This document shows positions 1 through 64,000 of a stretch of DNA of 64,000 nucleotides, piece after piece. Position 1 is the stretch's first letter, and every line of letters starts with the position of its first letter. The stretch lies in NCBI GenBank assembly GCA_913055805.1, contig CAJXLF010000009.1, positions 1 to 64,000 of the forward strand. The letters are read 5' to 3'. The translations under genes and the position numbers were made by a program. The notes beneath the pieces are model-generated. The model had not been told where the DNA came from. It saw nothing but the letters and a program-made list of their open reading frames with translations, and did no database searches. The stretch is from an uncultured Salinisphaerales bacterium (lineage in GTDB: Bacteria > Pseudomonadota > Gammaproteobacteria > Nevskiales > CAJXLF01).

Positions 1-548
1 CGTTTCACCAGACCACTGTCCGGATACTTGCGCAGGTCCGTCGGTCCTGCGCCCGAAACGACAGCCGCGACCCTGGCGGCCTCGTCTTCAGTGTCCTGAA
101 CACCCAGCATCAGGGCCAGGTGACCGCCGGCGGAATAGCCCATGGCTCCGATCTGCCGGGCGCTGGCCTTGTAGCGCGCCGCGTTGGCCCGCAGCCAGCG
201 GACCGCGGCCCGGCAGTCCTCGACCTGGGCCGGGTAGCTGTGCTGTCTTGCCGAGCGATAACTGATATTCATGGCCACAAACCCCTGCCGTGCCAGATAC
301 TGCGCCACGCTGTTCATGTCGCTGCGTTCACCGCCAACCCAACCGCCGCCGTGGATGACGACCACGGCCGGAAACGGGCCGGCGCCTTCAGGCACATAAA
401 CATCCGCCGTCAGTTTCTCCCTGGCATGCTCGGCATAGGTTTGTTCGGCGGCTACAGAGTATTCATGGTGCGGCGCCGCGCCCAACACGGCGCAAGCGCC
501 GAGTAATACGGCACTGAGCAGGAAAAGTAGCGTTGATCTGGTTCGCAT
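1..548 (-). CDS. Alpha/beta hydrolase (esterase/lipase-like), exported, C-terminus cut by window edge
   Basis: This reverse-strand gene starts at the ATG at 546-548 and runs off the left edge, so only about 182 residues are visible. The N-terminus is a hydrophobic export signal with a lipobox-like LLGAC near residue 19. The oxyanion motif HGGGW and the nucleophile motif GYSAGG follow, the hallmarks of the hormone-sensitive-lipase/BD-FAE type of carboxylesterase. Likely a periplasmic or membrane-anchored hydrolase of small esters; the substrate is unknown. The catalytic Asp and His lie beyond the edge. Its neighbour is the anti-sigma gene on the same strand, and a link between them is not evident. 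Confidence 0.85.
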   Translation of the reverse strand, partial: MRTRSTLLFLLSAVLLGACAVLGAAPHHEYSVAAEQTYAEHAREKLTADVYVPEGAGPFPAVVVIHGGGWVGGERSDMNSVAQYLARQGFVAMNISYRSARQHSYPAQVEDCRAAVRWLRANAARYKASARQIGAMGYSAGGHLALMLGVQDTEDEAARVAAVVSGAGPTDLRKYPDSGLVK

Positions 549-613
549 GGGGCATTCCTCGTTGCTGTCTTGAACGTTATACGCCGCGGACAGTCTTTTG
601 GATGCCTGGTTCC

Positions 614-1327
614 TCAGGTTTCCCGGTAAGTCTGTATATACAGTATCGGACCGGTGGCAACGCCCGTGGGTGAGCCGCCCCTGGGCTCCAGACTGACAGC
701 GAAGCCGATGCCTTCGCGCAGTGGTGTGGAAGACTTCACGACATACTTGCGTCCCTGCTCGGTAGGCATCAGGCCCAGCGATATGGGGGGCTCGCCGGAT
801 TCCAGCACCAGCCAGAGTTCCAGTGACTTGTCATCCGGCAACCGCACATTTCGGACGGTACTGACCACCACCGTGTCCTTGCTGGAGTCGGCATCCACCT
901 TCCATACCGGCTGTGCCAGCTCGTTCTGCAGGGCGACTTCGATATCCGGCGTAAAGCGGGTGACTTCCTCGGCCGGGCCGAACACCAGCACGGCGACCAG
1001 CAAGGCCGCCAACCCGAAGGACACCCAGGCACCACGCAACCAGTGCAGACGCGAAGTCGCCTGACTCTTGCCCGGCAAGCTCGCTTGCATACCCAGCCGG
1101 GTCTGAATGGAGGTCCATACACGGCTGGGTGGTTGCACCGGCACCACCTGATCGGCCAGCGGCTGCAGGGCCTGCTCCCAGTAACCGGTGCGGTTCTGCA
1201 GATCCGGATCCTGATTCAGCCAGCGCTCGAAGCGCAATCGGGCAGAACCACGCAAGGTGCCCAGTACATATTGAGCCGCCAATGCTTCACGCAGTTGTTC
1301 GTTCTGGTAATTCATCGCTGCAGACAC
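614..1327 (-). CDS. Anti-sigma factor, RskA/anti-sigma-K type, membrane-anchored
   Basis: A protein of 237 residues. The N-terminal cytoplasmic part (about 1-90) holds the YVLGTL motif typical of sigma-binding anti-sigma domains. One transmembrane segment lies near residues 98-118 (rich in L, A and V), followed by a periplasmic RskA-like domain. It would sequester the ECF sigma factor encoded just upstream and release it on an envelope or oxidative signal. The start codon overlaps the sigma gene's 3' end by about 16 bases, which indicates translational coupling. No zinc-binding ChrR-type HxxxCxxC motif is visible, so a ChrR-like zinc sensor is not supported. Confidence 0.85.
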   Translation of the reverse strand: MSAAMNYQNEQLREALAAQYVLGTLRGSARLRFERWLNQDPDLQNRTGYWEQALQPLADQVVPVQPPSRVWTSIQTRLGMQASLPGKSQATSRLHWLRGAWVSFGLAALLVAVLVFGPAEEVTRFTPDIEVALQNELAQPVWKVDADSSKDTVVVSTVRNVRLPDDKSLELWLVLESGEPPISLGLMPTEQGRKYVVKSSTPLREGIGFAVSLEPRGGSPTGVATGPILYIQTYRET

Positions 1328-1845
1328 TCCTTGAGCTGCTGCAGCCCACGGCGTATCCAGCTTTTCACCGTACCCAGCGGTGTATCCAGCCGGTCACTCA
1401 GTTCCTGGTGGCTGTAACCATCCACATAGGCAAGTGCTATGCACTCACGCTGTTCGTTCTGGAGTTCCTCCATGCAGAGTTCCAGATCAGCGTTCTCCGC
1501 CGCCATCATCTGGGCGCCCTGCTGCTCCGGCATCACGGAATCCGGTAATTCTTCAAGCGGGGTTTCGCGCGCCGACTTGCGCAACATATCGAGCGCCCGG
1601 TAACGGGTGATGGAGGTCATCCAGGTGTTCACCTGCGCCTTGTCGGCACGGTATTCACCGGCTTTCTGCCAAATCTGAACGAATGCATCCTGAAGCGCCT
1701 CTTCCGCAAGGGAGCGTGTATGCAATATACGCAGCGCAACGCCAAACAGATGCGGGGACGTCAGGTTATATAGCTGCTGAAACGCTGCCCGGTCGCGCAA
1801 GGCCGTCCTGGCGAGCAGTTGCTCAAGTTGTTGATTCTCAGCCAC
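1312..1845 (-). CDS. ECF-family RNA polymerase sigma factor (SigK/RpoE-like)
   Basis: Sigma-70 region 2 is seen from LFGVALRIL through the DAFVQIWQKA stretch. Region 4 with its helix-turn-helix (HQELSDRLDTPLGTVKSWI) is at the C-terminus. I place the start at the GTG at 1843-1845, which gives 177 residues, the usual ECF length, and about 11 residues before the conserved LLARTALRDRAAF. The frame stays open to an ATG at 1930-1932 (206 residues), but that extension has no family resemblance. The gene is divergent from the lipid-modification operon beginning at 1986 and coupled to the anti-sigma gene. By analogy with other sigma/anti-sigma pairs beside CFA-synthase operons it may control that operon. 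Confidence 0.88.
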   Translation of the reverse strand: MAENQQLEQLLARTALRDRAAFQQLYNLTSPHLFGVALRILHTRSLAEEALQDAFVQIWQKAGEYRADKAQVNTWMTSITRYRALDMLRKSARETPLEELPDSVMPEQQGAQMMAAENADLELCMEELQNEQRECIALAYVDGYSHQELSDRLDTPLGTVKSWIRRGLQQLKECLQR

Positions 1846-1924
1846 AACAAAATTTCTTGGACAGGATATCCATAGCATGCCGTCGACCATCCACTGCGGC
1901 AAGAAAAAAAGTCGAATCTGTCCT

Positions 1925-1971
1925 GCATCCAAACCCCTGACTGCTGCGTATATAGAGACATCCAGGGGTTT
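1925..1971 (+). promoter_or_regulatory. Inverted repeat and putative ECF promoter before the lipid-modification operon
   Basis: A perfect 9-bp inverted repeat (AAACCCCTG at 1931-1939 and CAGGGGTTT at 1963-1971) sits 14 bases before the ATG at 1986. Overlapping it are GCATCCA (1925-1931) and GCGTATA (1946-1952). These resemble the -35 and -10 elements of ECF promoters with roughly the right spacing. The repeat could be an operator or a 5' UTR hairpin. The repeat is seen directly; the promoter reading is inference. Confidence 0.4.
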
Positions 1972-1985
1972 TCGGAGTTATTTGC

Positions 1986-3224
1986 ATGAGAATTGCGATC
2001 ATAGGCAGCGGCATATCAGGACTGGTCTGCGCCCACCTGCTGCGACGCCAGCATGAAGTGGTGCTGTTTGAAAAAGAGCCCCGCCTGGGCGGGCATACAC
2101 ACACCGTGGATGTCACCCTCGGCGGACAGCAATATGCTGTCGATACCGGATTCATCGTCTATAACGACCGCACCTATCCCTACTTCACCAAACTGCTGAA
2201 ACAGCTGCGGGTGCAGGGTCTGCCTACCCAGATGAGTTTCAGCGTCAGCTGCACCCGCAGTGGCATTGAATACGGCAGCATTGGCTTCAACGGCCTGTTT
2301 GCCCAGCGCAGCAACCTGCTGCGCTCCGATCATTACCGCATGCTGCGGGACATTGTTCGTTTCAATCGCGAAAGTCGCCGCCTGCTCGCTTCACCCTGCG
2401 GCCTGAGCCTGGGGCAATACCTGGAGAACGGCGATTATTCGCAGGATTTCATCGATCGCTACCTGCTGCCGATGTGCTCAGCCATCTGGTCCGGTTCGTT
2501 GTCAACGGCCGGCGAGTTTCCGGCAGATCATTTCGTGGAGTTCTTCGACAACCACGGCCTGCTTACCGTGACGCGCCACCCGCAGTGGTATGTGATTCAT
2601 GGCGGCTCACGTGAATATGTACGGCGCATAGCCCTGCTGATGGGCGACCGCGCAAGGCTGAATACCCCCGTAGAGTCTGTGCAACGTCACCCCGATCACG
2701 TCCGCGTCACGACCGCCCAGGGCACGGAACGCTTCGATCAGGTGATATTCGCATGCCACAGCGACCAGGCACTGCGCTTGCTGGCGGACCCAGGCCCGCG
2801 TGAGCAGGAAATTCTGGGCCAGCTGCCCTATCAGAAAAACGAGGTACTGCTGCATACGGACCGTGCCCTGCTGCCACGTAACCCGCGTGCCTGGGCCTCC
2901 TGGAACTACCGCGTGAGTGAAGACCGCGAACGTCCCGCCACCGTGACCTATCACATGAATCGCCTGCAACAACTGAATGCCCCGGAGGAACTCTGCGTCA
3001 CCCTGAATCAGGGCGAGCAGGTGAATGAGGAAAAAATCCTGGGTCGTTATGAGTACGACCACCCGGTCTACACCCTCAGTGCACAAAAGGCCCGTGAGCG
3101 GCGCCAGGAGATCAGTGGCCAGAACCGTACGCATTTCTGTGGCGCCTATTGGCGCAATGGCTTCCACGAAGATGGCGTACACAGTGCCCTGGATGTCACC
3201 GCCCAATTCGGAGAATCGCTGTGA
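1986..3224 (+). CDS. FAD/NAD(P)-dependent oxidoreductase (amine-oxidase/desaturase-like fold)
   Basis: A protein of 412 residues. It begins with the dinucleotide-binding motif GSGISGL (residues 7-13) and the acidic residue ending the second strand (LFEKE). The downstream GGHTHTVDV segment is typical of flavoproteins of the amine oxidase/phytoene desaturase superfamily found next to DUF1365 and CFA synthase. It is first gene of an operon; the next gene overlaps its stop as GTGA. By family context it probably desaturates or otherwise oxidises an acyl chain attached to phospholipid, working with the methyltransferases downstream. The exact substrate is unknown. Confidence 0.85.
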   Translation: MRIAIIGSGISGLVCAHLLRRQHEVVLFEKEPRLGGHTHTVDVTLGGQQYAVDTGFIVYNDRTYPYFTKLLKQLRVQGLPTQMSFSVSCTRSGIEYGSIGFNGLFAQRSNLLRSDHYRMLRDIVRFNRESRRLLASPCGLSLGQYLENGDYSQDFIDRYLLPMCSAIWSGSLSTAGEFPADHFVEFFDNHGLLTVTRHPQWYVIHGGSREYVRRIALLMGDRARLNTPVESVQRHPDHVRVTTAQGTERFDQVIFACHSDQALRLLADPGPREQEILGQLPYQKNEVLLHTDRALLPRNPRAWASWNYRVSEDRERPATVTYHMNRLQQLNAPEELCVTLNQGEQVNEEKILGRYEYDHPVYTLSAQKARERRQEISGQNRTHFCGAYWRNGFHEDGVHSALDVTAQFGESL

Positions 3225-4018
3225 TCGAACAGACGCACTGCCTGTATACCGGCGAAGTCAGTCACGCGCGACATTCACCCAGGACGCATCGTTTCAACTA
3301 TCGCCTCAGCATGCTCTGTCTGGATCTTGATCGTCTGGAGCAGGCCTTTCGCGGACGCTGGTTCTGGTCACTGGAACAAACCAATATCGTCAGTTTCAGA
3401 CGCAGTGATTACCTGCCCGGCAGAACACAAAATCTGGCCGAGGCGGCTCGTGATCTGGTGGAACAGACGCATGGACAGCGGCCGACTGGTCGCATCATGT
3501 TGCTGACCCAGCCGCGTTATTTCGGCTTCTGCTTCAACCCCATCAGCCTGTTCTTCTGCCACGACGGCAGCGGGCAATTGCGCTGGATCATTGCCGAGGT
3601 ACACAACACGCCCTGGAATGAACGGCATCCCTATGTGCTGGCCATCCCTGACGGCCAGAGCGCCAGCATCTCGCTGGAATTCGCCAAGGCCCTGCATGTA
3701 TCGCCCTTCATGGATATGGACATGCTCTACCACCTGCGGATACTGAAAACCGAACATGCCCTATTGATCGGCCTGCAGAATCATCGCAAGGACAAGGTGT
3801 TGTTCCATGCCGGCCTGCAGTTACGCGCCCGACCACTGAACAGTGCGGCCTGCGCACATGCCTTGATCGCCACGCCTTTCATGACCCTGAAAATAGCCGC
3901 CGCCATTTACTGGCAGGCCCTGCGGCTCTGGCTCAAAGGTGTACCGTTCGTCCGCCACCCCCGGGCGGGCGCACCCGATTCCTCCACCCCCAGTCACTCT
4001 GAAAGGAATGGCACATGA
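3221..4018 (+). CDS. DUF1365 family protein
   Basis: I start this gene at the GTG at 3221, which overlaps the preceding stop (GTGA) and gives 265 residues beginning VIEQTHCLYTGEVSHARHS. The upstream extension to 3149 lies wholly inside the flavoprotein gene. The conserved DUF1365 core is present, including FGFCFNPISLFFCHD with its FNPxS motif, and the family typically begins with a YxGxVxHxR segment, also seen. DUF1365 proteins are almost always encoded between an FAD oxidoreductase and a CFA-synthase-like methyltransferase, as here. Their activity is not established; a role in lipid modification is inferred from that linkage. Confidence 0.88.
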   Translation: MIEQTHCLYTGEVSHARHSPRTHRFNYRLSMLCLDLDRLEQAFRGRWFWSLEQTNIVSFRRSDYLPGRTQNLAEAARDLVEQTHGQRPTGRIMLLTQPRYFGFCFNPISLFFCHDGSGQLRWIIAEVHNTPWNERHPYVLAIPDGQSASISLEFAKALHVSPFMDMDMLYHLRILKTEHALLIGLQNHRKDKVLFHAGLQLRARPLNSAACAHALIATPFMTLKIAAAIYWQALRLWLKGVPFVRHPRAGAPDSSTPSHSERNGT

Positions 4019-5307
4019 GTGAACATATTTCTGCCTACGCCGACAACCTGAACACCGGCAGCTCCGGCCTGCTATCCGAGCGCATGCTGCGCGAGGCCTT
4101 TCTCAACCGCATTCGCCATCTTTCGGAAGGCGCGGTGCGCATGCATGAAGCGGAAGCAGGCGCGACCCTGCTCGGTCCGGATGCCGAACATGAGCACTGC
4201 GAACCCATTGACGTACATATCCACGATCCTGCCTTCTATCAACACGCCTGCCTGGGCGGCGCCGTGGGACTGGGTGAGGCCTATATGCTGGGACTATGGG
4301 ACAGCCCTGATCTGGTCGGCCTGGTGCGTCTGTTCATCCGCAACCTTGATCAGCTGGACGCCATGGACAGCGGCCTGGCCTGCCTGAAAAAACCGGCGCT
4401 CAGATTCCTCGACTGGCGCCGCCGTAATCACCGGGACAACAGCCGCCTGAATATCGCCGCCCATTACGATCTGGGCAATGACTTCTTCCGCCTGTTTCTG
4501 GACGAAAGCATGATGTATTCATCGGCCATTTTCCGGAACAGCACCGACTCCCTGGAAGAGGCACAGTTCAACAAGCTGGACATGATCTGCCGCAAGCTTG
4601 ATCTCCAGCCGGGTGAACATCTGGTGGAAATCGGTACCGGCTGGGGTGCAATGGCCATGCATGCAGCCCGGCACTACGGCGTCCGGGTCACCACCACGAC
4701 CATTTCGCAGGAACAATACGACCTGGCGCTGACACGCATCCTCGGGGCCGGACTGGGAGAACAGGTCACGGTACTCAAGGCGGATTACCGCGATCTGCCC
4801 ACAACACTTTCAGGCCAGTGCGACAAACTCGTTTCCATCGAAATGATCGAAGCGGTGGGACATGAGTACCTGCCCCGCTATCTCTCGGTGGTGGAAAGCC
4901 TGCTCAAACCGGATGGACGCGCCCTGATCCAGGCCATCACCTGCAAGGATCAGAGATATGCACGCTACCGGCGCACTCCTGACTTTATCCGACGCTATAT
5001 CTTTCCCGGTGGCCATCTACCCTCCATCACCGAGCTGATGAAAGCGGCGACTACCGGTAGCGGCCTGCGTCTGGCGCATCTGGAAGACTTTGCCGAAGAC
5101 TATGCACGCACGCTGGAAATATGGCGGCAGCGCTTCTGGCATGAGGCCGCCGCCATCCGCCGGCTGGGCTATAGTGAAACCTTCATGCGCATGTGGGATT
5201 TCTACCTGGCCATCTGTGAGGCCGGATTTGCGGAACGGCATATCGGCGTTGCCCATATCCTGTTCGACTCGCCGGCTCGGCGCAGTGGCCGCGTGATAAC
5301 GGGGTAA
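4015..5307 (+). CDS. Cyclopropane-fatty-acyl-phospholipid synthase-like SAM methyltransferase (first copy)
   Basis: A protein of 430 residues starting at an ATGA overlap with the DUF1365 gene. The N-terminal domain (about 1-130) is the lipid-binding region of CFA synthases. The C-terminal Rossmann domain carries the AdoMet motif VEIGTGWGAMAMHAARHYG near residue 202. The family transfers a methyl group from AdoMet to the double bond of an unsaturated acyl chain in membrane phospholipid, giving cyclopropane or methyl-branched products. Motif I reads GTGWG rather than the common GCGWG. A second, more divergent copy closes the operon (6798-7898), so two successive methyl-transfer steps are possible. 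Confidence 0.9.
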   Translation: MSEHISAYADNLNTGSSGLLSERMLREAFLNRIRHLSEGAVRMHEAEAGATLLGPDAEHEHCEPIDVHIHDPAFYQHACLGGAVGLGEAYMLGLWDSPDLVGLVRLFIRNLDQLDAMDSGLACLKKPALRFLDWRRRNHRDNSRLNIAAHYDLGNDFFRLFLDESMMYSSAIFRNSTDSLEEAQFNKLDMICRKLDLQPGEHLVEIGTGWGAMAMHAARHYGVRVTTTTISQEQYDLALTRILGAGLGEQVTVLKADYRDLPTTLSGQCDKLVSIEMIEAVGHEYLPRYLSVVESLLKPDGRALIQAITCKDQRYARYRRTPDFIRRYIFPGGHLPSITELMKAATTGSGLRLAHLEDFAEDYARTLEIWRQRFWHEAAAIRRLGYSETFMRMWDFYLAICEAGFAERHIGVAHILFDSPARRSGRVITG

Positions 5308-5310
5308 GTC

Positions 5311-6093
5311 ATGGCCATATGGCAGAGCATGTTGTTGCACGCTGTTATCGCTGTCGCCGCGGTCTATATGACCTGGCGGGTGCAATGCCGTACCCGCAAC
5401 GCCGGTATCGTTGATATCAGCTGGACACTCATCGTGGGCGCGGCCGGCCCCTGCTACGCAATACTCGGCACCGGCCACCCGAGCATGCGAATCTTGCTGG
5501 CCGCGCTGAGCATTACCTGGGCGCTACGCCTGGCCGGCTATCTGGCGATACGCAATATCGGCAAGCCCGAGGACCGGCGTTATGCCGAACTGCGCGAACA
5601 ATGGGGCACGCAGGCCAACCGCAGTATGCTGAAGTTCTATCTGTTTCAGGCCGCAATTGCCTGGTTCATCGGCCTCAGCTTCCTGCCCCTGGCGTCCACC
5701 ACCGAACTGCCCGCTGCGATCTGGCTGCTTGTCGGTGTCGCGCTTTGCGTAAGCGGCATCATTGGCGAAGGCCTGGCCGACTGGCAGCTGGCCCGCTTCA
5801 AGCGCGATCCGCAGAACAAGGGGCGCGTCTGCAATGCCGGGTTATGGCGTTATTCACGCCACCCCAACTATTTCTTTGAGTGCCTGCACTGGTGCGGCTA
5901 TCCGGTGCTGGCCATCGGCGCACCCCTGGCCGCACTGAGCCTGATCGGTCCGCTGGTGATTGCCCTGCTGCTGCTCAAGGTCAGTGGCATTCCCACGGTG
6001 GAGGCACGTAATGCCGCCGCACAGCGCGAGGGCTACGCAGACTATATACGCCGCACCAGCGCCTTTATCCCGCTGCCGCCGCGCAAGGGTTGA
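5311..6093 (+). CDS. DUF1295 family membrane protein (steroid 5-alpha-reductase/ICMT-like fold)
   Basis: A protein of 260 residues with about six to seven hydrophobic segments. The C-terminal signature RYSRHPNYFFECLHWCGYP is diagnostic of DUF1295 and of the wider steroid-5-alpha-reductase/isoprenylcysteine methyltransferase superfamily, where this region binds NADPH or AdoMet. It starts 3 bases after the first methyltransferase gene with GGGGTAA upstream, and is followed directly by the exported-protein gene. In this context it may be an integral-membrane reductase acting on an acyl or terpenoid substrate; the reaction is unproven. Confidence 0.85.
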   Translation: MAIWQSMLLHAVIAVAAVYMTWRVQCRTRNAGIVDISWTLIVGAAGPCYAILGTGHPSMRILLAALSITWALRLAGYLAIRNIGKPEDRRYAELREQWGTQANRSMLKFYLFQAAIAWFIGLSFLPLASTTELPAAIWLLVGVALCVSGIIGEGLADWQLARFKRDPQNKGRVCNAGLWRYSRHPNYFFECLHWCGYPVLAIGAPLAALSLIGPLVIALLLLKVSGIPTVEARNAAAQREGYADYIRRTSAFIPLPPRKG

Positions 6094-6097
6094 TGAC

Positions 6098-6958
6098 ATG
6101 ACTGCCGCGCTTATCCCCCTGCTTTTCATTGCCCTGTTCGGCCTCCCGCTGAGCTGCCTGGCACAAGGCTATGACAATGGCCTGCTGGAGATTATCGGCA
6201 AGGCCTATGACCAGAAAACGGGGCAGTTCATTTACACCGAACATCACCTGCAGATGTATAACGACGGCGAACTGGTCCGTCACCATGTTGAATACCAGAA
6301 GCCGGACGGCTCTGCGCTGGCGACCAAGACGCTGGATTACGGTAATCAGCCCTTCGCGCCGGCATTTCAGTTACAGGACTGGCGCGACGGTTATCTGGAA
6401 GCGGCCGAGTACACGGACAAGGGCTATCGCCTGAAGCGGCGTGACCGCAAGTCAGCGCCAGCCAGCAGCAAACTCATCGACCCGCAGGGTGAACTGGAGT
6501 TGGTGTCCGATGCGGGCTTCGACCGCTATGTACAGGCCAGACTGCCCAACCTGATGGAACGCGGACTGCAGAAATTCCGCCTGGCCGTGGCCGGCCGCCT
6601 GGCCAGCTATGGCTTCACCGCCAGACTGGTGGAAAGAACCACCCTGTTCGGTCAGCAAGCCGCCCTGATACGGGTTGAGCTGTCCAACCTGCTCAGCCTG
6701 CTGGTGGACGGCATCGACATCACTTACGCCCTGGAAAGCGGCCACCTGCTGCGCTATTCAGGGATCAGCAATATTCGAGACGACAACGGAGTTCGCTATG
6801 ACGCGCGCATCGATTTTCCACCTGAACAACGGCGATTCAACCCCATCGGCGCGGACGCCGAAGGAACCCCTGGCTATCCGGCTTTGCGAAATGGGTCTGG
6901 TGCCGGATTCCCTGACACGCCTGTCGATCCGCAAACTCTGCCGTCAACGCCTGACTGA
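6098..6958 (+). CDS. Exported protein of unknown function in the lipid-modification operon
   Basis: The ATG at 6098 follows the preceding stop by 4 bases and opens a 24-residue signal peptide ending near SCLAQG. The mature part is about 260 residues. I do not recognise the family. It has alternating polar/hydrophobic segments (residues 40-120) that could form a beta-sandwich or lipid-binding shell, and no cysteine pairs. The last ~53 codons overlap the next gene in another frame, and the tail (rich in G, P and T) looks unconserved, so the natural C-terminus may be earlier or the frame may have shifted. Its position suggests a periplasmic partner in lipid modification. Confidence 0.6.
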   Translation: MTAALIPLLFIALFGLPLSCLAQGYDNGLLEIIGKAYDQKTGQFIYTEHHLQMYNDGELVRHHVEYQKPDGSALATKTLDYGNQPFAPAFQLQDWRDGYLEAAEYTDKGYRLKRRDRKSAPASSKLIDPQGELELVSDAGFDRYVQARLPNLMERGLQKFRLAVAGRLASYGFTARLVERTTLFGQQAALIRVELSNLLSLLVDGIDITYALESGHLLRYSGISNIRDDNGVRYDARIDFPPEQRRFNPIGADAEGTPGYPALRNGSGAGFPDTPVDPQTLPSTPD

Positions 6959-7898
6959 TGAACATCATCAGGATCTGACGCGCAGAGACAGTGTTTTCCG
7001 GCAACGCCTGTCGGAATGGAAAGGCGGGCCGCTTGCCATCGCCACCGACAAGGCCAATGAACAACATTACGAGGTGCCGCCGGCATTCTACGAACAGGTA
7101 CTGGGCGGGCATCTGAAATACAGCTGTGCCTGGTTTGGAGAAGGCATTGACGACCTCGACGCTGCAGAAAGCGCCATGCTGGAACTGACCTGTGCGCGTG
7201 CACAACTCAAAGACGGCATGGACATTCTGGAACTCGGTTGCGGCTGGGGTTCACTCAGTTTGTGGATGGCGACGCATTATCCGGAAGCTCGCATCACCGC
7301 CATCTCCAATTCACATCAACAACGCCTGTGGATCGAAGCCCAGGCCCGATTGCGCGGCCTGAAGAATCTGCAGGTCATCACCGCCGACATCAATGACTTC
7401 GGCAGCACGGAAAAATTTGACCGGGTCGTTTCAGTGGAGATGTTCGAACATGTGCGTAACCACGCCCTGCTGTTCCAGCGCATACATCACTGGCTCAAAC
7501 CGGGCGGCAAGTTGTTCACACATGTCTTCTGCCACCGCGAGCTGGCCTATCCCTTCGAATCCAGGGGCCAGTCAGACTGGATGAGCCGCCATTTCTTCAC
7601 CGGCGGCATGATGCCCAGCTTCGAACTGTTTCTGCACTACCAGGGAGACCTGAAACTGGCCGACCGCTGGTGGATCGACGGCCGTCATTACGAAGCCACC
7701 AGCAATGCCTGGCTGCAGCGGCTGGACCGGGAACGCAGTCAGCTATTGCAGGTGTTCGAAGATCAACTCAGCCAGCGCGAGGCCCGCATCATGCTGCAGC
7801 GCTGGCGCATGTTCTTCATGGCCGTAGCCGAACTGTTCGGTTATGAAAATGGCCAGCAATGGGGTGTGGGTCACTACCTGTTCTGCAAGGCGACCTGA
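6798..7898 (+). CDS. CFA-synthase-like SAM methyltransferase (second copy, short form)
   Basis: I choose the ATG at 6798 because ACGGAG lies 7 bases upstream and because the family's N-terminal segment (PLAIRLCEMGLVPDSL) begins soon after; this gives 366 residues. The AdoMet motif is LELGCGWGSLSLWMATHYP and the post-motif VVSVEMFEHVRN is also present. It lacks the long N-terminal domain of the first copy. The homologous part of the protein already starts inside the upstream gene, so the out-of-frame overlap of 161 bases is real on this side. It probably methylates an acyl chain already modified by the other enzymes. The gene converges on the monooxygenase gene with a 25-base overlap. Confidence 0.88.
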   Translation: MTRASIFHLNNGDSTPSARTPKEPLAIRLCEMGLVPDSLTRLSIRKLCRQRLTDEHHQDLTRRDSVFRQRLSEWKGGPLAIATDKANEQHYEVPPAFYEQVLGGHLKYSCAWFGEGIDDLDAAESAMLELTCARAQLKDGMDILELGCGWGSLSLWMATHYPEARITAISNSHQQRLWIEAQARLRGLKNLQVITADINDFGSTEKFDRVVSVEMFEHVRNHALLFQRIHHWLKPGGKLFTHVFCHRELAYPFESRGQSDWMSRHFFTGGMMPSFELFLHYQGDLKLADRWWIDGRHYEATSNAWLQRLDRERSQLLQVFEDQLSQREARIMLQRWRMFFMAVAELFGYENGQQWGVGHYLFCKAT

Positions 7899-9421
7899 TA
7901 ATCATCCAGCCGGAACTTGCGAGTCAGCCGCTGGTATTTCTTGGTCTTGTTGGGCCAGTTATTGGTGACCCTGCCGTCATCGGTGTGATACCAGCTGCTG
8001 CAACCGGCCGACCAGACCGAGGCTTTCAGCTTGTCCTGCAAGACGTCATTGAATTCACGCAACACGCCGGGTTTGACGTCAAGGTATTTGGTGCGCCCAT
8101 CAGCCAGTTTCCGGATGCACTGGGTAATGTAATGCGTCTGACACTCGATCATGAAAATGATGGAGTTACTGCCCAGGTTGGTATTCGGGCCATAGCACAT
8201 GAACAGATTGGGGAAACCGTCTACGCTAACGCCCAGATAGGCCTCCGCCCCGTCTGACCAGCGTTCCTCCAGAGTCTGGCCGTCCTTGCCTCTGAAGTTG
8301 ATGGGCGCCAGGAATTCGGTAGCCTTGAAGCCGGTGCCATAAATAATGACATCCACTTCATGTTCCACCCCGTCCGTGGTCACCACGCCTTTTTGCGAGA
8401 TATGGCTGATGCCCGTGGTTTCCACCTCCACGTTATCGCGCGTCAGCGCAGGATAATAATCCGAATGAAACAGCACCCGCTTGCAGCCCACGGGATAGTC
8501 CGGCGTGAGTTTTGCGCGCAGCTCCGGATCAGGCACCTGGCTTTTCAGGTGATGCTGAGCCCACCATTTGAACAGACCGCTCATCAGGCCCTTGCCGTTG
8601 AAGGCTGCAATACTGTTGTCGCCCAGCTCATACAGGAACAGGCGATACAAATGACCGTAGCGGGGAATGAAGCGGAACAGGAACTTGTTAACGGCCCCGT
8701 AGACAAGATTCAGACGCGGCAGGATATAAGGCGCGCTACGCTGGAATATGGTGAGTTGGCTGACTTCCGGAGCAATTTCGGGAATGAACTGAATGGCGCT
8801 GGCGCCGGTACCGATGACGGCCACCCGCTTGCCCTTGAGGTTGCAGTCATGATCCCAGAGGGCGGAATGGAAGCTGTGTCCCCTGAAATCCTCAATGCCC
8901 TTGATGCGGGGGAACGCCGGGCGGCTCAGCTGCCCGACGCCAGTTATCACGGCCCGGTATTCCTGTGCGTCTCCGTCCTTCGTCGCCACTGACCAACGGC
9001 CACTGTCTTTGTCGAACGCGGCGGATTCCACCTCAGTATTGAAACGGCAGTGTTCGTACAGTCCGTATTTGCGGGCGCAGGCACGGATGTATTTCAGAAT
9101 TTCCGGTTGCGGCGGATAGCGGCTGGACCATTGGTTACTGTATTCGAAGGAAAAGGAATACAGATGCCAGGGCACGTCGCAGGCTGCCCCCGGGTAGGTG
9201 TTCTCGCGCCAGACACCGCCGAAGTCGCCGCCCTTTTCGTAGATAACGAAGTTATCGAAACCGGCGCGCTTGAGACGAATGGCTGCACAGAGACCGGAAA
9301 AGCCGGTGCCGATGATGGCAATGGACGGCTGGGCTGCCTGGCTGTTATCCGGTGTAATAAAAGCCGGTTCATTGGCCACCACCGGGGCGCCCATCGCCGC
9401 TTTCAATGCTGTTTCTGCCAT
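7874..9421 (-). CDS. Flavin-containing monooxygenase, Baeyer-Villiger type
   Basis: I start at the ATG at 9419-9421, preceded by GGAGG at good spacing; the frame stays open to 9475 without a better site. The 515-residue protein has an FAD motif GTGFSG (38-43), the Baeyer-Villiger fingerprint FxGxxxHxxxW (179-189, FRGHSFHSALW) and a second NADPH motif GTGASA (204-209). Such class B enzymes insert oxygen into ketones to form esters or lactones, or oxygenate soft heteroatoms. The substrate cannot be told from sequence. The gene is convergent with the lipid operon and divergent from ompW. Confidence 0.9.
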   Translation of the reverse strand: MAETALKAAMGAPVVANEPAFITPDNSQAAQPSIAIIGTGFSGLCAAIRLKRAGFDNFVIYEKGGDFGGVWRENTYPGAACDVPWHLYSFSFEYSNQWSSRYPPQPEILKYIRACARKYGLYEHCRFNTEVESAAFDKDSGRWSVATKDGDAQEYRAVITGVGQLSRPAFPRIKGIEDFRGHSFHSALWDHDCNLKGKRVAVIGTGASAIQFIPEIAPEVSQLTIFQRSAPYILPRLNLVYGAVNKFLFRFIPRYGHLYRLFLYELGDNSIAAFNGKGLMSGLFKWWAQHHLKSQVPDPELRAKLTPDYPVGCKRVLFHSDYYPALTRDNVEVETTGISHISQKGVVTTDGVEHEVDVIIYGTGFKATEFLAPINFRGKDGQTLEERWSDGAEAYLGVSVDGFPNLFMCYGPNTNLGSNSIIFMIECQTHYITQCIRKLADGRTKYLDVKPGVLREFNDVLQDKLKASVWSAGCSSWYHTDDGRVTNNWPNKTKKYQRLTRKFRLDDYQVALQNR

Positions 9422-9500
9422 GCCTTGACCTCCGTCTCCAGCCTTATAAGTAACATATGTACGCACTACTTTCAAAAAAATGACGTCTCGTCATATTCCA

Positions 9501-9514
9501 TTGACATAGATCAA
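9501..9514 (+). promoter_or_regulatory. FNR/ANR-type box before ompW
   Basis: TTGAC-ATAG-ATCAA matches the FNR/ANR consensus TTGAT-N4-ATCAA with one base changed. It ends 61 bases before the OmpW start codon, a position compatible with activation. FNR control of ompW is known in enterobacteria, which supports the reading. Confidence 0.65.
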
Positions 9515-9574
9515 GCACAAGCCCAAAAGCCGGGTTTAATCTGCACGCGGTTTCATACAGACTGGGAGAAGCAA

Positions 9575-10276
9575 ATGAGCAGATTATCAATCACCCGAAA
9601 ATGGCCCCTGCTGGCGGGCCTGCTGTGTATCACGCCCAGCCCGGCAACGCTCGCCCATGATGCCGGCGACTGGTTCACACGCTTCGGCGTGGCGCATGTC
9701 GCCCCCAACGATGACAGTGGTGATGTGGGCGGATTCCCCGGCAATGGCGTATCAGTCGATGACGCCACCGGCGTGGGCATCTCCATCAGTTATATGTACA
9801 CCGATAACTGGGGTTTCGAACTTCTCGGCGCCCTGCCCTTCGAGCACGACATCAATGGCGAAGGCGCAGCACTTAGCGGACTGGGCAAAATCGCCAGTAC
9901 CAAACAGCTGCCGCCTACCCTGCTGGTTAACTATTATCCGCAAACCGGCTGGAAGGGATGGCACCCTTATGTCGGGGCCGGCTTGAACTACACCGCCTTC
10001 TTTGACGAAGACGCTTCCGGCAGCCTGGAAGCCGCGTTAGGCAATACCGACGTCACGCTGGACGATTCGGTTGGCCTGGCCCTTCAGCTGGGCATCGATT
10101 GGGACTGGCAGGACAACTGGTTCGTCAATGCCGCACTCTGGTATATCCAGATCGATACCACGGCAGAGCTGGAATTCGCGGGCGGGCCGGCAACCGGTGG
10201 CGCCGCCGGGCAAACCGAAGTGGACGTGGATATTGACCCCTGGGTACTGATGCTGGGGCTCGGCTATCGCTTCTGA
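9575..10276 (+). CDS. ompW: OmpW family outer membrane beta-barrel protein
   Basis: The ATG at 9575 is preceded by GGGAGAA. The 233-residue product has a signal peptide cleaved after TLAHA-like residues (about 1-27). The mature barrel has the OmpW hallmarks: an N-terminal VRFGVAHVAPND-like strand, an internal PPTLLVNYYP strand, PYVGAGLNYT, and a final strand ending LGLGYRF with a terminal aromatic for BAM insertion. OmpW proteins form small eight-stranded barrels with a hydrophobic channel. A near-consensus FNR box upstream suggests expression under low oxygen. A strong hairpin follows the gene. Confidence 0.92.
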   Translation: MSRLSITRKWPLLAGLLCITPSPATLAHDAGDWFTRFGVAHVAPNDDSGDVGGFPGNGVSVDDATGVGISISYMYTDNWGFELLGALPFEHDINGEGAALSGLGKIASTKQLPPTLLVNYYPQTGWKGWHPYVGAGLNYTAFFDEDASGSLEAALGNTDVTLDDSVGLALQLGIDWDWQDNWFVNAALWYIQIDTTAELEFAGGPATGGAAGQTEVDVDIDPWVLMLGLGYRF

Positions 10277-10316
10277 GCCTGCATTTCAGGGTACAGTACG
10301 CAATCCATTCTTAACT

Positions 10317-10339
10317 GACCGGGCTCAATGAGCCCGGTC
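10317..10339 (+). terminator. Stem-loop between ompW and sirB2
   Basis: GACCGGGCTC (10317-10326) and GAGCCCGGTC (10330-10339) form a perfect 10-bp stem with a 3-base loop. There is no T-run, and the stem ends only 7 bases before the sirB2 start codon. It may stop or slow transcription from ompW, or mask translation of sirB2. Confidence 0.5.
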
Positions 10340-10346
10340 CTGCATT

Positions 10347-10727
10347 ATGTACCTGGAAATCAAGATTCTGCATATGACCGCCGCCCTGCTCAGCATCGGC
10401 GGTTTTTTCATACGCGGCCTGTGGATGATGGCGGATTCTGCCCTGCTGCAGCGGCGTTGGGTGAAAATAGCCCCGCATGTCATTGACACGCTCTTCCTGC
10501 TGAGCGGACTGACGCTGATGTTCTACGTACATCAGTATCCCTTCGTACATGACTGGCTGACGGCCAAGGTGCTGGGCCTCATTGCCTATATTGTGGTGGG
10601 CACTATCGCCCTCAAGCGTGGGCCGACAAAGGGCATTCGCATCGTCGCATGGCTCGCCGCCCTGATGATCTTTGCCTATATCGTGGGCGTTGCACGCACA
10701 CATAACGTGATGTCCTGGCTGGCCTGA
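10347..10727 (+). CDS. SirB2 family membrane protein
   Basis: A protein of 126 residues with about four transmembrane helices and the conserved SirB family layout: an N-terminal LKxLHxTxAxLS-type segment (here IKILHMTAALLSIGGFFIRG), a central helix with HVIDTLFLLSG, and a C-terminal AxxHN-type end (VARTHNVMSW). SirB2 proteins are widespread in gammaproteobacteria; their biochemical role is unclear despite the invasion-related name. No clear ribosome binding site precedes the start because the hairpin at 10317-10339 fills that space. Confidence 0.88.
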   Translation: MYLEIKILHMTAALLSIGGFFIRGLWMMADSALLQRRWVKIAPHVIDTLFLLSGLTLMFYVHQYPFVHDWLTAKVLGLIAYIVVGTIALKRGPTKGIRIVAWLAALMIFAYIVGVARTHNVMSWLA

Positions 10728-11492
10728 TCAAACGACGATCAGATCCCTGAGCAGCAAGCCCACGGCATAGGCCAGGCCAGCGGCGCCACCGCCCACCAGC
10801 AAGGTTTCAAAACCGGAGCTGTACCAGGCCTGTTCCACATAACGGCCCTTCATACAGCCGACCAGGAAGAACGCCGCCCCGGCCCCGAGCCCGCTCCAGA
10901 AAAACGGCTGGGCAATATCCAGACCGAACAACCAGGAAGCCAGATAGGGCAGCAATGGCACTGCCCCGACCAGGAAAAAGGCCACGAAGGTGGTGGTGGC
11001 TGCCTTGCGCGGATCCGGGTGTACAAGCGACAGACCATGCTCCTCGACCAGCATGGTGTCTACCCAGCGTTCCACATCCGAGGTGATCACTGACACGGCT
11101 GTTTCCAGTTCGTCTCCCTCGAATCCCTTGCGCGCGAAGATCTGCCGGATTTCCTCGCGCTCACCTTCCGGATAGATCCGCAGGTGCTCATATTCCCGCT
11201 TGCGCGCCTGATCCCGCTGCTGGCGCTCCGCTCGTGTCCCCAGGTAATTGCTCACGGCCATACTGAAGCCATCGGCCAGAAGATTGGCCAGGCCCAGGAT
11301 AATGACCACGCCGATACCCAGCTGCGCCCCGGCCACACCGGCCACCACCGCGAAGGTGGTTACCGTGCCGTCGATGGCGCCATAGATGAAATCCCGTAGA
11401 TAACTCTGCGCCGGACCGTCATCCAGGCGCCGGGAAATCTCCTCGACACTATGATGAAATCTGTGCTGATCACTGACGGGATGCTTGGACAT
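10728..11492 (-). CDS. VIT1/CCC1 family transporter
   Basis: I choose the ATG at 11490-11492, which has GGAG 6 bases upstream and gives 254 residues. An alternative ATG at 11525 forms an ATGA overlap with the upstream kinase gene and would add 11 residues, so coupling is possible. The sequence has the family's [21 protein letters not shown] first helix, [19 protein letters not shown], a cytoplasmic acidic/charged domain ([14 protein letters not shown]) and three C-terminal helices. Members export or store Fe2+/Mn2+. It lies downstream of the PPK2 gene in one transcription unit behind an FNR box; polyphosphate and metal storage may be linked. Confidence 0.9.
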
Positions 11493-11521
11493 GGCGAGCT
11501 CCGGTCCTGATTGCAGGACGC

Positions 11522-12430
11522 TCATTTGGTGGATTTCTCTGGCTTGCATTCCTCCTGCAAACGACAACGCATGGCCTCCATCTGGGCGCGCGCCTGTTCA
11601 TCCATCACCGGATAGGCCAGATTCATTCCTTTCAGGGCAACCAGGGTGATGCGCGCCACGGCCAATTGCAGCGTAGGTTTGTGGTCGGCGGGAATGACAT
11701 ACCATGGCGCCCAGGCACGCGACGTGGCATTCACAGCATCCACATAGGCCTGCATGTAATCGTCCCAATGATCCCGGTCATACACGTCCATGGCCGAAAA
11801 CTTCCAGCGCTTTTCAGGCTTGTCGATACGCTTTAGCAGTCGCGAAGCCTGCCGCTGCTTGGACACGTACAGCCAGAACTTGAGAATGACCGTACCATTG
11901 GCTGTCAGATGACGTTCGTACTCCCTGATCGAACGATAGCGCGACTGCCATAGCCTCGAGAGAGTAGCGTCATCCTTTTTACGCTGATTGATCAATACTT
12001 CCGGATGCACACGCTCGGTCAACACCGCTTCGTAATAGCTACGGTTGAAAAGACCTATTTCACCAAAACGCGGCAGGCGCTGTGTGCAACGCCACAGAAA
12101 ATCATGCTGGATTTCCTCGCCATAGGGCACCTTGAAGGAACTGACCTGGCAACCCACCGGGTCAGCCCGGCTGAAAACCTTGTGAATGGTGCTGTCCTTG
12201 CCGGCCGCGTCCACGCCCTGAAACACCAGCAGCAAAGCCTTGCTGGCATCGGCGTAGAGCATTTCCTGCAACTCGCCAATTTTCTGGGCTACCACCTCAA
12301 GCTCGGGGCGCAAGCGCGACGCTGCCAGCGGCTTCTTGCCGTCCTCAAGCGCCTCCACTTTACTCAGGGCAAGGCTGCCGTTGTATGGAGCCCGGTAACG
12401 TTTCTCAGCGTCTGCAAGTATGCCATTCAT
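11522..12430 (-). CDS. Polyphosphate kinase 2 family protein
   Basis: A protein of 302 residues with the PPK2 nucleotide-binding loop GVDAAGKDS (72-80), an FNRSYYE segment in the lid/Walker B area, and the family end [18 protein letters not shown]2 enzymes transfer phosphate between polyphosphate and nucleoside mono- or diphosphates; which direction and base apply here cannot be read. The gene is preceded by a near-consensus FNR box (12487-12500, 57 bases upstream) and followed by the VIT transporter with its stop codon inside a possible ATGA overlap. Confidence 0.9.
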
Positions 12431-12486
12431 GACAGGTCGCCCCTCTCTGTGCAGGAGAAGTATTCAGGTCAATAGGTGATCATACA

Positions 12487-12500
12487 TTGACGTGAATCAA
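12487..12500 (-). promoter_or_regulatory. FNR/ANR-type box before the PPK2-VIT operon
   Basis: TTGAC-GTGA-ATCAA differs from TTGAT-N4-ATCAA by one base. Its near edge is 57 bases from the PPK2 start on the reverse strand. Confidence 0.6.
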
Positions 12501-12521
12501 GCAACTGATCATCAGTGTGTA

Positions 12522-12552
12522 TAAAAAGAAGAAGGCCGGCGAATTGCCGGCC
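12522..12552 (-). terminator. Rho-independent terminator of the choice-of-anchor-I gene
   Basis: On the reverse strand, GGCCGGC and GCCGGCC form a 7-bp stem (arms 12534-12540 and 12546-12552) with a 5-base loop, followed by CTTCTTCTTTTTAT. It lies 25 bases past the stop at 12577. Confidence 0.8.
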
Positions 12553-12576
12553 CGGGGAAAAGCAGAACCCGGCAGG

Positions 12577-14235
12577 TCAGAAGTCGTTTACATCAATGTT
12601 GTACAGCGTCGTGGTACCGCTGACCTCGTTACCCACAGCGAGCATCGGCCTGCCGGTCGGACTGTTTTCAGCACTGATGAAGGCCAGACCTTCCGGTCCG
12701 AGATCCTTCACCAGGTTGGTTTCAATCTGATCGTCGCCGACACTGAAATCACGGTTATTGATGTACTGCACGAATTCCGGCGCCTGCGGATTGGTCACGT
12801 TGTACACCATGATGCCACCCACCCGTTCCAGGCCGATAAAGGCAAAGGCCAGGCCATTGATCACGCCAACGGTGACCCCTTCCGGCTCTGGCCCCTTGTC
12901 GTCGGAGCGGTTGTCGAAATTGTTTTCGTCATTGGTACTGTTGAAGTTATCCGGCAGCACCTGGGCGAGGATGCGTTCGAACTCGCTACCGCTGTCAAAG
13001 ACGAGTACGCCATCCTCGTTCCAGATGGAAAACGAGCGGGCGCCGTAGGCATACAGGGCATCGTAAACACAGTCGGCTTCCACATCCGTGCCCGCATCGG
13101 TCGGATCGCAACCATTGCTCACGCCCAGCGTCGACGTCACATTGAGACGCCCCAGATTCTCGTCCTCCTGCAGTTCCGCAGCGTCCGGAAAAGCATCCGC
13201 ATCAAGTTGCAGATCGGCAATACGGAATTCCTCGGAAAAACCATCGTAATCACGTGAGTCGCCTTCATTGGCCGTAACGTAGTAGGTCTTGCCGTTGTAT
13301 TGGTAACTGGCAATGGCATCCGGTTGATACATGCCGAACACCGGCCAGTTGCGGATATTGATGCCATCGTCGTCGTTACTGGCGTCCAGTTCGTTGCCCA
13401 GCACCCGGTGATCCTTGAAGCCCAACGGCACCAGGGCACTCACCTCGGCATCTTCGATATCCAGGACAGCGAAAGCATTGGCTTCCTGGAGTGTCACCAG
13501 GGCTTTTTCTCCATCCGGTGAGACGGCAATGTACTCCGGCTCCAGGTCCTGGGCAGCGGAAGCGCCCGGCCCGAAAATGCGAATACCCTGATCGCGCAGA
13601 TCGTCTTCGTCGCCGTTGAAACCGGTGAAACCGGCTGTCGTTACCGATGCACTGGCCACGCCGGCAGATAAATCAATCACACTCACCGAGCCTTCGGGAT
13701 CAACGTCGTAGTCATCGTTGGGCTCGCCTTCATTGGCGACCAGCACCTTGCTGCCATCCGGCGTGAATACCAGCATGTCCGGCAATGCGCCCACCGTCAC
13801 TTCGCCAAGCTTGCTGAAATCCGTGGTGTTGTAGAACACCACCTTGCCGGGGTCGGTCTTGTCCTCGGCCTCGATGGCCACTGCCAAAGTGTCACCATAT
13901 ACCGCAACGCTGTTGGCGCCACCGCCTTCTTCCGATGCATCGATGGTATCGAGCAGTACCGGAGCAGCCGGGTCACTGATGTCGAGTACATCTACCGAGG
14001 TGTCGGCGGCATTGACCACAAACAGGCGCTGATTAAGGGCGTCATGCGCCACGATCTCGGCAGCGCCTTCATCGAAGATATTGCTGAAATAGGTACCCAG
14101 CACACTGAGTTCAATGAGCGTAAGGCTGCGACCGGCTGCGCCGGCCTCACCGTCGTCCCCGTCATCGGGGCAGGCGCTCAAACCCAGGACAAGGGAAAAA
14201 AGAACAGCCAGAGAAAAGGACTTGGTAAGTGACAT
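12577..14235 (-). CDS. Choice-of-anchor I family beta-propeller lipoprotein
   Basis: A protein of 552 residues with a lipoprotein signal (LGLSAC, Cys 22) followed by an acidic linker. The rest is a run of blades with repeating VxVxDISDPxAP, PDMLVFTPDGSKVLVANEGEPNDDY and PEYIAVSPDGEKALVTLQEANA segments. The NEGEPNDDY and NEGDSRDY segments are the trademark of the choice-of-anchor I domain, seen in surface proteins and in alkaline-phosphatase-linked propellers. It is probably displayed on the outer membrane. Its ligand is unknown. The composition is highly acidic, suggesting calcium binding. It stands alone, with a terminator at 12522-12552. Confidence 0.88.
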   Translation of the reverse strand: MSLTKSFSLAVLFSLVLGLSACPDDGDDGEAGAAGRSLTLIELSVLGTYFSNIFDEGAAEIVAHDALNQRLFVVNAADTSVDVLDISDPAAPVLLDTIDASEEGGGANSVAVYGDTLAVAIEAEDKTDPGKVVFYNTTDFSKLGEVTVGALPDMLVFTPDGSKVLVANEGEPNDDYDVDPEGSVSVIDLSAGVASASVTTAGFTGFNGDEDDLRDQGIRIFGPGASAAQDLEPEYIAVSPDGEKALVTLQEANAFAVLDIEDAEVSALVPLGFKDHRVLGNELDASNDDDGINIRNWPVFGMYQPDAIASYQYNGKTYYVTANEGDSRDYDGFSEEFRIADLQLDADAFPDAAELQEDENLGRLNVTSTLGVSNGCDPTDAGTDVEADCVYDALYAYGARSFSIWNEDGVLVFDSGSEFERILAQVLPDNFNSTNDENNFDNRSDDKGPEPEGVTVGVINGLAFAFIGLERVGGIMVYNVTNPQAPEFVQYINNRDFSVGDDQIETNLVKDLGPEGLAFISAENSPTGRPMLAVGNEVSGTTTLYNIDVNDF

Positions 14236-14329
14236 GTGTAAACCCGGAATCGTGACGTTTGAAATATGCCCGATCCTGGCACTGTCACATGACGGCGGGA
14301 TGACGTTTTAATGACTATTCAGTATGCAG

Positions 14330-14956
14330 TTATTCACCTAATACGGATTTCAGCGCCCTCACAGTTGCGTCCGGACGACTCCCCAGCCCTTGCTGCTGAT
14401 GGATCACTTCACCTCCGCGATCAAGCACGTTGATGACGTTGGAATGAGCGAAGTCGGTCGCGCTGGTACGGCGATATTGCACGCCGAAAACAGCGGCCAG
14501 CTCACGCACATCAACCTCGTCTCCTCGCAGCAGAGTCCAGCCCTGTCTACTCAGGCCGGTTTCCTCGCCGAATGCTTGCAGACGCTCAACCGTGTCACGT
14601 TCAGGATCAATGGAGACCAGCACGAAGTGCACGTCTGATGCATGCGCATCCAACGCCTGCCGGATAAGACGCATGTCGCCAATAATGCGCGGACAGGCGT
14701 GGTCACAGTGGGTATACACCATGGCCAGCACCACAGGCTTGCCGGTCAGGCTCTGCAAGCGGACGGTTTCACCTCGTTGACTGTTCCAGAGGGATTGCAG
14801 TTGATACACCGACTGACCACCAGGCGCCTCCGATGCGGCCATCTGCATATGCTCATGATGTTGATGACCGCCGCTATCAGCCTCATCCCGTGAACAACCG
14901 GCAGCGGCAAGTATCAGTGCGACCAGCAAGCCCGACATCCGTAATGACTTTTTCAT
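14330..14956 (-). CDS. SCO1/SenC family copper chaperone-like lipoprotein
   Basis: A protein of 208 residues with a lipobox (LAAAGC, Cys 21) and a His/Met-rich stretch (residues 31-39) that could bind copper. It has the thioredoxin-like SCO core: the copper motif CDHAC (84-88) and the partner His at 171 (DFAHSNVI). SCO proteins deliver copper to, or keep reduced, the CuA or other copper sites of periplasmic enzymes. It is the third gene of the nirK operon, overlapping the SUMF1-like gene by ATGA, so NirK copper-site maturation is a reasonable role. Confidence 0.9.
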   Translation of the reverse strand: MKKSLRMSGLLVALILAAAGCSRDEADSGGHQHHEHMQMAASEAPGGQSVYQLQSLWNSQRGETVRLQSLTGKPVVLAMVYTHCDHACPRIIGDMRLIRQALDAHASDVHFVLVSIDPERDTVERLQAFGEETGLSRQGWTLLRGDEVDVRELAAVFGVQYRRTSATDFAHSNVINVLDRGGEVIHQQQGLGSRPDATVRALKSVLGE

Positions 14957-15756
14957 GGCGCTGCGCCCTCAATATCGCGGGCACAGCGAAACCCCATGTT
15001 CTGCACCGAGTAACGCGCCTGCACACTGCCACGCATGGCGTAGCGCATGAAGGCGGCATAGTCCGCCGGATCGACGGTTCCAAGCGCTCCCGCGGCACAA
15101 AAAAGCTGCGGATCCAGACCACCCGCATCCTTGCGTGACTCGCCAGTCATAACCACGGCGTTGAAATCCATCACCCACTCCCAGACGAGACCATGCATGT
15201 CCCACAAGCCCCAGGCATTCCGGAAGCTGTAACCCACCTCGGGCAGCGGCAACCGTGTGGGCTTGCCGTACCAGTCCAGAATCAGGCGATTGAACCCGGG
15301 CCGGGATGCGGCGTCCCGATTATCTTCACTGGCTCTGGCGGCATATTCCCATTCATCCAGGGTTGGCAGGCGTTTCCCGCCCGCCTCGCAATACGCCTTG
15401 GCCGCGAACCAGCTGACATTGGTTACGGGCGCTTTTTCCGGCGCCTGCTCCCCTGCGACCAAATCCGCCTGCCAGTGGGCCAGATAACCTTCGTCGGCAA
15501 ACAGCGGAGCAACTTTGCTGCGGCGCCAGCGTGGATGGTCATTGACGAAAGCGAGGTACTCTTCATTAGTTACCGGATATTCGTCCATGTAAAACGCGTC
15601 CACCCCTACCGGCCGGGTCTTGTCACCGTATAACGGCACATAGCTTCCAGCGGTGACCGCGAGCATACCCGCCGGAGCTGGATCACCGGCCTGAACGCAG
15701 CTTGCGATCGCCCACAAAGCGGCTGCGACGAGTATCGACCGCTGTCTTCCCCTCAT
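14953..15756 (-). CDS. nirV: SUMF1/formylglycine-generating-enzyme-fold protein (NirV-like)
   Basis: A protein of 267 residues with an N-terminal signal peptide (cleavage near VQAGD). It carries the FGE-sulfatase fold motifs: EYPVTNEEYLAFV, PVTNVSWFAAKAYCEAGGKRLPT, EWEYAARA, GLWDMHGLVWEWVMD and a final RCARD. The catalytic cysteines of true formylglycine-generating enzymes are not obvious. SUMF1-type proteins encoded beside nirK are called NirV; their role is not settled. Its start is 8 bases past the nirK stop, and its stop overlaps the SCO gene. Confidence 0.85.
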   Translation of the reverse strand: MRGRQRSILVAAALWAIASCVQAGDPAPAGMLAVTAGSYVPLYGDKTRPVGVDAFYMDEYPVTNEEYLAFVNDHPRWRRSKVAPLFADEGYLAHWQADLVAGEQAPEKAPVTNVSWFAAKAYCEAGGKRLPTLDEWEYAARASEDNRDAASRPGFNRLILDWYGKPTRLPLPEVGYSFRNAWGLWDMHGLVWEWVMDFNAVVMTGESRKDAGGLDPQLFCAAGALGTVDPADYAAFMRYAMRGSVQARYSVQNMGFRCARDIEGAAP

Positions 15757-15763
15757 GCAGCTT

Positions 15764-17236
15764 TCACTGCAGGGCCTTGTCGACCATCTCCGGCGTTACC
15801 TCGGTACCATTGTTATTCCACTGGCTGTACACGTAGCTCAGTACATTGGCGATTTCCTGATGACTCAGATTCAGGCGTGGCATGACATTGTTATAGGTTT
15901 CGCCGTTCACGGTGATTTCGCCATCCAGGCCCTTGCCGACGGCGCGAATAGCCCGGTCCACATCCGCATTCAGGTAATCGGATTCAGCCACTGGCGGAAA
16001 AGCGTTTGGCACGCCACTACCGTCCGGCATATGGCAGGCGGCACAGTTGCTCTTGTAGACATTCTCTCCCCTGGCAATACGTTCCTGCTTAGTCAGGACC
16101 GGTTGCTCGACAGGGACTTCATCTTCGGGCATTTGCTGTACAGCCCCACCCTCGGCCAGATAAACCGTCTGACGCTGCTCGCCCGAATAAATGAAACTTT
16201 CCTCGTCGCCCTGTACCTCGATCTTGCCCAGCGCACCCTTGTTGAAGGCGCGAAAGATCGAGTGGTCGACCAGAATCAGTTCACCCGGTACGTCGATCCT
16301 GAAATCGACAATGGCCGCACCGCCGGCGGGCACCAGGGTGGTCTGGATATTGTGATTGAGCGCGGTGCCGCCCTCGATATACACAGTATCGAAGATTTCG
16401 CCGATCACATGGAATGAACTCACCAGATTGGGCCCGCCGTTGCCCACGTAAATGCGCACGGTTTCACCCTTCTTCGCATGCAAGGCCCTGTCGCCAGTCA
16501 GAGCGTTGACCGAACCATTGAAGACCACGTAATCCGGCTGTTCCTTCAGGGCCTTTTCCATATCAAAAGGTTGTAGTCCGGCATCGCCGTAACCGCCCCG
16601 GGTATAGAAATCGCCCTGCACCACGTAGAACTCACGATCCACCGGCGGCAGACCCTCCTCGGGCTCCACCAGGATCAGGCCATACATGCCGTTGGCGATA
16701 TGCATGCCCACCGGCGCCGTTGCGCAGTGATAAATATAGAGACCCGGATTGAGCGCCTGGAAACTGAATACGGTTTCCTTGCCGGGCGGCGTGAAAGACG
16801 ACACCGCGCCGCCGCCGGGACCGGTCACCGCGTGCAGGTCGATGTTATGCGGCACCTTGCTGTCGGCACGGTTGGCCAGGTGAAATTCGATCAGGTCACC
16901 GCGCCGCACGCGGATGAAGCTGCCGGGCACAGTGCCGCCAAAGGTCCAGAAGGTGTAGTCCACGCCATCGGCCATCTGCATGACTTTTTCCTGCACTTCC
17001 AGGTGCACCACCAGCTTGGTGGGATGGTCGCGGTCAATGGGCGACGGCACCTGCGGCGGCGGGGTGAGTACGGCGGTTTCCTCCCCCTGGATATCCGTGG
17101 CCACAGGCGGCGACCAACCGGATTCCTGCGATTCAGCCTGCTCAGTTTTGCCGCTGCCGGAGGGTTGGCAGGCCACCAGGGCCATCATTGCCAAAACCGT
17201 CGCTACCAATCCAGGGAAGAGTTTATGCGCCGACAT
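15764..17236 (-). CDS. nirK: Copper nitrite reductase fused to a C-terminal cytochrome c domain, lipoprotein
   Basis: A protein of 490 residues with a lipobox (LVAC, Cys 23). Two cupredoxin domains carry a complete set of ligands: type 1 copper His130, Cys171, His179 and Met184; type 2 copper His135, His170 and His325; catalytic Asp133 and His276. After about residue 385 comes a class I cytochrome c domain with CAACH (398-402) and a late YNNVMP Met ligand. It reduces nitrite to nitric oxide in the periplasm, with the heme domain feeding electrons in directly, as in known NirK-cytochrome fusions. First gene of the nirK-nirV-SCO operon. No convincing FNR or NsrR site is visible in the 80-base upstream gap. 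Confidence 0.95.
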
Positions 17237-17316
17237 ACCATGCTCCTCGTTTCTTTTGTTTCTTCAAGCTAGTACAACTGCCACGAGATTCAAGGTTTCG
17301 GGCGGTATTGCAGCAG

Positions 17317-18714
17317 TCAGATCACCCTGGAATAGGTCGCTCCGTTTTCCGGCTGGTTCACGTAGGGATCAAAAGCCATAGCCAGGGGGCGCAGCAGGTA
17401 GCGTCCGCTTTCCGTCACTTCCAGCACATGATCCTGGTTCCTGATCAGTCCCTTTTTCAGATAGGGCCGCAAACGCCCCAGGTCACGCTCGAAGTACTGT
17501 TCGAACTGGATGCCGTGGGCCTGGCCGAAGGCGTCCATATCGATCTTGCCGCTGCACATGAGCTGGTGAATGAGATCGCGACGAATGCCCTCTTCTTCGG
17601 TCAGATGCAAACCACGCACAGTGGCGAATTCGCCGTTTTCGATACGCCTGGAATAAATCGGCAACGTCTTGGCATTCTGCGCATAGACCTTGCCTATGCT
17701 GCTGATGGCGCTCATACCCAGGCCGATCATGTCTGCGCCGCCCCGTGTGCTGTAACCCTGAAAATTACGCTGCAGATGACCTGAATTCAGCGATCGGGCA
17801 AGTTCATCCTCGGGCAGGGCGAAATGATCCATGCCGATGTAACGGTAACCAGCGTCGGTGAGCTTGTGCACGGCCAGATCGAACAGGTCCAGCTTCAGTG
17901 TCGGGTCGGGCAGTTCTTCCAGCCGTATCAGGCGCTGTGCCCTGAACTGCTGCGGCAGGTGCGCATAGCTGTACACCGCTACCCGGTCCGGCCGCATCTT
18001 GACCAGCTCATCCAGGGTATGGCCGAAAGTTTTCATTGACTGCCGCGGCAAGCCGTAAATCAGATCAACATTGATGCCTCCGAATCCGACAAAGCGGGCC
18101 TCGGAGATCAGATCAGCAATGTGCTTTTTGCTCTGCTCGCGGTTAATGGCCTTTTGCACCAGCGGATCAAAATCCTGTACGCCAATACTGATGCGGTTGA
18201 AGCCAGCCAGGCGATAACGGTCCAGATCCTGCAGTTCAATGCAGCGCGGGTCGACTTCAATCCCAACCTCGGCCCCCGGCGCAACACGGAAGCAGGCTCT
18301 TAAATCACTCAGAAAATCGGCCAGCTGCTCCGGGTTGAAGCTATTGGGTGTACCACCGCCCAGATGAATCTGCTGCACTTCGCGGCGCGGATCCAGATAT
18401 CGGGCGAATAATTCCGCCTCTCCGTACAAGGTATGCAGGTAAGCGTCGATTTTTCCCTGATTGCGGGCATTGTTGCTCAGGATGATCTTGGTGCAGCCGC
18501 AGTAGTAGCAAAGCTGATGGCAGAACGGCACGTGGGCATAGATCGACAACGGTCGCGCCTGCGGACGGTTGCTTTCCTGCAGGGCGTTGACCAACGCGTC
18601 CGGACCAAAGTCATAAGTGAACATCGGCGCCGGCGGATAGGAGGTATAGCGCGGGCCGCGCCGGTCAAGTTCCCCCAGCAGATTTTTAAGAGGCTGATGC
18701 TTGTCCACGTGCAT
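17317..18714 (-). CDS. hemN: Oxygen-independent coproporphyrinogen III oxidase
   Basis: A radical-SAM protein of 465 residues starting at the ATG at 18712-18714. The frame stays open upstream but that part runs through the FNR-box promoter region. The cluster motif CHQLCYYC (Cys 65, 69, 72) follows YAHVPF, and HLGGGTPN and PRQSMKTF-type segments match HemN. It converts coproporphyrinogen III to protoporphyrinogen IX without oxygen, supplying heme for the cbb3 oxidase and cytochromes encoded nearby. It is divergent from ccoN, and a shared FNR box lies between them. Confidence 0.95.
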   Translation of the reverse strand: MHVDKHQPLKNLLGELDRRGPRYTSYPPAPMFTYDFGPDALVNALQESNRPQARPLSIYAHVPFCHQLCYYCGCTKIILSNNARNQGKIDAYLHTLYGEAELFARYLDPRREVQQIHLGGGTPNSFNPEQLADFLSDLRACFRVAPGAEVGIEVDPRCIELQDLDRYRLAGFNRISIGVQDFDPLVQKAINREQSKKHIADLISEARFVGFGGINVDLIYGLPRQSMKTFGHTLDELVKMRPDRVAVYSYAHLPQQFRAQRLIRLEELPDPTLKLDLFDLAVHKLTDAGYRYIGMDHFALPEDELARSLNSGHLQRNFQGYSTRGGADMIGLGMSAISSIGKVYAQNAKTLPIYSRRIENGEFATVRGLHLTEEEGIRRDLIHQLMCSGKIDMDAFGQAHGIQFEQYFERDLGRLRPYLKKGLIRNQDHVLEVTESGRYLLRPLAMAFDPYVNQPENGATYSRVI

Positions 18715-18771
18715 GATTTTCTCGCTCGGTAATTGATGTGCCGAGCCTAAACAAGTCCAAGCCGCGTCGAC

Positions 18772-18785
18772 CTGATCTAGATCAA
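18772..18785. promoter_or_regulatory. FNR/ANR-type box shared by hemN and ccoNOQP
   Basis: CTGAT-CTAG-ATCAA differs from the palindromic TTGAT-N4-ATCAA only in its first base. It lies 58 bases from the hemN start and 74 bases from the ccoN start. hemN and ccoN are classic FNR/ANR/FixK targets. Confidence 0.75.
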
Positions 18786-18858
18786 GGCAGCCCATCCACC
18801 TGCTGAGGAAAATGCCTCCCACGGAGTGAACAATTCACGTATCAAGGAGGCCAACCAC

Positions 18859-20331
18859 ATGGCTGGCAACGAAACCCCGGCTGCGGCTGCAGTCAACTAC
18901 AACGACCGGGTGGTGCTGCAATTCACCATCATGACCCTGGTATGGGCGGTAGTGGGCATGGGCGTTGGCGTGTTCATTGCCGCCGAGCTGATCTGGCCCG
19001 GACTGAGTATGAACCTGCCCTGGCTGAGCTACGGCCGGTTGCGCCCGCTGCACACCAATGCGGTTATTTTCGCTTTTGGCGGCAGTGCCTTGATAGGCAC
19101 CTCCTACTGGGTGGTGCAACGCACCTGTCAGACAAGACTTGTATTCGACAAACTGGCTGCCTTCACCTTCTGGGGCTGGCAGGCAGTGATTGTGGGGGCA
19201 GCCATTTCGCTGCCATTGGGTTACACCCAGGCCAAGGAATATGCTGAACTCGAGTGGCCTTTGGACCTCCTCATTGCCTTGGTCTGGGTGTCTTATGCCG
19301 TGGTGTTTTTCGGCACGATCATGCGCCGCAAGACACCGCATATTTATGTCGCGAACTGGTTTTATGGCAGTTTCATTCTGACGGTAGCCATCCTGCACAT
19401 CGTCAACAGCGCCGCCATACCGGTTTCGCTGACCAAGTCCTATTCGGCCTATGGCGGCGCTGTGGATGCCATGGTGCAGTGGTGGTACGGACATAACGCC
19501 GTCGGCTTTTTCCTCACCGCAGGCTTCCTGGGCATGATGTACTACTTCATTCCCAAACAGGTCGGCAAGCCGATCTACTCCTACCGCCTGTCCATCGTGC
19601 ACTTCTGGGCGCTGATTTCCATCTACATGTGGGCCGGTCCGCATCACCTGCACTACACCGCCCTGCCCGACTGGGTGCAGAGCCTGGGCATGGTGTTCTC
19701 GCTAATCCTGCTGGCGCCCAGCTGGGGCGGCATGATCAACGGCATCATGACGCTGTCCGGCGCCTGGCATAAGCTGCGCACCGATCCCATCATCAAGTTC
19801 CTCATCGTGTCGCTGTCGTTCTACGGCATGAGCACCTTCGAGGGGCCGATGATGTCCATCAAGACGGTCAATGCCCTCTCGCATTACACCGACTGGACCA
19901 TCGGCCATGTGCATTCCGGCGCACTGGGCTGGGTGGGCATGATCACCATGGGCTCGTTGTATGTGCTGATCCCGCGGCTGGTGAACCGCGAAAGCATGTA
20001 CAGCACGCGCCTGATTGAAATCCACTTCTGGCTGACCACCCTGGGTGTGGTGCTGTACATCGCCGCCATGTGGGTGGCCGGCGTGATGCAGGGTCTGATG
20101 TGGCGTGCCACGGATGAAAACGGAATCCTGGTTTACAGCTTCATCGAAAGCCTCAACGCCACCTATCCGTTCTACGCGGTGCGCCTGGCCGGTGGCGTGC
20201 TGTACCTCACCGGCATCCTGGTTATGGTCTACAACAGCTATAAAACCCTCATGGGCGCACCGGCCATTGACCTGCCCCAGCCGGATCAACCACCCGCGCC
20301 CAATGCATCCACCGCGGAGGTTCAGACATGA
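18859..20331 (+). CDS. ccoN: cbb3-type cytochrome c oxidase subunit I
   Basis: I start at the ATG at 18859 because AAGGAGG (18844-18850) sits 8 bases upstream; the frame opens at 18826. The 490-residue protein has about 12 transmembrane helices with the His ligands in [46 protein letters not shown] and [16 protein letters not shown]. It forms the heme b / heme b3-CuB centre that reduces oxygen at very low concentration and pumps protons. First gene of ccoNOQP; its stop overlaps the ccoO start (ATGA). Confidence 0.97.
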
Positions 20332-20945
20332 GCGTTACTCACGACAAGGTTGAAAAGAATATCGGCCTCATGGCGGTGCTCATCGCCATCGTGGTGAGTG
20401 TAGGCGGCATCGTGGAAATCGTACCGCTGATGTACTCGGCCTCCACCACCGAGCCGGCCGAAGGCCTGCAGCCCTATAGCGCCCTGGCTCTGGAAGGTCG
20501 TGACATCTATATCCGTGAAGGTTGCTACGGCTGCCACTCGCAGATGATCCGCACCCTGCGCTACGAAACCGAGCGTTACGGGCCCTACTCCACTGCTGGC
20601 GAATCGGTCTGGGACCATCCCTTCCAGTGGGGCAGCAAGCGCACCGGGCCGGACCTGGCCCGCGTCGGCGGCCGCTATTCGGATGAATGGCATGAAGTGC
20701 ACCTGCTGGATCCGCGCACCCTGGTGCCGGAATCCAACATGCCGGCCTATCCCTGGCTGGCCGAACGTCTGATCAAGGCGGATAAAACCGCCAGCAAGCT
20801 CAAGGCCATGAAAACACTGGGTGTGCCTTACAGCGAAGCAGATATCGCCGGCGCGCAGGCAGCCGTGGAAGGCAAAACGGAAATGCAGGCCCTGATCGCC
20901 TACCTGCAGAGCCTGGGTCGTACCCAGGGTCAGGGCAACCGTTAA
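20328..20945 (+). CDS. ccoO: cbb3-type cytochrome c oxidase subunit II (monoheme)
   Basis: A protein of 205 residues with one N-terminal membrane anchor (about 12-34) and a monoheme domain with CYGCH ([14 protein letters not shown]). The [13 protein letters not shown] segment and [11 protein letters not shown] with the distal Met ligand are characteristic of CcoO/FixO. It relays electrons from the diheme subunit to the catalytic subunit. It starts at an ATGA overlap with ccoN; ccoQ follows after 10 bases with AAGGAGA. Confidence 0.96.
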
Positions 20946-20955
20946 GGAGATAGTC

Positions 20956-21117
20956 ATGGTTAACGGAATCTTTACCGCCATTTGCCTGTTTGCCTTCATC
21001 GGCATCGTGATCTGGGCTTACAGCAGCCGGCAGAAAACCCGCTTCGAAGAAGCCGCGCGCCTACCGCTGATGGATGACACAGATGTCCTCGAGAAAATCC
21101 GGGAGAAAGGCTTATGA
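20956..21117 (+). CDS. ccoQ: cbb3-type cytochrome c oxidase subunit CcoQ
   Basis: A small protein of 53 residues starting at the ATG at 20956 with AAGGAGA upstream. One transmembrane helix (FTAICLFAFIGIVIWAY) is followed by a short charged tail (SSRQKTRFEEAARLPL). CcoQ stabilises the cbb3 complex, particularly in air. Its stop overlaps the ccoP start (ATGA). Position, size and topology leave little doubt. Confidence 0.92.
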   Translation: MVNGIFTAICLFAFIGIVIWAYSSRQKTRFEEAARLPLMDDTDVLEKIREKGL

Positions 21118-22007
21118 GCGAGCAACTGAGCACCGGCTGGAGCTGGTTCGTCATCCTGATCACCCTGCTCAATATCGTGGCCTGCCTGTGGCTGATTGCC
21201 TGGGCCTCCATCCGCCGCGATGACGAACCGGCCGAAACTGAAACCACCGGCCATGTCTGGGACAACGATCTGGCGGAATACAACCAGCCCATGCCGTTCT
21301 GGTGGCTGGGTTTGTTCGTGGTCACGATTGTCTTCAGCCTGATGTATCTGGTGGCCTACCCCGGCCTGGGCAATTTCGACGGCCTGTTCAACTGGACGCA
21401 GGAACGTCAGCACGAAACCCAGATCAATCAGGCGGAACATCGCTTCGAACGCAAGTTTGCCGAGTATCACGAGATGGATATCCCGGCCCTGGCGCAGGAA
21501 CCCGATGCCGTGGACATCGGGCGCAAGGTCTACCAGACCTGGTGCACGGGCTGTCACGGCTCGGATGCGCGCGGCGCCAAGGGCTACCCCAACCTGGCCG
21601 ACAATGACTGGCTGTGGGGCGGCGAGCCCGAACAGATCCTGGCCAGCATCAGCAATGGTCGTGCCGGCATGATGCCGCCCTGGCAGGCAGTGCTGGGCGA
21701 CAAAGGCGTGGCTGCTGTCGTCGACTTTATGCAGGATCCGCATGCCGGCACAGCGGCGGTGGAGCAGGGCAAAGCGTTGTTCGAGCAGAACTGCACCGCC
21801 TGCCACGGCGCTGACGGAACCGGTAACACCATGCTGGGCGCACCCAACCTGATGGACGACATCTGGCTCTATGGTGGCGACGAGGCCAGCCTGACCTCAT
21901 CGATTGCCAATGGCCGTCAGCAGGGTCGCATGCCGGCACACCGTGACCTGATCGGTGCCGACAAACTGCGGCTGCTCACCGCTTACATCTACAGCCTGTC
22001 GCATTAA
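21114..22007 (+). CDS. ccoP: cbb3-type cytochrome c oxidase subunit III (diheme)
   Basis: A protein of 297 residues. There are two N-terminal transmembrane helices (about 8-30 and 60-80) with the family's HVWDNDLAEYNQPMPFWW between them, then two cytochrome c domains with CTGCH (GSDARGAKGYPNL) and CTACH (GADGTGNTMLGAPNL). It accepts electrons from soluble cytochromes and passes them to CcoO. Last structural oxidase subunit in the operon. Confidence 0.96.
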   Translation: MSEQLSTGWSWFVILITLLNIVACLWLIAWASIRRDDEPAETETTGHVWDNDLAEYNQPMPFWWLGLFVVTIVFSLMYLVAYPGLGNFDGLFNWTQERQHETQINQAEHRFERKFAEYHEMDIPALAQEPDAVDIGRKVYQTWCTGCHGSDARGAKGYPNLADNDWLWGGEPEQILASISNGRAGMMPPWQAVLGDKGVAAVVDFMQDPHAGTAAVEQGKALFEQNCTACHGADGTGNTMLGAPNLMDDIWLYGGDEASLTSSIANGRQQGRMPAHRDLIGADKLRLLTAYIYSLSH

Positions 22008-22020
22008 GCCCGAGGTCACC

Positions 22021-22311
22021 ATGCCCATAGCCGAGCACCCTGAAATCACCCCACGCAAACCGCTGCCGCGCCGCGTACGCCGCTGGCTGGCGGCTGGCTG
22101 GGTGTCGTTTCTGGCTGCCGCCGCGGGTCTGGCGCCCAGCATCACCATCATGGATCACATCGTCGCAGTTACAGGAGGTCATCAGGACCTGCCCGTGCCG
22201 CTGAGCCTCTACTCCTTGTTGTTCCTTACTCTGTGGGCAACGGCATTGGCAGCGTGCCTGATGGCCTTCCTGCTTCAGGCCGGTTTTCGTAACCGTCCGC
22301 CCGGAGACTGA
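22021..22311 (+). CDS. Small membrane protein between ccoP and ccoG, unknown family
   Basis: The ATG at 22021 has GAGGT upstream and gives 96 residues. There is a basic N-terminus (RKPLPRRVRRW), a first hydrophobic helix (about 24-42), a short loop containing a GGHQ segment, and a second helix (about 60-82). It is spaced 13 bases from ccoP and 2 bases from ccoG, so it belongs to the transcription unit. I do not recognise the family; CcoG is usually adjacent to ccoP. A role in oxidase assembly is inference from position only. Confidence 0.75.
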   Translation: MPIAEHPEITPRKPLPRRVRRWLAAGWVSFLAAAAGLAPSITIMDHIVAVTGGHQDLPVPLSLYSLLFLTLWATALAACLMAFLLQAGFRNRPPGD

Positions 22312-22313
22312 TC

Positions 22314-23729
22314 GTGTCGGCCGATCCGAAGTCATTGCATGAGGTAACGGCGCAACCGCTGTATGCGCACCGCAAAAAGGTCTACCCGCGCCTGCTACTG
22401 GGCCGTTATTCCTACCTGCGCGGCGCCGCCACCCTGATATTGCTGGGGCTGTACTACGTCATTCCCTGGATCGTGATCAACGGCCAGCCACTGGTGCACT
22501 TCGATCTGCCGGCGCGCCGTTTCCACATCTTCTTTTTCACCCTGGTACCACAGGATCTGTTCCTGCTGACCTGGCTGCTGATTATCGCCGCCATCACCCT
22601 GTTCTTCTTCACCAATCTGGGCGGGCGCCTGTGGTGCGGCTACGCCTGTCCGCAGACGGTCTGGACCAAGACGTTCCTGTGGATGGAAGAACTGGCGGAA
22701 GGCAACCGCGCGCATCGCATGAAGCTGGACCGCGGTCCCTGGACCACGGAGAAGGTGCTGCGCCGCAGCGGCAAGCACCTGCTGTGGATCGTCTTTTCCC
22801 TGTGGACCGGCTTCACGTTCGTGGCCTATTTCACGCCCGCGCCGGAACTGACCGGCAAAGTGGTGGACCTGGGCCTGGGTCCCTGGGAAACCTTCTGGAT
22901 TCTGTTTTACGGTTTCGCCACCTACGGCAATGCCGGCCTGCTGCGCGAGCAAGTGTGCAAGTACATGTGCCCCTATGCACGCTTCCAGAGCGCCATGTTC
23001 GACAAGGACACCATGATCATCTCCTACGACGAGGCACGCGGCGAACCCCGCATGAGTGCCAAGAAAGCGGAGAAATACGAAGGACAGGCCGGTGACTGTG
23101 TCGACTGCACCTTGTGTGTGCAGGTGTGTCCCGTGGGCATCGATATCCGCGATGGCCTGCAGTACGAATGCATCGCCTGCGCGGCCTGTATTGATGCCTG
23201 TGACTCGGTGATGGACCGACTCGACCGGCCACGCGGCCTGGTGCGCTACACCACGCATCATGCGCTGCATGGACAGGCCAGCAAACTGCTCCGCCCCCGA
23301 ACCATCGCCTACGGGTTCATCTGGGCTTCCCTGTGTGTCGGCCTGCTGGTGGCGCTCTTCCTGCGCAATCCCATCGCCCTGGATGTGGTGCGTGACCGCA
23401 ATGCGCTTTATCAACTGGTGGGCGATTCGGTGGAAAACGTATACACGCTGCACATCACCAACAAGTCCGAGGAAGCCCATCGCTTTGCCCTGTCTATTGC
23501 CGACCTGCCGGGCGCGCAGTTCAGCCCGCCGGTGGGTGAATTCCGGCTTGAGGCACGCGCCAAACAGCAAGTGCCGGTACGTATCCGGGTGCCGGCCGAC
23601 AAACTGGCGCCCGGCGCCAACGACATTGAAATCGTGGTGACGCGTGTCGGCAGTGAAAAAGCGGCATCGGACACGGCCACGGCACGCTTCTTCGCGCCAT
23701 TCAACACCACGCCGGGAGGCACACGATGA
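22314..23729 (+). CDS. ccoG: Cytochrome c oxidase accessory protein CcoG (FixG)
   Basis: The start is a GTG at 22314 (GTGTCGGCC), 2 bases after the preceding stop. The 471-residue protein has about five transmembrane helices and CGYACPQTVW. Two [4Fe-4S] motifs follow: CVDCTLCVQVCP and CIACAACIDAC. The C-terminal domain (after about 350) is an immunoglobulin-like periplasmic fold. CcoG/RdxA acts in copper reduction and delivery for cbb3 oxidase assembly. Its stop overlaps the next start (ATGA). Confidence 0.95.
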   Translation: MSADPKSLHEVTAQPLYAHRKKVYPRLLLGRYSYLRGAATLILLGLYYVIPWIVINGQPLVHFDLPARRFHIFFFTLVPQDLFLLTWLLIIAAITLFFFTNLGGRLWCGYACPQTVWTKTFLWMEELAEGNRAHRMKLDRGPWTTEKVLRRSGKHLLWIVFSLWTGFTFVAYFTPAPELTGKVVDLGLGPWETFWILFYGFATYGNAGLLREQVCKYMCPYARFQSAMFDKDTMIISYDEARGEPRMSAKKAEKYEGQAGDCVDCTLCVQVCPVGIDIRDGLQYECIACAACIDACDSVMDRLDRPRGLVRYTTHHALHGQASKLLRPRTIAYGFIWASLCVGLLVALFLRNPIALDVVRDRNALYQLVGDSVENVYTLHITNKSEEAHRFALSIADLPGAQFSPPVGEFRLEARAKQQVPVRIRVPADKLAPGANDIEIVVTRVGSEKAASDTATARFFAPFNTTPGGTR

Positions 23730-23908
23730 ACAGCACTACCAGTCGCTGGTACCAGGAACCCATGGCCATCATGGTCTTCGCCATTCCGCTGCTGACCGTC
23801 GTTGCCGGACTGATTACGGTCTGGATTGCCGTGCAATCCGCGGACCACAGGGTCGTGGAGGGCGTCAATCGCTTCGGCATGCAGACCACCGTTGAGCAGC
23901 AGCAATGA
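23726..23908 (+). CDS. Short FixH/CcoH-like membrane protein
   Basis: A protein of 60 residues starting in an ATGA overlap with ccoG and ending in an ATGA overlap with ccoI. The segment SRWYQEPMAIMVFAIPLLTVVAG, one transmembrane helix and then VVEG resemble the membrane-anchored start of FixH/CcoH. The periplasmic FixH domain of about 100 residues is missing. CcoH proteins are needed for stable cbb3 assembly. This may be a minimal form, as the frame is intact and tightly coupled on both sides. Confidence 0.75.
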   Translation: MNSTTSRWYQEPMAIMVFAIPLLTVVAGLITVWIAVQSADHRVVEGVNRFGMQTTVEQQQ

Positions 23909-26310
23909 CACTGCCCTGCCGGCATTGCGGCGACAACGTTCCCCAAAGCCGCACGCTGCTCGACGAACCGGCACGCGGATACTGCTGCGCCGGCTGTGAA
24001 GCGGCAGCGGCCTTCGCCGCTGGCGAAGCCGTGTCGTTTTCCGATTACGATCATGACGATGTACTCGGCAGCATCGCCCTGATGACCGCCGAGGGCTGCC
24101 GTGAAGCGGACGTGCTGGTGGAAAACATCCGCTGCGGCGCCTGTGCCGCTGATATCGAACAGCGCCTGCGCAAACTCAATGCGCTGTACAGCGTCAGCGT
24201 CAATGCGCAGACCCGCATCGTGACCCTGCGCTGGGATGCGCAGCGCCTGCCCTTCAGCCGTATTCTCGAAACCATTGCCGCTGGCGGCTACCGGCCGCGT
24301 CCGCTGCCGCTGGACGCCGGTCTCGGCGACCTGCGCCGCGACGACCGGCGCGCCATCCTGCGCCTGGGCCTGGCCGGCCTTGGCACCATGCAGGTCATGA
24401 TGCTGTCGCTGGGTCTGTACATGGGCAGCGACCTGGGCCTGACCGGTGATATCCGCCTGCTGCTGACCTGGGCTTCCATGCTGCTGGCCACCCCGGTCAT
24501 TCTCTATTCCGGCCAACCGTTTTTCGCCGGCGCCTGGAACGACCTGCGCCACCGCCGCGTCGGTATGGACGTACCAGTGGCGCTGGCCATCGGCGCCGCC
24601 TTCGCCATGAGCGTGGTGCATACCCTGCAGGGATCGGGCGAAATCTGGTTCGACTCGGCCTGCATGTTCGTGTTCTTCCTGTCACTGGGACGGCATATGG
24701 AAGCCACCGGCCGACGCCGTGCACAGCAGGGTCTGCGCGCCCTGGTAGCCAGCCAGCCGCATACCGTCACCGTGCTGGAAGACGGCCAGCCGCGCGTGGT
24801 GCCGGCCGAACAACTGCGTTGTGGCATGACCCTGCTGGTCAGGCCCGGCGAGACCCTGGCCGCGGACGGCAGCATTCTGCATGGCCGCAGCGAAGTGGAT
24901 GAGTCCCTGCTTACGGGTGAATCGATGCCCCGCCAGCGCCAGCCGGGCGACCCGGTGCTGGCCGGCAGCGTCAATCGCGCCCAGGCGCTGGAAGTGCGTA
25001 TCGAAAAAGTCGGGGCCGACACCACAAGGGCGCACATGCTGCGCCTGCTGCGACGTGCCGAGACACGTAAACCGGCTGCCGCCCGTATTGCCGACCGCAT
25101 TGCCGTGTACTTCGTTTCCGTGGTGCTGGCTATCGCCGCCCTCACCGCGCTGGCCTGGGCGCAGCTGGACCCCGAGCGCGCCTTTGAAATCACGCTGGCC
25201 GTAATGGTGGTCACCTGCCCCTGCGCCCTGTCCCTGGCCACCCCGGCCAGCCTGTCAGCCGGCGCCGCAGCGCTGGCACGCCGGGGCCTGCTGGTGACCC
25301 GTGGTCATACGCTGGAAACGCTTGCCCATGTCACCGACGTGGTGTTCGACAAGACCGGCACCCTGACCGACTGCCGCCTGGAAGTGGCAGAAGTGCAGGG
25401 CTCGGAGCACTGGCATCGGGATCAGGTTCTGGCGCTGGCGGCGCGCATGGAACGCGACCACAGCCACCCCATAGCCGAAGCCCTGCGTCCTTATACCGCA
25501 ACCGGCGATCCTGCCCTGGAGACCGAATGGCAGGCCGGCCGCGGCGTAAGCGCCATGCTGCAGGGGCGGCACTACGAACTGGGGTCGCCGGCATTGTTAC
25601 TGGATGACAGCCGGAAAAGCGGGCCGGATGACGAGGTATCGAACGGCCATACCTGGCTGGTGCTGACCGAGGACAGCCAGCCTGTCGGCTGGATCGCATT
25701 ACGCGCAGGCATCCGCCCCGAGGCGCCTGCAGTCATCGCCATGCTGCAGTCCGCCGGGCTGCGCGTGCATCTCATGTCGGGCGACGGTCCGGCAGCTGTC
25801 CGGCATGTGGCAGCCACGCTGGGCATCGCCCATGCCCGCGCAGACATGCTGCCGGACGCCAAGCTGGCCGCGGTGGAGAAACTGCGTGCCGAAGGCGCCC
25901 GTGTACTGATGGTGGGCGACGGCCTGAACGACGCTCCGGTACTGGCGGGTGCCGATGTCTCCATTGCCATGCAGTCGGGCGCCGCCCTGGCCCAGGCCAG
26001 CGCCGATGCCGTGCTGCTGAACGAAAACCTCGCCGTCCTGGTCGAGGCCCGCGCCCTGGCACAGCAGACGCAACGCATCCTGCGCGAGAACCTGACCTGG
26101 GCGATTGGCTACAACGCGCTGGCCGTACCGCTTGCCGTGCTGGGCCTGCTGACGCCCTGGATGGCTGCTATCGGCATGTCGGCCAGTTCCATGCTCGTGG
26201 TAGGCAATGCCTTGCGACTGCTCAGCGCCCAGCCCCCTCACCCCAACCCTCTCCCGCCAGGGGAGAGGGAGCGTTCTCTATCCCCTCTCCCCTCCGTGGG
26301 AGAGGGTTAG
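23905..26310 (+). CDS. ccoI: Copper-exporting P-type ATPase for cbb3 oxidase assembly
   Basis: A protein of 801 residues. The N-terminus has a Cys-rich domain (CRHCG, then YCCAGCEAA), followed by a heavy-metal-associated domain with GACAADIEQRL. P-type ATPase motifs follow: TGES (actuator), the intramembrane CPC (VVTCPCALS), the phosphorylation site DKTGTLT and the GDGLNDAP hinge. It moves Cu+ to the periplasm for CuB insertion into CcoN. The last ~25 residues (rich in P, G, L and E) are translation of a palindromic repeat that carries the stop codon; the native protein probably ended near LLSAQPP. Confidence 0.95.
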   Translation: MTLPCRHCGDNVPQSRTLLDEPARGYCCAGCEAAAAFAAGEAVSFSDYDHDDVLGSIALMTAEGCREADVLVENIRCGACAADIEQRLRKLNALYSVSVNAQTRIVTLRWDAQRLPFSRILETIAAGGYRPRPLPLDAGLGDLRRDDRRAILRLGLAGLGTMQVMMLSLGLYMGSDLGLTGDIRLLLTWASMLLATPVILYSGQPFFAGAWNDLRHRRVGMDVPVALAIGAAFAMSVVHTLQGSGEIWFDSACMFVFFLSLGRHMEATGRRRAQQGLRALVASQPHTVTVLEDGQPRVVPAEQLRCGMTLLVRPGETLAADGSILHGRSEVDESLLTGESMPRQRQPGDPVLAGSVNRAQALEVRIEKVGADTTRAHMLRLLRRAETRKPAAARIADRIAVYFVSVVLAIAALTALAWAQLDPERAFEITLAVMVVTCPCALSLATPASLSAGAAALARRGLLVTRGHTLETLAHVTDVVFDKTGTLTDCRLEVAEVQGSEHWHRDQVLALAARMERDHSHPIAEALRPYTATGDPALETEWQAGRGVSAMLQGRHYELGSPALLLDDSRKSGPDDEVSNGHTWLVLTEDSQPVGWIALRAGIRPEAPAVIAMLQSAGLRVHLMSGDGPAAVRHVAATLGIAHARADMLPDAKLAAVEKLRAEGARVLMVGDGLNDAPVLAGADVSIAMQSGAALAQASADAVLLNENLAVLVEARALAQQTQRILRENLTWAIGYNALAVPLAVLGLLTPWMAAIGMSASSMLVVGNALRLLSAQPPHPNPLPPGERERSLSPLPSVGEG

Positions 26311-26320
26311 GGAGAGGGGG
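26233..26320. repeat. Palindromic intergenic-type repeat at the 3' end of ccoI
   Basis: The outer arms (26233-26255 and the matching 26298-26320) are complementary apart from about three positions and form a long stem. Two smaller hairpins lie inside, built from CCCTCTCCC and GGGAGAGGG. The C/T- then G/A-rich design, translated as PHPNPLPPGE, is that of the common dispersed palindromes of proteobacterial genomes. Here the repeat supplies the ccoI stop codon (26308-26310) and abuts the ccoS ribosome binding site. I found no second copy in the window. Confidence 0.8.
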
Positions 26321-26331
26321 AGGAGACACAT

Positions 26332-26496
26332 ATGACCGCCCTTTATCTGCTCATCCCGCTCAGCCTGGTGCTGGTCGCGCTGGCCATTGCCGCCTTTATC
26401 TGGGCGGTGAACAGCGGCCAGTTCGAGGACCTCGACACCCCCGCCTGGCGCGTACTGGATGACGACGCCTCAGACCGCCATGATCCACCTGCCTGA
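26332..26496 (+). CDS. ccoS: cbb3 oxidase maturation protein CcoS
   Basis: A protein of 54 residues from the ATG at 26332, with GGGAGGAGA upstream. One N-terminal transmembrane helix (LYLLIPLSLVLVALAIAAF) is followed by FIWAVNSGQFEDLDTPAWRVL, the hallmark of CcoS/FixS. CcoS is required for cofactor insertion into CcoN. It overlaps the following TauE-like gene by 17 bases. Confidence 0.95.
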   Translation: MTALYLLIPLSLVLVALAIAAFIWAVNSGQFEDLDTPAWRVLDDDASDRHDPPA

Positions 26497-27175
26497 TCTG
26501 AGTTTTTTTTCGGCCATGCTGGCCGGCCTGCTGAGCAGCACGCATTGCATTGCCATGTGCGGTGCGCTGGCCCTGGCCGGGCATGCCCCCGCGGCCGGAC
26601 AATCACATGGACCTGACCAGGTTCTATCGCTGACGGCCTATCATGCTGGCCGCTTGTTTTCCTACGCCCTGGTCGGCGCCCTGGCCGGCGCCAGCGGCGG
26701 CTGGTTGCTGACGCAGGCCTGCAGCGAAGAAGTCCTGGCCCTGTGGCCGCGCGTGGTCGCCAATCTGGCGCTGATCGGTATCGCCCTGGCCATGCTGCTG
26801 GGCTGGCGTGGCCTGGAACGCAGCGCTCGCCCTTTTCTGCCGCTGTGGCGCCGCATCATGCCCGTCACTGCCCGCCTGCGCCGCCTGCCTGGCCCGGGCG
26901 CCAGATTCACCCTCGGTATGCTCTGGGGCTGGATTCCCTGCGGACTGATCTATGCTGTGGCGGCCACCGCCGCCATCAGTGGCTCTGCCAACACGGGCGC
27001 CAGCCTGTTGCTGGGTTTTGGTATCGGCACCCTGCCCGCCCTGCTCGGCGGCAGTTTGCTGATGGGTAACGGCCTGGCCCGGATTGCCGGTAATACCGCA
27101 GTGCGCCCATTACTTGCGATGGGCATTCTGACCGTAAGCCTGTGGCAGCTGACAGCCGCCGCATCACAGCTCTAG
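26480..27175 (+). CDS. Sulfite exporter TauE/SafE-like (UreH domain) membrane protein
   Basis: From the ATG at 26480 the protein has 231 residues; an ATG at 26459 would add seven. Six transmembrane helices are apparent. The first carries SSTHCIAMCGALALAG, with the Cys/His pattern of the UreH/TauE_2 family, and a WGWIPCGLIYAV segment forms the second half. This family is regularly the last gene of ccoGHIS clusters and is thought to act in metal or redox homeostasis; transport of sulfite itself is not established. It ends convergently with the glyoxalase-like gene with a 4-base overlap. Confidence 0.88.
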   Translation: MIHLPDLSFFSAMLAGLLSSTHCIAMCGALALAGHAPAAGQSHGPDQVLSLTAYHAGRLFSYALVGALAGASGGWLLTQACSEEVLALWPRVVANLALIGIALAMLLGWRGLERSARPFLPLWRRIMPVTARLRRLPGPGARFTLGMLWGWIPCGLIYAVAATAAISGSANTGASLLLGFGIGTLPALLGGSLLMGNGLARIAGNTAVRPLLAMGILTVSLWQLTAAASQL

Positions 27176-27531
27176 TTTTCCTTGTCGCTCCACACAGCGA
27201 ATTCGTTGCCACTGGGCTCGGCAAAATGAAAACGGCGGCCGCCAGGGAATGCAAAGATTTCTTTCAGGATGCGGCCACCCGCAGCCATCACTTTCTCCCG
27301 TGTCTGCTCCAGCTGTTCGCTGTAGAACACGATCAGTGCACTGCCCGCAGTGGTAGATGCCGCCAGCTCCGCCTTGAAGAAACCTCCATCCAGCCCTTCA
27401 TTGGAAAAAGCCGTGTACTCCGGCCCGTAATCCGTAAACGACCAGCCAAAAGCCGCTTCGAAAAAGGCCTTGGTGGCCGCCAGGTTATTCGATGGAAACT
27501 CTACATAATCGATTTTTTCATGAGCTGGCAT
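27172..27531 (-). CDS. VOC (glyoxalase/bleomycin resistance) family protein
   Basis: A protein of 119 residues with the paired beta-alpha-beta-beta-beta modules of the vicinal-oxygen-chelate fold: IDYVEFPSNNLAATKAFFEAAFGWSF and HFAEPSGNEFAVWSD. The likely metal ligands are few (Glu near the second-module end, His in RRFHFAEP), so it may be a stand-alone binding protein or a small metalloenzyme. Substrate unknown. The sequence type is common in proteobacteria and usually monocistronic. Confidence 0.88.
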   Translation of the reverse strand: MPAHEKIDYVEFPSNNLAATKAFFEAAFGWSFTDYGPEYTAFSNEGLDGGFFKAELAASTTAGSALIVFYSEQLEQTREKVMAAGGRILKEIFAFPGGRRFHFAEPSGNEFAVWSDKEN

Positions 27532-27557
27532 GGCAATCCTCGCAGGAATTCAGGAAA

Positions 27558-27610
27558 GGGTTAGATTTGCATAACCCTGCTGACAACGTCATGTCAGCAG
27601 CATGCTTTTT
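27558..27610. terminator. Two adjacent hairpins between RDD and VOC genes
   Basis: GGGTTA/TAACCC (27558-27563, 27572-27577) and a 9-bp stem CTGCTGACA/TGTCAGCAG (27577-27585, 27592-27600) lie side by side. The second is followed by CATGCTTTTT on the plus strand. On the minus strand, where both neighbouring genes are read, there is no T-run, so the function is uncertain. Confidence 0.35.
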
Positions 27611-28086
27611 CAGACCTGTAGCGGCGGCGAATCCACCACCTTGGTGCCAGCGATCATGTCATGCACGCAACGCTTGTCCGAGCGGAAAATAAACAAGGCG
27701 TCGATGGTAGGCAGGATGCTGCCCAGCACCGGAATATAGGCCACAAAGGCAACCGGCGCGTATCGCTTGAGAATAATCGCCCATAAATCAGGTTTATGCC
27801 CCTCAGGCGTGACGATATAGATACCCAGCAATTTCTTGCCCAGCGTCTGGCCATAGGTGCCCAGCAGATAGGCATGGAGCACAAAGAAAACCACCCAGCC
27901 ATACAGTGCCAGTTCAAGCATCATGTCCAGGGGAATGGCGCCGCTTTCGGCAGCCACTTCCAGAACGCCGCGATGACTCATATAGGGCCAGCTCAGGAGC
28001 ATGGCCGCAAAACCATCAATCAACACTGCCCCAAGGCGCTTCCAGCGCGATGCGAGATTCTGTTCAGGTTTGTTCTCGGTATGCAT
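27610..28086 (-). CDS. RDD family membrane protein
   Basis: A protein of 158 residues. The first helix follows SRWKRLGAVLIDGFAAML, with the R and D that name the family. GQTLGKKLLGIYIV is the conserved central segment and a last helix precedes DKRCVHDMIAGTKVV. RDD proteins are small three- or four-helix membrane proteins whose role is mostly unknown; some are antiporters. It is divergent from the ABC operon, with an FNR-like box between them. Confidence 0.9.
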   Translation of the reverse strand: MHTENKPEQNLASRWKRLGAVLIDGFAAMLLSWPYMSHRGVLEVAAESGAIPLDMMLELALYGWVVFFVLHAYLLGTYGQTLGKKLLGIYIVTPEGHKPDLWAIILKRYAPVAFVAYIPVLGSILPTIDALFIFRSDKRCVHDMIAGTKVVDSPPLQV

Positions 28087-28170
28087 GTGATTCCTTTTAT
28101 TAAGTGTTCAATTGCGGTCTTGGACTGACACAGGTTTTACCACATTCGTGCATGATGCGAAGCTGGCGAC

Positions 28171-28184
28171 TTGATCCAGATTAA
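28171..28184. promoter_or_regulatory. Imperfect FNR/ANR-type box before the ABC export operon
   Basis: TTGAT-CCAG-ATTAA has a perfect left half and one mismatch in the right half. It ends only 24 bases before the ATG at 28209, unusually close for an activator site, so it might act as a repressor site or serve the divergent RDD gene. Confidence 0.4.
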
Positions 28185-28208
28185 TGTTGTCTGCACCCGG
28201 GCGGCGTT

Positions 28209-28943
28209 ATGATTCCCCGTATGCCCGAGAACAACAATCCGGATTTTGCCTTTCATGCAAAAGGCCTGACCAAGACCTACGGTATCGGCCAGTCCATGGT
28301 TTACGCCCTGCGTGGTGTGGACCTGGAAGTGCCGGCCGGCGAGCTGGTGGTGTTGCTGGGCCCGTCAGGCAGTGGCAAGTCGACCCTGCTGAATATTCTG
28401 GGTGGCCTGGATTTCCCCACCGAAGGTCAGGTGTATTTTGACGGTCAGGAGCTGACAGCTTTCGATGACCGGCATCTCACTGCCTACCGCCGCGAGCATG
28501 TCGGTTTCGTTTTTCAGTTCTACAACCTGATTCCGAGTCTCACTGCACGCGAGAACGTGATGCTGGTGACCGAAATCGCCGAGAACCCCATGAGTCCGGA
28601 ACAGGCACTGGAAATGGTGGGGCTGGGCCAGCGCATGCATCACTTCCCTGCCCAGTTGTCCGGCGGCGAGCAGCAACGCGTGGCCATCGCCCGCGCCATT
28701 GCCAAACAGCCACGCGTGCTGTTTTGTGATGAACCCACCGGCGCGCTGGACAGCAAGACCGGCATCGTGGTGCTGGAGGCCATTGCCCGCGCCAACCGTG
28801 ATCTCGATACCACCACCATGGTGATCACCCACAACGCCGGCATTGCCGACATGGCCGACCGGGTGCTGTACATGGCGGACGGCCAGATACAGGAAACGCG
28901 CAGCAATGAGCAGCCTCTTAAGCCGACGGACCTGAGCTGGTAG
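28209..28943 (+). CDS. ABC transporter ATP-binding protein (MacB/LolD type)
   Basis: A protein of 244 residues with Walker [10 protein letters not shown], the Q-loop region [18 protein letters not shown], signature LSGGEQQR, Walker [14 protein letters not shown] and an H-loop VITHN. It is of the type that powers FtsX-like permeases for lipid or peptide export. An in-frame ATG at 28221 is an alternative start; neither has a strong ribosome binding site. First gene of a three-gene operon with a permease and an HlyD-type adaptor. Confidence 0.92.
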
Positions 28944-28945
28944 TC

Positions 28946-31342
28946 ATGCCGCGTCCACCGCTCAGACTTCTGGAACTGCTGCGGCCACTGGACCGTAAGC
29001 TTTTACGGGATCTCTGGCACATCAAGGGCCAGGCGCTGGCCATCGCCGTAGTGATCGGCTGCGGCGTGGGCATGTATGTCATGTCCAAGGGCATGCTGGT
29101 GTCGCTGGATGAGACCCGCCGCGCCTATTACGAGCGCTACCGCTTCGCCGATGTCATCGCACCGGTGAAACGCGCACCCGATTCCCTGCTGGACGAAATC
29201 GCTGCCCTGCCCGGCGTACGACGTGCGGAAACGCGCATCCGTGCTGGCGCCATTCTCGACGTAGAGGGCACCAGCGTACCCATCACCGGGCAAATCCAGT
29301 CCCTTCCGCCGACTCCCAGCCCACGTATCAACGACATCGTACTGCGCTCCGGCCGCTACTTTGACCCGCAGCATCCTGACGAAGTGCTGGTGCTGGAAGG
29401 TTTTGCACTCGCCCATAACCTGCAGCCCGGCGATCATTTCCACGCCATTCTCAATGGCACCAAACGCCGCCTGACAGTCACCGGCACCGTGCTCTCACCC
29501 GAGTATGTGTACTCCATCGCGCCCGGCGAACTGGTGCCGGATGACTCACGCTTTGGCGTGTTATGGATGAACCGCCGCGCACTGGCCAATGCTTTCGACC
29601 TGGACGGCGCTTTCAACGAAGCCCTGATACTGACTTCCACCGGTAGCAACGAAGACGCCCTGATAGACCGGCTCGATCAGTTGCTCAAACCCTATGGCGC
29701 CAACGGCGCCTATGGCCGTGATCAGCAGATATCCGACCAGTTCCTGTCCAACGAAATCTCCCAACTCAAGGTAATGGGCCGCATGTTGCCGCCCATCTTT
29801 CTGCTGGTGGCCGCCTTTCTGCTCAATGTGGTGGTGACGCGACTGATCGAGACTGAGCGCGAACAGATCGGCCTGCTCAAGGCCTTTGGTTACCGGGATA
29901 TCGCGGTAGGCCTGCATTACCTGAAACTGGTCGGCGCTATTACCCTGCTCGGCATAGCCATGGGTATCGGTCTCGGCCTGTGGTTGGGTCAGGGCCTGGC
30001 AGTGCTGTACATGGAGTACTTCAAGTTTCCTTTTCTGCTGTTTCAGGCCCCGCCGGATGTCTATCTGATTTCAGTCGGCTTCAGCCTCTTCATCGCCGTG
30101 CTGGGTACCTTTTCCGCCGTACTCAAGGTCATGCGCCTGCAGCCGGCGGTCGCCATGGTGCCGCCACCGCCGCCCGATTACAGCCGCTCGGCACAATGGA
30201 TCGAGGCATTGGCGCGCTGGATCGACCAGCCGACGCGCATGATCCTGCGCCACATTTATCGCTGGCCCAAACGCTCGGCCATGACCAGTCTGGGCATCGC
30301 CATGTCCATGGGCCTGCTGATCGGTTCCAGCTTCTCGCTGGACGCCATGATCTACATGATCGACATCAGCTTCAATGTCATCGATCGCCAGCATGCCACC
30401 GTGAACTTCATCGAGCCGCGCAATGCCCGCGCCATTCACGATGTTGAACATGTGCCCGGCGTCATCACCGCCGAACCCTTCCGCGCGGTGCCGGCGGTGC
30501 TGCGTAACGGTCAGTACAGTCGACGTCAGGCGATCATCGGGCTGACAGATACAGCCGAACTGAGCCGCGTGGTGGACCTCGATTACCAACCGGTGGATAT
30601 TCCCGCAGAAGGCATTGTGCTGTCTGACAAACTGGCGGAACTGCTCAACATTCGCAGCGGCGAACTGCTGCGCCTGGAAGTCACCCAGGGGCGGCGGCCG
30701 GAACTGGATGTGCCTGTGTCCGGTATCGTGAAAACCTACATGGGCACCTCGGCCTATATGGACCTGCACAGCCTCAACCGCCTGATGAAGGAGGCTCAAT
30801 CCATTTCCGGCGCCTATCTGCTGGTGGACGGACAACGAACCGATGAACTCTACCGCAGCCTGAAAAACACCCCGGCTGTGGCCGGTGTCGGCTTGCAGGA
30901 AGAAGCGCAACAGGCCTTTTTCGCCACACTCAACGAAAGCCTTGGCACCTTCGTGTTCTTCAATACCCTGTTCGCCGGCCTGATTGCCGTCGGTGTGGTC
31001 TACAACAGCGCCCGTATTTCCCTGTCGGAACGCGGCCGCGAACTGGCCAGCCTGCGGGTGCTGGGCCTGACCCGCGGCGAGGTGTCCTACATTCTGCTGG
31101 GCGAGCTGGCCCTGCTGACCCTGGTCGCGCTGCCGGTCGGCGCAGGCCTGGGCTGGCTGCTGGCCTGGGCCATGGTGACTTCTTTTGACACTGAACTTTT
31201 TCGCATACCCCTTATTATTGATGCCTCGACTTACGGTTACGCCGCCCTGGTAGTGGTGCTGGCGGCCATCGGCTCTGGCCTGCTGGTGCGACGTCGCATC
31301 GACCGGCTGGACCTGATAGCCGTGCTCAAGACCCGTGAGTAA
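28946..31342 (+). CDS. ABC transporter permease, FtsX-like, duplicated
   Basis: A protein of 798 residues starting 2 bases after the ATPase gene. One transmembrane helix near residues 27-47 is followed by a large periplasmic MacB-PCD-type domain and a three-helix FtsX core (about 275-400). A second copy of the same arrangement follows (about 435-798). Total eight helices, as in LolCE-like single-chain permeases. With the ATPase and adaptor it probably forms a mechanotransmission exporter spanning the periplasm; the cargo is unknown. Confidence 0.9.
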
Positions 31343-31362
31343 TTAGGCCCCAGGATGAGATC

Positions 31363-32592
31363 ATGAACGCACAAACCGGCAAAAAACAGAAAACCCTCAT
31401 CAAACGTCTGCTGACCCTCGGCCTGGCCGCCGCCCTGCTGTTGTTCTTCGTTTACTCCTTCATGCCCAAACCGGTGCCCGTGGATATGGCGCAAGTCAGT
31501 CTGGGCCCGATGCAGGTGACAGTCAGCGACGAAGGCTATACCCGGGTGCATGATGTGTATGTGGTTTCGGCGCCGATCACCGCTCATCTGCTACGCATCG
31601 AACAACATGTCGGCGACGAAGTAGTTGCCGGTGAAACCCTGCTGGCGCGGCTGTTGCCCACCGATCCCGGCTTCCTCGATGCACGCAGCAAGAGCCAGGC
31701 GGAAGCCACCGTGCGCAGTGCCCAGGCCGCGCTCACCCTGGCACAGGCCGAGCGGCGCAAGGCCGAAGCCCAGGTGGAGTTTGCCCGGGCCGATGCCAGA
31801 CGTGCCCGGCAAATGGCGGAAAAGGACAGCATTTCCAAAGCCGATCTGGACCGCGCGGAACTGGCGCTGAAAACCGCCAATGCCGCCCTGGATACGGCGC
31901 GCGCAGCGGAAAAAGTGCGCATGGCGGAACTGGAGAACGCCAGGGCGGTACTCATCACGCCTGGCAAGGGCAAGGCCAGCGATGAAAAAGGCGTCGTGCA
32001 GCTGGTATCGCCTATCAGCGGACGTGTACTGCGGTTGCTGCAGGAAAGCGAGAATGTCGTCGCGGCCGGTACACCCCTGATGGAGCTGGGCGACCCGGCA
32101 CAGATGGAAATCGTGGTTGACCTGCTGTCGCGCGACGCGGTCAAGGTCAAAGCCAACGCCGAGGTAAAAATCAGCGGCTGGGGCGGCGACGAAGCACTGA
32201 ACGGCCGGGTGCGCCGGGTGGAACCCTTCGGCTTTACCAAGATATCCGCGCTGGGGATTGAAGAACAGCGGGTCAACGTCATTATCGATCTGACCGATCC
32301 GCGCGAAACCTGGGCCGACCTGGGACACGGCTACCGCGTCGATGCCGCCATCAGCATCTGGCAGGGAGAGGACATCCTGCAGGTGCCTACCGGCGCCCTG
32401 TTCCGGCAGGCCGGCGAATGGGCCGTCTTCCGGGTTGTGGACGGTGAAGCGGTCATGACACCGGTGAGGCTGGGCCGGAATAACGGCCAGGTCGCCCAGA
32501 TACTGGAAGGCCTGTCACAACAGGATATCGTTGTGCTGCATCCCAGTGAGCGCATTGAGGAAGGCGTGGCGCTCGAAGCCAGAAAGATCTAG
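31363..32592 (+). CDS. HlyD/MacA-type periplasmic adaptor
   Basis: A protein of 409 residues with an N-terminal membrane anchor (about 16-32). It has a split lipoyl domain (VVSAPITAHLLRIEQHVGDEVVAGETLLARL and VSPISGRVLRLLQESENVVAAGTPLMELGD) and an Ala/Glu-rich helical hairpin (about 105-200) that would dock to an outer-membrane channel. A membrane-proximal beta domain ends the protein. It is third in the ABC operon. No TolC-type channel gene is present nearby, so a shared channel is probably used. Confidence 0.92.
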   Translation: MNAQTGKKQKTLIKRLLTLGLAAALLLFFVYSFMPKPVPVDMAQVSLGPMQVTVSDEGYTRVHDVYVVSAPITAHLLRIEQHVGDEVVAGETLLARLLPTDPGFLDARSKSQAEATVRSAQAALTLAQAERRKAEAQVEFARADARRARQMAEKDSISKADLDRAELALKTANAALDTARAAEKVRMAELENARAVLITPGKGKASDEKGVVQLVSPISGRVLRLLQESENVVAAGTPLMELGDPAQMEIVVDLLSRDAVKVKANAEVKISGWGGDEALNGRVRRVEPFGFTKISALGIEEQRVNVIIDLTDPRETWADLGHGYRVDAAISIWQGEDILQVPTGALFRQAGEWAVFRVVDGEAVMTPVRLGRNNGQVAQILEGLSQQDIVVLHPSERIEEGVALEARKI

Positions 32593-32616
32593 CGTTTTAT
32601 CCTCATTTGAGGCCTG

Positions 32617-32652
32617 CCAGGCGCCACAATCCCGTCAGTCACAGGCGCCTGG
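32617..32652 (+). terminator. Inverted repeat after the ABC/HlyD operon
   Basis: CCAGGCGCC (32617-32625) and GGCGCCTGG (32644-32652) are perfect 9-bp complements 18 bases apart, starting 24 bases past the HlyD stop. There is no T-run, so a Rho-independent terminator is only one reading. Confidence 0.35.
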
Positions 32653-32670
32653 ATCTCATGCCTGTTCAGC

Positions 32671-32684
32671 TTGACCCATATCAA
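32671..32684 (+). promoter_or_regulatory. FNR/ANR-type box before the small cytochrome c gene
   Basis: TTGAC-CCAT-ATCAA differs from TTGAT-N4-ATCAA by one base and ends 51 bases before the ATG at 32736. Confidence 0.6.
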
Positions 32685-32735
32685 GGCAATGGCCCGCCAA
32701 AGGCGGGAAACTGAAACCCATAACGGGAGACAGTT

Positions 32736-33038
32736 ATGCCGAAACGGTTCACCAGGACTTTGCTGATTTCCATCTTGTTGCTGGCCGGTCAGGCCATGGC
32801 CGCTCCGCCGGAAACGGAATGGACCTGCCGTGGCTGTCATGGCCAGAAAGGCGTCAGCAGCATACCCATTGTTCCCAACCTGGCCTGCCAGCAGGAGCAA
32901 TACCTGATCAATGCCCTGCTCGCCTACCGCGACGGCCGCCGCATTGATGCCAGCATGAGTGCCGCCACCAACAGGATGCTGACCAGCGAAATAGAAGCGC
33001 TGGCTGCCTATTACGCCCACGAAGCCTGCCCCAAATAA
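32736..33038 (+). CDS. Small class I cytochrome c
   Basis: A protein of 100 residues with GGGAGA upstream and a signal peptide cleaved near QAMA. The heme site CRGCH is followed by GQKGVSSIPIVPNLACQQEQYLINALLAYRDG, as in cytochrome c4/c553-type domains. A Met in the SAATNRML segment would be the sixth ligand. It is a periplasmic electron carrier or a component feeding NirK or the cbb3 oxidase. It is co-directional with the CBS and hibernation-factor genes and follows an FNR box. Confidence 0.88.
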   Translation: MPKRFTRTLLISILLLAGQAMAAPPETEWTCRGCHGQKGVSSIPIVPNLACQQEQYLINALLAYRDGRRIDASMSAATNRMLTSEIEALAAYYAHEACPK

Positions 33039-33047
33039 GGAGTTGCC

Positions 33048-33542
33048 ATGAGCACATCAACCCAGACACTGACCGCCAAAGACATCATGACCACCGCTGT
33101 GGTCACGCTGTCAGTTAAAGACACGGTGATTGAAGCCGCCACCAAGCTGCTGAGCAACAAGGTTTCCAATGCACCGGTAGTGGATCACGACATGACCCGC
33201 GAAATTCTGGTCGGTTTCGTTTCCGAAAAGGACATCATGCAATGCTATGCGGAAGGCATTTTCTACCGTCAGCCCGATCTGAAAGTGCTGGACGTCATGC
33301 GCCGTCATCCGGTCAGCGTACGGGAAGACGCAGACCTCTACACCCTGGCAGCGGTATTCATGCAGTACAGCTACCGGCATGTGCCGGTGACCAAGGCCAG
33401 CATGCTGCAGGGTATCGTCAGCCGCAGAGACGTATTGAGTGCGTTCTTCAACAACTACTCGGAATGGCAGTCCGGCGGCGCCAAAAGCGAGGATGTTCCC
33501 GACCTCAAGGCAATTTTTACTCCCAAATACCTGGTCGGTTGA
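33048..33542 (+). CDS. CBS-domain-pair protein
   Basis: A protein of 164 residues starting 9 bases after the cytochrome gene with AAGGAG upstream. Two CBS motifs are seen: KDIMTTAVVTLSVKDTVIEAA through VGFVSEKDIM, and VLDVMRRHPVSVREDADLY through QGIVSRRDVL. CBS pairs bind adenine nucleotides and report energy state; as a stand-alone protein it may regulate a partner. Its stop codon lies within the FNR-like box that precedes hpf. Confidence 0.9.
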   Translation: MSTSTQTLTAKDIMTTAVVTLSVKDTVIEAATKLLSNKVSNAPVVDHDMTREILVGFVSEKDIMQCYAEGIFYRQPDLKVLDVMRRHPVSVREDADLYTLAAVFMQYSYRHVPVTKASMLQGIVSRRDVLSAFFNNYSEWQSGGAKSEDVPDLKAIFTPKYLVG

Positions 33543-33552
33543 CCATAATCAG
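33539..33552 (+). promoter_or_regulatory. Imperfect FNR-like box overlapping the CBS gene stop
   Basis: TTGAC-CATA-ATCAG matches 8 of the 10 fixed positions of TTGAT-N4-ATCAA. It ends 25 bases before the hibernation-factor ATG at 33578. The overlap with the upstream stop codon makes chance more likely than at the other sites. Confidence 0.3.
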
Positions 33553-33577
33553 ATTACGTCTACAACCAAGGCAGTTT

Positions 33578-33946
33578 ATGAGCATACCCACGCAGATCGA
33601 ATTCCGTCATATGGAACCCTCCGAAGCCCTTTCCGACATTATCCAGCAGAAGACAGAGAAGCTCGGTCGGCTTTTCGACCATATCACCCAGTGTCACGTC
33701 ACCGTGGAAGCGCCACACAAACACCATCACAAGGGACAGCAATTCCAGGTCGGTATACGCCTGTCCGTACCGGGCAAGACGCTGGTGGTCAATCAGCACG
33801 GCGAAGCACCGGCACATGAGGATGCCTACGTTGCGGTGCGCGACGCCTTCGCCTCCATGCAACACCAGCTGAAAACCTTTGTCGACAAGCTTCAGGGTAA
33901 TGTCAAACAACACCATAAAGCGGAAACCAACCAGGCTGTACATTGA
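33578..33946 (+). CDS. HPF/RaiA family ribosome hibernation factor (short form)
   Basis: From the ATG at 33578 the protein has 122 residues with the RaiA/HPF fold: IEFRHMEPSEALSDIIQQKTEKLGRLFDHITQCHVTVEAP, the His/Lys-rich loop HKHHHKGQQFQV, and DAYVAVRDAFASMQHQL. These proteins bind the 30S decoding centre and silence ribosomes in stationary phase or energy stress. There is no long-form C-terminal dimerisation domain. Clustered with an FNR-controlled cytochrome and CBS protein, it would fit hypoxic dormancy. Confidence 0.9.
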   Translation: MSIPTQIEFRHMEPSEALSDIIQQKTEKLGRLFDHITQCHVTVEAPHKHHHKGQQFQVGIRLSVPGKTLVVNQHGEAPAHEDAYVAVRDAFASMQHQLKTFVDKLQGNVKQHHKAETNQAVH

Positions 33947-33980
33947 AGTTTCCTGATTAGCAGGCCGCCGGGCGGCTCGC

Positions 33981-35597
33981 ATGACCCAATTGTTTGAAGT
34001 ACTGGGCGGGCTGGGCGTCTTCCTGCTCGGCGTGGTCATCATGACTGACGGTCTGAGGGGCGTCGCCGGTGATGCCCTGCGCGGCGCCCTCACCCGCTTC
34101 ACACGCAGCCCGCTTTCCGGGGCCTGCACCGGCGCGATCAGTACCGCCGTCCTGCAATCCTCAAGCGCCACCACGGTCGCCGCCGTGGGCTTTGTCGGCG
34201 CCGGGCTGCTGACGTTCCCCCAGGCCCTGGGCGTGGTTTTCGGCGCCAACCTGGGCACTACCATCACCGGCTGGTTGGTGGCGCTGCTGGGTTTCAAACT
34301 CAAGTTGGGCACCATGGTCCTGCCGCTGATTCTTGGCGGTGTTCTGCTGCATCTGTTCGGCAAACAACGTTGGGCGCAGGGTGGACTGGCCATGGCAGGC
34401 TTCGGCCTGATATTTGTCGGCATAGATGCCATGCAGGCCGGCATGAGTGGCATGGAAGGCCGCATCACACCGGATGACTTCCCTTCCGACAACCTCATCG
34501 GACGATTTCAGCTGTTGCTGATCGGCGTCGGCATCACGTTGATCACACAGTCATCGAGTGCCGGCGTGGCAGCCGCGCTAACCGCAGTACACACAGGAAC
34601 AATCAGCTTTGAACAAGCTGCCGCCATGGTGATCGGCATGGACATCGGCACCACCGCAACCGCCCTGTTCGCCACCATCGGAGGCGCTACCGAGTCACGT
34701 CGCACGGGTTACTCGCATGTCATTTACAACCTGTGCACCGGGCTGGGCGCTTTCATACTGCTCAGCCCCTATGTGTGGCTGTGGCAATGGCTCGCACCCG
34801 GAGAGCTTCTCAATCAGCCCGAAATTGCCCTGGTTGCTTTTCACAGCGGCTTCAATGCTCTGGGTATCATTCTGGTACTACCCGTCGCCCGGCCTTTCGC
34901 AAACTTCATCATTCGTCTGGTACCGGAAAAAACCTCAACCATGGTCCGGCATCTGGACAAGCACTTGCTCAAAGAACCTTTCGTTGCCCTGGAAGCCGCA
35001 CGTACCACGCTGGAAGAAATCAACCTCGCCCTGCTGCAATTCGGGCGCGACCTGATCCATCTGCGCTCACAAGCCAATGCGGAAACCCTGCTGGAGCTGG
35101 CCGATGCCATCGAGCAAACACAACGTTTCCTGGACCAGATCCATTCATCACCCGAACATGCGAGGGAATGGCAATTCCTGATGGCCTGCATGCACGGCGT
35201 GGATCATATGCAAAGGCTCTGTGACCGCTACGCGGAAACCCGCCGGGCACAGAATTGGCAGCGCTGGACCGAACTCGCCCCGCTGGGCAAACAACTGGAC
35301 TCCGGTATGCAGCAAGTGCAGGCGGCAGCGTCCACGGGCAATTGGGCAGTAGCCGCTAAAGATTCAGCCAGCCTGGCAGAGACATGCGCACAGACTGCGG
35401 ATGATCTGAGAGAACAGATAATGAGCAACATCGCCTCAGGCAGGGAAGATACTGTGCAGGGTGATCTGCAACTGGAAACGACGCGCTGGATCCGCCGCGT
35501 CGCTGATCACCTCTGGCGTATCAGCCACCACATGCAGCTGGCCGATCAGGCGTCGCATAAGGAAACTCCGCCTGCCGAATCAGTCGCTGCGGCGTGA
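33981..35597 (+). CDS. Na+/Pi-cotransporter family protein with PhoU-like C-terminus
   Basis: A protein of 538 residues. It has two inverted Na/Pi-cotransporter repeats, each with a QSSSA motif (VLQSSSATTVAAVG near residue 53 and ITQSSSAGVAAALT near residue 187). About eight helices in all are followed by a cytoplasmic PhoU-like helical region (about 320-538). It imports phosphate coupled to sodium; phosphate supply could link to the PPK2 encoded in the window. It overlaps the convergent antiporter gene by 18 bases. Confidence 0.9.
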   Translation: MTQLFEVLGGLGVFLLGVVIMTDGLRGVAGDALRGALTRFTRSPLSGACTGAISTAVLQSSSATTVAAVGFVGAGLLTFPQALGVVFGANLGTTITGWLVALLGFKLKLGTMVLPLILGGVLLHLFGKQRWAQGGLAMAGFGLIFVGIDAMQAGMSGMEGRITPDDFPSDNLIGRFQLLLIGVGITLITQSSSAGVAAALTAVHTGTISFEQAAAMVIGMDIGTTATALFATIGGATESRRTGYSHVIYNLCTGLGAFILLSPYVWLWQWLAPGELLNQPEIALVAFHSGFNALGIILVLPVARPFANFIIRLVPEKTSTMVRHLDKHLLKEPFVALEAARTTLEEINLALLQFGRDLIHLRSQANAETLLELADAIEQTQRFLDQIHSSPEHAREWQFLMACMHGVDHMQRLCDRYAETRRAQNWQRWTELAPLGKQLDSGMQQVQAAASTGNWAVAAKDSASLAETCAQTADDLREQIMSNIASGREDTVQGDLQLETTRWIRRVADHLWRISHHMQLADQASHKETPPAESVAAA

Positions 35598-36764
35598 TTC
35601 TCCGAGCCGGTCGATAGCCAGCCGGGTGAAAACCGGCCCGGCAATTTCAAACACCACGGCGGCTGCAATAGCGATGGATAGCAACTGATCGCCGTATTCA
35701 GGAAATCGATGCGCCGCGATCAACGCCATGCCGATAGCCACTCCCGCCTGCGGCAGTAGTGCCAGACCGAACCAGCGTTTCTGTGCAGCTGGCGCATGCG
35801 CCATGTTGCCGCCCAACCAGCCGCCGGCCAGGCGCCCGACTACTCGGCAGGCGACATAGACAAACAACAGCAGGCCGCCTGCTGCCACTGCGTCCAGTTC
35901 CAGCGAAGCGCCCGCCAGCACAAAGAACAGGATCAGAAAAGGCCACTCGATGCCCTCGATTTCGTGGAAAGGATACTTGTGGTGTTTGGCCAGATTGGCG
36001 ACTGTCATACCCAGGATCATCGCCGCCAGAATGAAGGACACCTCCAGCCACATGGCAATGCCCACACAGAGAAATACAAAACCCAGCGCCTCGGCCTGGG
36101 TAGGCTCGCCGGCCCGCAAGCGACCGGTCAGAAATGCCATGGGAATGCCCAGACCCAGACCGGTCAGCATGGCGCCGGCCAGATCCCACAAACCGTGACT
36201 GAGCGCTTCCAGTCCCGAACTGCCGCCGGAGACCGACACCAGAAATGCCAGGATCAGGCTGAACATCAGCAAGCCCCAGACATCATCGATGGCCACAATG
36301 CTTTGCAGGGCGCTGCTGAACGGTCCCCGGGCGCGGGCTTCATGTACCACGTCGATGGTGGCGGCCGGTGCCGTAGCCGTGGACATGGCGGCCAGCAACA
36401 ATGCCAGGGGCAGATCCACACCCACCAGCATGAGACCGCAGAATACGACCAGGACCGTGACCAGTGTGACCAGCAAGGAAACATAAAGCACTACGCGCCC
36501 CTGCTCGCGCATGCTTTTCATGGTGAGCTTCTCGCCGAGCAGAAAACCCACCATGACCAGCGCAATATTCGAAGCGGTGTCCACCCAGAACACATCGGTA
36601 TCGGCAATCAGCGCCATACCGGAGGGGCCGATAACGAAACCGAATACCAGCAGCAACGTCACACGTGGCAGCCGGGTCAGGTGCCCCAGAAGATCTGTTG
36701 CCAAACCGATCATGAACAGCATGCCCAGCAACAGAAAGGTTTCGATGTGCAAGCCGTTGTCCAT
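35580..36764 (-). CDS. Monovalent cation:proton antiporter (CPA family)
   Basis: I start at the ATG at 36762-36764, preceded by GGGGGA and directly after the permease stop; this gives 394 residues. There are about 12 transmembrane helices; conserved family features include LLLVFGFVIGPSG, MSTATAPAATIDVV and the DD pair of IVAIDDVWGLLMFS, which carries the transported-ion carboxylates. There is no C-terminal TrkA/RCK domain. It is last in the usp-permease-antiporter operon and would serve pH or Na+/K+ homeostasis. Confidence 0.9.
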   Translation of the reverse strand: MDNGLHIETFLLLGMLFMIGLATDLLGHLTRLPRVTLLLVFGFVIGPSGMALIADTDVFWVDTASNIALVMVGFLLGEKLTMKSMREQGRVVLYVSLLVTLVTVLVVFCGLMLVGVDLPLALLLAAMSTATAPAATIDVVHEARARGPFSSALQSIVAIDDVWGLLMFSLILAFLVSVSGGSSGLEALSHGLWDLAGAMLTGLGLGIPMAFLTGRLRAGEPTQAEALGFVFLCVGIAMWLEVSFILAAMILGMTVANLAKHHKYPFHEIEGIEWPFLILFFVLAGASLELDAVAAGGLLLFVYVACRVVGRLAGGWLGGNMAHAPAAQKRWFGLALLPQAGVAIGMALIAAHRFPEYGDQLLSIAIAAAVVFEIAGPVFTRLAIDRLGESRRSD

Positions 36765-36765
36765 G

Positions 36766-38013
36766 CTAGTCCCCCGCAACTTCCAGCAGCCCGGCCATAC
36801 GCATTGCCTCACCCAGCACCAGCAGCAGGCAGAAACCCGCGGCCAGCAGTGGCAGCAGGTTGGTCACAGCCAGCCGTTTGCCGGCACGCCAGTTCAGCAT
36901 CAGTAAAGACAGGTTAACCAGAGTAAACGCAATAAGCACCAGACCGCTGGTGCCCCGCGCCAAACTCAGAATATCGCCCGACAGCGCCGCCAACACCACC
37001 GCCAGGATTACCAGACCGGTGGCCAGCAGTGGTGTACGCGTATGCCTGTTGACGTCTGCCATGGCCTTGGGCAGCAGGCCCTGGCGCCCCAGGCCGTAGA
37101 GTACCCGGGAGGCCATTACCAACTGTGCCAGAGCCCCGTTGGTAATGGCGACAATACTCAGTACAACCACAATCAACTGACCCTTGAGCCCGGCGTTATT
37201 CAGCAGAAAGGCCAATGGTGCACCGCTGGCCTTCAACTCATGCACCGGAGCAGCACCCAGAGCCACGATCGCAAGACCGATGTAAACCAGGGACGAAAAA
37301 ATGAGTGAAACGGGAATGGCAATACTCAGCGTTCTACCCGGCTGTTTGATCTCCTCGGCCAGATTGACCAGATCCTCGAATCCTATACAGGCGTAGAAAG
37401 CCAGATAGGCCCCCAGAAACAAGCCCACCCAGGGCAGGGCCGAGAATGAATAATTGAGCTCAGGCCACCGCCAGTCCGGGTCACCCACGACGATAACCAC
37501 AGCCAGCACGATCAGGCCGATGGTGCTGGTTACGGCAATAAACCCCACCACCCAGGCAGTTTCCTGTATGCCTGAAATAGCAACAGCGCCCAGCACCAGG
37601 AGATACAGAACGGCCGTCAGCGTGCCGGGCGCCGGCCAAAGCACATTCAGATAACCTGCAAAACCATGGGCGATGGTCGCGGACGACAGCAACCCGCCCA
37701 GCGCCACCATCAGGCCCACTGCAAGCGTTAGCCAGCTCCTGCCGAAAGCCTCCTGCACATAGACAGCCTCGCCGGCACTGTAAGGCAGGCGCGTAGCCAG
37801 CTGGGCATAACTGAGCCCGGTCAGGCCGGCGATGATTGCGGCCAGCAAAAAAGCCAACGGCGCCGCCGCACCGGCGACGCCAATCAGCTTGCCCAGCAGT
37901 ACGAAAATGCCGGCGCCGATAATCGTGCCAATGCCGTAAACCGTTACACTGAACAGCCCAAGACTGCGCTTGAGAGCAGGTTCTCCTGTCGCGTCAAGGG
38001 ATGGCGGCATCAA
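36766..38013 (-). CDS. APC family amino acid permease
   Basis: A protein of 415 residues with about 12 helices and the APC first-helix signature VYGIGTIIGAGIFVLLG plus SYAQLATRLPYSAGEAVYV. It starts within an ATGA overlap with the universal stress protein gene and ends 1 base before the antiporter start. The substrate, an amino acid or polyamine, is not deducible. Coupling to a universal stress gene behind an FNR box suggests use under oxygen limitation, possibly for acid or nitrogen balance. Confidence 0.9.
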   Translation of the reverse strand: MMPPSLDATGEPALKRSLGLFSVTVYGIGTIIGAGIFVLLGKLIGVAGAAAPLAFLLAAIIAGLTGLSYAQLATRLPYSAGEAVYVQEAFGRSWLTLAVGLMVALGGLLSSATIAHGFAGYLNVLWPAPGTLTAVLYLLVLGAVAISGIQETAWVVGFIAVTSTIGLIVLAVVIVVGDPDWRWPELNYSFSALPWVGLFLGAYLAFYACIGFEDLVNLAEEIKQPGRTLSIAIPVSLIFSSLVYIGLAIVALGAAPVHELKASGAPLAFLLNNAGLKGQLIVVVLSIVAITNGALAQLVMASRVLYGLGRQGLLPKAMADVNRHTRTPLLATGLVILAVVLAALSGDILSLARGTSGLVLIAFTLVNLSLLMLNWRAGKRLAVTNLLPLLAAGFCLLLVLGEAMRMAGLLEVAGD

Positions 38014-38900
38014 GCCTGTTCCGTTTTATCTTCCATAACGGGGTTATGCAGCACCAGGACCGGGCACGGCGCGCTACGCACCACCCGGTCGGCCACGCTG
38101 CCGGTAAGCAATCCCTTGAGGCCGCGCAAACCGGCAGTGCCCACAACAATGAGATCACTACCGCCACCGACGGCAGTTTCCACAATCAATTCATGGGGCG
38201 CCCCCATCGCCACCAGACGGTCGATCCTGATATCGCGGGCGCCTGGCGCCAGCAGATCGTCCAGCGCCTGTTGCGCATGACTCATTTCCACACGTGCAAA
38301 CTCGCCCGGATAGTAAGGCGGCATCTTGCCGGTATCCACGGCGTGCAAGGCCGTCAATTCACCCTCGAACAACTCAGCCAGGTGCACGGCCTGGTGAAAC
38401 GCGAGCAAGGAAGCTTCGGAGAAATCGACAGCCGCAAGTATCTTTCTGTAGCCCTCAGGCCTGGACGCCTGATCAGGCCCTACTGCCAACACCGGGATAC
38501 TCGATGTGCGGATTACCTCACTGGCCACACTGCCCAGGAAAAAGCGTGACACCCCCTGGCGGCCATGCGTACCAACCACCACGACATCAATGTCCTGCTC
38601 CTCCGCATAACGCCTGATCGCCATCGGTGCCGAGTAATCGCGTTCGAACTCGGCGATTGCAATACCGGCATCGCCACACCATTGCGCGACCTTTGCCTGG
38701 ACCTTTTCCTTGTCCTGAGCGCCCATTTCCACTGGCACCGGGAATCCGCTTACGCCGTAAATCTGGATGGGCTCGACGTAAACATACAACACATGTAATT
38801 CAGCACCGGTTTTACCGGCCAGCATGCGTGCATGCTCAAGCGCAAGGGCTGAAGTGTCGGAAAAGTCGGTGGCCAGGAGGATTTTCTTGATCGGGTTCAT
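38010..38900 (-). CDS. Universal stress protein with two UspA domains
   Basis: A protein of 296 residues with tandem UspA domains (about 1-148 and 153-296). Each begins with a KKILLATDFS/RKILAAVDFS strand. The nucleotide-binding signatures are GTHGRQGVSRFFLGSVASEVIR and [22 protein letters not shown]. Tandem Usp proteins are typical of ANR/FNR-controlled anaerobic survival regulons. The gene starts 64 bases from the FNR-like box at 38964-38977 and is translationally coupled to the permease gene. Confidence 0.93.
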   Translation of the reverse strand: MNPIKKILLATDFSDTSALALEHARMLAGKTGAELHVLYVYVEPIQIYGVSGFPVPVEMGAQDKEKVQAKVAQWCGDAGIAIAEFERDYSAPMAIRRYAEEQDIDVVVVGTHGRQGVSRFFLGSVASEVIRTSSIPVLAVGPDQASRPEGYRKILAAVDFSEASLLAFHQAVHLAELFEGELTALHAVDTGKMPPYYPGEFARVEMSHAQQALDDLLAPGARDIRIDRLVAMGAPHELIVETAVGGGSDLIVVGTAGLRGLKGLLTGSVADRVVRSAPCPVLVLHNPVMEDKTEQA

Positions 38901-38963
38901 GAGTGCCTCGCTTATCGACTGAATCGATTATCGGCATTCTCGGCAATCCCGGACTCAACCGCG

Positions 38964-38977
38964 ATGACCTAGGTCAA
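38964..38977. promoter_or_regulatory. FNR/ANR-like box between usp and the nuclease-family gene
   Basis: ATGAC-CTAG-GTCAA is a near-palindrome with three changes from TTGAT-N4-ATCAA, two of them symmetric (TGAC/GTCA). It is 64 bases from the usp start and 51 bases from the ATG at 39028. Confidence 0.5.
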
Positions 38978-39027
38978 GTCACGCATGCGGAACAAGGCTA
39001 GACTGTTATTCAGAGAGAAAGACGACG

Positions 39028-39804
39028 ATGCCAAAAGAAAAGACAGCAAAGCACACTCTGCGCCTGATGACCTATAACATGCAGGTCGGCATACGCACGC
39101 GACGTTATGGAGATTACTTTCGCCAGGGCTGGCGCCATGTGCTGCCCCCGGCACATCCGACCCGGCATCTGGAACCGATTGTTGGCATGCTCCAGAACCA
39201 TGACCTGGTCGCCATACAGGAAGCCGATGCAGGCAGTTACCGCACCCGCTCCATCAATCTCCTGCACTATCTGGCCGAACGCTCGGGTTATCCGCACTGG
39301 CATCTGCATAATCATCGAAATCTGGCCCCCATCGCCCGGCATGGCATGGGCATTCTCAGCCGCTTTCCCATTACCCGGATCGACTGCCATGCCCTGCCCG
39401 GCCGCCTGCCAGGACGTGGCGTGGCCATCTACCGCTTCGGTGACGGCGGACAGCTGACGGTAGTCGTCACGCACCTGGCGCTGAGCGAACGCGACAGACG
39501 CCTGCAACTCAGCCATATCCAGAACCTGGTTGAAGGGGATGAACACGTCATCCTGATGGGCGACCTGAACTGTGAAACTGATGAACTGCGCCGGCACCCG
39601 CTGTTTCGGGAACGGGGATTTTTGCACCACCCTGAAGTCAAACCGAGCTTTCCCAGTTGGCAGCCAGACCGGGTGATCGACCACATCCTGGTCACGCCCG
39701 GCATTCGCATACTTGAAGGGGGACCGGTTGATTTCGCTTTTTCCGATCACCTGCCGATCAGTATGGAAGTGGAATTGCCCGAGGGCATTTCACTTACATC
39801 ATAA
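39028..39804 (+). CDS. Endonuclease/exonuclease/phosphatase family protein
   Basis: A protein of 258 residues with EEP-fold motifs: RLMTYNMQVG at the start, LVAIQEADAG (metal Glu), VVVTHLALSERDR, ILMGDLNCETDE (catalytic Asp and Asn) and RVIDHILVT ending with FSDHLPIS. Family members hydrolyse phosphodiesters of nucleic acids, phospholipids or inositol phosphates. No signal peptide is seen. Its 3' end overlaps the convergent PLD-family gene by 11 bases; both could act on phospholipid head groups. Confidence 0.9.
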   Translation: MPKEKTAKHTLRLMTYNMQVGIRTRRYGDYFRQGWRHVLPPAHPTRHLEPIVGMLQNHDLVAIQEADAGSYRTRSINLLHYLAERSGYPHWHLHNHRNLAPIARHGMGILSRFPITRIDCHALPGRLPGRGVAIYRFGDGGQLTVVVTHLALSERDRRLQLSHIQNLVEGDEHVILMGDLNCETDELRRHPLFRERGFLHHPEVKPSFPSWQPDRVIDHILVTPGIRILEGGPVDFAFSDHLPISMEVELPEGISLTS

Positions 39805-41110
39805 AGGCCATCATCCGCGCCAGACGCGCCAAAAGACGCAGACGCCAGGGTGTTTGCCGCCAGGTTTCAAGTGTTACTTCACGGGCGAATTCCAGATCCT
39901 TTTCGAATATGGCCTGCATCTGCGCCGCCGTATCCCGGTCGTGGAACAGGACATTGCATTCGGCATTGAACACGAAGGAACGAAAATCAAAATTGGTAGA
40001 GCCGATAATGACCACCTGCCCGTCCGCCACCAGCGTCTTGGCATGCAACACCGAGCGCTGATATTCAAAAATGCGCACACCGGCCGAGAGCAACTCCGTG
40101 TAATAGCCCTGCGTGGCGGTGTGAATCACCGGCAGATCACAATAACCCGGCAACAACAAACGCACGTCCACACCGCGTGCCGCCGTGCGCTTGAGCAGAC
40201 GCACCATGCGTCGACCCGGGGCGAAGTAGGCATTGGTGATCAACACAGACTGACGGGCTGCGCCCAGAGTGGCCGCAAACGCTGAAAAGACTTCGTTCTG
40301 GCCGCGCCCTGGCCGCGCATCCAGCACCAGCGCCTTGCTGCCCTTGCCGGACTCCGGCTCCAGGCCCTCAAAGTGGATCGGATCACCACCGGCTGCCGAC
40401 CAGCCTTCGGCAAAAATGATGGCCAATTCCCAAACGATACCGCCCTGCAAACAGATGTGGGTATCACGCCAGGCGTTTTCGCCTGCCCGGCCCTGCCGGT
40501 ATTCATCCGCGATATTCATGCCGCCGGTAAAGGCGACATTGCGATCAACGATGATCAGCTTGCGATGGTCCAGTATCGGCAACAGGCTGGGGGGTGCGTA
40601 ATGCGGGCGACGGAACAGACGCAGGCGCAGCCCGCTTTTCTTGAGCAGCCGCCAGAAGTCACTGCCCGTTCTGGAAGAACCGAAAGCGTCAGCCAGCAGT
40701 TTCACATCCACGCCGCGCGCCACCGCCGACTCCAGCGCCTTGAGAAAATCATGCCCGGTACGGTCATCGCGCAGCACATAGGCCTCGATCAGCACCTCGT
40801 GCTCGGCGTGGTTTATGGCCTGCAATATCCGATCGAATGCCGACTTTCCACTCGCATGAATTTCCACCCGCGTATCGCTGTGAAAAGGCGACTGGTCGAT
40901 GCGCCGGATGAGGTGTTCATAAGCTCTGCCGCCAAGGCCATCGTGAAGTTTCTCAGCTTTGGAAAACACCTGTTCCGGACGCAGCTCCGGCGGCAACTTG
41001 CGCCCCTGACCGGGTCGCAGAATCGGTTTCCAGAAAGGCTTGCGCCTGACCGTAACCTGGGATTGCGGTGATTGCTCGACACCTTGAATACGGCTCTTGT
41101 CAGCTTTCAT
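39794..41110 (-). CDS. Phospholipase D/cardiolipin synthase family protein
   Basis: I start at the ATG at 41108-41110; a GTG one codon earlier is possible. The 438-residue protein has two HKD motifs, LDHRKLIIVDRN and LHAKTLVADGQ, each followed by the GG/GS-TN pattern (FTGGMN, IIGSTN) of bacterial cardiolipin synthases. There are no N-terminal transmembrane helices, as in ClsB-type enzymes. It probably makes cardiolipin from phosphatidyl precursors. It is divergent from the coiled-coil gene across a perfect FNR box. Confidence 0.92.
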   Translation of the reverse strand: MKADKSRIQGVEQSPQSQVTVRRKPFWKPILRPGQGRKLPPELRPEQVFSKAEKLHDGLGGRAYEHLIRRIDQSPFHSDTRVEIHASGKSAFDRILQAINHAEHEVLIEAYVLRDDRTGHDFLKALESAVARGVDVKLLADAFGSSRTGSDFWRLLKKSGLRLRLFRRPHYAPPSLLPILDHRKLIIVDRNVAFTGGMNIADEYRQGRAGENAWRDTHICLQGGIVWELAIIFAEGWSAAGGDPIHFEGLEPESGKGSKALVLDARPGRGQNEVFSAFAATLGAARQSVLITNAYFAPGRRMVRLLKRTAARGVDVRLLLPGYCDLPVIHTATQGYYTELLSAGVRIFEYQRSVLHAKTLVADGQVVIIGSTNFDFRSFVFNAECNVLFHDRDTAAQMQAIFEKDLEFAREVTLETWRQTPWRLRLLARLARMMAFMM

Positions 41111-41193
41111 CACTTGCCTGCATACCTGCCCTTGTGCGTTCTGCGCTGTCCCTTGTCAGGCCATATGCTGCATGGACTGCAAACTTGGAAGCC

Positions 41194-41207
41194 TTGATCT
41201 GGATCAA
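41194..41207. promoter_or_regulatory. Perfect FNR/ANR box between the PLD gene and a coiled-coil gene
   Basis: TTGAT-CTGG-ATCAA matches the FNR/ANR consensus at every fixed position. It lies 84 bases from the PLD-family start and 57 bases from the ATG at 41264. Confidence 0.8.
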
Positions 41208-41263
41208 AGCAAACATATTCGTCCGTATTTATTCTGACAGCGTTCCAACTCAGGAGAAATGTA

Positions 41264-41578
41264 ATGAACGAAGTTGCCGACGCCACCCGTAACCTGATCG
41301 AAGCACTCAAGACCGAGCGCGACGAACTGCGCGTACAGATTCATCTTGCCTCCGCCGAGGTGCGTGACAGGCTGGAAGAAGAATTGACTGCCCTGGATCA
41401 CCGTTGGGCGGAACTGAAATCCAGAGCCCGTAAGCTGGAAGAGGATTACGAAGTGGTTTCCGAAGCTGTCCAGGATGATCTGGAAGATATCACTGACAAT
41501 GTAGCGGAGAGCAGCAAGGCGATTGCGAAGGAAATCCGCGAAGGGTTCGAACGCATTCGAAATTCTCTGAAGAGCTGA
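41264..41578 (+). CDS. Small charged coiled-coil protein, unknown function
   Basis: A protein of 104 residues preceded by AGGAGAAATGTA. It is nearly all alpha-helical, with heptad-like Leu/Ile/Val spacing and many Glu, Arg and Lys; no cysteine, signal peptide or transmembrane segment. I do not recognise the family; it resembles short cytoplasmic coiled-coil proteins. A perfect FNR box 57 bases upstream and a strong terminator downstream show it is a separately controlled gene, probably induced without oxygen. Confidence 0.8.
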   Translation: MNEVADATRNLIEALKTERDELRVQIHLASAEVRDRLEEELTALDHRWAELKSRARKLEEDYEVVSEAVQDDLEDITDNVAESSKAIAKEIREGFERIRNSLKS

Positions 41579-41602
41579 TTCTTCGGGCAGCAGATACGCA
41601 AG

Positions 41603-41633
41603 GGCCACTGGACAAGATCCAGCGGCCTTTTTT
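41603..41633 (+). terminator. Rho-independent terminator of the coiled-coil gene
   Basis: GGCCACTGGA (41603-41612) and TCCAGCGGCC (41618-41627) pair with one internal mismatch over a 5-base loop, followed by TTTTTTC. It lies 24 bases past the stop. Confidence 0.85.
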
Positions 41634-41644
41634 CTGTATGAAAT

Positions 41645-42547
41645 CTAACGCAGAACGTTAAGCGGAATTTTCAGATAGGAGACACCGTTGTCTTCCGCAG
41701 GTGGCAAAGTCCCTGCGCGGATATTGACCTGAATGGAGGGCAAGATCAGGCGCGGCATGGCCAGGCTGGCATCACGCTTTTCACGCATGGCTACAAACTG
41801 TTCTTCGCTGATACCTTCATGCACATGAATATTGTTGCGGCGCTGCTCCGCTACCGTTGTTTCCCATTTCACCAAGCGTGAGCCGGGCATATAGTCATGG
41901 CACATGTACATACGGGTGTCATCCGGCAGGGTAAACAGCTTCTGGATAGACCGGTAAAGCTGATGCGCATCTCCGCCGGGGAAGTCTGCGCGGGCCGTAC
42001 CGTAGTCCGGCATGAACAGGGTATCGCCAACAAAGGCGGCATCACCGATCAGGTAGCTCAGGCAGGCGGGCGTATGACCCGGCGTATGCAGCACCTCGAT
42101 CTTCAAATCACCGGCACCTAGCACATCGCCCTCGTCCAGCAAACGGTCGAATTGCGAACCGTTGACCGGAAAGTCCGCGTCCAGATTAAACAGGCGGGCG
42201 AAAGTCTGCTGCACCGTCTTGATATTGCGGCCAATGGCCACCGGCGCACCCAGCTTCTGTTTCAGATAGTGAGCAGCGCTCAGATGGTCGGCGTGTGCGT
42301 GGGTTTCCAGTATCCAGTCGACACTCAGTTCCTGACTGCGCACATGCTCCAGCAGATGATCAGCGAAAACTGTGCTGGTGCGCGCCGAGGCCGTATCAAA
42401 ATCCAGTACCGGATCAATCAGCACCGCATGTTCACTGTGTGGATCACGCACCACGTAACTGATGGTATTGCTGTCCGGGTGGAAAAAGCCGGTAACCTCA
42501 GGGTTAATCGCCTTGTCCGCAATGTTGTCCGTCCGGGTTTGCCGCAT
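41645..42547 (-). CDS. MBL-fold metallohydrolase (glyoxalase II/ETHE1-like)
   Basis: I start at the ATG at 42545-42547 with GAGG upstream, giving 300 residues. The metal motif THAHADHL is followed by further ligands in LHTPGHTPACLSYL and FVGDTLF, and a C-terminal CHDYMPGSR. The DHLSAAHYLKQKLGAPVAIG layout matches persulfide-dioxygenase/Blh-like hydrolases, which use mononuclear iron or two metals. Lying directly downstream of fnr in the same direction, it may be co-transcribed and act on sulfur or thioester intermediates; this is inference. Confidence 0.88.
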   Translation of the reverse strand: MRQTRTDNIADKAINPEVTGFFHPDSNTISYVVRDPHSEHAVLIDPVLDFDTASARTSTVFADHLLEHVRSQELSVDWILETHAHADHLSAAHYLKQKLGAPVAIGRNIKTVQQTFARLFNLDADFPVNGSQFDRLLDEGDVLGAGDLKIEVLHTPGHTPACLSYLIGDAAFVGDTLFMPDYGTARADFPGGDAHQLYRSIQKLFTLPDDTRMYMCHDYMPGSRLVKWETTVAEQRRNNIHVHEGISEEQFVAMREKRDASLAMPRLILPSIQVNIRAGTLPPAEDNGVSYLKIPLNVLR

Positions 42548-42588
42548 CGGGGCCTCTATAAGGTTCGTGTACACAGATACCCCTGGCA

Positions 42589-43356
42589 TCAGGCGGCCCG
42601 GCGGTTTTCGCACGGTGTGGATGTAATGCCCAGCGGCTGAGCCAACGCCCACAGTGCCTGCGGGTCGTTCAATTGCAGACAGCGCTGCCGGGAACGAATC
42701 ATGCCTTGTTGCTGAAAGCGGCTGAGCACGCGGCTGGCGGTTTCCGGCGCCAGGCGCAGGAAACTGGCAATGTCGCGACGCGGCATCAACAGTTCAATTT
42801 CCCCGTTCTTGCCGATATGACGCTGTTGCTCACGTTCATAGAGATGCAGGAGGAAGGCCGCCATGCGCTGTTCGGCACTGTAGTCGCCGGCCAGGGCCAG
42901 TGCGGTGGAGAGATCCTTGCTCATCATTTTCAGCAAGCGTTGCTGCAATTCCGGCTTGCTGGCCACGACCCGTGTCAGTTGGCTATAGGGAATGCCGCAA
43001 ACCTGGGTCGGTACTACCGCACAGGCACTGCTGGTGTATTCATCGGAATACAGGGCATCCAACGCTACAAGATCACCCGGCAGGTAGAAGCCACGGATGC
43101 GCTCATTGCCATCTTCGTCCAGGGTGTAGGTCTTGATGCAGCCGGATTTCACAGCATACAGCAAGTCGAATTTGTCACCCTCCCAGAAAATATGGGAACC
43201 GGAATCGTTCAGCGGATGGTAGTGCTGCAGTACCGCCTCGTGCTCTTTGTTCTGGTTGTCAGAATAGCGTGCGCAAAGATCACCCACTGCGCAATTGTCG
43301 CAACCGATGGTATTGCAGGCGTCCGTGCCTTCCTGAACGCTTATGGATGTCGTCAT
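42589..43356 (-). CDS. fnr: FNR/ANR-type oxygen-sensing transcription regulator
   Basis: A Crp-family protein of 255 residues. N-terminal cysteines at 14, 19, 22 and 28, with Cys120 in VCGIPYSQL, match the [4Fe-4S] ligand pattern of E. coli FNR. A cyclic-nucleotide-type beta-roll follows, then a long dimer helix and an HTH (RRDIASFLRLAPETASRVLSRF). The ETxSR recognition residues predict binding to TTGAT-N4-ATCAA boxes. It is encoded downstream of fixLJ on the same strand, so it may be both transcriptionally controlled by FixJ and directly oxygen-sensitive. Confidence 0.93.
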   Translation of the reverse strand: MTTSISVQEGTDACNTIGCDNCAVGDLCARYSDNQNKEHEAVLQHYHPLNDSGSHIFWEGDKFDLLYAVKSGCIKTYTLDEDGNERIRGFYLPGDLVALDALYSDEYTSSACAVVPTQVCGIPYSQLTRVVASKPELQQRLLKMMSKDLSTALALAGDYSAEQRMAAFLLHLYEREQQRHIGKNGEIELLMPRRDIASFLRLAPETASRVLSRFQQQGMIRSRQRCLQLNDPQALWALAQPLGITSTPCENRRAA

Positions 43357-43408
43357 GGCCCTACTCCTCTATGACTGAGAGTAAGGATGGCCAAGCGCCC
43401 GCGTTTTC

Positions 43409-43448
43409 GTAATTCGGAATTACCGCAATGGATTGCGGGTACTACGTA
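43409..43448 (-). promoter_or_regulatory. Palindrome and FixJ-like site upstream of fnr
   Basis: Two elements lie between fixJ and fnr. GTAATTC-G-GAATTAC (43409-43423) is a perfect 7-bp inverted repeat about 53 bases before the fnr start. TACGTAG is present on the minus strand at 43442-43448, about 86 bases before the start; it resembles the core that, as I recall, FixJ recognises at rhizobial fixK promoters. Function is inferred. Confidence 0.35.
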
Positions 43449-43466
43449 TATAGAAAATGTATATGC

Positions 43467-44087
43467 TCAAGAGTCCTGTTGAGCCTCGAGCATCAAACGC
43501 ACCAGGTCGGCCACGGAAGCCGCCCCCATCTTTTCCATGACCCGCGCGCGATGCAGCTCCACCGTCCTCAAGCTGATATCCAGCTCTATGGCGATCACCT
43601 TGTTGGCCTGGCCGTCAGCGACACGGCGGGCAACCTCGGCTTCCCGCGGCGTGAGGTTTTGCAGACGTCTCTGGGCCTCGTTGCGGGCGCGACTCTGGCT
43701 ATGGCTTTGCGCATGCACCGTCAGTGCCTGACGGATTCTCTGTAACAGCTCCTCTTCGCGGAAGGGTTTCTGCAGAAAATCCAGCGCGCCTTCCTTCATG
43801 GCCTCCACTGCCAGTGGCACATCCCCGTGGCCCGTAATAATCACTACGGGAACATCCCAGCGGCGATTACGCACCTCACGCAATAGTTCCATACCGCTTA
43901 GACCGGGCATACGCATATCGAACAGCGCGCAGGCAGGGCCGGAGCCGTCATACTTTTCCAGAAATTCCTGACCATTACGGTAGCCCGTGCTCTGCAGGCC
44001 TACCGAACGCAGCAACAGGCTGATGCCGTCGCGCACGGCATCGTCGTCATCCACTATATGTACCAGGCTGTCGTCGCGCATAGTCAT
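43467..44087 (-). CDS. fixJ: FixJ-type response regulator (receiver plus LuxR HTH)
   Basis: I start at the ATG at 44085-44087 (206 residues). The longer frame needs a TTG inside fixL. The receiver domain has DDDD acidic residues (13-16), the phosphoacceptor Asp57 in FDMRMPG, and Lys107 in LQKPF. The C-terminal LuxR/FixJ HTH includes LTPREAEVARRVADGQANKVIA and ISLRTVELHRARVMEKM. It would be phosphorylated by the adjacent FixL at low oxygen and activate targets such as fnr. Confidence 0.92.
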   Translation of the reverse strand: MTMRDDSLVHIVDDDDAVRDGISLLLRSVGLQSTGYRNGQEFLEKYDGSGPACALFDMRMPGLSGMELLREVRNRRWDVPVVIITGHGDVPLAVEAMKEGALDFLQKPFREEELLQRIRQALTVHAQSHSQSRARNEAQRRLQNLTPREAEVARRVADGQANKVIAIELDISLRTVELHRARVMEKMGAASVADLVRLMLEAQQDS

Positions 44088-44103
44088 TGAATCCAGACTT
44101 TTG

Positions 44104-45270
44104 TTATTCCGCAATCGGCAGTTTCAGCGTGAAATTCGCGCCTCCGTAGCGATTATTCACGCATACCAGATCACCGCCATGATTTTCCATAATACTGCGG
44201 CACAGAGCCAGGCCCATACCCAGGCCCTCGGGCTTGGTGCTGAAGAACGGCTCGAATACCCGCGGCAGCACCTCATCTGATATACCGGGACCACGGTCAC
44301 TGACGGTAATTTCCAGATAGCCGTTTCGCTGCCGGCCGAGAATGGAAATCGTCTCGCCCACCCGCACCTCGCGCATGGCCTCGGCCGCATTGCGGATGAG
44401 GTTGAACAGCACCTGCTGAATCTGCACCGCGTCTGCCGAAACTTCCGGCAGTCCGGGTTCCAGCATGAACTCCAGGCTGAGCTGCCTTTCACGCAAGTCC
44501 AGCTCGGCAATCTTGATAAGGTCCCGGATCAGCACCTCTGGCTTGATGATCTCCCGGCTGCTTTCACCCTTCTTGATCAGACCCCGCAGGCGCCAGATGA
44601 TCTGGCCGGCGCGCTCTGCCTGCTTGGCGATCTTGTCCAGGGTTTCTACCAGCAGAGCGTCGTCAATCTTGTCTTGCCCGCTGCTCTCGACCAGCCGGCG
44701 GCAGGCATTGGCATAGCTGGCAATAGCGGTCAGCGGCTGGTTCAGTTCATGCGCCAGGCCACTGGCCATTTCACCCATCATGCCCACACGGGCCACATGG
44801 GTGAGGCGCTCGCGTACTTCCCGCACTTCGGTCTCTGCCTGCTTGCGGACGCTGATGTCACGGATGAGACCGAGATAAACCGGCCGGCCACTGATACTGG
44901 CTTCGCCCACCGCCAGCTCTATGGGAAAGGTATGCCCGTCCTTGTGCAGGCCGACCACTTCACGTCCGATACCGATAATACGCGCCTCACCTGTGTGCTG
45001 ATAGCGGTGCAGATAATCATCGTGTTCGCTGTGATATGGCTCGGGCATGAGGATATGCACATTGCGGTCGTACACTTCCTCTGCCTTGTATCCAAAAATC
45101 TTCTCGGCTGCGCGGTTGAAACGCTGGATCAACCCGTACTCGTCGATTTCAATCACGGCATCCACCGCGGCATCGAACAAGGTATCAAATTCAGCCTCGG
45201 CATTGAGCAAGCGCTGCTCGAGCGTTTCCAGGTTTTCGCGTTCTTCGAGAGTGCGTGACTTGTCTGACAT
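44104..45270 (-). CDS. fixL: FixL-type heme-PAS oxygen-sensor histidine kinase
   Basis: A soluble protein of 388 residues with one PAS domain (about 27-140), a HisKA domain and an HATPase. The PAS domain carries LMPEPYHSEHDDYLHRY and RIIGIGREVVG. His83 aligns with the heme-ligating His200 of Bradyrhizobium FixL, Arg89 with Arg206 and Arg103 with the oxygen-gating Arg220; the H214 position is Arg97. The phosphoacceptor is His174 in GLAHELNQPL. ATP-site motifs IRNAAEA, DRGPGIS and GLGMGL follow. It should be an oxygen-inhibited kinase. No membrane segments are present. An FNR box lies 42 bases upstream. Confidence 0.93.
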   Translation of the reverse strand: MSDKSRTLEERENLETLEQRLLNAEAEFDTLFDAAVDAVIEIDEYGLIQRFNRAAEKIFGYKAEEVYDRNVHILMPEPYHSEHDDYLHRYQHTGEARIIGIGREVVGLHKDGHTFPIELAVGEASISGRPVYLGLIRDISVRKQAETEVREVRERLTHVARVGMMGEMASGLAHELNQPLTAIASYANACRRLVESSGQDKIDDALLVETLDKIAKQAERAGQIIWRLRGLIKKGESSREIIKPEVLIRDLIKIAELDLRERQLSLEFMLEPGLPEVSADAVQIQQVLFNLIRNAAEAMREVRVGETISILGRQRNGYLEITVSDRGPGISDEVLPRVFEPFFSTKPEGLGMGLALCRSIMENHGGDLVCVNNRYGGANFTLKLPIAE

Positions 45271-45311
45271 ACCTTCAACTCAACCGGCCAAACTGTTTTT
45301 TAGGTGAAGGG

Positions 45312-45325
45312 TTGACCTGCGTCAA
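45312..45325. promoter_or_regulatory. FNR/ANR-type box between fixL and a helical-protein gene
   Basis: TTGAC-CTGC-GTCAA is a perfect palindrome with a symmetric T-to-C change from TTGAT-N4-ATCAA. It is 42 bases from the fixL start and 57 bases from the ATG at 45382, so FNR may feed back on its own upstream sensor. Confidence 0.6.
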
Positions 45326-45381
45326 GGCGCACTTCCACAGCCAGGAATAGCCTGAGTCACAACGGATATCACAAGGAATGC

Positions 45382-45840
45382 ATGATGCGCTTTCAAACCA
45401 CCCGCGAGTTACTGGACAAAACCCGCCAGTTTCACATTGAAGCCTCTGAATATCTGCGGCGGCTGTCACAGGCAAAAGACCAGAAGCGGGTAATGATGTT
45501 GCTGGATTACCTTGCCAGGCATGAACAGAAACTCGCCGAAAATGTTGAGCACTTTGAAGAGGACGCGCGACCATCATTACTCAATGCCTGGTTTGACGAA
45601 GCCCCGGAAATATCACTGGAAGAAGCATTGGAGAGTCTGAAGTTACATGACGGCCTGGATATGGAAGATGTCATCCGCCTGGGCATGCATCTGGGCGACT
45701 ATCTGATCTGGGCCTTTGAGTATCTGGCGGAACAAGCGGAATCTGAAGAAGTGCGCGACGCCTTCACCAACCTCGCAGGCATGGCGCAGGCCGACAAGAG
45801 GATTCTGGTGCGCGATTCCAACATGCTGCAGGATTTCTAA
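45382..45840 (+). CDS. Helical-bundle protein (ferritin-like in pattern), unknown function
   Basis: A protein of 152 residues with AAGGAATGC upstream. The sequence is almost all helical with Glu/His spacing in at least four helices (TRQFHIEASEYLRRL, DYLARHEQKLAENVEHFEED, VIRLGMHLGDYLIWAFEYLAEQAESEEVRDAF), reminiscent of rubrerythrin/ferritin-like bundles. I do not see a clear paired ExxH diiron motif, so metal binding is not claimed. An FNR-type box precedes it, divergent from fixL. Its 3' end overlaps the convergent GGDEF gene by 4 bases. Confidence 0.75.
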   Translation: MMRFQTTRELLDKTRQFHIEASEYLRRLSQAKDQKRVMMLLDYLARHEQKLAENVEHFEEDARPSLLNAWFDEAPEISLEEALESLKLHDGLDMEDVIRLGMHLGDYLIWAFEYLAEQAESEEVRDAFTNLAGMAQADKRILVRDSNMLQDF

Positions 45841-47210
45841 CCCGTTCCACCCGCCCGGGCATCAGCAATGCGCATGAGTTCGTCCGCGTCTCGACCATCC
45901 TGCGGCAGGAACGCCACACCGAGGCTGCGCGACAGGTAGAGCTTGTCGCCCAGCAGCGGAAAAGGTTCATCCAGCACTTCGAGGATTTGCTCACCCACGG
46001 CTCGGGCTTCCTCAATACTGCCCACGGAACGAAGAACCATTGAAAAATCGCCGCCACCCAGATAGGCGGCAAAATCTTCTGCCTGCAAACCACTGCGGAT
46101 TCGGTCCCCCAGGGTTTCCAGCAAGAGCTCCTCAATGTCGCTGCCCAGCGACCCCATCAGGGTCTGAAAATCGTGTATGTCGAGTAATAACAGGGCCATG
46201 GATTGATCACTGTCATTGCAGGCCTGCAGTACATGCTCATAACGGTCCTTGAAGGTGGCTGGCGTCATCAGCCCGGTCAGTTCATCGACACGCCGGGCCC
46301 GCTCGCGCGCCTCGCGCATGGCTTTTTCATCGCTGATGTCATCGTGGATGGAAATGTAATGACTGATGTCATCGCCGGTTTTTACCGGACTGACCGTCTG
46401 GCGGATGGTATAGAGTTCGCCCTGGCTATCGCGGTCAATGGTTTCACCGCTCCATACGCGGCCGCTGCTGATGGTGCGCCACAACCGGTCGTAGTAGCGG
46501 TAACCCTGTTTGCCGGATTTGAGAATACGCGGGTTCCGCCCCAGCACAGATTGCTCGTCATATCCGCTGAGGCGGCCGAAAGCTGCGTTCGCCCACAGGA
46601 TAGTCCCATGGGTATCGGTAATGAAGGCTGCATTACCCGCGGCACTCAGGGCACTGTAGACGAGTTGCTTTTGATGCTGCAGACAGATGGCTTCGCATAA
46701 TCGCCCCATACGCTTGAGCAGGTTCTGCATATCGTCGGCCGCAAGCCAGGCGGCCAGCCTGTTCCTGTCCGCATCACAGAACATCACGGCCCAGATCTGC
46801 TGGCGCCCCTGGTAATTGAACGGCAATGGCATGGCCAGTACGGCGGCCACCCCCTGCGCCTCAGCCGCCTTGCGCCAGGGACTGAAGCCTGGGTCAGTGA
46901 TATCCATCAACACCGCATCTTCCAGACGCAAGGCCTGCACCGAAGGCGCACTGCCTACAATGGAGTCATCGTCATGCGGCGGCAGACGGTGAATTTCCTC
47001 ATCCATGGGGCCACTGCCGGAAGTTGCCAGCGGTAGCATGATCTCGCCGCTCAGGTGCCGTTCCAGCCACATGAATTGCAAACCGAGCGCATCCGCAATA
47101 CCGGCGCAGAGATCATTCAGCACCGAGATTTCCGACTCTCCTTCAACGATGTGCTGATAGGCCTCGCCGAATACAACACTCAGACGCTCGTCAAACATCT
47201 CAATGGACAC
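45837..47210 (-). CDS. GAF-PAS-GGDEF protein with degenerate GGDEF
   Basis: A protein of 457 residues. There is an N-terminal GAF domain (about 10-175) with a C-terminal helix, a PAS domain (about 188-300; ITDTHGTILWANAAFGRLSGYDEQ) with a PAC segment, and a GGDEF-like domain from VDELTGLMTPATFKDRYEHVL. The active-site loop reads YLGGGDFS instead of RxGGDEF: the third G replaces D, and the E/D is shifted. Diguanylate cyclase activity is therefore unlikely; the domain may bind GTP or a partner. It ends abruptly after LMRIADARAGG. It follows a GAF-only gene with an 11-base overlap. Confidence 0.88.
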   Translation of the reverse strand: MSIEMFDERLSVVFGEAYQHIVEGESEISVLNDLCAGIADALGLQFMWLERHLSGEIMLPLATSGSGPMDEEIHRLPPHDDDSIVGSAPSVQALRLEDAVLMDITDPGFSPWRKAAEAQGVAAVLAMPLPFNYQGRQQIWAVMFCDADRNRLAAWLAADDMQNLLKRMGRLCEAICLQHQKQLVYSALSAAGNAAFITDTHGTILWANAAFGRLSGYDEQSVLGRNPRILKSGKQGYRYYDRLWRTISSGRVWSGETIDRDSQGELYTIRQTVSPVKTGDDISHYISIHDDISDEKAMREARERARRVDELTGLMTPATFKDRYEHVLQACNDSDQSMALLLLDIHDFQTLMGSLGSDIEELLLETLGDRIRSGLQAEDFAAYLGGGDFSMVLRSVGSIEEARAVGEQILEVLDEPFPLLGDKLYLSRSLGVAFLPQDGRDADELMRIADARAGGTG

Positions 47211-47688
47211 GCAATCCCGAGGCGATACCTGCCAGGTTTTCCAGCTTCAGCCGACAGCGCTCCGGCAGGTCGCGAACGCCCCGGTCGAGCAGGCAGATAG
47301 CGGCACGGCCATGCTCCAGTGTGAAGGGAATAGCCGCAAAAAAACGCATACGCCAGCCGGGTTCACCACGGCTACGATAGCCGCCCAGGCGTTTACGGGT
47401 ATCCGATACGATCAGCGGTTGGTCGGAGGCCAGGGCCTCCAGTGACAACGACATTTCCGCTGGCAGGGGATGTAGCGCGAGACGCCCGCCGCTGATCACC
47501 TGCCAGCCTTCACCCGGCCGGTGCAGGACAATACAGGCCAGCGCCACATCAAACATCTCCGCGGCAATTTCACAGACACCTTTCAGATGTTCATCTGCAT
47601 TACCTCTGTGTGCGACCGGCAGGGATGCCGATGCCAATCCGTCATCGTTTTCCAATAGATTCTGCTGAATATTGGTGGCCAGATTCAT
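47200..47688 (-). CDS. Stand-alone GAF domain protein
   Basis: From the ATG at 47686-47688, with GGAGAGAAA upstream, the protein has 162 residues forming one GAF domain (about 30-160): LKGVCEIAAEMFDVALACIVLH, FFAAIPFTLEHGRAAICLLD. A CIVLH Cys and several hydrophobics could line a small-molecule pocket. It overlaps the next gene by 11 bases, so it is translationally coupled to the GAF-PAS-GGDEF protein and may be its sensory partner. An FNR box lies 62 bases upstream. Confidence 0.82.
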   Translation of the reverse strand: MNLATNIQQNLLENDDGLASASLPVAHRGNADEHLKGVCEIAAEMFDVALACIVLHRPGEGWQVISGGRLALHPLPAEMSLSLEALASDQPLIVSDTRKRLGGYRSRGEPGWRMRFFAAIPFTLEHGRAAICLLDRGVRDLPERCRLKLENLAGIASGLRVH

Positions 47689-47749
47689 GATCTTTCTCTC
47701 CATGCGCTTATCGCATGGGCAATCTTCTGCCTGGCCACCAGGCACTGCC

Positions 47750-47763
47750 TTGATCTGTGTCAA
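47750..47763. promoter_or_regulatory. FNR/ANR-type box between the GAF operon and hsp20
   Basis: TTGAT-CTGT-GTCAA has one base changed (A to G) from the TTGAT-N4-ATCAA consensus. It is 62 bases from the GAF-gene start and 88 bases from the hsp20 ATG. Confidence 0.6.
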
Positions 47764-47850
47764 AGCGTCCCCGCTTTTTTGGTGCCAATTTATCTAGCGC
47801 CCGAGGAGAGCCGTGGCGGCATACCCGGATCATGATTAAAGGAGACTGCC

Positions 47851-48267
47851 ATGAATATGACAACCTGGAACCCGTTCCGGGAAATGGATGAACTGATGAG
47901 CCGTTACCACCGGATAGGTCTGAGCAAGGGTGACACGGACTGGGCGCCCGCCGTGGATATCAAGGAATCAAAAGAAGAGTACCTGATCGAAGCCGACCTG
48001 CCGGGCGTCAACAAGGATGACATCAAGGTCAGCGTGCATAACGGCGTGCTGACCTTGCAGGGCGAACGCCGCGTGGAGAAGGAAGACAAGGACGAGAAGC
48101 ACCATCGCGTGGAACGCTTCTATGGTCACTTCACCCGCAGCTTCAGCCTGCCCGAGGATGTGGAAGAGGACAAGATCAATGCCGACAGCAAGGACGGCAT
48201 TATCAAGGTTCATCTGCCGAAGGCGAAAAAAGCCAAGCCCAAATCGATCGAGGTAAAGGTTAGCTAA
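47851..48267 (+). CDS. Small heat shock protein Hsp20 (alpha-crystallin domain)
   Basis: A protein of 138 residues with AAAGGAGA upstream. The alpha-crystallin domain (about 30-125) includes PAVDIKESKEEYLIEADLPGVNKDDIKV, GVLTLQGERR, and RSFSLPEDVEEDKINADSKDGIIKVHLPK; the C-terminal extension ends KPKSIEVKVS and includes an I/V-x-I/V anchor. It holds unfolding proteins for refolding by other chaperones. Behind an FNR box, it joins the putative hypoxia set. A perfect 15-bp hairpin follows. Confidence 0.93.
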   Translation: MNMTTWNPFREMDELMSRYHRIGLSKGDTDWAPAVDIKESKEEYLIEADLPGVNKDDIKVSVHNGVLTLQGERRVEKEDKDEKHHRVERFYGHFTRSFSLPEDVEEDKINADSKDGIIKVHLPKAKKAKPKSIEVKVS

Positions 48268-48278
48268 CATGCTAATCT

Positions 48279-48317
48279 GGTACCGGAGGTTCGTTTCTCC
48301 TCCGAACCTCCGGTACC
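48279..48317 (+). terminator. Perfect 15-bp inverted repeat after hsp20
   Basis: GGTACCGGAGGTTCG (48279-48293) and CGAACCTCCGGTACC (48303-48317) are exact complements around a 9-base pyrimidine loop. It starts 12 bases past the hsp20 stop and lies 30 bases before the next ATG. There is no T-run, so it may be a transcript-stabilising 3' structure instead of a classic terminator. Confidence 0.55.
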
Positions 48318-48346
48318 TGCCGCCTTGATTGATGCAGGAGGACAGC

Positions 48347-48955
48347 ATGAGCACAACCAGCAAGAACCGGGCAGACCTGGGTGAAGCCCTGCAGGAAATG
48401 CGCGACCGGCTAGACGAAGCCAAAGGCAGCGATTTGCAGGACGCCACCGCTGTCAGCCTGGCCACCTCCACCCCCGAGGGCCATCCCTCGATTCGCACTA
48501 TATATATCTGCGACATACTGGAAAGCGGACCGGCGTTCTTCGTCAACATGGACAGTGGCAAGGGCAAACAGATTGCAGCCAATCCACAAGTCGCCCTGTG
48601 CATGTTCTGGCCGCAGCTACAGCAGCAGGTCACCCTCGAAGGCAAGGTGGAAGTATTGCCGGCCGAAACTGCCGATGATCTGTGGCGGCACCGCAGCCGG
48701 GACAGCCAGCTTGCCAGTTGGGTGTCTGACCAGAATCCGACCGAAGAAACCCGGGCCTCGCTCACCGTACGGCGTGACCAGCTCAAGGCCGATTTTGATT
48801 TCGCCTCGGTTCCGCGGCCGGAAAACTGGCAAGCCCTGCTGATACATCCGTCACGCATTGAGTTCTGGAAAACCGGCTGGCATCGCATGCGCCAGCGCAA
48901 GCTCTACAGCAAGAATGCCCATGGCGACTGGGAAGTTGAAATAGAAAACCCCTGA
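48347..48955 (+). CDS. Pyridoxamine 5'-phosphate oxidase family flavoprotein
   Basis: The ATG at 48347 follows CAGGAGGACAGC, giving 202 residues. The PNPOx split-barrel is recognisable: AVSLATSTPEGHPSIRTIYI, FFVNMDSGKGKQIAANPQVALCMFWP, VTLEGKVEVLP and a C-terminal PSRIEFWKTGWHRMRQRKLY resembling PdxH. It probably binds FMN and oxidises a B6 vitamer or another substrate. The identity of the FMN-contact residues suggests PdxH or a close relative; gene symbol withheld. Confidence 0.85.
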   Translation: MSTTSKNRADLGEALQEMRDRLDEAKGSDLQDATAVSLATSTPEGHPSIRTIYICDILESGPAFFVNMDSGKGKQIAANPQVALCMFWPQLQQQVTLEGKVEVLPAETADDLWRHRSRDSQLASWVSDQNPTEETRASLTVRRDQLKADFDFASVPRPENWQALLIHPSRIEFWKTGWHRMRQRKLYSKNAHGDWEVEIENP

Positions 48956-48970
48956 GAAGGAGCGCTGCGT

Positions 48971-49414
48971 ATGCTTACCTCTGTGCCGCACTGGGCAGCG
49001 TTTCTGATCACACTCCTGGTCGTCAGCATGACCGTGGGTCTGCATTACGAAACACTGCAGCGGCTCGGTAACCAGGCAGCAAGATGGAAACGCCTGCGCC
49101 CGCGCGTGCGGGTGCTGGCCCTCATCATCAGTATTCTGTTGCTGCATATAGTAGAAATCTGGCTATTTGGCCTGGGCCTGCACATGGTGAACTTCTATCC
49201 GGCGCTGGGTGATGTCAGTGGCACGCACAGCTTCACTCTGGGAGACGCCCTCTACCTTTCGGCCACCACCTACACCACACTCGGCTACGGTGACCTGGTA
49301 CCGCACGGCCCCATACGATTCCTGCTGGGCACTGAAGCCCTGGTCGGCCTGGTCATGATCACCTGGTCGGCCTCATTCACCTACCTGGAAATGCAGCGTT
49401 TCTGGAAAACCTGA
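48971..49414 (+). CDS. Two-helix potassium channel family protein
   Basis: A protein of 147 residues. Helices at about 8-26, 45-65 and 115-135 flank a pore loop with TTYTTLGYGDLVPHG, where TLGYGD is the K+ selectivity filter. No ligand-binding or voltage-sensor domain follows. It probably forms a tetrameric K+ channel; two ion-transport genes further along (MMPL, KefC-like) are co-directional. It begins 15 bases after the PPOX gene, with GAAGGAGCG upstream, so it may be co-transcribed. Confidence 0.9.
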   Translation: MLTSVPHWAAFLITLLVVSMTVGLHYETLQRLGNQAARWKRLRPRVRVLALIISILLLHIVEIWLFGLGLHMVNFYPALGDVSGTHSFTLGDALYLSATTYTTLGYGDLVPHGPIRFLLGTEALVGLVMITWSASFTYLEMQRFWKT

Positions 49415-49475
49415 CCGGTGTAGGCGCTTAACAACATAGCCGCTAAACTGTGCGCTCACTTGGGTGCCTCCAGCC

Positions 49476-51926
49476 ATGCGCAACTTACTGCTTCGATTCG
49501 TACAACAGATCACGCTGACCCGCCCCTGGATCAGCTGGATTATTCTCGCCATACTGCTGGGCACTTCCCTGTTCCATGCCCGTGACTTCAGGCTGGACGC
49601 TTCTGCCGACTCACTGCTGCTGCAGAACGACGAGGATCTCTTTTATTTCCGCGAAATCGTCAAACGCTATAGCGCCGACGATTTTTTCATCGTCACTTAC
49701 ACACCCGACGGTGACCTGTTCACACGGGAAACACTGGATCGTCTGAAAAGCCTGCGTGACGATCTGGCCGACCTGGACCAGGTGAAATCCGTGGTCAGCA
49801 TTCTGGACGTGCCCCTGATCGCCAGCCCGCCTGTGACCCTGTCCGACATTCAACGAGAGACCCGTACGCTGTTGACGCCGGACATGGACCTGCAAATGGC
49901 CAAACGGGAACTGACCACCAGTCCTCTGTACCGCAATTTGCTGATCGATAGCGAAGGCAGCACCACCATGCTGCAGGTAACCCTGCCGCGGGATGATCGC
50001 TATTTTGAACTGCTATACCAACGCCGTGATCTGGAGGACAAACTCCGGAGCGAAGGGTTGAGCGAAAGCGAGCAGGCCGAGCTGGATCGGGTCAGCACCG
50101 CCTTTACCCAGCGTAACAGCCAGCTGCAGGCGGAAAACCAGGCGCTGATAGCCTCGGTGCGGAACATTCTCAAACGACATGAGCGTCATGCCAGCCTGTT
50201 CCTGGGCGGCGTACCGTTGATCGCCTCGGACATGATCCAGTACGTGCAAAGCGATATCCGCGTATTCGGTATCGGCATCGCCCTGTTTCTGGTGGTGTTG
50301 CTGACACTGACTTTCCGTCGGCCGCGCTGGGTGCTGATTTCCGCCGCCATCTGTGGCCTGGCCACGGCCGGCATGATGGGCACCTTGGGATTGATGAACT
50401 GGCCGGTGACCGTGGTGTCCTCCAACTTCATTTCGCTGGCGCTGATCATCACGCTTTCCCTGGTCATCCACCTCATCGTCCGCTACCGCGAACTGCATGC
50501 GGAACAACCGGATGCCGACCAGCGCACGCTGTTACTGGAAACACTGCGCAGCAAGTTCGTGCCTTCCGCATTTACCGCACTGACGACCATGGTGTCTTTT
50601 GCCTCACTGGTGGTCAGCGACATCAAACCGGTGATCGACTTCGGCCTCATGATGGTCTGGGGTGTAGGCATTGCCTTCCTGCTGACGTTCCTGCTGTTTC
50701 CGGCGGGGCTGAGTACGCTGACGCCCGGCAAGCCGCAGCCCGTGAAACGGGATTTCACTGCCGGCATGACGGGCGCTCTGGCTGCTGTGGTGAATCGCCG
50801 GACAACTGCCGTAATGCTCGGCATGCTGGCCGTCGCCATCGTCATGGGCCTGGGCATTTCCCGGCTCAGTGTTGAAAACCGCTTTATCGACTACTTCAAG
50901 TCTTCCACCGAGATCTATCAGGGCATGTACCTGATCGATAACAAGCTGGGCGGCACCACGCCATTGGACGTGGTGCTCGACGCCGATGCCGACTTCCTCG
51001 AGGAAATGGAAGAGTTCCCCATGGAAGGCGTCGGCCTGACCGGCAGCAGCTACTGGTTCAACAGCTTCCAGCTGGAGGAAATCGAACGCATCCATGACTA
51101 CCTGGACGATCTGCCGGAAACCGGCAAGGTGCTGTCACTGGCCACGACCATGGACATGCTGCGCCAGCTGAACAACAACGAGCCCCTGGATGACTTCAGC
51201 CTGGCGGTGATGATGCGCCAGCTGCCCAACAGCGTGAAAGACAGTCTGTTCAGTCCCTACATGAGCCAGGACGGCAATCAGGTGCGCTTCAGTATTCGCA
51301 TCATTGATTCCCAGGAGAATCTCAACCGTGGTGAGCTGATAAAGAAAATCCACAGCGACCTGCTTGAAAAATTCGATCTTGCCGAGGAACAGGTCAATAT
51401 CACCGGCATGCTGGTGCTCTATAACAATGTACTGCAAAGCCTGTTCAAGTCGCAGATGCTGACACTGGTGGTGGTGTTCGTCGCCATTTTCCTGATGCTG
51501 TGCCTGATGTTCCGCTCGGCCAGACTGGCCTTTGTCGGCACGCTACCCACCCTGTTTGCGGCCTCGTTCATCCTCGGCCTGATGGGCTGGCTGGGTATTC
51601 CACTGGACATCATGACCATCACCATTGCCGCCATCACCATCGGCATCGGCGTGGATGACACCATTCACTACACCCACCGTTTTCGCGAGGAAATGGAGCG
51701 AGACCACGACTACCAGGCTGCCATGCGCCGCAGCCACCTGAGCGTTGGCAAGGCCATGTATTACACGTCCGTCACCATCACCATGGGCTTTTCCATTCTG
51801 GCACTGTCGAATTTCATTCCCAGCATCTACTTCGGGCTGCTGACAGGCCTGGCCATGGTGATTGCACTGCTGGCCAATCTGACGCTGCTACCCGCCTTGC
51901 TGATCAAGACCCGGGGATTCGGCTGA
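49476..51926 (+). CDS. MMPL/RND superfamily exporter
   Basis: From the ATG at 49476 the protein has 816 residues; an upstream GTG at 49464 would add four. Two repeats each have one helix, a large periplasmic domain and five helices: GIALFLVVLLTLTFRRPRWVLI and VVFVAIFLMLCLMFRSARLAFVG mark the second helices. The second repeat contains ITIAAITIGIGVDDTIHYTHRFREE, the proton-relay Asp pair of this family. It may export lipids or hopanoids; HpnN-like activity is not supported by linkage. Confidence 0.9.
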   Translation: MRNLLLRFVQQITLTRPWISWIILAILLGTSLFHARDFRLDASADSLLLQNDEDLFYFREIVKRYSADDFFIVTYTPDGDLFTRETLDRLKSLRDDLADLDQVKSVVSILDVPLIASPPVTLSDIQRETRTLLTPDMDLQMAKRELTTSPLYRNLLIDSEGSTTMLQVTLPRDDRYFELLYQRRDLEDKLRSEGLSESEQAELDRVSTAFTQRNSQLQAENQALIASVRNILKRHERHASLFLGGVPLIASDMIQYVQSDIRVFGIGIALFLVVLLTLTFRRPRWVLISAAICGLATAGMMGTLGLMNWPVTVVSSNFISLALIITLSLVIHLIVRYRELHAEQPDADQRTLLLETLRSKFVPSAFTALTTMVSFASLVVSDIKPVIDFGLMMVWGVGIAFLLTFLLFPAGLSTLTPGKPQPVKRDFTAGMTGALAAVVNRRTTAVMLGMLAVAIVMGLGISRLSVENRFIDYFKSSTEIYQGMYLIDNKLGGTTPLDVVLDADADFLEEMEEFPMEGVGLTGSSYWFNSFQLEEIERIHDYLDDLPETGKVLSLATTMDMLRQLNNNEPLDDFSLAVMMRQLPNSVKDSLFSPYMSQDGNQVRFSIRIIDSQENLNRGELIKKIHSDLLEKFDLAEEQVNITGMLVLYNNVLQSLFKSQMLTLVVVFVAIFLMLCLMFRSARLAFVGTLPTLFAASFILGLMGWLGIPLDIMTITIAAITIGIGVDDTIHYTHRFREEMERDHDYQAAMRRSHLSVGKAMYYTSVTITMGFSILALSNFIPSIYFGLLTGLAMVIALLANLTLLPALLIKTRGFG

Positions 51927-51970
51927 CACAGCCTCTGGCGAAACGAGCGAAGCCGCTATAGTCTGAAGCC

Positions 51971-53518
51971 ATGAACGAACTGCTCTGGCTCAGTCTCGCC
52001 TTTGTTTTCGGCCTGGTCGCCAACCGGCTGAAAATACCCATCTTCGTGGGCTATCTGGTGGCCGGCTTTCTGGTCGCCAGCCTGGGACAGAATGTGACGC
52101 CCATGGTCGACAAGCTCGGACACCTGGGCGTCATCCTGCTGCTGTTCACGGTTGGTCTGCATTTGCGGTTGCGCAGCGTATTCAGTGCGCCAGTACTGGT
52201 AGGCGGCAGCGTGCATCTTCTTTTCAGCGCGCTACTGTTCCTGGTGACCATGCCGTTATTGGGCTGGAGCATGACGCAGTCCGCCTTCCTCGGCCTGGTA
52301 CTGGCCTTTTCCAGCACCGTGCTGGCGGCCAAGGACCTGGAAGTCCGCAACGAAATGGGCGCCTATCACGGCCGCGTGGCCATCGGCATTCTGCTGCTGC
52401 AGGATATTGCCGCCATCGGAGTGCTCATCTACCTGGATCAGAATCACGCTTTCGGCAGTTCATGGCTGCTGATTGCCGCCGCCATACCCGTCGCCCTGCT
52501 CATCCGTCCCCTTCTGGTCAGGCTCGTGGCCAGCGTGCATGACAATGACCTGATGCTGGTGATGAGCATCCTGCTCGCCCTGGGTTCGGCCGCCCTTACG
52601 GAATGGGCGCACCTGGGAGGCGAGGTAGGCGCCTTGTTCGGTGGCGCATTGCTGGCCGATCATCCACGCGCCCACGAAATGCGGCGTCGGCTATGGGATC
52701 TCAAGGAGTTTTTCCTGGTCGCTTTCTTCTTCATGGTAGGCGTGCGCAGTTTTCCGCCCGAAGGCACCTGGACCACCGTGCTGGCTATCAGCGGCATGGT
52801 GCTGCTGGTACTGCCGCTCAAGGCGGGCATGTTCTTTGCCCTGCTGACCATGCTGGGCCTGCGCGCTCGCACCGCCTTCCTCACCGGCGCAGCCCTCACC
52901 AGCTACAGCGAATTCACTTTGCTGGCCGGCATGATGGCGCTCAATGCCGGGTTGATCACGGCCATTCAGTTCAGCGTGCTCACTGTAGTCACCGCCATCT
53001 CGTTCGCCATAAACCTGCCCCTGAACGATCTGGTTAACCGTATCTACTACCGCTATGAAAGCAGTCTGATGCGGCTGCAGCGCAAGACACCCCATCATCC
53101 CGACCAGCAAACCACGCATTTCGGCCGCGCCACGCATCTTATTTTCGGCATGGGCCGCACCGGCCGTGCAGCCTATGACTATCTGGTGGAAAACGGCTAC
53201 CGCCCGCTGGGACTGGACGTGGACCCGGTCAAGATCCAGCGCAACCTGGAAAGCAAACGCCGCGTGGTTTACGGCGACGTACAGGATCCCAGCTTCTGGG
53301 AAACCAGTGAACTGAGCGGCCTGAAAGGCATTGTCGTGGCCGTACCCAGCTTCGACGCCCGCCTGGAGGCCGTTAAACGTATCAGTGGCCAGACGGAACT
53401 CTCCACCTTTGCCCTGAACGACGAAGAAATGATCATTCTCAAGGAGGCGGGCCCGGTCAATGTCAGTCACATCCTGACCGATGCCGGCATTCGCATCGCC
53501 CAGTCACTCACCGACTGA
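51971..53518 (+). CDS. Cation:proton antiporter with TrkA-N domain (KefB/KefC-like)
   Basis: A protein of 515 residues. Twelve or thirteen helices form a CPA2 transporter core (VGYLVAGFLVASLG, LLFTVGLHL, LVLAFSSTVLAAKDLE). A C-terminal RCK/TrkA-N Rossmann domain follows from about residue 385 (HLIFGMGRTGRAAYDYLVENGYRPLGLDVDP). The NAD-binding GMGRTG motif is intact. No KefF partner is nearby. It may exchange K+ or Na+ for protons under nucleotide control. Confidence 0.92.
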   Translation: MNELLWLSLAFVFGLVANRLKIPIFVGYLVAGFLVASLGQNVTPMVDKLGHLGVILLLFTVGLHLRLRSVFSAPVLVGGSVHLLFSALLFLVTMPLLGWSMTQSAFLGLVLAFSSTVLAAKDLEVRNEMGAYHGRVAIGILLLQDIAAIGVLIYLDQNHAFGSSWLLIAAAIPVALLIRPLLVRLVASVHDNDLMLVMSILLALGSAALTEWAHLGGEVGALFGGALLADHPRAHEMRRRLWDLKEFFLVAFFFMVGVRSFPPEGTWTTVLAISGMVLLVLPLKAGMFFALLTMLGLRARTAFLTGAALTSYSEFTLLAGMMALNAGLITAIQFSVLTVVTAISFAINLPLNDLVNRIYYRYESSLMRLQRKTPHHPDQQTTHFGRATHLIFGMGRTGRAAYDYLVENGYRPLGLDVDPVKIQRNLESKRRVVYGDVQDPSFWETSELSGLKGIVVAVPSFDARLEAVKRISGQTELSTFALNDEEMIILKEAGPVNVSHILTDAGIRIAQSLTD

Positions 53519-53635
53519 ATCAGCGCAGAACTGCCACCAAAGCGTTTCAGACCGGGAATCAGTGCGCAAGCTTCGGATAGCAGCCTCGGGTTCCGTTCAT
53601 GAAACTGACGTCATCCCAATCAACGGAGATTCGAG

Positions 53636-54541
53636 ATGGCGACCTTCATACTTTTACATGGCTCCTGGCATGCCGCCTGGAACTGGCACCGGTTAATGCC
53701 TCATCTGCAGGCGGCCGGACACCAGGGCATTGCGATGGACCTGCCCGGTCATGGGCTGGATAACACACCCGCCTCAAAGATTTTCCTGTCGACCTGCGTG
53801 GACGCTGTGCTGGATGTGGTGGATGCTCAGGACGAACCTGTGGTGCTGTTTGCGCATAGCCGCAACGGCATGGTGATCTCGCAGGCGGCGGAGCAGCGAC
53901 CGGACAGGATCAAGGGACTGGTCTACCTGGCTGCCTACCTGGTGCCGAATGGCCGTTCGATGATGGACTATGGTATTCAGGATGATGAATCCCTGGTGGC
54001 ACAGAATGTTGAAACCAGCATCAGTCGGGACGTCCTGCCGCTTCTGGTCAAAAGTCTGCGGCGGGAGTGGGTACAAAGACTGATTGCGCTGCTCCTGCCT
54101 GAACGGCTGCAATCCCACCGCCTGCGGCGTGCTGTATATCAGGAGGCGTTGTACCGGGATTGTGGTGACGAAATCACCGAACTGGCCAATGTGCTGCTGC
54201 AACCGGAGCCCAACTGGCCCGGTTTTACCGAGCTCAAATTAAGCGGTGAATGCTACGGCCGCATCCCCAAGGTCTATATCGAATGCCTGCGGGACCGCGC
54301 CGTATCGCTGAAGCTGCAACGCCAGATGCTGCGCGATACGCCCTGTGATGCCGTGTTCTCGCTCGACAGCAGCCATTCACCCTTCTTCTCCCAACCCGAA
54401 GCGCTGGCCGAGCTGCTGGGACAAAGCAATGCACTTTTTGATGAACATGCTTCACGAAACAGTGCGCAAGAAACGGAGCGTTTGCACTTGCATAACGCCG
54501 CAAGATGGCAACATCCTCTTCTACCGGAGATGTCATCATGA
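53636..54541 (+). CDS. Alpha/beta hydrolase with AHSRNG nucleophile motif
   Basis: A protein of 301 residues with CGGAGA upstream. The HG oxyanion strand (FILLHGSWHAAWNWHRLMPHL), MDLPGHG and the nucleophile elbow FAHSRNG (Ser near residue 77) mark an EstC/hydroxynitrile-lyase-like hydrolase. The elbow starts with Ala and ends Asn-Gly rather than the usual G-x-S-x-G, but the Ser position is kept. The C-terminus has a His candidate in LDSSHSPFFSQPEALAELL. The last residues run into the ada start (ATGA overlap). Confidence 0.85.
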   Translation: MATFILLHGSWHAAWNWHRLMPHLQAAGHQGIAMDLPGHGLDNTPASKIFLSTCVDAVLDVVDAQDEPVVLFAHSRNGMVISQAAEQRPDRIKGLVYLAAYLVPNGRSMMDYGIQDDESLVAQNVETSISRDVLPLLVKSLRREWVQRLIALLLPERLQSHRLRRAVYQEALYRDCGDEITELANVLLQPEPNWPGFTELKLSGECYGRIPKVYIECLRDRAVSLKLQRQMLRDTPCDAVFSLDSSHSPFFSQPEALAELLGQSNALFDEHASRNSAQETERLHLHNAARWQHPLLPEMSS

Positions 54542-55614
54542 TGAACGAAACCGAATGCTGGAAAGCAGTGCAAGCCCGCGACGCCTCCAGGGACGGTGAG
54601 TTCTTTTACGGCGTGCTGACCACCGGCGTTTACTGCCGCCCCTCCTGCCCGACCCCGCGTCAGGCCTTGCGTGAGAATGTACGTTTCTATGCGTCGCCTA
54701 CGGACGCCGAAGCCGATGGCCTGCGCCCCTGCAAACGCTGCTGTCCGCTGGAAACCCAAGGCGGCGTTTTGCAACAGAAGATCGAAAAACTCTGCCGCTT
54801 CATCGAGACGCATGCCGACGAAAAGCTGACCCTGGAAACGCTTGGCCGGCAGATTCACATGAGTCCGCATCACCTGCAACGGCAGTTCAAGACCCGGGTA
54901 GGCGTGTCTCCCAGACAATATCAGGAAGCCTGCCGCCTGCGATCGTTGCGTAGCGACCTGCGGGATTCAGGCTCAGTAACCCGAGCAATCTACGACGCAG
55001 GTTTCGGATCGACCAGCCGGGTGTATGAAAAAGTAGCCACGCATCTCGGCATGACGCCCAGACAATACCGCGCCGGGGGGCTGGACGTTGCCATATCGCA
55101 TGCCACGTCAGAAACACCCTTCGGCCTGCTGATGCTGGGCGCCACCGACCGCGGCCTGTGTTTTGTGCAGTTCGGGAACAGTGAAAATAACCTGTTGGAT
55201 CAGTTGCGGCAGGAATACCCGCAGGCCTCGCTGACACCAATGCAGGGCGAGATGAAGCCTGTCTTCAGACAATGGATGCAGACGCTGACCGCCTATCTCA
55301 AAGGCAAGCACCCTTCTCCCGATCTACCGCTTGATGTGCATGGCACGGCTTTCCAGATCAAGGTCTGGCGCTATCTGCAGAAAATTCCTTACGGGGAAGT
55401 GCAGTCCTACAGTGAAGTAGCCAAAGGCATTGGCCAACCCAAAGCCGTGCGTGCCGTGGCCAGCGCCTGTGCAAGCAACCGCGTGGCCCTGCTGATTCCC
55501 TGCCACCGCGTCATTCGCGGCGACGGATCACTCGGCGGCTACCGCTGGGGCCTGGAACGCAAACGGGCGTTGATCGACCGCGAACGTGAAAGCAGGGCGG
55601 CGAACCACTCATGA
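54538..55614 (+). CDS. ada: Ada: DNA alkylation-response regulator and O6-methylguanine-DNA methyltransferase
   Basis: From the ATG at 54538 (ATGA overlap with the hydrolase gene) the protein has 358 residues in the full Ada layout. There is an N-terminal zinc domain with Cys33, Cys37, Cys65 and Cys68; Cys33 aligns with the phosphotriester-accepting Cys38 of E. coli. An AraC-type HTH follows (about 78-180), then an MGMT domain with the acceptor Cys322 in PCHRVI. It repairs methyl phosphotriesters and O6-methylguanine and activates its own operon when methylated. Coupled to a 2OG oxygenase gene. Confidence 0.95.
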   Translation: MMNETECWKAVQARDASRDGEFFYGVLTTGVYCRPSCPTPRQALRENVRFYASPTDAEADGLRPCKRCCPLETQGGVLQQKIEKLCRFIETHADEKLTLETLGRQIHMSPHHLQRQFKTRVGVSPRQYQEACRLRSLRSDLRDSGSVTRAIYDAGFGSTSRVYEKVATHLGMTPRQYRAGGLDVAISHATSETPFGLLMLGATDRGLCFVQFGNSENNLLDQLRQEYPQASLTPMQGEMKPVFRQWMQTLTAYLKGKHPSPDLPLDVHGTAFQIKVWRYLQKIPYGEVQSYSEVAKGIGQPKAVRAVASACASNRVALLIPCHRVIRGDGSLGGYRWGLERKRALIDRERESRAANHS

Positions 55615-56306
55615 AGCTGCCTGATTACAACTGGGCGCATGTCCGGCAGCAGATCGACACCCATGGTTTCGGTCTGCTGCCCGGTCTGCTGGATCCGCAC
55701 AGCTGCCTGTCGCTGAGACAGATGTATGAGGATACCGCCTTGTTCCGTTCCCGCATCCAGATGGAGCGTTACCACTTTGGCCGCGGCGAGTATCAATATT
55801 TCGACTACCCGCTACCGCCGCTTGTGCAGACCTTGCGTGAGCAGCTTTATCCGCAGCTGGCGCCAATCGCCAATCTATGGGCGGAACAATTGAATATGCC
55901 CGGGCGATTCCCCGCGGATCTAGCCTCCTTCCATGAGGCCTGCCGCGCCGCCGGCCAGACGCGCCCTACCCCGCTACTGTTGCGTTACCGGAGCGGCGAC
56001 TACAACTGCCTGCACCAGGATATCTATGGTGAGCTGCATTTCCCGTTACAGTTGATCGTCGCACTCAGTCAGCCGGATGCGGATTTCAGCGGCGGTGAAC
56101 TGGTATTGATTGAACAACGACCAAGACAGCAGTCGCGCCCCAGGGTAATAGCTCTGCAGCAAGGCGATGCGGCCGTGATTACCGTGCGTGAACGCCCTGA
56201 AAAAGGACTGCGTGGATATCGGCGGCTGCAACTGCGGCATGGTGTTTCGGCGGTTCACGGCGGCGAGCGTTTTACGCTGGGCATTATCTTCCACGACGCC
56301 AGATAA
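55611..56306 (+). CDS. 2OG-Fe(II) oxygenase coupled to ada
   Basis: A protein of 231 residues starting in an ATGA overlap with ada. The iron ligands are His135 and Asp137 (LHQDIYG) and His210 (HGVSAVHGGER), with Arg220 positioned 10 residues on to bind 2-oxoglutarate. The fold is the double-stranded beta-helix, but core motifs are not those of AlkB, and the length is slightly greater. The family is repeatedly found next to ada in proteobacteria; it may reverse a base or protein alkylation, though this is inferred. Confidence 0.88.
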   Translation: MKLPDYNWAHVRQQIDTHGFGLLPGLLDPHSCLSLRQMYEDTALFRSRIQMERYHFGRGEYQYFDYPLPPLVQTLREQLYPQLAPIANLWAEQLNMPGRFPADLASFHEACRAAGQTRPTPLLLRYRSGDYNCLHQDIYGELHFPLQLIVALSQPDADFSGGELVLIEQRPRQQSRPRVIALQQGDAAVITVRERPEKGLRGYRRLQLRHGVSAVHGGERFTLGIIFHDAR

Positions 56307-56378
56307 TCCGCTCCCTGACTGAACCAAACAGTGTTTACGGCTAGAATACGCAGCCGTTTTCCCCGGCCCCGTATCCAC

Positions 56379-57521
56379 ATGCTTCAGTACGCACGTCATT
56401 CCGCCCGCCGTGGTGCGAAAATCAGCCGTAAAACCCTGATGACTGCAGGCAATGCCCGCGACCGTTTTTTCCGCACCGAACATCTGGTGCAGGCGGGAAA
56501 AACACCTTATGAAGTGATCCACGAAAACGACATCGTCAAGCTGCGCTACTACCCGCCCCTGCGTGTCAGCCATATCGACGTGGCGGGTGAACGGGTCTCC
56601 GTCAATCACGACGAGCTGGCCACGCCACTGGTGCTGGTGTCACCGCTGGCAGTGAACATGTACATCTACGACCTGTTTCCCCAGCGCAGCCTGGTGAAAT
56701 ACCTGCGCGCTCGTGGCTTCGAGCTATACCTGATCGACTGGGGCCGGCCGGACTGGCGTCAGAATCACTTTCATCTATCGGACTATATTGATCGTCTGCT
56801 ACCGGAAATGCTGGATGCCGTACGCAAACACAGCGGCAAGCAGCAGCTGTCACTGCACGGCTGGAGTCTCGGCGGATTATTCAGCTACTGCCATGCCGCC
56901 CAGGATCCCGACATCGTCAATCTGGCCCTGATCGGCGCGCCCTGTGACTACCACGCCAATGGCGAACTCGGGAAGCAGTACCAGCGCATTGCCCGGCAGC
57001 TGCGCTGGGTGGAAAAACGCACCGGCTGGCGGGTACATAACACCCGGCGGCGCTGGTGGCGATCACCCGGCTGGGCCAACAGCCTGGCCTTCAAGCTCAC
57101 CAATCCGGCCGGCACCATGAAGGGGTATCTGGAACTGGTCGCGCGCCTGCATGACCGCGAATTTGTCACCAGCCATGCCACCAACAGCGCCTTTCTGGAA
57201 GACATGGTGGCCTACCCCGGCGGTGTCATTCAGGACATCATCCAGTTCCTCTGGGCCGACAATGTGCTGGCCAGGGGGCAGCTGCCGATTCGCGACAGCA
57301 GCAGTTCCCTGAATGACATCAAGGCGCCCATTCTGAGCGTGGTTGGCAAGACCGATGTCATCGTCAACAAGGACTGCGCCGGCCGCCTGCAGGAAGTTGC
57401 AGGCAGCGAGGATCAGACCGTCCTCGAAGTCCCCGGCGGACATATGGGGATTCTGGGCGGCAGTGTCGGTCCGCGGCATATCTGGCCGCAGGTTGCGGAC
57501 TGGCTGGCGGCGCGCAGCTGA
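56379..57521 (+). CDS. PHA-synthase-like alpha/beta hydrolase with serine nucleophile
   Basis: From the ATG at 56379 the protein has 380 residues. PhaC-family segments are seen: TPLVLVSPLAVNMYIYDLFPQRSLVKYL, YLIDWGRPDW, and LHGWSLGGLFSY. Where PHA synthases have Cys (GxCxGG), this protein has Ser in GWSLGG. The histidine is in VPGGHMGILGG and the Asp in GKTDVIV. It lacks the class I N-terminal domain and resembles class III PhaC length. It is therefore more likely an esterase/lipase related to PhaC than a polymerase. No phaE or phasin is nearby. Confidence 0.85.
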   Translation: MLQYARHSARRGAKISRKTLMTAGNARDRFFRTEHLVQAGKTPYEVIHENDIVKLRYYPPLRVSHIDVAGERVSVNHDELATPLVLVSPLAVNMYIYDLFPQRSLVKYLRARGFELYLIDWGRPDWRQNHFHLSDYIDRLLPEMLDAVRKHSGKQQLSLHGWSLGGLFSYCHAAQDPDIVNLALIGAPCDYHANGELGKQYQRIARQLRWVEKRTGWRVHNTRRRWWRSPGWANSLAFKLTNPAGTMKGYLELVARLHDREFVTSHATNSAFLEDMVAYPGGVIQDIIQFLWADNVLARGQLPIRDSSSSLNDIKAPILSVVGKTDVIVNKDCAGRLQEVAGSEDQTVLEVPGGHMGILGGSVGPRHIWPQVADWLAARS

Positions 57522-57630
57522 TCTCTCACTTGCTGCCAGGCTTGAGCGGTAAGCCGGCTAACCGGCCAGCTTGTCTGTAACCCCGACACCTGCTTCCATA
57601 CGCGCCGGGACAACACTCGGACACACCGCA

Positions 57631-58164
57631 ATGACTACAGCCCAGGACATGATCAAGGCAGGCAAGGCTGACCCTGAAGAGGCGCTGGCCGTCTTTGATG
57701 CACTGCAGCCCGCGGATACGGATTTCATGCTGGGCCGCTGGAAAGGCGCCGAACTGCACACCGGCAACGCGATGGACGGCCTGCTGGCAGCGACCGGCTG
57801 GTACGGCAAGGAATTCGTCGATGCCGATCGGGTCCATCCGCTGGTTTTCAGCGGCCGGACCGGTCAATTGCTCAGGCTCGAACCGCGCAAACTTTTCGCG
57901 GGCATGGCGCTGGCCAATGTCGCCGCCAGATTACCTGTGATCACCAGGGTTTTCAGATTAATGCTGCCCCTGCTGAAAACCCGCCGCTCGCGTGCACGAC
58001 TGCGCATGACCGAATACCGGGGCAAGGTCAGCGCCACCATGATCTACGACAACCTGCCGATTAACGACGTGTTCCGCAAGGTTGATGACAACACCGTGCT
58101 CGGCGTGATGGACCTGAAGGGTTTGAAGCAACCCTATTTCTTTATCCTGCACCGCGATACATAA
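57631..58164 (+). CDS. GXWXG/DUF4334 domain protein
   Basis: From the ATG at 57631 the protein has 177 residues. The GxWxG motif (MLGRWKGAELHTGNAMDGLLAATGWYGKEF) is followed by a DUF4334 C-terminal half with RMTEYRGKVSATMIYDNLPINDVFRKVDDNTVLGVMDLKG. Such proteins are thought to bind hydrophobic ligands or act with fatty-acid or polyester metabolism. It follows the PhaC-like gene on the same strand after about 110 bases and shares the following bidirectional terminator with the cytochrome gene. Confidence 0.85.
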   Translation: MTTAQDMIKAGKADPEEALAVFDALQPADTDFMLGRWKGAELHTGNAMDGLLAATGWYGKEFVDADRVHPLVFSGRTGQLLRLEPRKLFAGMALANVAARLPVITRVFRLMLPLLKTRRSRARLRMTEYRGKVSATMIYDNLPINDVFRKVDDNTVLGVMDLKGLKQPYFFILHRDT

Positions 58165-58192
58165 AAAAGGCGCCACTCCGGAGAGTGGCGCC
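58163..58192. terminator. Bidirectional terminator between the DUF4334 and RoxA-like genes
   Basis: GGCGCCACTC (58169-58178) and GAGTGGCGCC (58183-58192) form a perfect 10-bp stem with a 4-base loop. On the minus strand it is followed by six T, a good terminator for the gene ending at 58213; on the plus strand only ATTT follows. Confidence 0.85.
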
Positions 58193-58212
58193 ATTTCCCG
58201 GCAGGGATGTAA

Positions 58213-60825
58213 TCAAAGCGTTTTCAGGTACTCGATCAGGGCGTAGCGCTCTTCATCGGTAAGCACCTTGGTGAATTCATGACCTTCATTGCCCTTGCTA
58301 TACGCATGGGTGTTGTATATCGACCTATTTCGAACCTCGCCTTCACCGGGACTTACTACATATGGGGGAGCCATATAATCGGAGCCAATATTCACGGGCG
58401 ATAGAAATAGATCAAAGAAGGTGGGTAAGTTTTCGTTCCAGAAACAACTCATGGATGTGGCGTCTACTCTGGATTCACAACTTAAGCGTTCATAGTTCCA
58501 CCCGAGCTTCTGATAATCGTAAGCCCGCTGCATATCGGTATCGAACCCACGATCCCCGAGGATGGGGGATGCCTCCTGTTCCGGAACCTGTTGCCGCAAC
58601 CAGACATCTGGCCGGTCTGAAGGCTTCAGAACATCCCATATCGTGGGCACGCTGGCATTGTGGAAATAGGGGGCAGTGGCCCAAACACCGTGCAGGGGCT
58701 GAGCGGTATACCCTCCCAAAGTACCTACACGACATGTCCCTTCAACACTTTCCTCAAAAGCAGATTTCTCTTCAGGAAACACGTAATCCTCTTTAGCATC
58801 CGGGTACGCGAACCAGGAATTATTAAAGGCGTCGCCTGCTACGGAACCAATGTTTGATTGAGCCGGATCAGTGCCGATGATTTCCAACGGAACTGTATAT
58901 CCACTCATACCAGCCAAACGTGAGTCAGCCAAATAACCTTCTGTATGGATATAACGCGGTGAATAGGCGCCATGACAACCAGCGCATGAGCCATTTCCAC
59001 CCGGTGGGCGAGGAATGTCGGCATTGCCTTCTTCCGCCCAAAGGTCTTTTGAATGGAAAAGAACGGCACCTTGCTCGGCTAACCCGTGATTTATGCAATT
59101 GGGATTATCCGCAGTCTCCGGGCTCCCGTCTTCACTGGAACAATATCCGGGTGGGTAAGGCGGCGCCTCGATTGCATTAAGCCACAAATCCAGGTCCTGG
59201 AAATCCCCCTCACGAGCCTTGCTCCAGTGGCCGTCATACGGATTAGTCGAAGCGGGAAAGAAATTGCCACGCGAACTGCCAGAACTCCCGAATCCAATCC
59301 AGAGATAACGCGATTTATTGTGAGTCCACCACCATGTCGGCATATCCTGATCCCCGCCCGTGGCCGGGATGGTTGGAGTGATTTTACCCAGGTACTCGGG
59401 CCGCAGAAGATCATTTCGCCAATCAAGCGAATCCAGTTCCCGACCAAGAAGAACACTCACAATCTCCTGGTCAGCTGCATTACTACCTCGGGTTCGATTC
59501 GCCATATACGCCGGATTATTCAGCACCAGATTCAGTGAATCTTCACCGAATCGTCCATTCGCACGATCAATATCGTAGTAGGCCAACCCCAGGTCCACGT
59601 TGCTGCCATTAACACTGACGAACGTGCCATCCTGACTGCCGCCGTATAGTTCGGGGTGGCCGTCTCTATACGCACTGTTACCGAGTACTTCGCCCGTGCC
59701 TATCTGACCAATGTGGCAGGCAAAACAGGTCAGTCCTATTTTTCCTGTCCAGTTACCTTCATCATCTTTCCCCTGCACGGCAGCGATTGGCAATTGCAAA
59801 CTCCCACCATTTGTTGCATTCGGGTCTTCACCTGGCATGGGAAATGGATTGTCGTAAGGATGCGCCGGCCATCCATAACGCTCACGTGCCATTTTTTGCA
59901 GATTAGCGTTAACGTTTTCCAGGTCATCGCTCAGATCAATCCCCAGGTAAGTCATCAACCCGTAGAACCCATTACGACTGAGCACATCACCCGTAATAGA
60001 GTTGTGCAGGATGTAAACACGGCCCGCTTCAACTGCATTTCGCCACTCACCACAAGTCTGGGGCCGGGGTTTGGCGGAATACACAGCTTCCTTGCCCTGA
60101 GAAACCAGAAGTTCATTCTGCTGCCTCTGGTTCTCGAACAGTATTTCTGTTTCGCAAATCTCAAACGGATCGTTATACCAGACGGCATAGTCTGGATTAT
60201 TCAGGTTTTCGCCAGCGATCAGTTCGCGCGGATCCATGGGCAGGGGCTCGTCATCCGGCTTGCCCTCGCAATGCACGGCGGCATAGTTGCGGCCACCGTT
60301 GGCCTCCAGATCACCAAGCAGGGGGAACAGTTCATCGACGGCGCCGCTGCCGATGAGGTCGGCGCAGTTATCCGGGTTGTCCCAGCACTGCATGATGGTC
60401 TTGAGCGCCGTGTAGGGTGCACTGCCTTCGGGCCAGGGCTTGCCGCCGGAATGCGGCTCGGCCGGGTCGGTGGGCTCGATCAGTAGCAGGTTGCTTTCCA
60501 CGCCTTTGCCCAACGCCTCCCAGGCTGCGCGGGTATTGGCGTAGTCTTCCGTGGCATTTGCAGAGAGCATGAAGCGCTCAGCGTCGGGATCACTGCCGGC
60601 GATACCGGTTGGCGTATGGCAACTGCGGCAGAAATCCATATGCGGTGTAACTTCGGACGCAAAGAACTCTTCCGAGGTCGCGAACTCCGTATTGTCCTGC
60701 TCATCCGCGGGGTCGTTCGTCTGATCATTACTTCCCTGAGCTGATCCGTCACCCGATCCGCCGCAGCCGGCGAGGGTCAACAGCAGTATCGGCCAAAGAA
60801 TTCTCGACATTTCCCATCGTCGCAT
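58213..60825 (-). CDS. RoxA-like multiheme c-type cytochrome lipoprotein
   Basis: The ATG at 60823-60825 has GGAG 6 bases upstream; 870 residues. A lipobox (LTLAGC, Cys 21) and acidic linker are followed by an N-terminal CRSCH (66-70), then CFACH (367-371) and CAGCH (614-618). The segments GNGSCAGCHGAYSPRY, GVWATAPYFHNASVPTIWDVLKPSDRP and LFHSKDLWAE match my recollection of the rubber oxygenase RoxA family, periplasmic diheme dioxygenases related to MauG. Compared with RoxA (about 670 residues) it has an extra N-terminal heme segment of some 200 residues and a lipid anchor. It may oxidatively cleave polyisoprenoids or another large substrate. A second copy begins at 63701. Confidence 0.8.
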   Translation of the reverse strand: MRRWEMSRILWPILLLTLAGCGGSGDGSAQGSNDQTNDPADEQDNTEFATSEEFFASEVTPHMDFCRSCHTPTGIAGSDPDAERFMLSANATEDYANTRAAWEALGKGVESNLLLIEPTDPAEPHSGGKPWPEGSAPYTALKTIMQCWDNPDNCADLIGSGAVDELFPLLGDLEANGGRNYAAVHCEGKPDDEPLPMDPRELIAGENLNNPDYAVWYNDPFEICETEILFENQRQQNELLVSQGKEAVYSAKPRPQTCGEWRNAVEAGRVYILHNSITGDVLSRNGFYGLMTYLGIDLSDDLENVNANLQKMARERYGWPAHPYDNPFPMPGEDPNATNGGSLQLPIAAVQGKDDEGNWTGKIGLTCFACHIGQIGTGEVLGNSAYRDGHPELYGGSQDGTFVSVNGSNVDLGLAYYDIDRANGRFGEDSLNLVLNNPAYMANRTRGSNAADQEIVSVLLGRELDSLDWRNDLLRPEYLGKITPTIPATGGDQDMPTWWWTHNKSRYLWIGFGSSGSSRGNFFPASTNPYDGHWSKAREGDFQDLDLWLNAIEAPPYPPGYCSSEDGSPETADNPNCINHGLAEQGAVLFHSKDLWAEEGNADIPRPPGGNGSCAGCHGAYSPRYIHTEGYLADSRLAGMSGYTVPLEIIGTDPAQSNIGSVAGDAFNNSWFAYPDAKEDYVFPEEKSAFEESVEGTCRVGTLGGYTAQPLHGVWATAPYFHNASVPTIWDVLKPSDRPDVWLRQQVPEQEASPILGDRGFDTDMQRAYDYQKLGWNYERLSCESRVDATSMSCFWNENLPTFFDLFLSPVNIGSDYMAPPYVVSPGEGEVRNRSIYNTHAYSKGNEGHEFTKVLTDEERYALIEYLKTL

Positions 60826-60992
60826 TGTCATCTCCGAAACGGTTGCGCGCAGGCGCAGCAATACTTATTAGCTGCGCATCATCCCCGCTTGGCACTTGCG
60901 TCTCCATGGGAGTATGGGACAAACTGATTATCATTATAGGCCAGCCTCAAATACTTTATTTTTATATAAAAATCAGCTAGATATTAAACACC

Positions 60993-61997
60993 ATGAAGCC
61001 TACGGAGTATCGTCAGCCGCGCGTACCCATCGCTTATGTGATCATCACATTTGAGCAGGCCGCTGCGCGCGGAATCAGTCAGGCCCAGCTGGTTGCCGAT
61101 CTCGATTTCGATCCTGCTATTCTGCATAAGCCGGATGCGCGCATCCCGCTGTTAACCTACGGACATATGGTCGCCCGGCTATTGCGGATCAGTGATGACC
61201 CTGGCCTCGGCTATGATTTCGGCCTGCGCACAACACTGACTTCTCACGGTTTACTGGGATTTGGTCTCATGAGCCAACCCAGTCTGAGGCACGCACTGGA
61301 ACTGGGGGAGAAATTTGTGCCTCATCTGCGCAGTCCCGGATTTACGCTCAGGTTTTTCACGGAGGGCGAGGACACCGTGCTGGAAGCCCGAGAGGCCGTA
61401 CCTTATGGACCTTTGCGGCAGTATGCCTATGACATGTTGCTGGTCAGCTTTTCCGTGATTATTCGCAGCATTGCCCCTGGCATCAGGCAACAACTATGGT
61501 TTGATTGTCCGGAACCTGAGCACTATGCGCAGTACCGGAACCGCCTGCCGGAAATCCGTTTCAACATGGGCACCAATCAACTGCGGGTAAGAACTGCAGA
61601 CCTCGATATCCCGCTCAGTCACGCCAATATCACAACCGCGGAACTGGTCGCCCGGCAATGTGAAGAAGAACTGTCACGCATCGGCGCCACCGATGATCTC
61701 ATGGCGCGCGTACGGGCCATGATGATTAATGCCAATAATGGTTATCTCACCCTGGAGGAACTGGCCGGCAACATGAACACTTCTACCCGCACCCTGAAGA
61801 GAAAACTCAAGGAACACGAAACGAGTTATCAGCAGTTACTGGATGAAGCCCGCTGCCGGGACAGCATTCGCCTGCTGGAAGAAACAACGCTGCCGCTTGA
61901 CGAGATTGCCTATCGCGTAGGTTATTCGGAAAGCAGCAACTTCTGCCGCGCCTTCCAGCGCTGGACCGGCAAGGCGCCCGGCAGTTACCGACGCTAG
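60993..61997 (+). CDS. AraC family transcription regulator (OruR-like), copy 1
   Basis: A protein of 334 residues. The N-terminal ligand-binding domain (about 15-205; LTSHGLLGFGLMSQPSLRHALELG and RFNMGTNQLR) is of the Arabinose_bd type seen in OruR/ArgR regulators of proteobacterial catabolic genes. The C-terminal AraC HTH pair is at about 245-334 (AGNMNTSTRTLKRKLKEHETSY and LDEIAYRVGYSESSNFCRAFQRWTG). It is divergent from the RoxA-like gene across 167 bases and probably regulates it. Copy 2 at 62518-63546 is clearly homologous. Confidence 0.92.
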   Translation: MKPTEYRQPRVPIAYVIITFEQAAARGISQAQLVADLDFDPAILHKPDARIPLLTYGHMVARLLRISDDPGLGYDFGLRTTLTSHGLLGFGLMSQPSLRHALELGEKFVPHLRSPGFTLRFFTEGEDTVLEAREAVPYGPLRQYAYDMLLVSFSVIIRSIAPGIRQQLWFDCPEPEHYAQYRNRLPEIRFNMGTNQLRVRTADLDIPLSHANITTAELVARQCEEELSRIGATDDLMARVRAMMINANNGYLTLEELAGNMNTSTRTLKRKLKEHETSYQQLLDEARCRDSIRLLEETTLPLDEIAYRVGYSESSNFCRAFQRWTGKAPGSYRR

Positions 61998-62001
61998 AGA
62001 A

Positions 62002-62205
62002 CTAGTCGTATTCCGAATCAAACTCCGGAATACCGGCTCTGGAAATGAATCTGTAGAAGAGCCAGGCCCCCAGCATCATCACCACTGCGCATTCAATCAG
62101 CGCGATGGCGATCATGCTGTGCTGCAACAGTGCAGCGAACCCGCCGAAAAGCAGGCTCCACAGGCTCATGGTGGAAAAAATCAGGAAAACCGCTTTTGTG
62201 ATCAT
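62002..62205 (-). CDS. Small membrane protein, unknown function
   Basis: I start at the ATG at 62203-62205, preceded by GGGAGTCATACC, giving 67 residues; the frame continues to 62232 without a ribosome binding site. Two transmembrane helices (about 5-27 and 31-52) are followed by a short cytoplasmic tail ending EFDSEYD. I do not recognise the family. It sits between the araC copies and converges on copy 1 with 4 bases between the stops. Confidence 0.65.
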   Translation of the reverse strand: MITKAVFLIFSTMSLWSLLFGGFAALLQHSMIAIALIECAVVMMLGAWLFYRFISRAGIPEFDSEYD

Positions 62206-62375
62206 GGTATGACTCCCGAAAAGCCTATCCATGGCGGTGTGTGTATTTTTATCTGTAGTTAAGTAAAACCAATTCCGCTGAAAAAAACAAGAAAAATCTG
62301 CTGTGTCGGATTCGGCAATGCATGCTGAACAGCTCTGGCCCGAATAGATAAGTAATTAGACACTTTTAGCCATTA

Positions 62376-62508
62376 CCAGGCGGCCGCCTGGCAGACATAA
62401 TGCTGGCTTCCGGAGAGTATTGCCTGGGAAGAGATTGTCCCTCCTCATGTTTTCTCCGGAAATCTCCTGCCGTTTGCGCCACTCCCGATCGGGAGTGGCG
62501 AATTTTTA
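62376..62508 (+). ncRNA. Candidate structured small RNA with intrinsic terminator
   Basis: The gap 62206-62517 has no credible gene. Its plus strand carries three nested elements. CCAGGCGG-CCGCCTGG (62376-62391) forms a short hairpin. TTCCGGAGA (62408-62416) pairs with TCTCCGGAA (62453-62461) around a loop holding TCCCTCCTC, an anti-Shine-Dalgarno-like motif. A 24-base perfect palindrome (62477-62500; CGCCACTCCCGA and its complement) is followed by AATTTTTATA, an intrinsic terminator on the plus strand although both flanking genes lie on the minus strand. The start is not defined; the AT-rich 62240-62375 region may hold the promoter. Confidence 0.4.
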
Positions 62509-62517
62509 TATGCTCCC

Positions 62518-63546
62518 CTATCGTTGCCGGCTTTGCTCACGAAAAGCAGTAGGCGTCATACCGGTCCACTTGCGAAAGGCGCGGGTGAAATTAGCGGGCT
62601 CGCTGTAACCCAGTTTGGTGGCGATCCTCTCCATGCTCAGCGTGGACTCCTTGAGCAGGCGCTTGCTTTCGCTGCTGCGTAATTCCTCGGTGAGGCTTTT
62701 ATAAGTCACACCATGCTCGCTCAGCTTCCTTTTGAGCGTACGTGTCGACATACACAAACGCTCCGCCACCGCTTTAAGATCCGGTATCTGGCCATCGGCA
62801 TAACGCAAAATCGCACGTACCTGCCCGGTCAAATCCCCCTTGAGCCCGAGTTCAGCCAGCTCCCGATCGCACTGTTCAGTCACCAGTTTGGCCGTAACCG
62901 GGTTGGCTGTTTCCAGCCGCCTGTCCAGATAGGCGGCTGGAAAGCGCAATTGATTAACCCCCATATTGAAACGCGCCCGGGGCAGGCGGGCGCGATACGA
63001 CTCGTAGTAATCCGGCTCAGGGTAGTCGAACCACATTTCCAGTTCCTGCGCATCAATCTGACGGTTGGCCAAAGCCGGAGCCATACGGGCGAGCCCCGCC
63101 AGGAACAGATCAATCATGCACTGCCGGATTGGGCCCAGCGGCAGGGTCTCCCTGACCTCGACGGCGCCAACCGATCCTTCCTGAATCAGTTGTACACTCA
63201 GATTGGGTAGCCGCAGCTGAATGAATTTGGCCCCCAGGTCTATGGCCTCACGCAGGCTGGCCGAGCTCAGCAGCCCGTAGCCCATGATGCCGTGTGAGGT
63301 GAGATGGCTGTGCAGTCCGATCTCATAGCCGATGGCCGGATAACCCGTTTGGCTCATGGCCTGGTAAAGCATGGCGCCGGCCTGCAACATGGACAGGCGG
63401 CCGTCCGGGTTATCCAGGATCGCCGGATCCACCCCGCACTGGCGCAGCAATTCGGCACGCGGCAGCCCATGCTGTTCCGCCACTTCCAGCACCAGCAACC
63501 CATAGGCTACGGGGATAAAGGGTTTGCCCAGGTCTGCGGGTTTCAT
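62518..63546 (-). CDS. AraC family transcription regulator (OruR-like), copy 2
   Basis: I start at the ATG at 63544-63546 with GGAGG upstream, giving 342 residues; an open frame continues to 63672. The start MKP matches copy 1. The ligand-binding domain has LTSHGIMGYGLLSSASLREAIDLG and RFNMGVNQLR and the HTH pair is at the C-terminus (ERLCMSTRTLKRKLSEHGVTY; MERIATKLGYSEPANFTRAFRKWTG). Identity with copy 1 is scattered through the whole length. It is divergent from the second RoxA-like gene and probably controls it. Confidence 0.92.
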   Translation of the reverse strand: MKPADLGKPFIPVAYGLLVLEVAEQHGLPRAELLRQCGVDPAILDNPDGRLSMLQAGAMLYQAMSQTGYPAIGYEIGLHSHLTSHGIMGYGLLSSASLREAIDLGAKFIQLRLPNLSVQLIQEGSVGAVEVRETLPLGPIRQCMIDLFLAGLARMAPALANRQIDAQELEMWFDYPEPDYYESYRARLPRARFNMGVNQLRFPAAYLDRRLETANPVTAKLVTEQCDRELAELGLKGDLTGQVRAILRYADGQIPDLKAVAERLCMSTRTLKRKLSEHGVTYKSLTEELRSSESKRLLKESTLSMERIATKLGYSEPANFTRAFRKWTGMTPTAFREQSRQR

Positions 63547-63596
63547 ACGCCTCCGGCTTTTCGTCGTTCTTTTATTCTTATCACACTGGCCCCAAA

Positions 63597-63613
63597 TGAC
63601 AAGAAGATTGTCA
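63597..63613. promoter_or_regulatory. Inverted repeat between araC copy 2 and the second RoxA-like gene
   Basis: TGACAA-GAAGA-TTGTCA is a perfect 6-bp inverted repeat of operator size in the 154-base divergent promoter region. AraC proteins usually bind direct repeats, so its role is unclear. I found no matching repeat in the promoter region of copy 1. Confidence 0.3.
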
Positions 63614-63700
63614 CCCATGCGACTCACAATTACATTGCCGCCAAGCGCATAGTGGCCATATTCAAGAGCCATGGCTCAATAAAAAATGTTGGAGAGAGCA

Positions 63701-64000
63701 ATGTTCAGGCGTTATTTAGTGGGCCCGGCGCTTTGCCTGGCCCTGACAGCATGTGGTGGAGGCAGCGGGGATGGTGCGCCTCATGGGTCGGCTGACACGA
63801 CGGATAGCAGTGGCGGCGATAACACCACGCAATTTGCCAGTACCGAAGCATTCTTTGAATCCGAAGTTGCCCCCGAACTGAATTTCTGCCGCAGCTGTCA
63901 TGTGCCGGGTGGCATAGCCGATGTTGAAGAAGGCCATCGCTTTTTGCTGTCACCGTCCGGTGAAGATGACTACGCCAAGACCCGTGCGGCCTGGGAGGCC
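63701..64000 (+). CDS. RoxA-like multiheme cytochrome lipoprotein, copy 2, cut by window edge
   Basis: The ATG at 63701 follows TTGGAGAGAGCA. The visible 100 codons encode a lipoprotein signal (LALTAC, Cys 18), a Gly/Ser/Asp linker, and a segment FASTEAFFESEV, FCRSCHVPGGIAD, and YAKTRAAWEA. This aligns without gaps of note to residues 50-110 of the other copy (TSEEFFASEV, FCRSCHTPTGIAG, YANTRAAWEA). It is a paralogue, sharing the extra N-terminal heme site; the catalytic part lies beyond the window. Confidence 0.88.
   Translation, partial: MFRRYLVGPALCLALTACGGGSGDGAPHGSADTTDSSGGDNTTQFASTEAFFESEVAPELNFCRSCHVPGGIADVEEGHRFLLSPSGEDDYAKTRAAWEA

Follow-up and report, generated by a model that had tools for sequence, protein, structure and literature searches.

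The closest described relatives of the locus reported here are the FixLJ-FixK2 system of Bradyrhizobium and the FixLJ-FixK systems of Sinorhizobium and Caulobacter, which it resembles in having a heme FixL, a FixJ and a linked Crp/Fnr gene, with cco and hemN downstream. A further likeness is that FixJ is reported to have essentially one conserved target (PMC4999443). In Rhizobium leguminosarum 3841, a path from hFixL through FxkR to FixK raises expression of fnrN, whose product then senses oxygen, an arrangement described as a hierarchical cascade (PMC7888657). Low-oxygen induction of fixK-lacZ in Burkholderia requires FixLJ (PMC5234846), and the fixK of the Burkholderia cepacia complex is a homologue of anr2/BCAM0049, 43% identical to Pseudomonas aeruginosa Anr (PMC6127331, PMC9104464). 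In Caulobacter, the iron-sulfur protein FixT adds a second oxygen or redox input to FixLJ (PMC7078487). With two-sensor cascades described in Rhizobium (PMC7888657) and very likely present in Burkholderia (PMC5234846, PMC9104464), two sensors in series are a known principle, and the novelty that the original prediction implied for stacked sensors is smaller than stated.

ORF analysis placed fixL, fixJ and fnr consecutively on the minus strand, as the original prediction had them, followed by a fourth gene:

44104..45270, minus strand: fixL, predicted soluble single-PAS heme sensor histidine kinase (ORF, domains and matches to solved relatives)
43467..44087, minus strand: fixJ, response regulator with a receiver and a LuxR-type helix-turn-helix (HTH) (ORF open from 44114, with the ATG at 44087 the likelier start)
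42589..43356, minus strand: fnr, Crp/Fnr regulator with Cys14, Cys19, Cys22, Cys28 and Cys120 (ORF, domains and residues)
41645..42550, minus strand: metallo-beta-lactamase (MBL)-fold persulfide dioxygenase-like gene adjoining fnr (start approximate)

The same order, fixL-fixJ-fnr-MBL, occurs in three relatives of family f4. The description of these genes as one run holds for their arrangement in a row, but fnr need not share the fixLJ transcript; the 110-nt gap between fixJ and fnr holds its own promoter-like element.

FixL is a 388-residue kinase with one PAS domain followed by HisKA and HATPase domains (PF00989, PF00512 and PF02518). The best solved relatives of its PAS domain are FixL heme domains (E 4e-32), and alignment to these structures, Arg-to-Ala variants included, bore out the claim that the heme-ligating histidine (H83) and the gating arginines (R89 and R103) are kept; the kinase histidine is H174. 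The protein thus has the proximal histidine, the equivalents of R206 and R220 of B. japonicum FixL, the IIGIGR motif and both kinase domains, and probably binds heme. FixJ combines a receiver with a GerE-type HTH, lies downstream of fixL and has full-length FixJ as its best solved relative. Its D66, in the numbering of this ORF, occupies the position of the receiver aspartate, as had been proposed, and phosphotransfer from FixL to FixJ is predicted. All three proteins score below their NCBIfam cut-offs (FNR 164 of 228 bits; FixJ 235 of 255 bits with its best match, NF006900; FixL 372 of 850 bits with NF041777, a model of length 485), so the names FixL, FixJ and FNR were given by best match and residues.

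The window, meaning the whole 64-kb stretch of DNA analyzed, is rich in FNR boxes. TTGAYN4RTCAA occurs at 20 distinct sites in the 3.38-Mb genome as against 8 for the reversed pattern, and 6 of the 20 fall inside the window, which is 1.9% of the genome (binomial p 1.4e-6). The boxes and associated genes are as follows:

45312..45325: TTGACCTGCGTCAA, an exact FNR box separating fixL from a divergent gene for a 152-aa protein
47750..47763: exact FNR box between a gene for a 187-aa protein (minus strand, adjoining a PAS-GGDEF gene) and hsp20 (plus strand)
41194..41207: exact FNR box between a PLD-family gene (minus strand) and a gene for a 104-aa protein (plus strand)
32671..32684: exact FNR box upstream of a gene for a 100-aa protein with a heme-c-like CRGCH
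12487..12500: exact FNR box upstream of PPK2-VIT1 genes (minus strand)
9501..9514: exact FNR box upstream of an FMO-like gene (minus strand)
18772..18785: FNR box with one mismatch between hemN (minus strand) and ccoN (plus strand)
18826..27175, plus strand: cbb3 oxidase genes ccoN, ccoO and ccoP with accessory genes (FixG, P-type ATPase, DsbD-like)

A further box with one mismatch, at 38964, lies beside a usp gene. With boxes or near-matches at cco, hemN, ppk2-VIT1, usp, hsp20, fixL and other genes, the window can be regarded as a microaerobic island that contains its own regulator.

The box at 45312 had been taken to suggest feedback on fixL. The box itself is exact; feedback is poorly supported, since the box is common to fixL and the divergent gene and is little conserved. 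Measured from the box center, the fixL ATG is about 48 nt away and the ATG of the divergent 152-aa gene about 63 nt away. The TTGACG inside the box is 17 nt from TAAAAA (45297-45302) and may be the fixL -35 element, a spacing by which FNR might block fixL and so exert negative feedback. Toward the divergent gene, the distance would suit activation. Within the order, 3 of 28 places have an FNR box in the 200 bp before the fixL ORF, and feedback as a general feature was rejected on this count; in the present genome it is possible.

Upstream of fnr we found no exact FNR box. The gap holds an element of the form TACGTAGTACCCGCA-N8-CGGTAATTCCGAAT, within the upstream stretch TATACGTAGTACCCGCAATCCATTGCGGTAATTCCGAATTACG:

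43434..43448, minus strand: block 1 of the predicted FixJ site, TACGTAGTACCCGCA, at 92 nt before the fnr ATG
43412..43425, minus strand: block 2 of the predicted FixJ site, CGGTAATTCCGAAT, overlapping CCGAATTA (layout from PMC4999443)

Block 1 is the only exact TACGTASN3CCGCA in the genome, and CCGAATTA (43410-43417) agrees with CSNAATWT at seven of eight positions and is expected near -33. The automatic promoter scan called neither the fixL nor the fnr promoter. When one mismatch was allowed, the genome-wide search for FixJ sites returned 15 places versus 48 for the reversed control, so that no FixJ target can be claimed beyond the exact site at fnr. FixJ in this genome would have one evident target, fnr, as it has fixK in alphaproteobacteria, and the control point is reduced to one recognizable element of about 37 bp.

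Comparison across the order ties this element to FixL. FixL was detected in 25 of 61 genomes (the present one included) at 1e-60, and in 24 of the 25 an FNR-like gene lies less than 15 kb from fixL. Both blocks recur upstream of fnr in relatives, in most cases at a distance of 23-25 nt from each other. The element occurred in 25 of 28 fnr promoters from genomes with FixL versus none of 10 from genomes without (Fisher 6e-7), whereas the FNR box showed the opposite distribution, 0 of 28 versus 8 of 10 (Fisher 9e-7); the same count over random windows, which can include real promoters, gave 290/5800 for the element and 192/5800 for the box. These figures cover 38 of 41 assembled promoters, three without an anchor being left out (G020, which has the element; G035, which has neither; G017, which has the FNR box). 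The 41 promoters are fewer than all 49 fnr places, most second fnr copies being omitted, and include six added from a separate collection. Absence of FixL means no match at 1e-60; four such genomes were rechecked at 1e-30 and were still negative, and G059, with a FixL match at 1.4e-49, was counted among the FixL genomes. When a looser pattern was used and G059 was placed in the opposite group, an earlier count came to 20/21 versus 1/12. The three promoters from FixL genomes that lack the strict element are G038:C49, G058 and G022, the last of which reads CACGTAG, one base off. The fnr genes that accompany FixL come from families f1, f2 and f4 and those without FixL mainly from f6, most of whose genes form one clade set apart in the FNR tree. 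Because the fnr genes of the order are related, the number of independent events behind the co-distribution may be as low as one or two. An FNR box before fnr in relatives that lack FixLJ is probably autoregulatory, and in the FixL genomes this autoregulation appears, from the promoter comparison, to have been exchanged for control by FixLJ.

FixLJ and FNR could instead act in parallel, as neighbors brought together by the microaerobic island, with FixJ acting elsewhere and fnr expressed constitutively. The window, with cco, hemN, usp and hsp20, is such an island, and in four places (G018, G049, G052 and G038:C91) fnr and fixL are linked at a distance of 6-13 kb. Yet the element is retained before fnr in all four, and where fnr is convergent with fixJ it is exact in five of six cases and one base off in the sixth. 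The element is thus not a by-product of operon structure, and in this genome its only exact copy stands at fnr. We consider parallel action unlikely.

Assignment of the element to FixJ draws on published motifs. PMC4999443 gives GTAMGTAG and GTAGTTTCCC as FixJ motifs from SELEX, together with TAAGTAATTTCCCTTA at Sinorhizobium meliloti fixK and a layout of FixJ-dependent promoters with CSNAATWT near -33 and TAAG near -64. The fnr element contains or nearly contains GTAMGTAG and GTAGTTTCCC, its spacing fits that layout, and promoters of the order have a TACGTAG-like distal motif followed by CC, with CCGAAT/CGGAT about 30 nt downstream. By this comparison, a FixJ site is predicted in the promoter of a Crp/Fnr gene. 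As a positive control, TANGTAN4-5CCCTWA with up to two mismatches was found in 24 of 34 fixK upstream regions (FixLJ-linked and mostly alphaproteobacterial) versus 22 of 510 random windows from the same loci, the N5/W variant of this consensus having been added after one Bradyrhizobium site had been seen; exact patterns were infrequent (4/34, versus 0.3% of windows). The element at fnr differs from this alphaproteobacterial consensus at three positions, hence its half-site CCGCAA is a diverged form and not an identical one, and a weight matrix built from the fnr promoters of the order gave no clear signal on the alphaproteobacterial fixK upstream regions. An owner other than FixJ, some regulator whose presence tracks FixLJ while FixJ acts elsewhere, would accommodate the change from CCCTTA to CCGCAA and the fact that ownership is argued from published motifs and co-occurrence. 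It is improbable given the SELEX motifs and the -64/-33 layout (PMC4999443) and given the enrichment of a related consensus upstream of fixK. We infer that FixJ binds the fnr promoter element and that the effect is activation rather than repression.

All of the cysteines originally noted in FNR, four near the N-terminus and Cys120, are present. Cys19, Cys22 and Cys28 have the C-x2-C-x5-C spacing of solved, E. coli-type FNR and are joined by Cys14 and the central Cys120; the protein is thus at odds with a FixK, in which the cluster cysteines would be absent, and is predicted to carry an iron-sulfur cluster. From the cysteine region onward it aligns with 142 bits to solved FNR versus 65 to FixK2, the NCBIfam profiles give 164 bits for Fnr (short of its cut-off of 228) versus 82 for FixK, and in a tree, where the label 'noCys' also takes in C-x2-C-x4-C proteins, it falls on the FNR side, apart from alphaproteobacterial FixK (98/94). 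The proposed contrast with the cluster-less FixK of rhizobia holds, as the N-terminal motif was found in 0 of the 34 FixLJ-linked FixK-type proteins, mostly alphaproteobacterial, that were analyzed from the 80 best named loci of a genome scan. The genome assembly (95.7% complete) yielded one match to this FNR and one Crp-type HTH above the Pfam cut-off, making FNR its only Crp/Fnr regulator over a curated cut-off; as far as the assembly shows, there is no cysteine-less FixK on which FixJ could act. That FNR is a FixK-like factor with leftover cysteines, all sensing being left to FixL, is doubtful, for although a C-x2-C-x4-C subclade of FixLJ-linked FNR and the odd cysteine set of G058 look as if the cluster site were drifting in some relatives, the protein studied here keeps all four ligand cysteines at E. 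coli-type spacing.

Collectively, these data indicate that the locus probably encodes a serial two-stage oxygen switch, in which FixLJ drives fnr and the FNR protein senses oxygen again. Low oxygen would unload the FixL heme and lead FixL to phosphorylate FixJ; phosphorylated FixJ would then act on the TACGTAG...CCGCA / CGG.AA...CCGAAT element to activate the fnr promoter. Newly made FNR would be active only if its iron-sulfur cluster survived, so that cytosolic oxygen would be checked a second time, and active FNR would turn on the microaerobic island, including hemN-cco, usp, hsp20 and others. Low oxygen would in this way be tested twice in series before genes of high-affinity respiration are expressed. 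Thus, the gene row and its sensor residues are as first described; control in series, as a prediction from comparison, is well supported by the conserved FixJ-type element before fnr and by the absence of a second Crp/Fnr regulator over cut-off from the genome; and feedback is the weak point.

A more tentative scenario, which we rate somewhat below an even chance, is that an ancestral fnr, autoregulated through an FNR box, was captured by FixLJ, losing the box and gaining a FixJ promoter, to give a direct relay from heme to cluster with FixJ serving a single gene. The captured FNR, whose cysteine spacing varies in some relatives, would then be a living intermediate between FNR and cluster-less FixK. 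Two questions can be addressed in this one small locus: why bacteria place a heme sensor above an iron-sulfur sensor, and by what route FNR could have become FixK.

A cysteine-containing FNR also stands beside FixLJ in four gammaproteobacterial loci (L072, L091, L097 and L121) among those 80 scanned loci, the proximal histidine of FixL being missing from the alignment in two of them. Our search of the open-access literature turned up no report of FixLJ next to, or in control of, a cysteine-containing FNR in Gammaproteobacteria, nor of an fnr promoter in this order that has lost its FNR box and is under direct FixJ control. Chromosome 2 of a B. multivorans record has two Fnr genes, each encoding C-x2-C-x5-C and a central cysteine, so the Burkholderia 'FixK', one of these two, is very likely a cysteine-containing FNR, which suggests that it is worth viewing as cluster-bearing. 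The main text of PMC5234846 makes no mention of cysteine, FNR or Anr. Neither Burkholderia chromosome-2 fnr promoter has the element seen here, and fixLJ and fixK are on different chromosomes there, judging by locus tags in PMC6127331 and PMC9104464. Caulobacter FixT, a receiver, acts as an inhibitor of FixL, whereas the iron-sulfur protein of this locus would be the output transcription factor. The FixK of Bradyrhizobium, Sinorhizobium and Caulobacter lacks cluster cysteines; here the target is an FNR that has them and is probably an oxygen sensor in its own right. The R. leguminosarum 3841 route starts from a hybrid hFixL and passes through FxkR and an additional FixK step (PMC7888657), and its fnrN is also autoregulated. 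By comparison, FixJ seems to act directly in the present system and fnr has no FNR box before it, which would make this locus a two-sensor oxygen cascade in compact form, with a single regulator.

Features of the window near the fixL-fixJ-fnr genes:

41645-42652, minus strand: persulfide-dioxygenase-like gene of the metallo-beta-lactamase (MBL) fold, adjoining fnr
45382-45840, plus strand: gene for a 152-aa protein
45837-47763, minus strand: PAS-GGDEF protein gene and unassigned 187-aa gene, beside fixL
47750: exact FNR box in the region of the latter two genes

Adjacency of fnr and the MBL gene raises the possibility of a link between oxygen and sulfane-sulfur handling. The gene order is kept in f4, a family of FixL-bearing relatives. 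The 152-aa protein, which had no match in Pfam or NCBIfam, is encoded divergently from fixL and shares an FNR box with it. FixLJ is also adjoined by a DGC-like ORF at three compared loci (L026, L027 and L028).

Further features lie in other bacteria:

L088, L093, L103, L106, L111: FixL-like kinases of methanotroph MAGs (Methylomonas, Methylobacter, Methylococcaceae)
L203, 781-2067: receiver-domain gene and fnr pair, Burkholderia multivorans
L022, 351-839; L024, 351-869; L025, 3088-3714; L134, 6949-7554: single-domain receiver in the fixJ-fnr interval

The methanotroph kinases, most with FixJ-like partners, lack the proximal His in the alignment; they are possibly non-heme relatives. In B. multivorans, a receiver-domain gene precedes one of the fnr genes, with GTAGGAAAACCCCTAC upstream of the pair. 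A single-domain receiver separates fixJ from fnr in four genomes of the same order as the source bacterium (G042, G026, G020 and G058). These receivers are reminiscent of FixT, the Fe-S receiver protein that inhibits FixL in Caulobacter, but, unlike FixT, have no obvious four-cysteine set.

Follow-up and report, generated by a model that had tools for sequence, protein, structure and literature searches.

Two RoxC-type tri-haem proteins, predicted lipoproteins each paired with an AraC-family regulator, in an uncultured Salinisphaerales bacterium

The window analysed here is a stretch of 64,000 nucleotides at the start of contig C9, in a genome (G000) of 3.38 Mb and 21 contigs. Towards its right-hand end lie two enzyme genes, each divergent from the gene of an AraC-family regulator. 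RoxC1 (58213..60825, minus strand) encodes a tri-haem lipoprotein of 870 aa with the RoxA fold; the mechanical ORF reaching 60861 begins with TTG, and the coordinates used here end at 60825. A control region (60826..60992), holding the dyad GGACAAACTGATTATCA at 60917-60933, 91 bp ahead of the RoxC1 start, separates it from AraC1 (60993..61997, plus strand). Beyond a central segment stands AraC2 (62518..63546, minus strand), whose ORF extends as far as 63672 through an N-terminal extension that is probably spurious. Both regulators combine an Arabinose_bd domain (PF12625) with an AraC HTH. The second divergent control region (63547..63700) holds a perfect dyad, TGACAAGAAGATTGTCA, at 63597-63613, 87 bp ahead of the start of RoxC2. 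Only the 5' part of RoxC2 (63701..64000, plus strand) falls within the window; the complete gene occupies C9:63701-66526 and encodes 941 aa. The mirror-image order that an earlier note had read from the window, RoxC1(-) AraC1(+) AraC2(-) RoxC2(+), is confirmed on the contig, as is the homology of the second copy to the first, RoxC1 and RoxC2 matching over their full length at 46-47% identity. At the DNA level, the two halves share only scattered inverted coding patches, the best being 299 bp at 67%.

The central segment contains a hydrophobic ORF of 76 aa (62002..62232, minus strand) that belongs to no family, and a hairpin followed by a T-run (62477..62500, plus strand), which reads as a plus-strand terminator. 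A small membrane protein and a candidate RNA had been counted as parts of the system. We dropped both, as the ORF matches nothing in Pfam and has no relative in the vicinity of other RoxC genes, and the RNA has no Rfam match at Rfam's own thresholds; the 76-aa ORF is probably not part of the RoxC-AraC module.

Each enzyme carries three CXXCH sites: CRSCH, CFACH and CAGCH in RoxC1, and CRSCH, CFSCH and CAGCH in RoxC2, with CRSCH near the N-terminus in both. The CAGCH site proposed as a check on the second gene is therefore present, CFSCH takes the place of the expected CFACH, and CRSCH comes as a third site. The MauG-type His and an equivalent of H641 are likewise found in both proteins, and RoxC1 has the further motifs PYFHNASVP and GHEFT. 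In the third-haem domain, an invariant HSGGK lies 54-55 residues past the haem His of CRSCH. The suggested membrane anchoring of both enzymes is borne out by a lipobox pattern in each (LAGC with Cys at residue 21 in RoxC1; LTAC with Cys at residue 18 in RoxC2). The computed mature masses are 93 and 101 kDa, and the computed pI values 4.4 and 4.5, for RoxC1 and RoxC2, respectively. AlphaFold2 models (mean pLDDT 80.6 for RoxC1 and 74.8 for RoxC2) superimpose on the RoxA crystal structure 4b2n with Z 35.6 over 597 residues at 37% identity for RoxC1 and Z 30.3 over 606 residues at 35% identity for RoxC2, the RoxA fold covering the whole catalytic part of both. The next structural matches of the RoxC1 model are di-haem peroxidases and MauG, at Z 10-11. 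In the whole-model comparison, the N-terminal haem domain gave no clear solved fold, with matches at Z below 4 only.

The label 'RoxA-like' given to these genes thus fits their fold but not their branch. RoxC1 scores 771 bits with the NCBIfam RoxC profile NF051462, its best family although below the curated cut-off of 900, ahead of RoxB (426 bits) and of RoxA (NF050033; 412 bits against a cut-off of 1000). RoxC2 reaches 949 bits with NF051462, above the cut-off, and in our trees the pair falls in the RoxC part, outside the RoxA clade. RoxC1 and RoxC2 belong to the published RoxC branch, the largest of three Rox clusters (243/458 sequences), whose function is unknown and whose members are mostly acidic lipoproteins, often with a third N-terminal haem; a motif for such a haem, with a distal His, occurs in a substantial number of RoxCs, not in all (PMC10837239, a 2024 review). 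The window pair shares with this group the lipobox, the acidic pI, the core CXXCH pair, the MauG motif and a distal His 54-55 residues after the N-terminal haem His (54 in the Fontimonas RoxC). It differs from the group in its paired AraC and dyad, which are undescribed in the literature found. With RoxA, the two enzymes have in common the fold of the catalytic part and the haem ligands, and they depart from it in their extra N-terminal haem domain, lipid anchor and acidic pI.

In a 99-row tree, the window pair sits in a fully supported clade of eight rows, where RoxC1 pairs with L032, which comes from a Nevskia MAG, and two Stagnimonas genes join RoxC2. In a 36-row tree (LG+C20 PMSF), this clade comprises 12 rows with support 100/100. 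RoxC-type matches occur in 30/85 genomes of the order at E <= 1e-60, and no relative was found on viral contigs. With RoxA as the root, RoxB is placed among the three-haem RoxCs, a position suggesting that RoxC is not a single natural group and that the N-terminal haem domain may have been lost from RoxB. Two further genes were also seen. In Spongiibacter pelagi (L056, 5651-11074), a RoxC-like frame of ~1808 aa, with a long extension at the N-terminus, contains four CXXCH sites. A Rox gene in a MAG labelled Pedobacter, of the Bacteroidota (L095), scores best with the RoxB profile of NCBIfam, below its cut-off, and may be a binning error.

Catalytic positions of RoxA were read by ungapped alignment from W291-W292, a procedure that for positions 302 and 317 also yields the published Val and Phe of RoxB and the published Phe and Ala of the Fontimonas RoxC. 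All 12 clade members have Trp at W302, the inter-haem electron bridge in RoxA (PMC4496055), and all 12 have Leu at F301, a replacement that leaves RoxA with 14% of its activity (PMC6797691). The position of F317, which is essential in RoxA and stabilises bound O2 (PMC6797691), is occupied by Phe in nine members including RoxC2, hereafter the RoxC2 type, and by Pro in RoxC1, L032 and L126_m1. As judged from this alignment, RoxC2 retains the equivalents of both W302 and F317, and RoxC1 that of W302 only. Outside the clade, RoxA and a single small RoxC group (L049/L057) showed the combination, F317 alone being common among other RoxCs. Here the RoxC2 type differs from RoxCs as described, which are said to miss these residues; the absence of W302 and F317 is given as a RoxC difference rather than an obligatory criterion (PMC10837239). 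The segment matching RoxA A251-I255, part of the oxygen pocket, is hydrophobic in RoxA, whereas it contains acidic residues in the window clade (AADQEI, AADTEI). To judge from the alignment, in which W302 and F317 are kept and the pocket segment is acidic, RoxC2-type proteins resemble O2-binding enzymes of the RoxA kind with a more polar predicted pocket, and RoxC1 would be a variant. As the predicted pockets of the two differ, RoxC1 and RoxC2 possibly take different but related substrates.

The proposal that each enzyme has its own AraC regulator is upheld: both window regulators match PF12625 (104 and 119 bits) and HTH_18 in Pfam, and the two modules share a predicted operator. The same pairing of RoxC with a PF12625-containing AraC recurs at L032, L033, L034, L080, in both modules of L126, and, in the same orientation, at L127; in the window clade, RoxC as a rule stands beside an AraC regulator of the Arabinose_bd kind. 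The genome encodes 22 such Arabinose_bd regulators. With the CypR profile NF053784, the two window AraCs score 127 and 138 bits, against a cut-off of 500, and the QhpR profile scores above CypR.

The predicted operator is a dyad conserved upstream of RoxC, which we describe here as new. The other loci of the first set have matches with 2-3 mismatches at comparable positions of their divergent regions, and the sites of Stagnimonas and L080 served to broaden the pattern to TGMCAA-N5-TTGKCA. The 200 bp before each RoxC start were then compared with 1000 dinucleotide shuffles. The dyad lies 86-114 bp before the RoxC start in 10/11 clade members, with 0-2 mismatches in nine (0-31/1000 shuffles scoring as well) and three in L032 (205/1000); these data themselves helped to shape the pattern, and the count is inflated by relatedness among the members. 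L125, L126 and L127 were added after the dyad was first seen: L127 carries a perfect copy, the two L126 regions have one and two mismatches, and L125, which lacks an adjacent AraC of this group, also lacks the dyad. Upstream of the seven other RoxC genes of the genome and of alkB, the best matches have at least three mismatches and lie at other distances. A wider regulon was considered and rejected, since genome matches with at most one mismatch fell inside genes at 10 of the 11 places inspected. A one-mismatch dyad at C8:109578-109594 stands before a DUF1302 gene, with a Pfam-less lipoprotein of 492 aa upstream; it is a possible further target of one of the window AraCs. Near-repeats of the form GCCAATYTGCTTRTC in both AraC-RoxC regions of L126 (5300-9900, genome G050) possibly mark a second binding site. 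The arrangement resembles the alkane systems AlkR/alkM and CypR/CYP153, in which an AraC-family sensor adjoins a hydrocarbon oxygenase and, for alkR/alkM, an inverted repeat lies between the two genes (PMC8784404). The oxygenases are, however, of another kind, and the window AraCs score far below the CypR cut-off.

The earlier note's 'pair' describes the mirror locus correctly and the genome incompletely, since there are nine RoxC genes in all: two in the window, six within 28 kb of contig C1, and one on C8. Interspersed among the six on C1 (C1:408326-436646) are TetR regulators and a DUF1302-DUF1329 pair, after which come genes for an acyl-CoA dehydrogenase and an acyl-CoA ligase. DUF1302 is frequent in this genome (22 matches, 20 of them strong). 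At L098 and L125, RoxC heads a row continued by a transporter of the MMPL family and by a DUF1329 protein (65% and 55% identity between the two loci, respectively), and at L098 a DUF1302 protein lies beyond. These components, beside the L098 and L125 RoxC genes, are like those of AmeABCD, a system of DUF1302, DUF1329 and RND parts in the monoterpene metabolism of Castellaniella (PMC6394551). Directly downstream of RoxC2 (C9:66780-68177) is an AlkB-type membrane protein with an FA_desaturase domain fused to a C-terminal rubredoxin. We rejected a common transcript and keep the gene as weak context only, because a strong intrinsic terminator (C9:66548-66576) intervenes and AlkB is not close by in the neighbourhoods of window-clade relatives. 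An acyl-CoA dehydrogenase is also found near the window RoxC genes. At L080 (6086-8251), a molybdopterin-binding oxidoreductase adjoins the AraC-RoxC module and might oxidise aldehyde products. An isoprenoid-type carboxylase beside L032 was discarded, only general biotin carboxylase profiles having matched. Spurious ORFs in the high-GC DNA spoiled an automatic clustering of neighbours. Across the clade, AraC is the only conserved neighbour. The neighbourhood hints favour a hydrophobic substrate; with AraC alone conserved, the choice of any particular substrate is a guess.

From the computed gene structure, fold, haem motifs, family, phylogeny and conserved dyad, we infer the induction, outer-membrane location, oxygenase chemistry and substrate class of these proteins. 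With about even confidence, we propose that the locus holds two separately inherited sensor-enzyme modules, in which AraC-induced tri-haem oxygenases of the outer membrane would act on an unsaturated lipid or terpenoid. A hydrophobic ligand would bind the N-terminal domain of AraC, which, transcribed away from RoxC, would act at the shared dyad ~90 bp ahead of RoxC to raise roxC transcription. The RoxC lipoprotein would probably be lipid-anchored in the outer membrane. There, the N-terminal haem of the RoxA-like core would bind O2 for insertion into a C=C bond of the substrate, with electrons carried by the C-terminal haem, via the Trp bridge, and by the extra N-terminal haem. Several observations weigh against this proposal: the Pro of RoxC1 at F317, the Leu at F301 in both enzymes and the predicted acidic pocket residues; the weak dyad of L032, the missing one of L125 and the low support for the AraC2 grouping; and the behaviour of two RoxCs expressed by others, which showed neither rubber cleavage nor latex-dependent O2 uptake (PMC10837239).

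A rival substrate assignment, to unsaturated fatty acids from the environment or from the cell's lipids, deserves serious thought and is on balance unlikely. Its model is the oleate 10S-dioxygenase PA2077 of P. aeruginosa, a RoxA-related di-haem oxygenase of a smaller unsaturated lipid, in which the bridging Trp is retained and the pocket shows polar replacements (PMC4496055); the window clade likewise has the bridging Trp and polar pocket residues. Unsaturated fatty acids have been suggested by the RoxC reviewers (PMC10837239), and AlkB-rubredoxin and the acyl-CoA dehydrogenase are nearby. However, PA2077 has two haems against three in the window enzymes, the likeness to it is drawn from its published description, the clade has no conserved fatty-acid gene beside it, and AlkB stands behind a terminator and is absent near relatives. 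We consider it quite improbable that the proteins are peroxidases or MauG-like electron-transfer proteins, with the acidic pocket serving peroxide chemistry and no lipid being oxygenated. The fold common to di-haem peroxidases and MauG, the acidic residues at positions that are hydrophobic in RoxA, and the three haems would fit such a role, yet the structures are much closer to RoxA than to peroxidases or MauG, and RoxC2 has the equivalent of the Phe that stabilises bound O2 in RoxA. Poorer still is the prospect, implied by the earlier note, that these are genuine oxygenases of rubber (polyisoprene), RoxA in a surface-anchored form. The RoxA fold, the W302 and F317 equivalents of RoxC2, and the terpene-type transport genes adjoining relatives speak for it; against it stand the profiles, which put both proteins in RoxC (with RoxC1 far below the RoxA cut-off), the pI of 4.4-4.5 compared with 7.3 for RoxA (PMC10837239), the Leu in place of F301, the acidic pocket residues and the two RoxCs inactive on rubber.

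As to the origin of the arrangement, the homologous halves do stand in mirror order, but an inverted duplication in this lineage, as had been suggested, is highly improbable and we reject a recent one: in strongly supported splits of the 36-row tree, RoxC1 is sister to L126_m1 of genome G050 (65% identity, support 94/85) and RoxC2 to L127 of genome G002 (76%, 100/98), each closer than the two are mutually, and in G050 the same module types lie in tandem, RoxC(-), AraC(+), RoxC(-), AraC(+), AraC(+). The second RoxC of G050 falls in the RoxC2 half of the clade and is not a strict orthologue of RoxC2. For module 1, the AraC and RoxC trees agree, as AraC1 groups with the L126_m1 AraC, beside the G050 orthologue of RoxC1 (96/94). 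AraC2 is nearest to the AraCs beside the Stagnimonas orthologues of RoxC2, a placement that is weakly supported and compatible with the RoxC tree. With such closer relatives elsewhere and a tandem in G050, each module is an old unit inherited on its own, and mirror symmetry is one of several layouts.

Returning to the lipid or terpenoid oxygenases proposed above, we suggest, tentatively and with clear reservations, that they may form an undescribed branch of tri-haem outer-membrane oxygenases combining RoxA-like O2 residues with an acidic pocket, gated by AraC through a common operator, the two enzymes of this locus serving as a matched pair for related substrates, two in number, of lipid or terpenoid nature. 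Neither of the RoxCs assayed to date has the W302 or the F317 equivalent (PMC10837239); the RoxC2 type, having both, is a better choice for biochemistry. Lastly, the inducer of the AraC regulator is likely to be the substrate or product of its RoxC, and a clade with adjacent regulators makes the RoxC substrate question a reporter screen.
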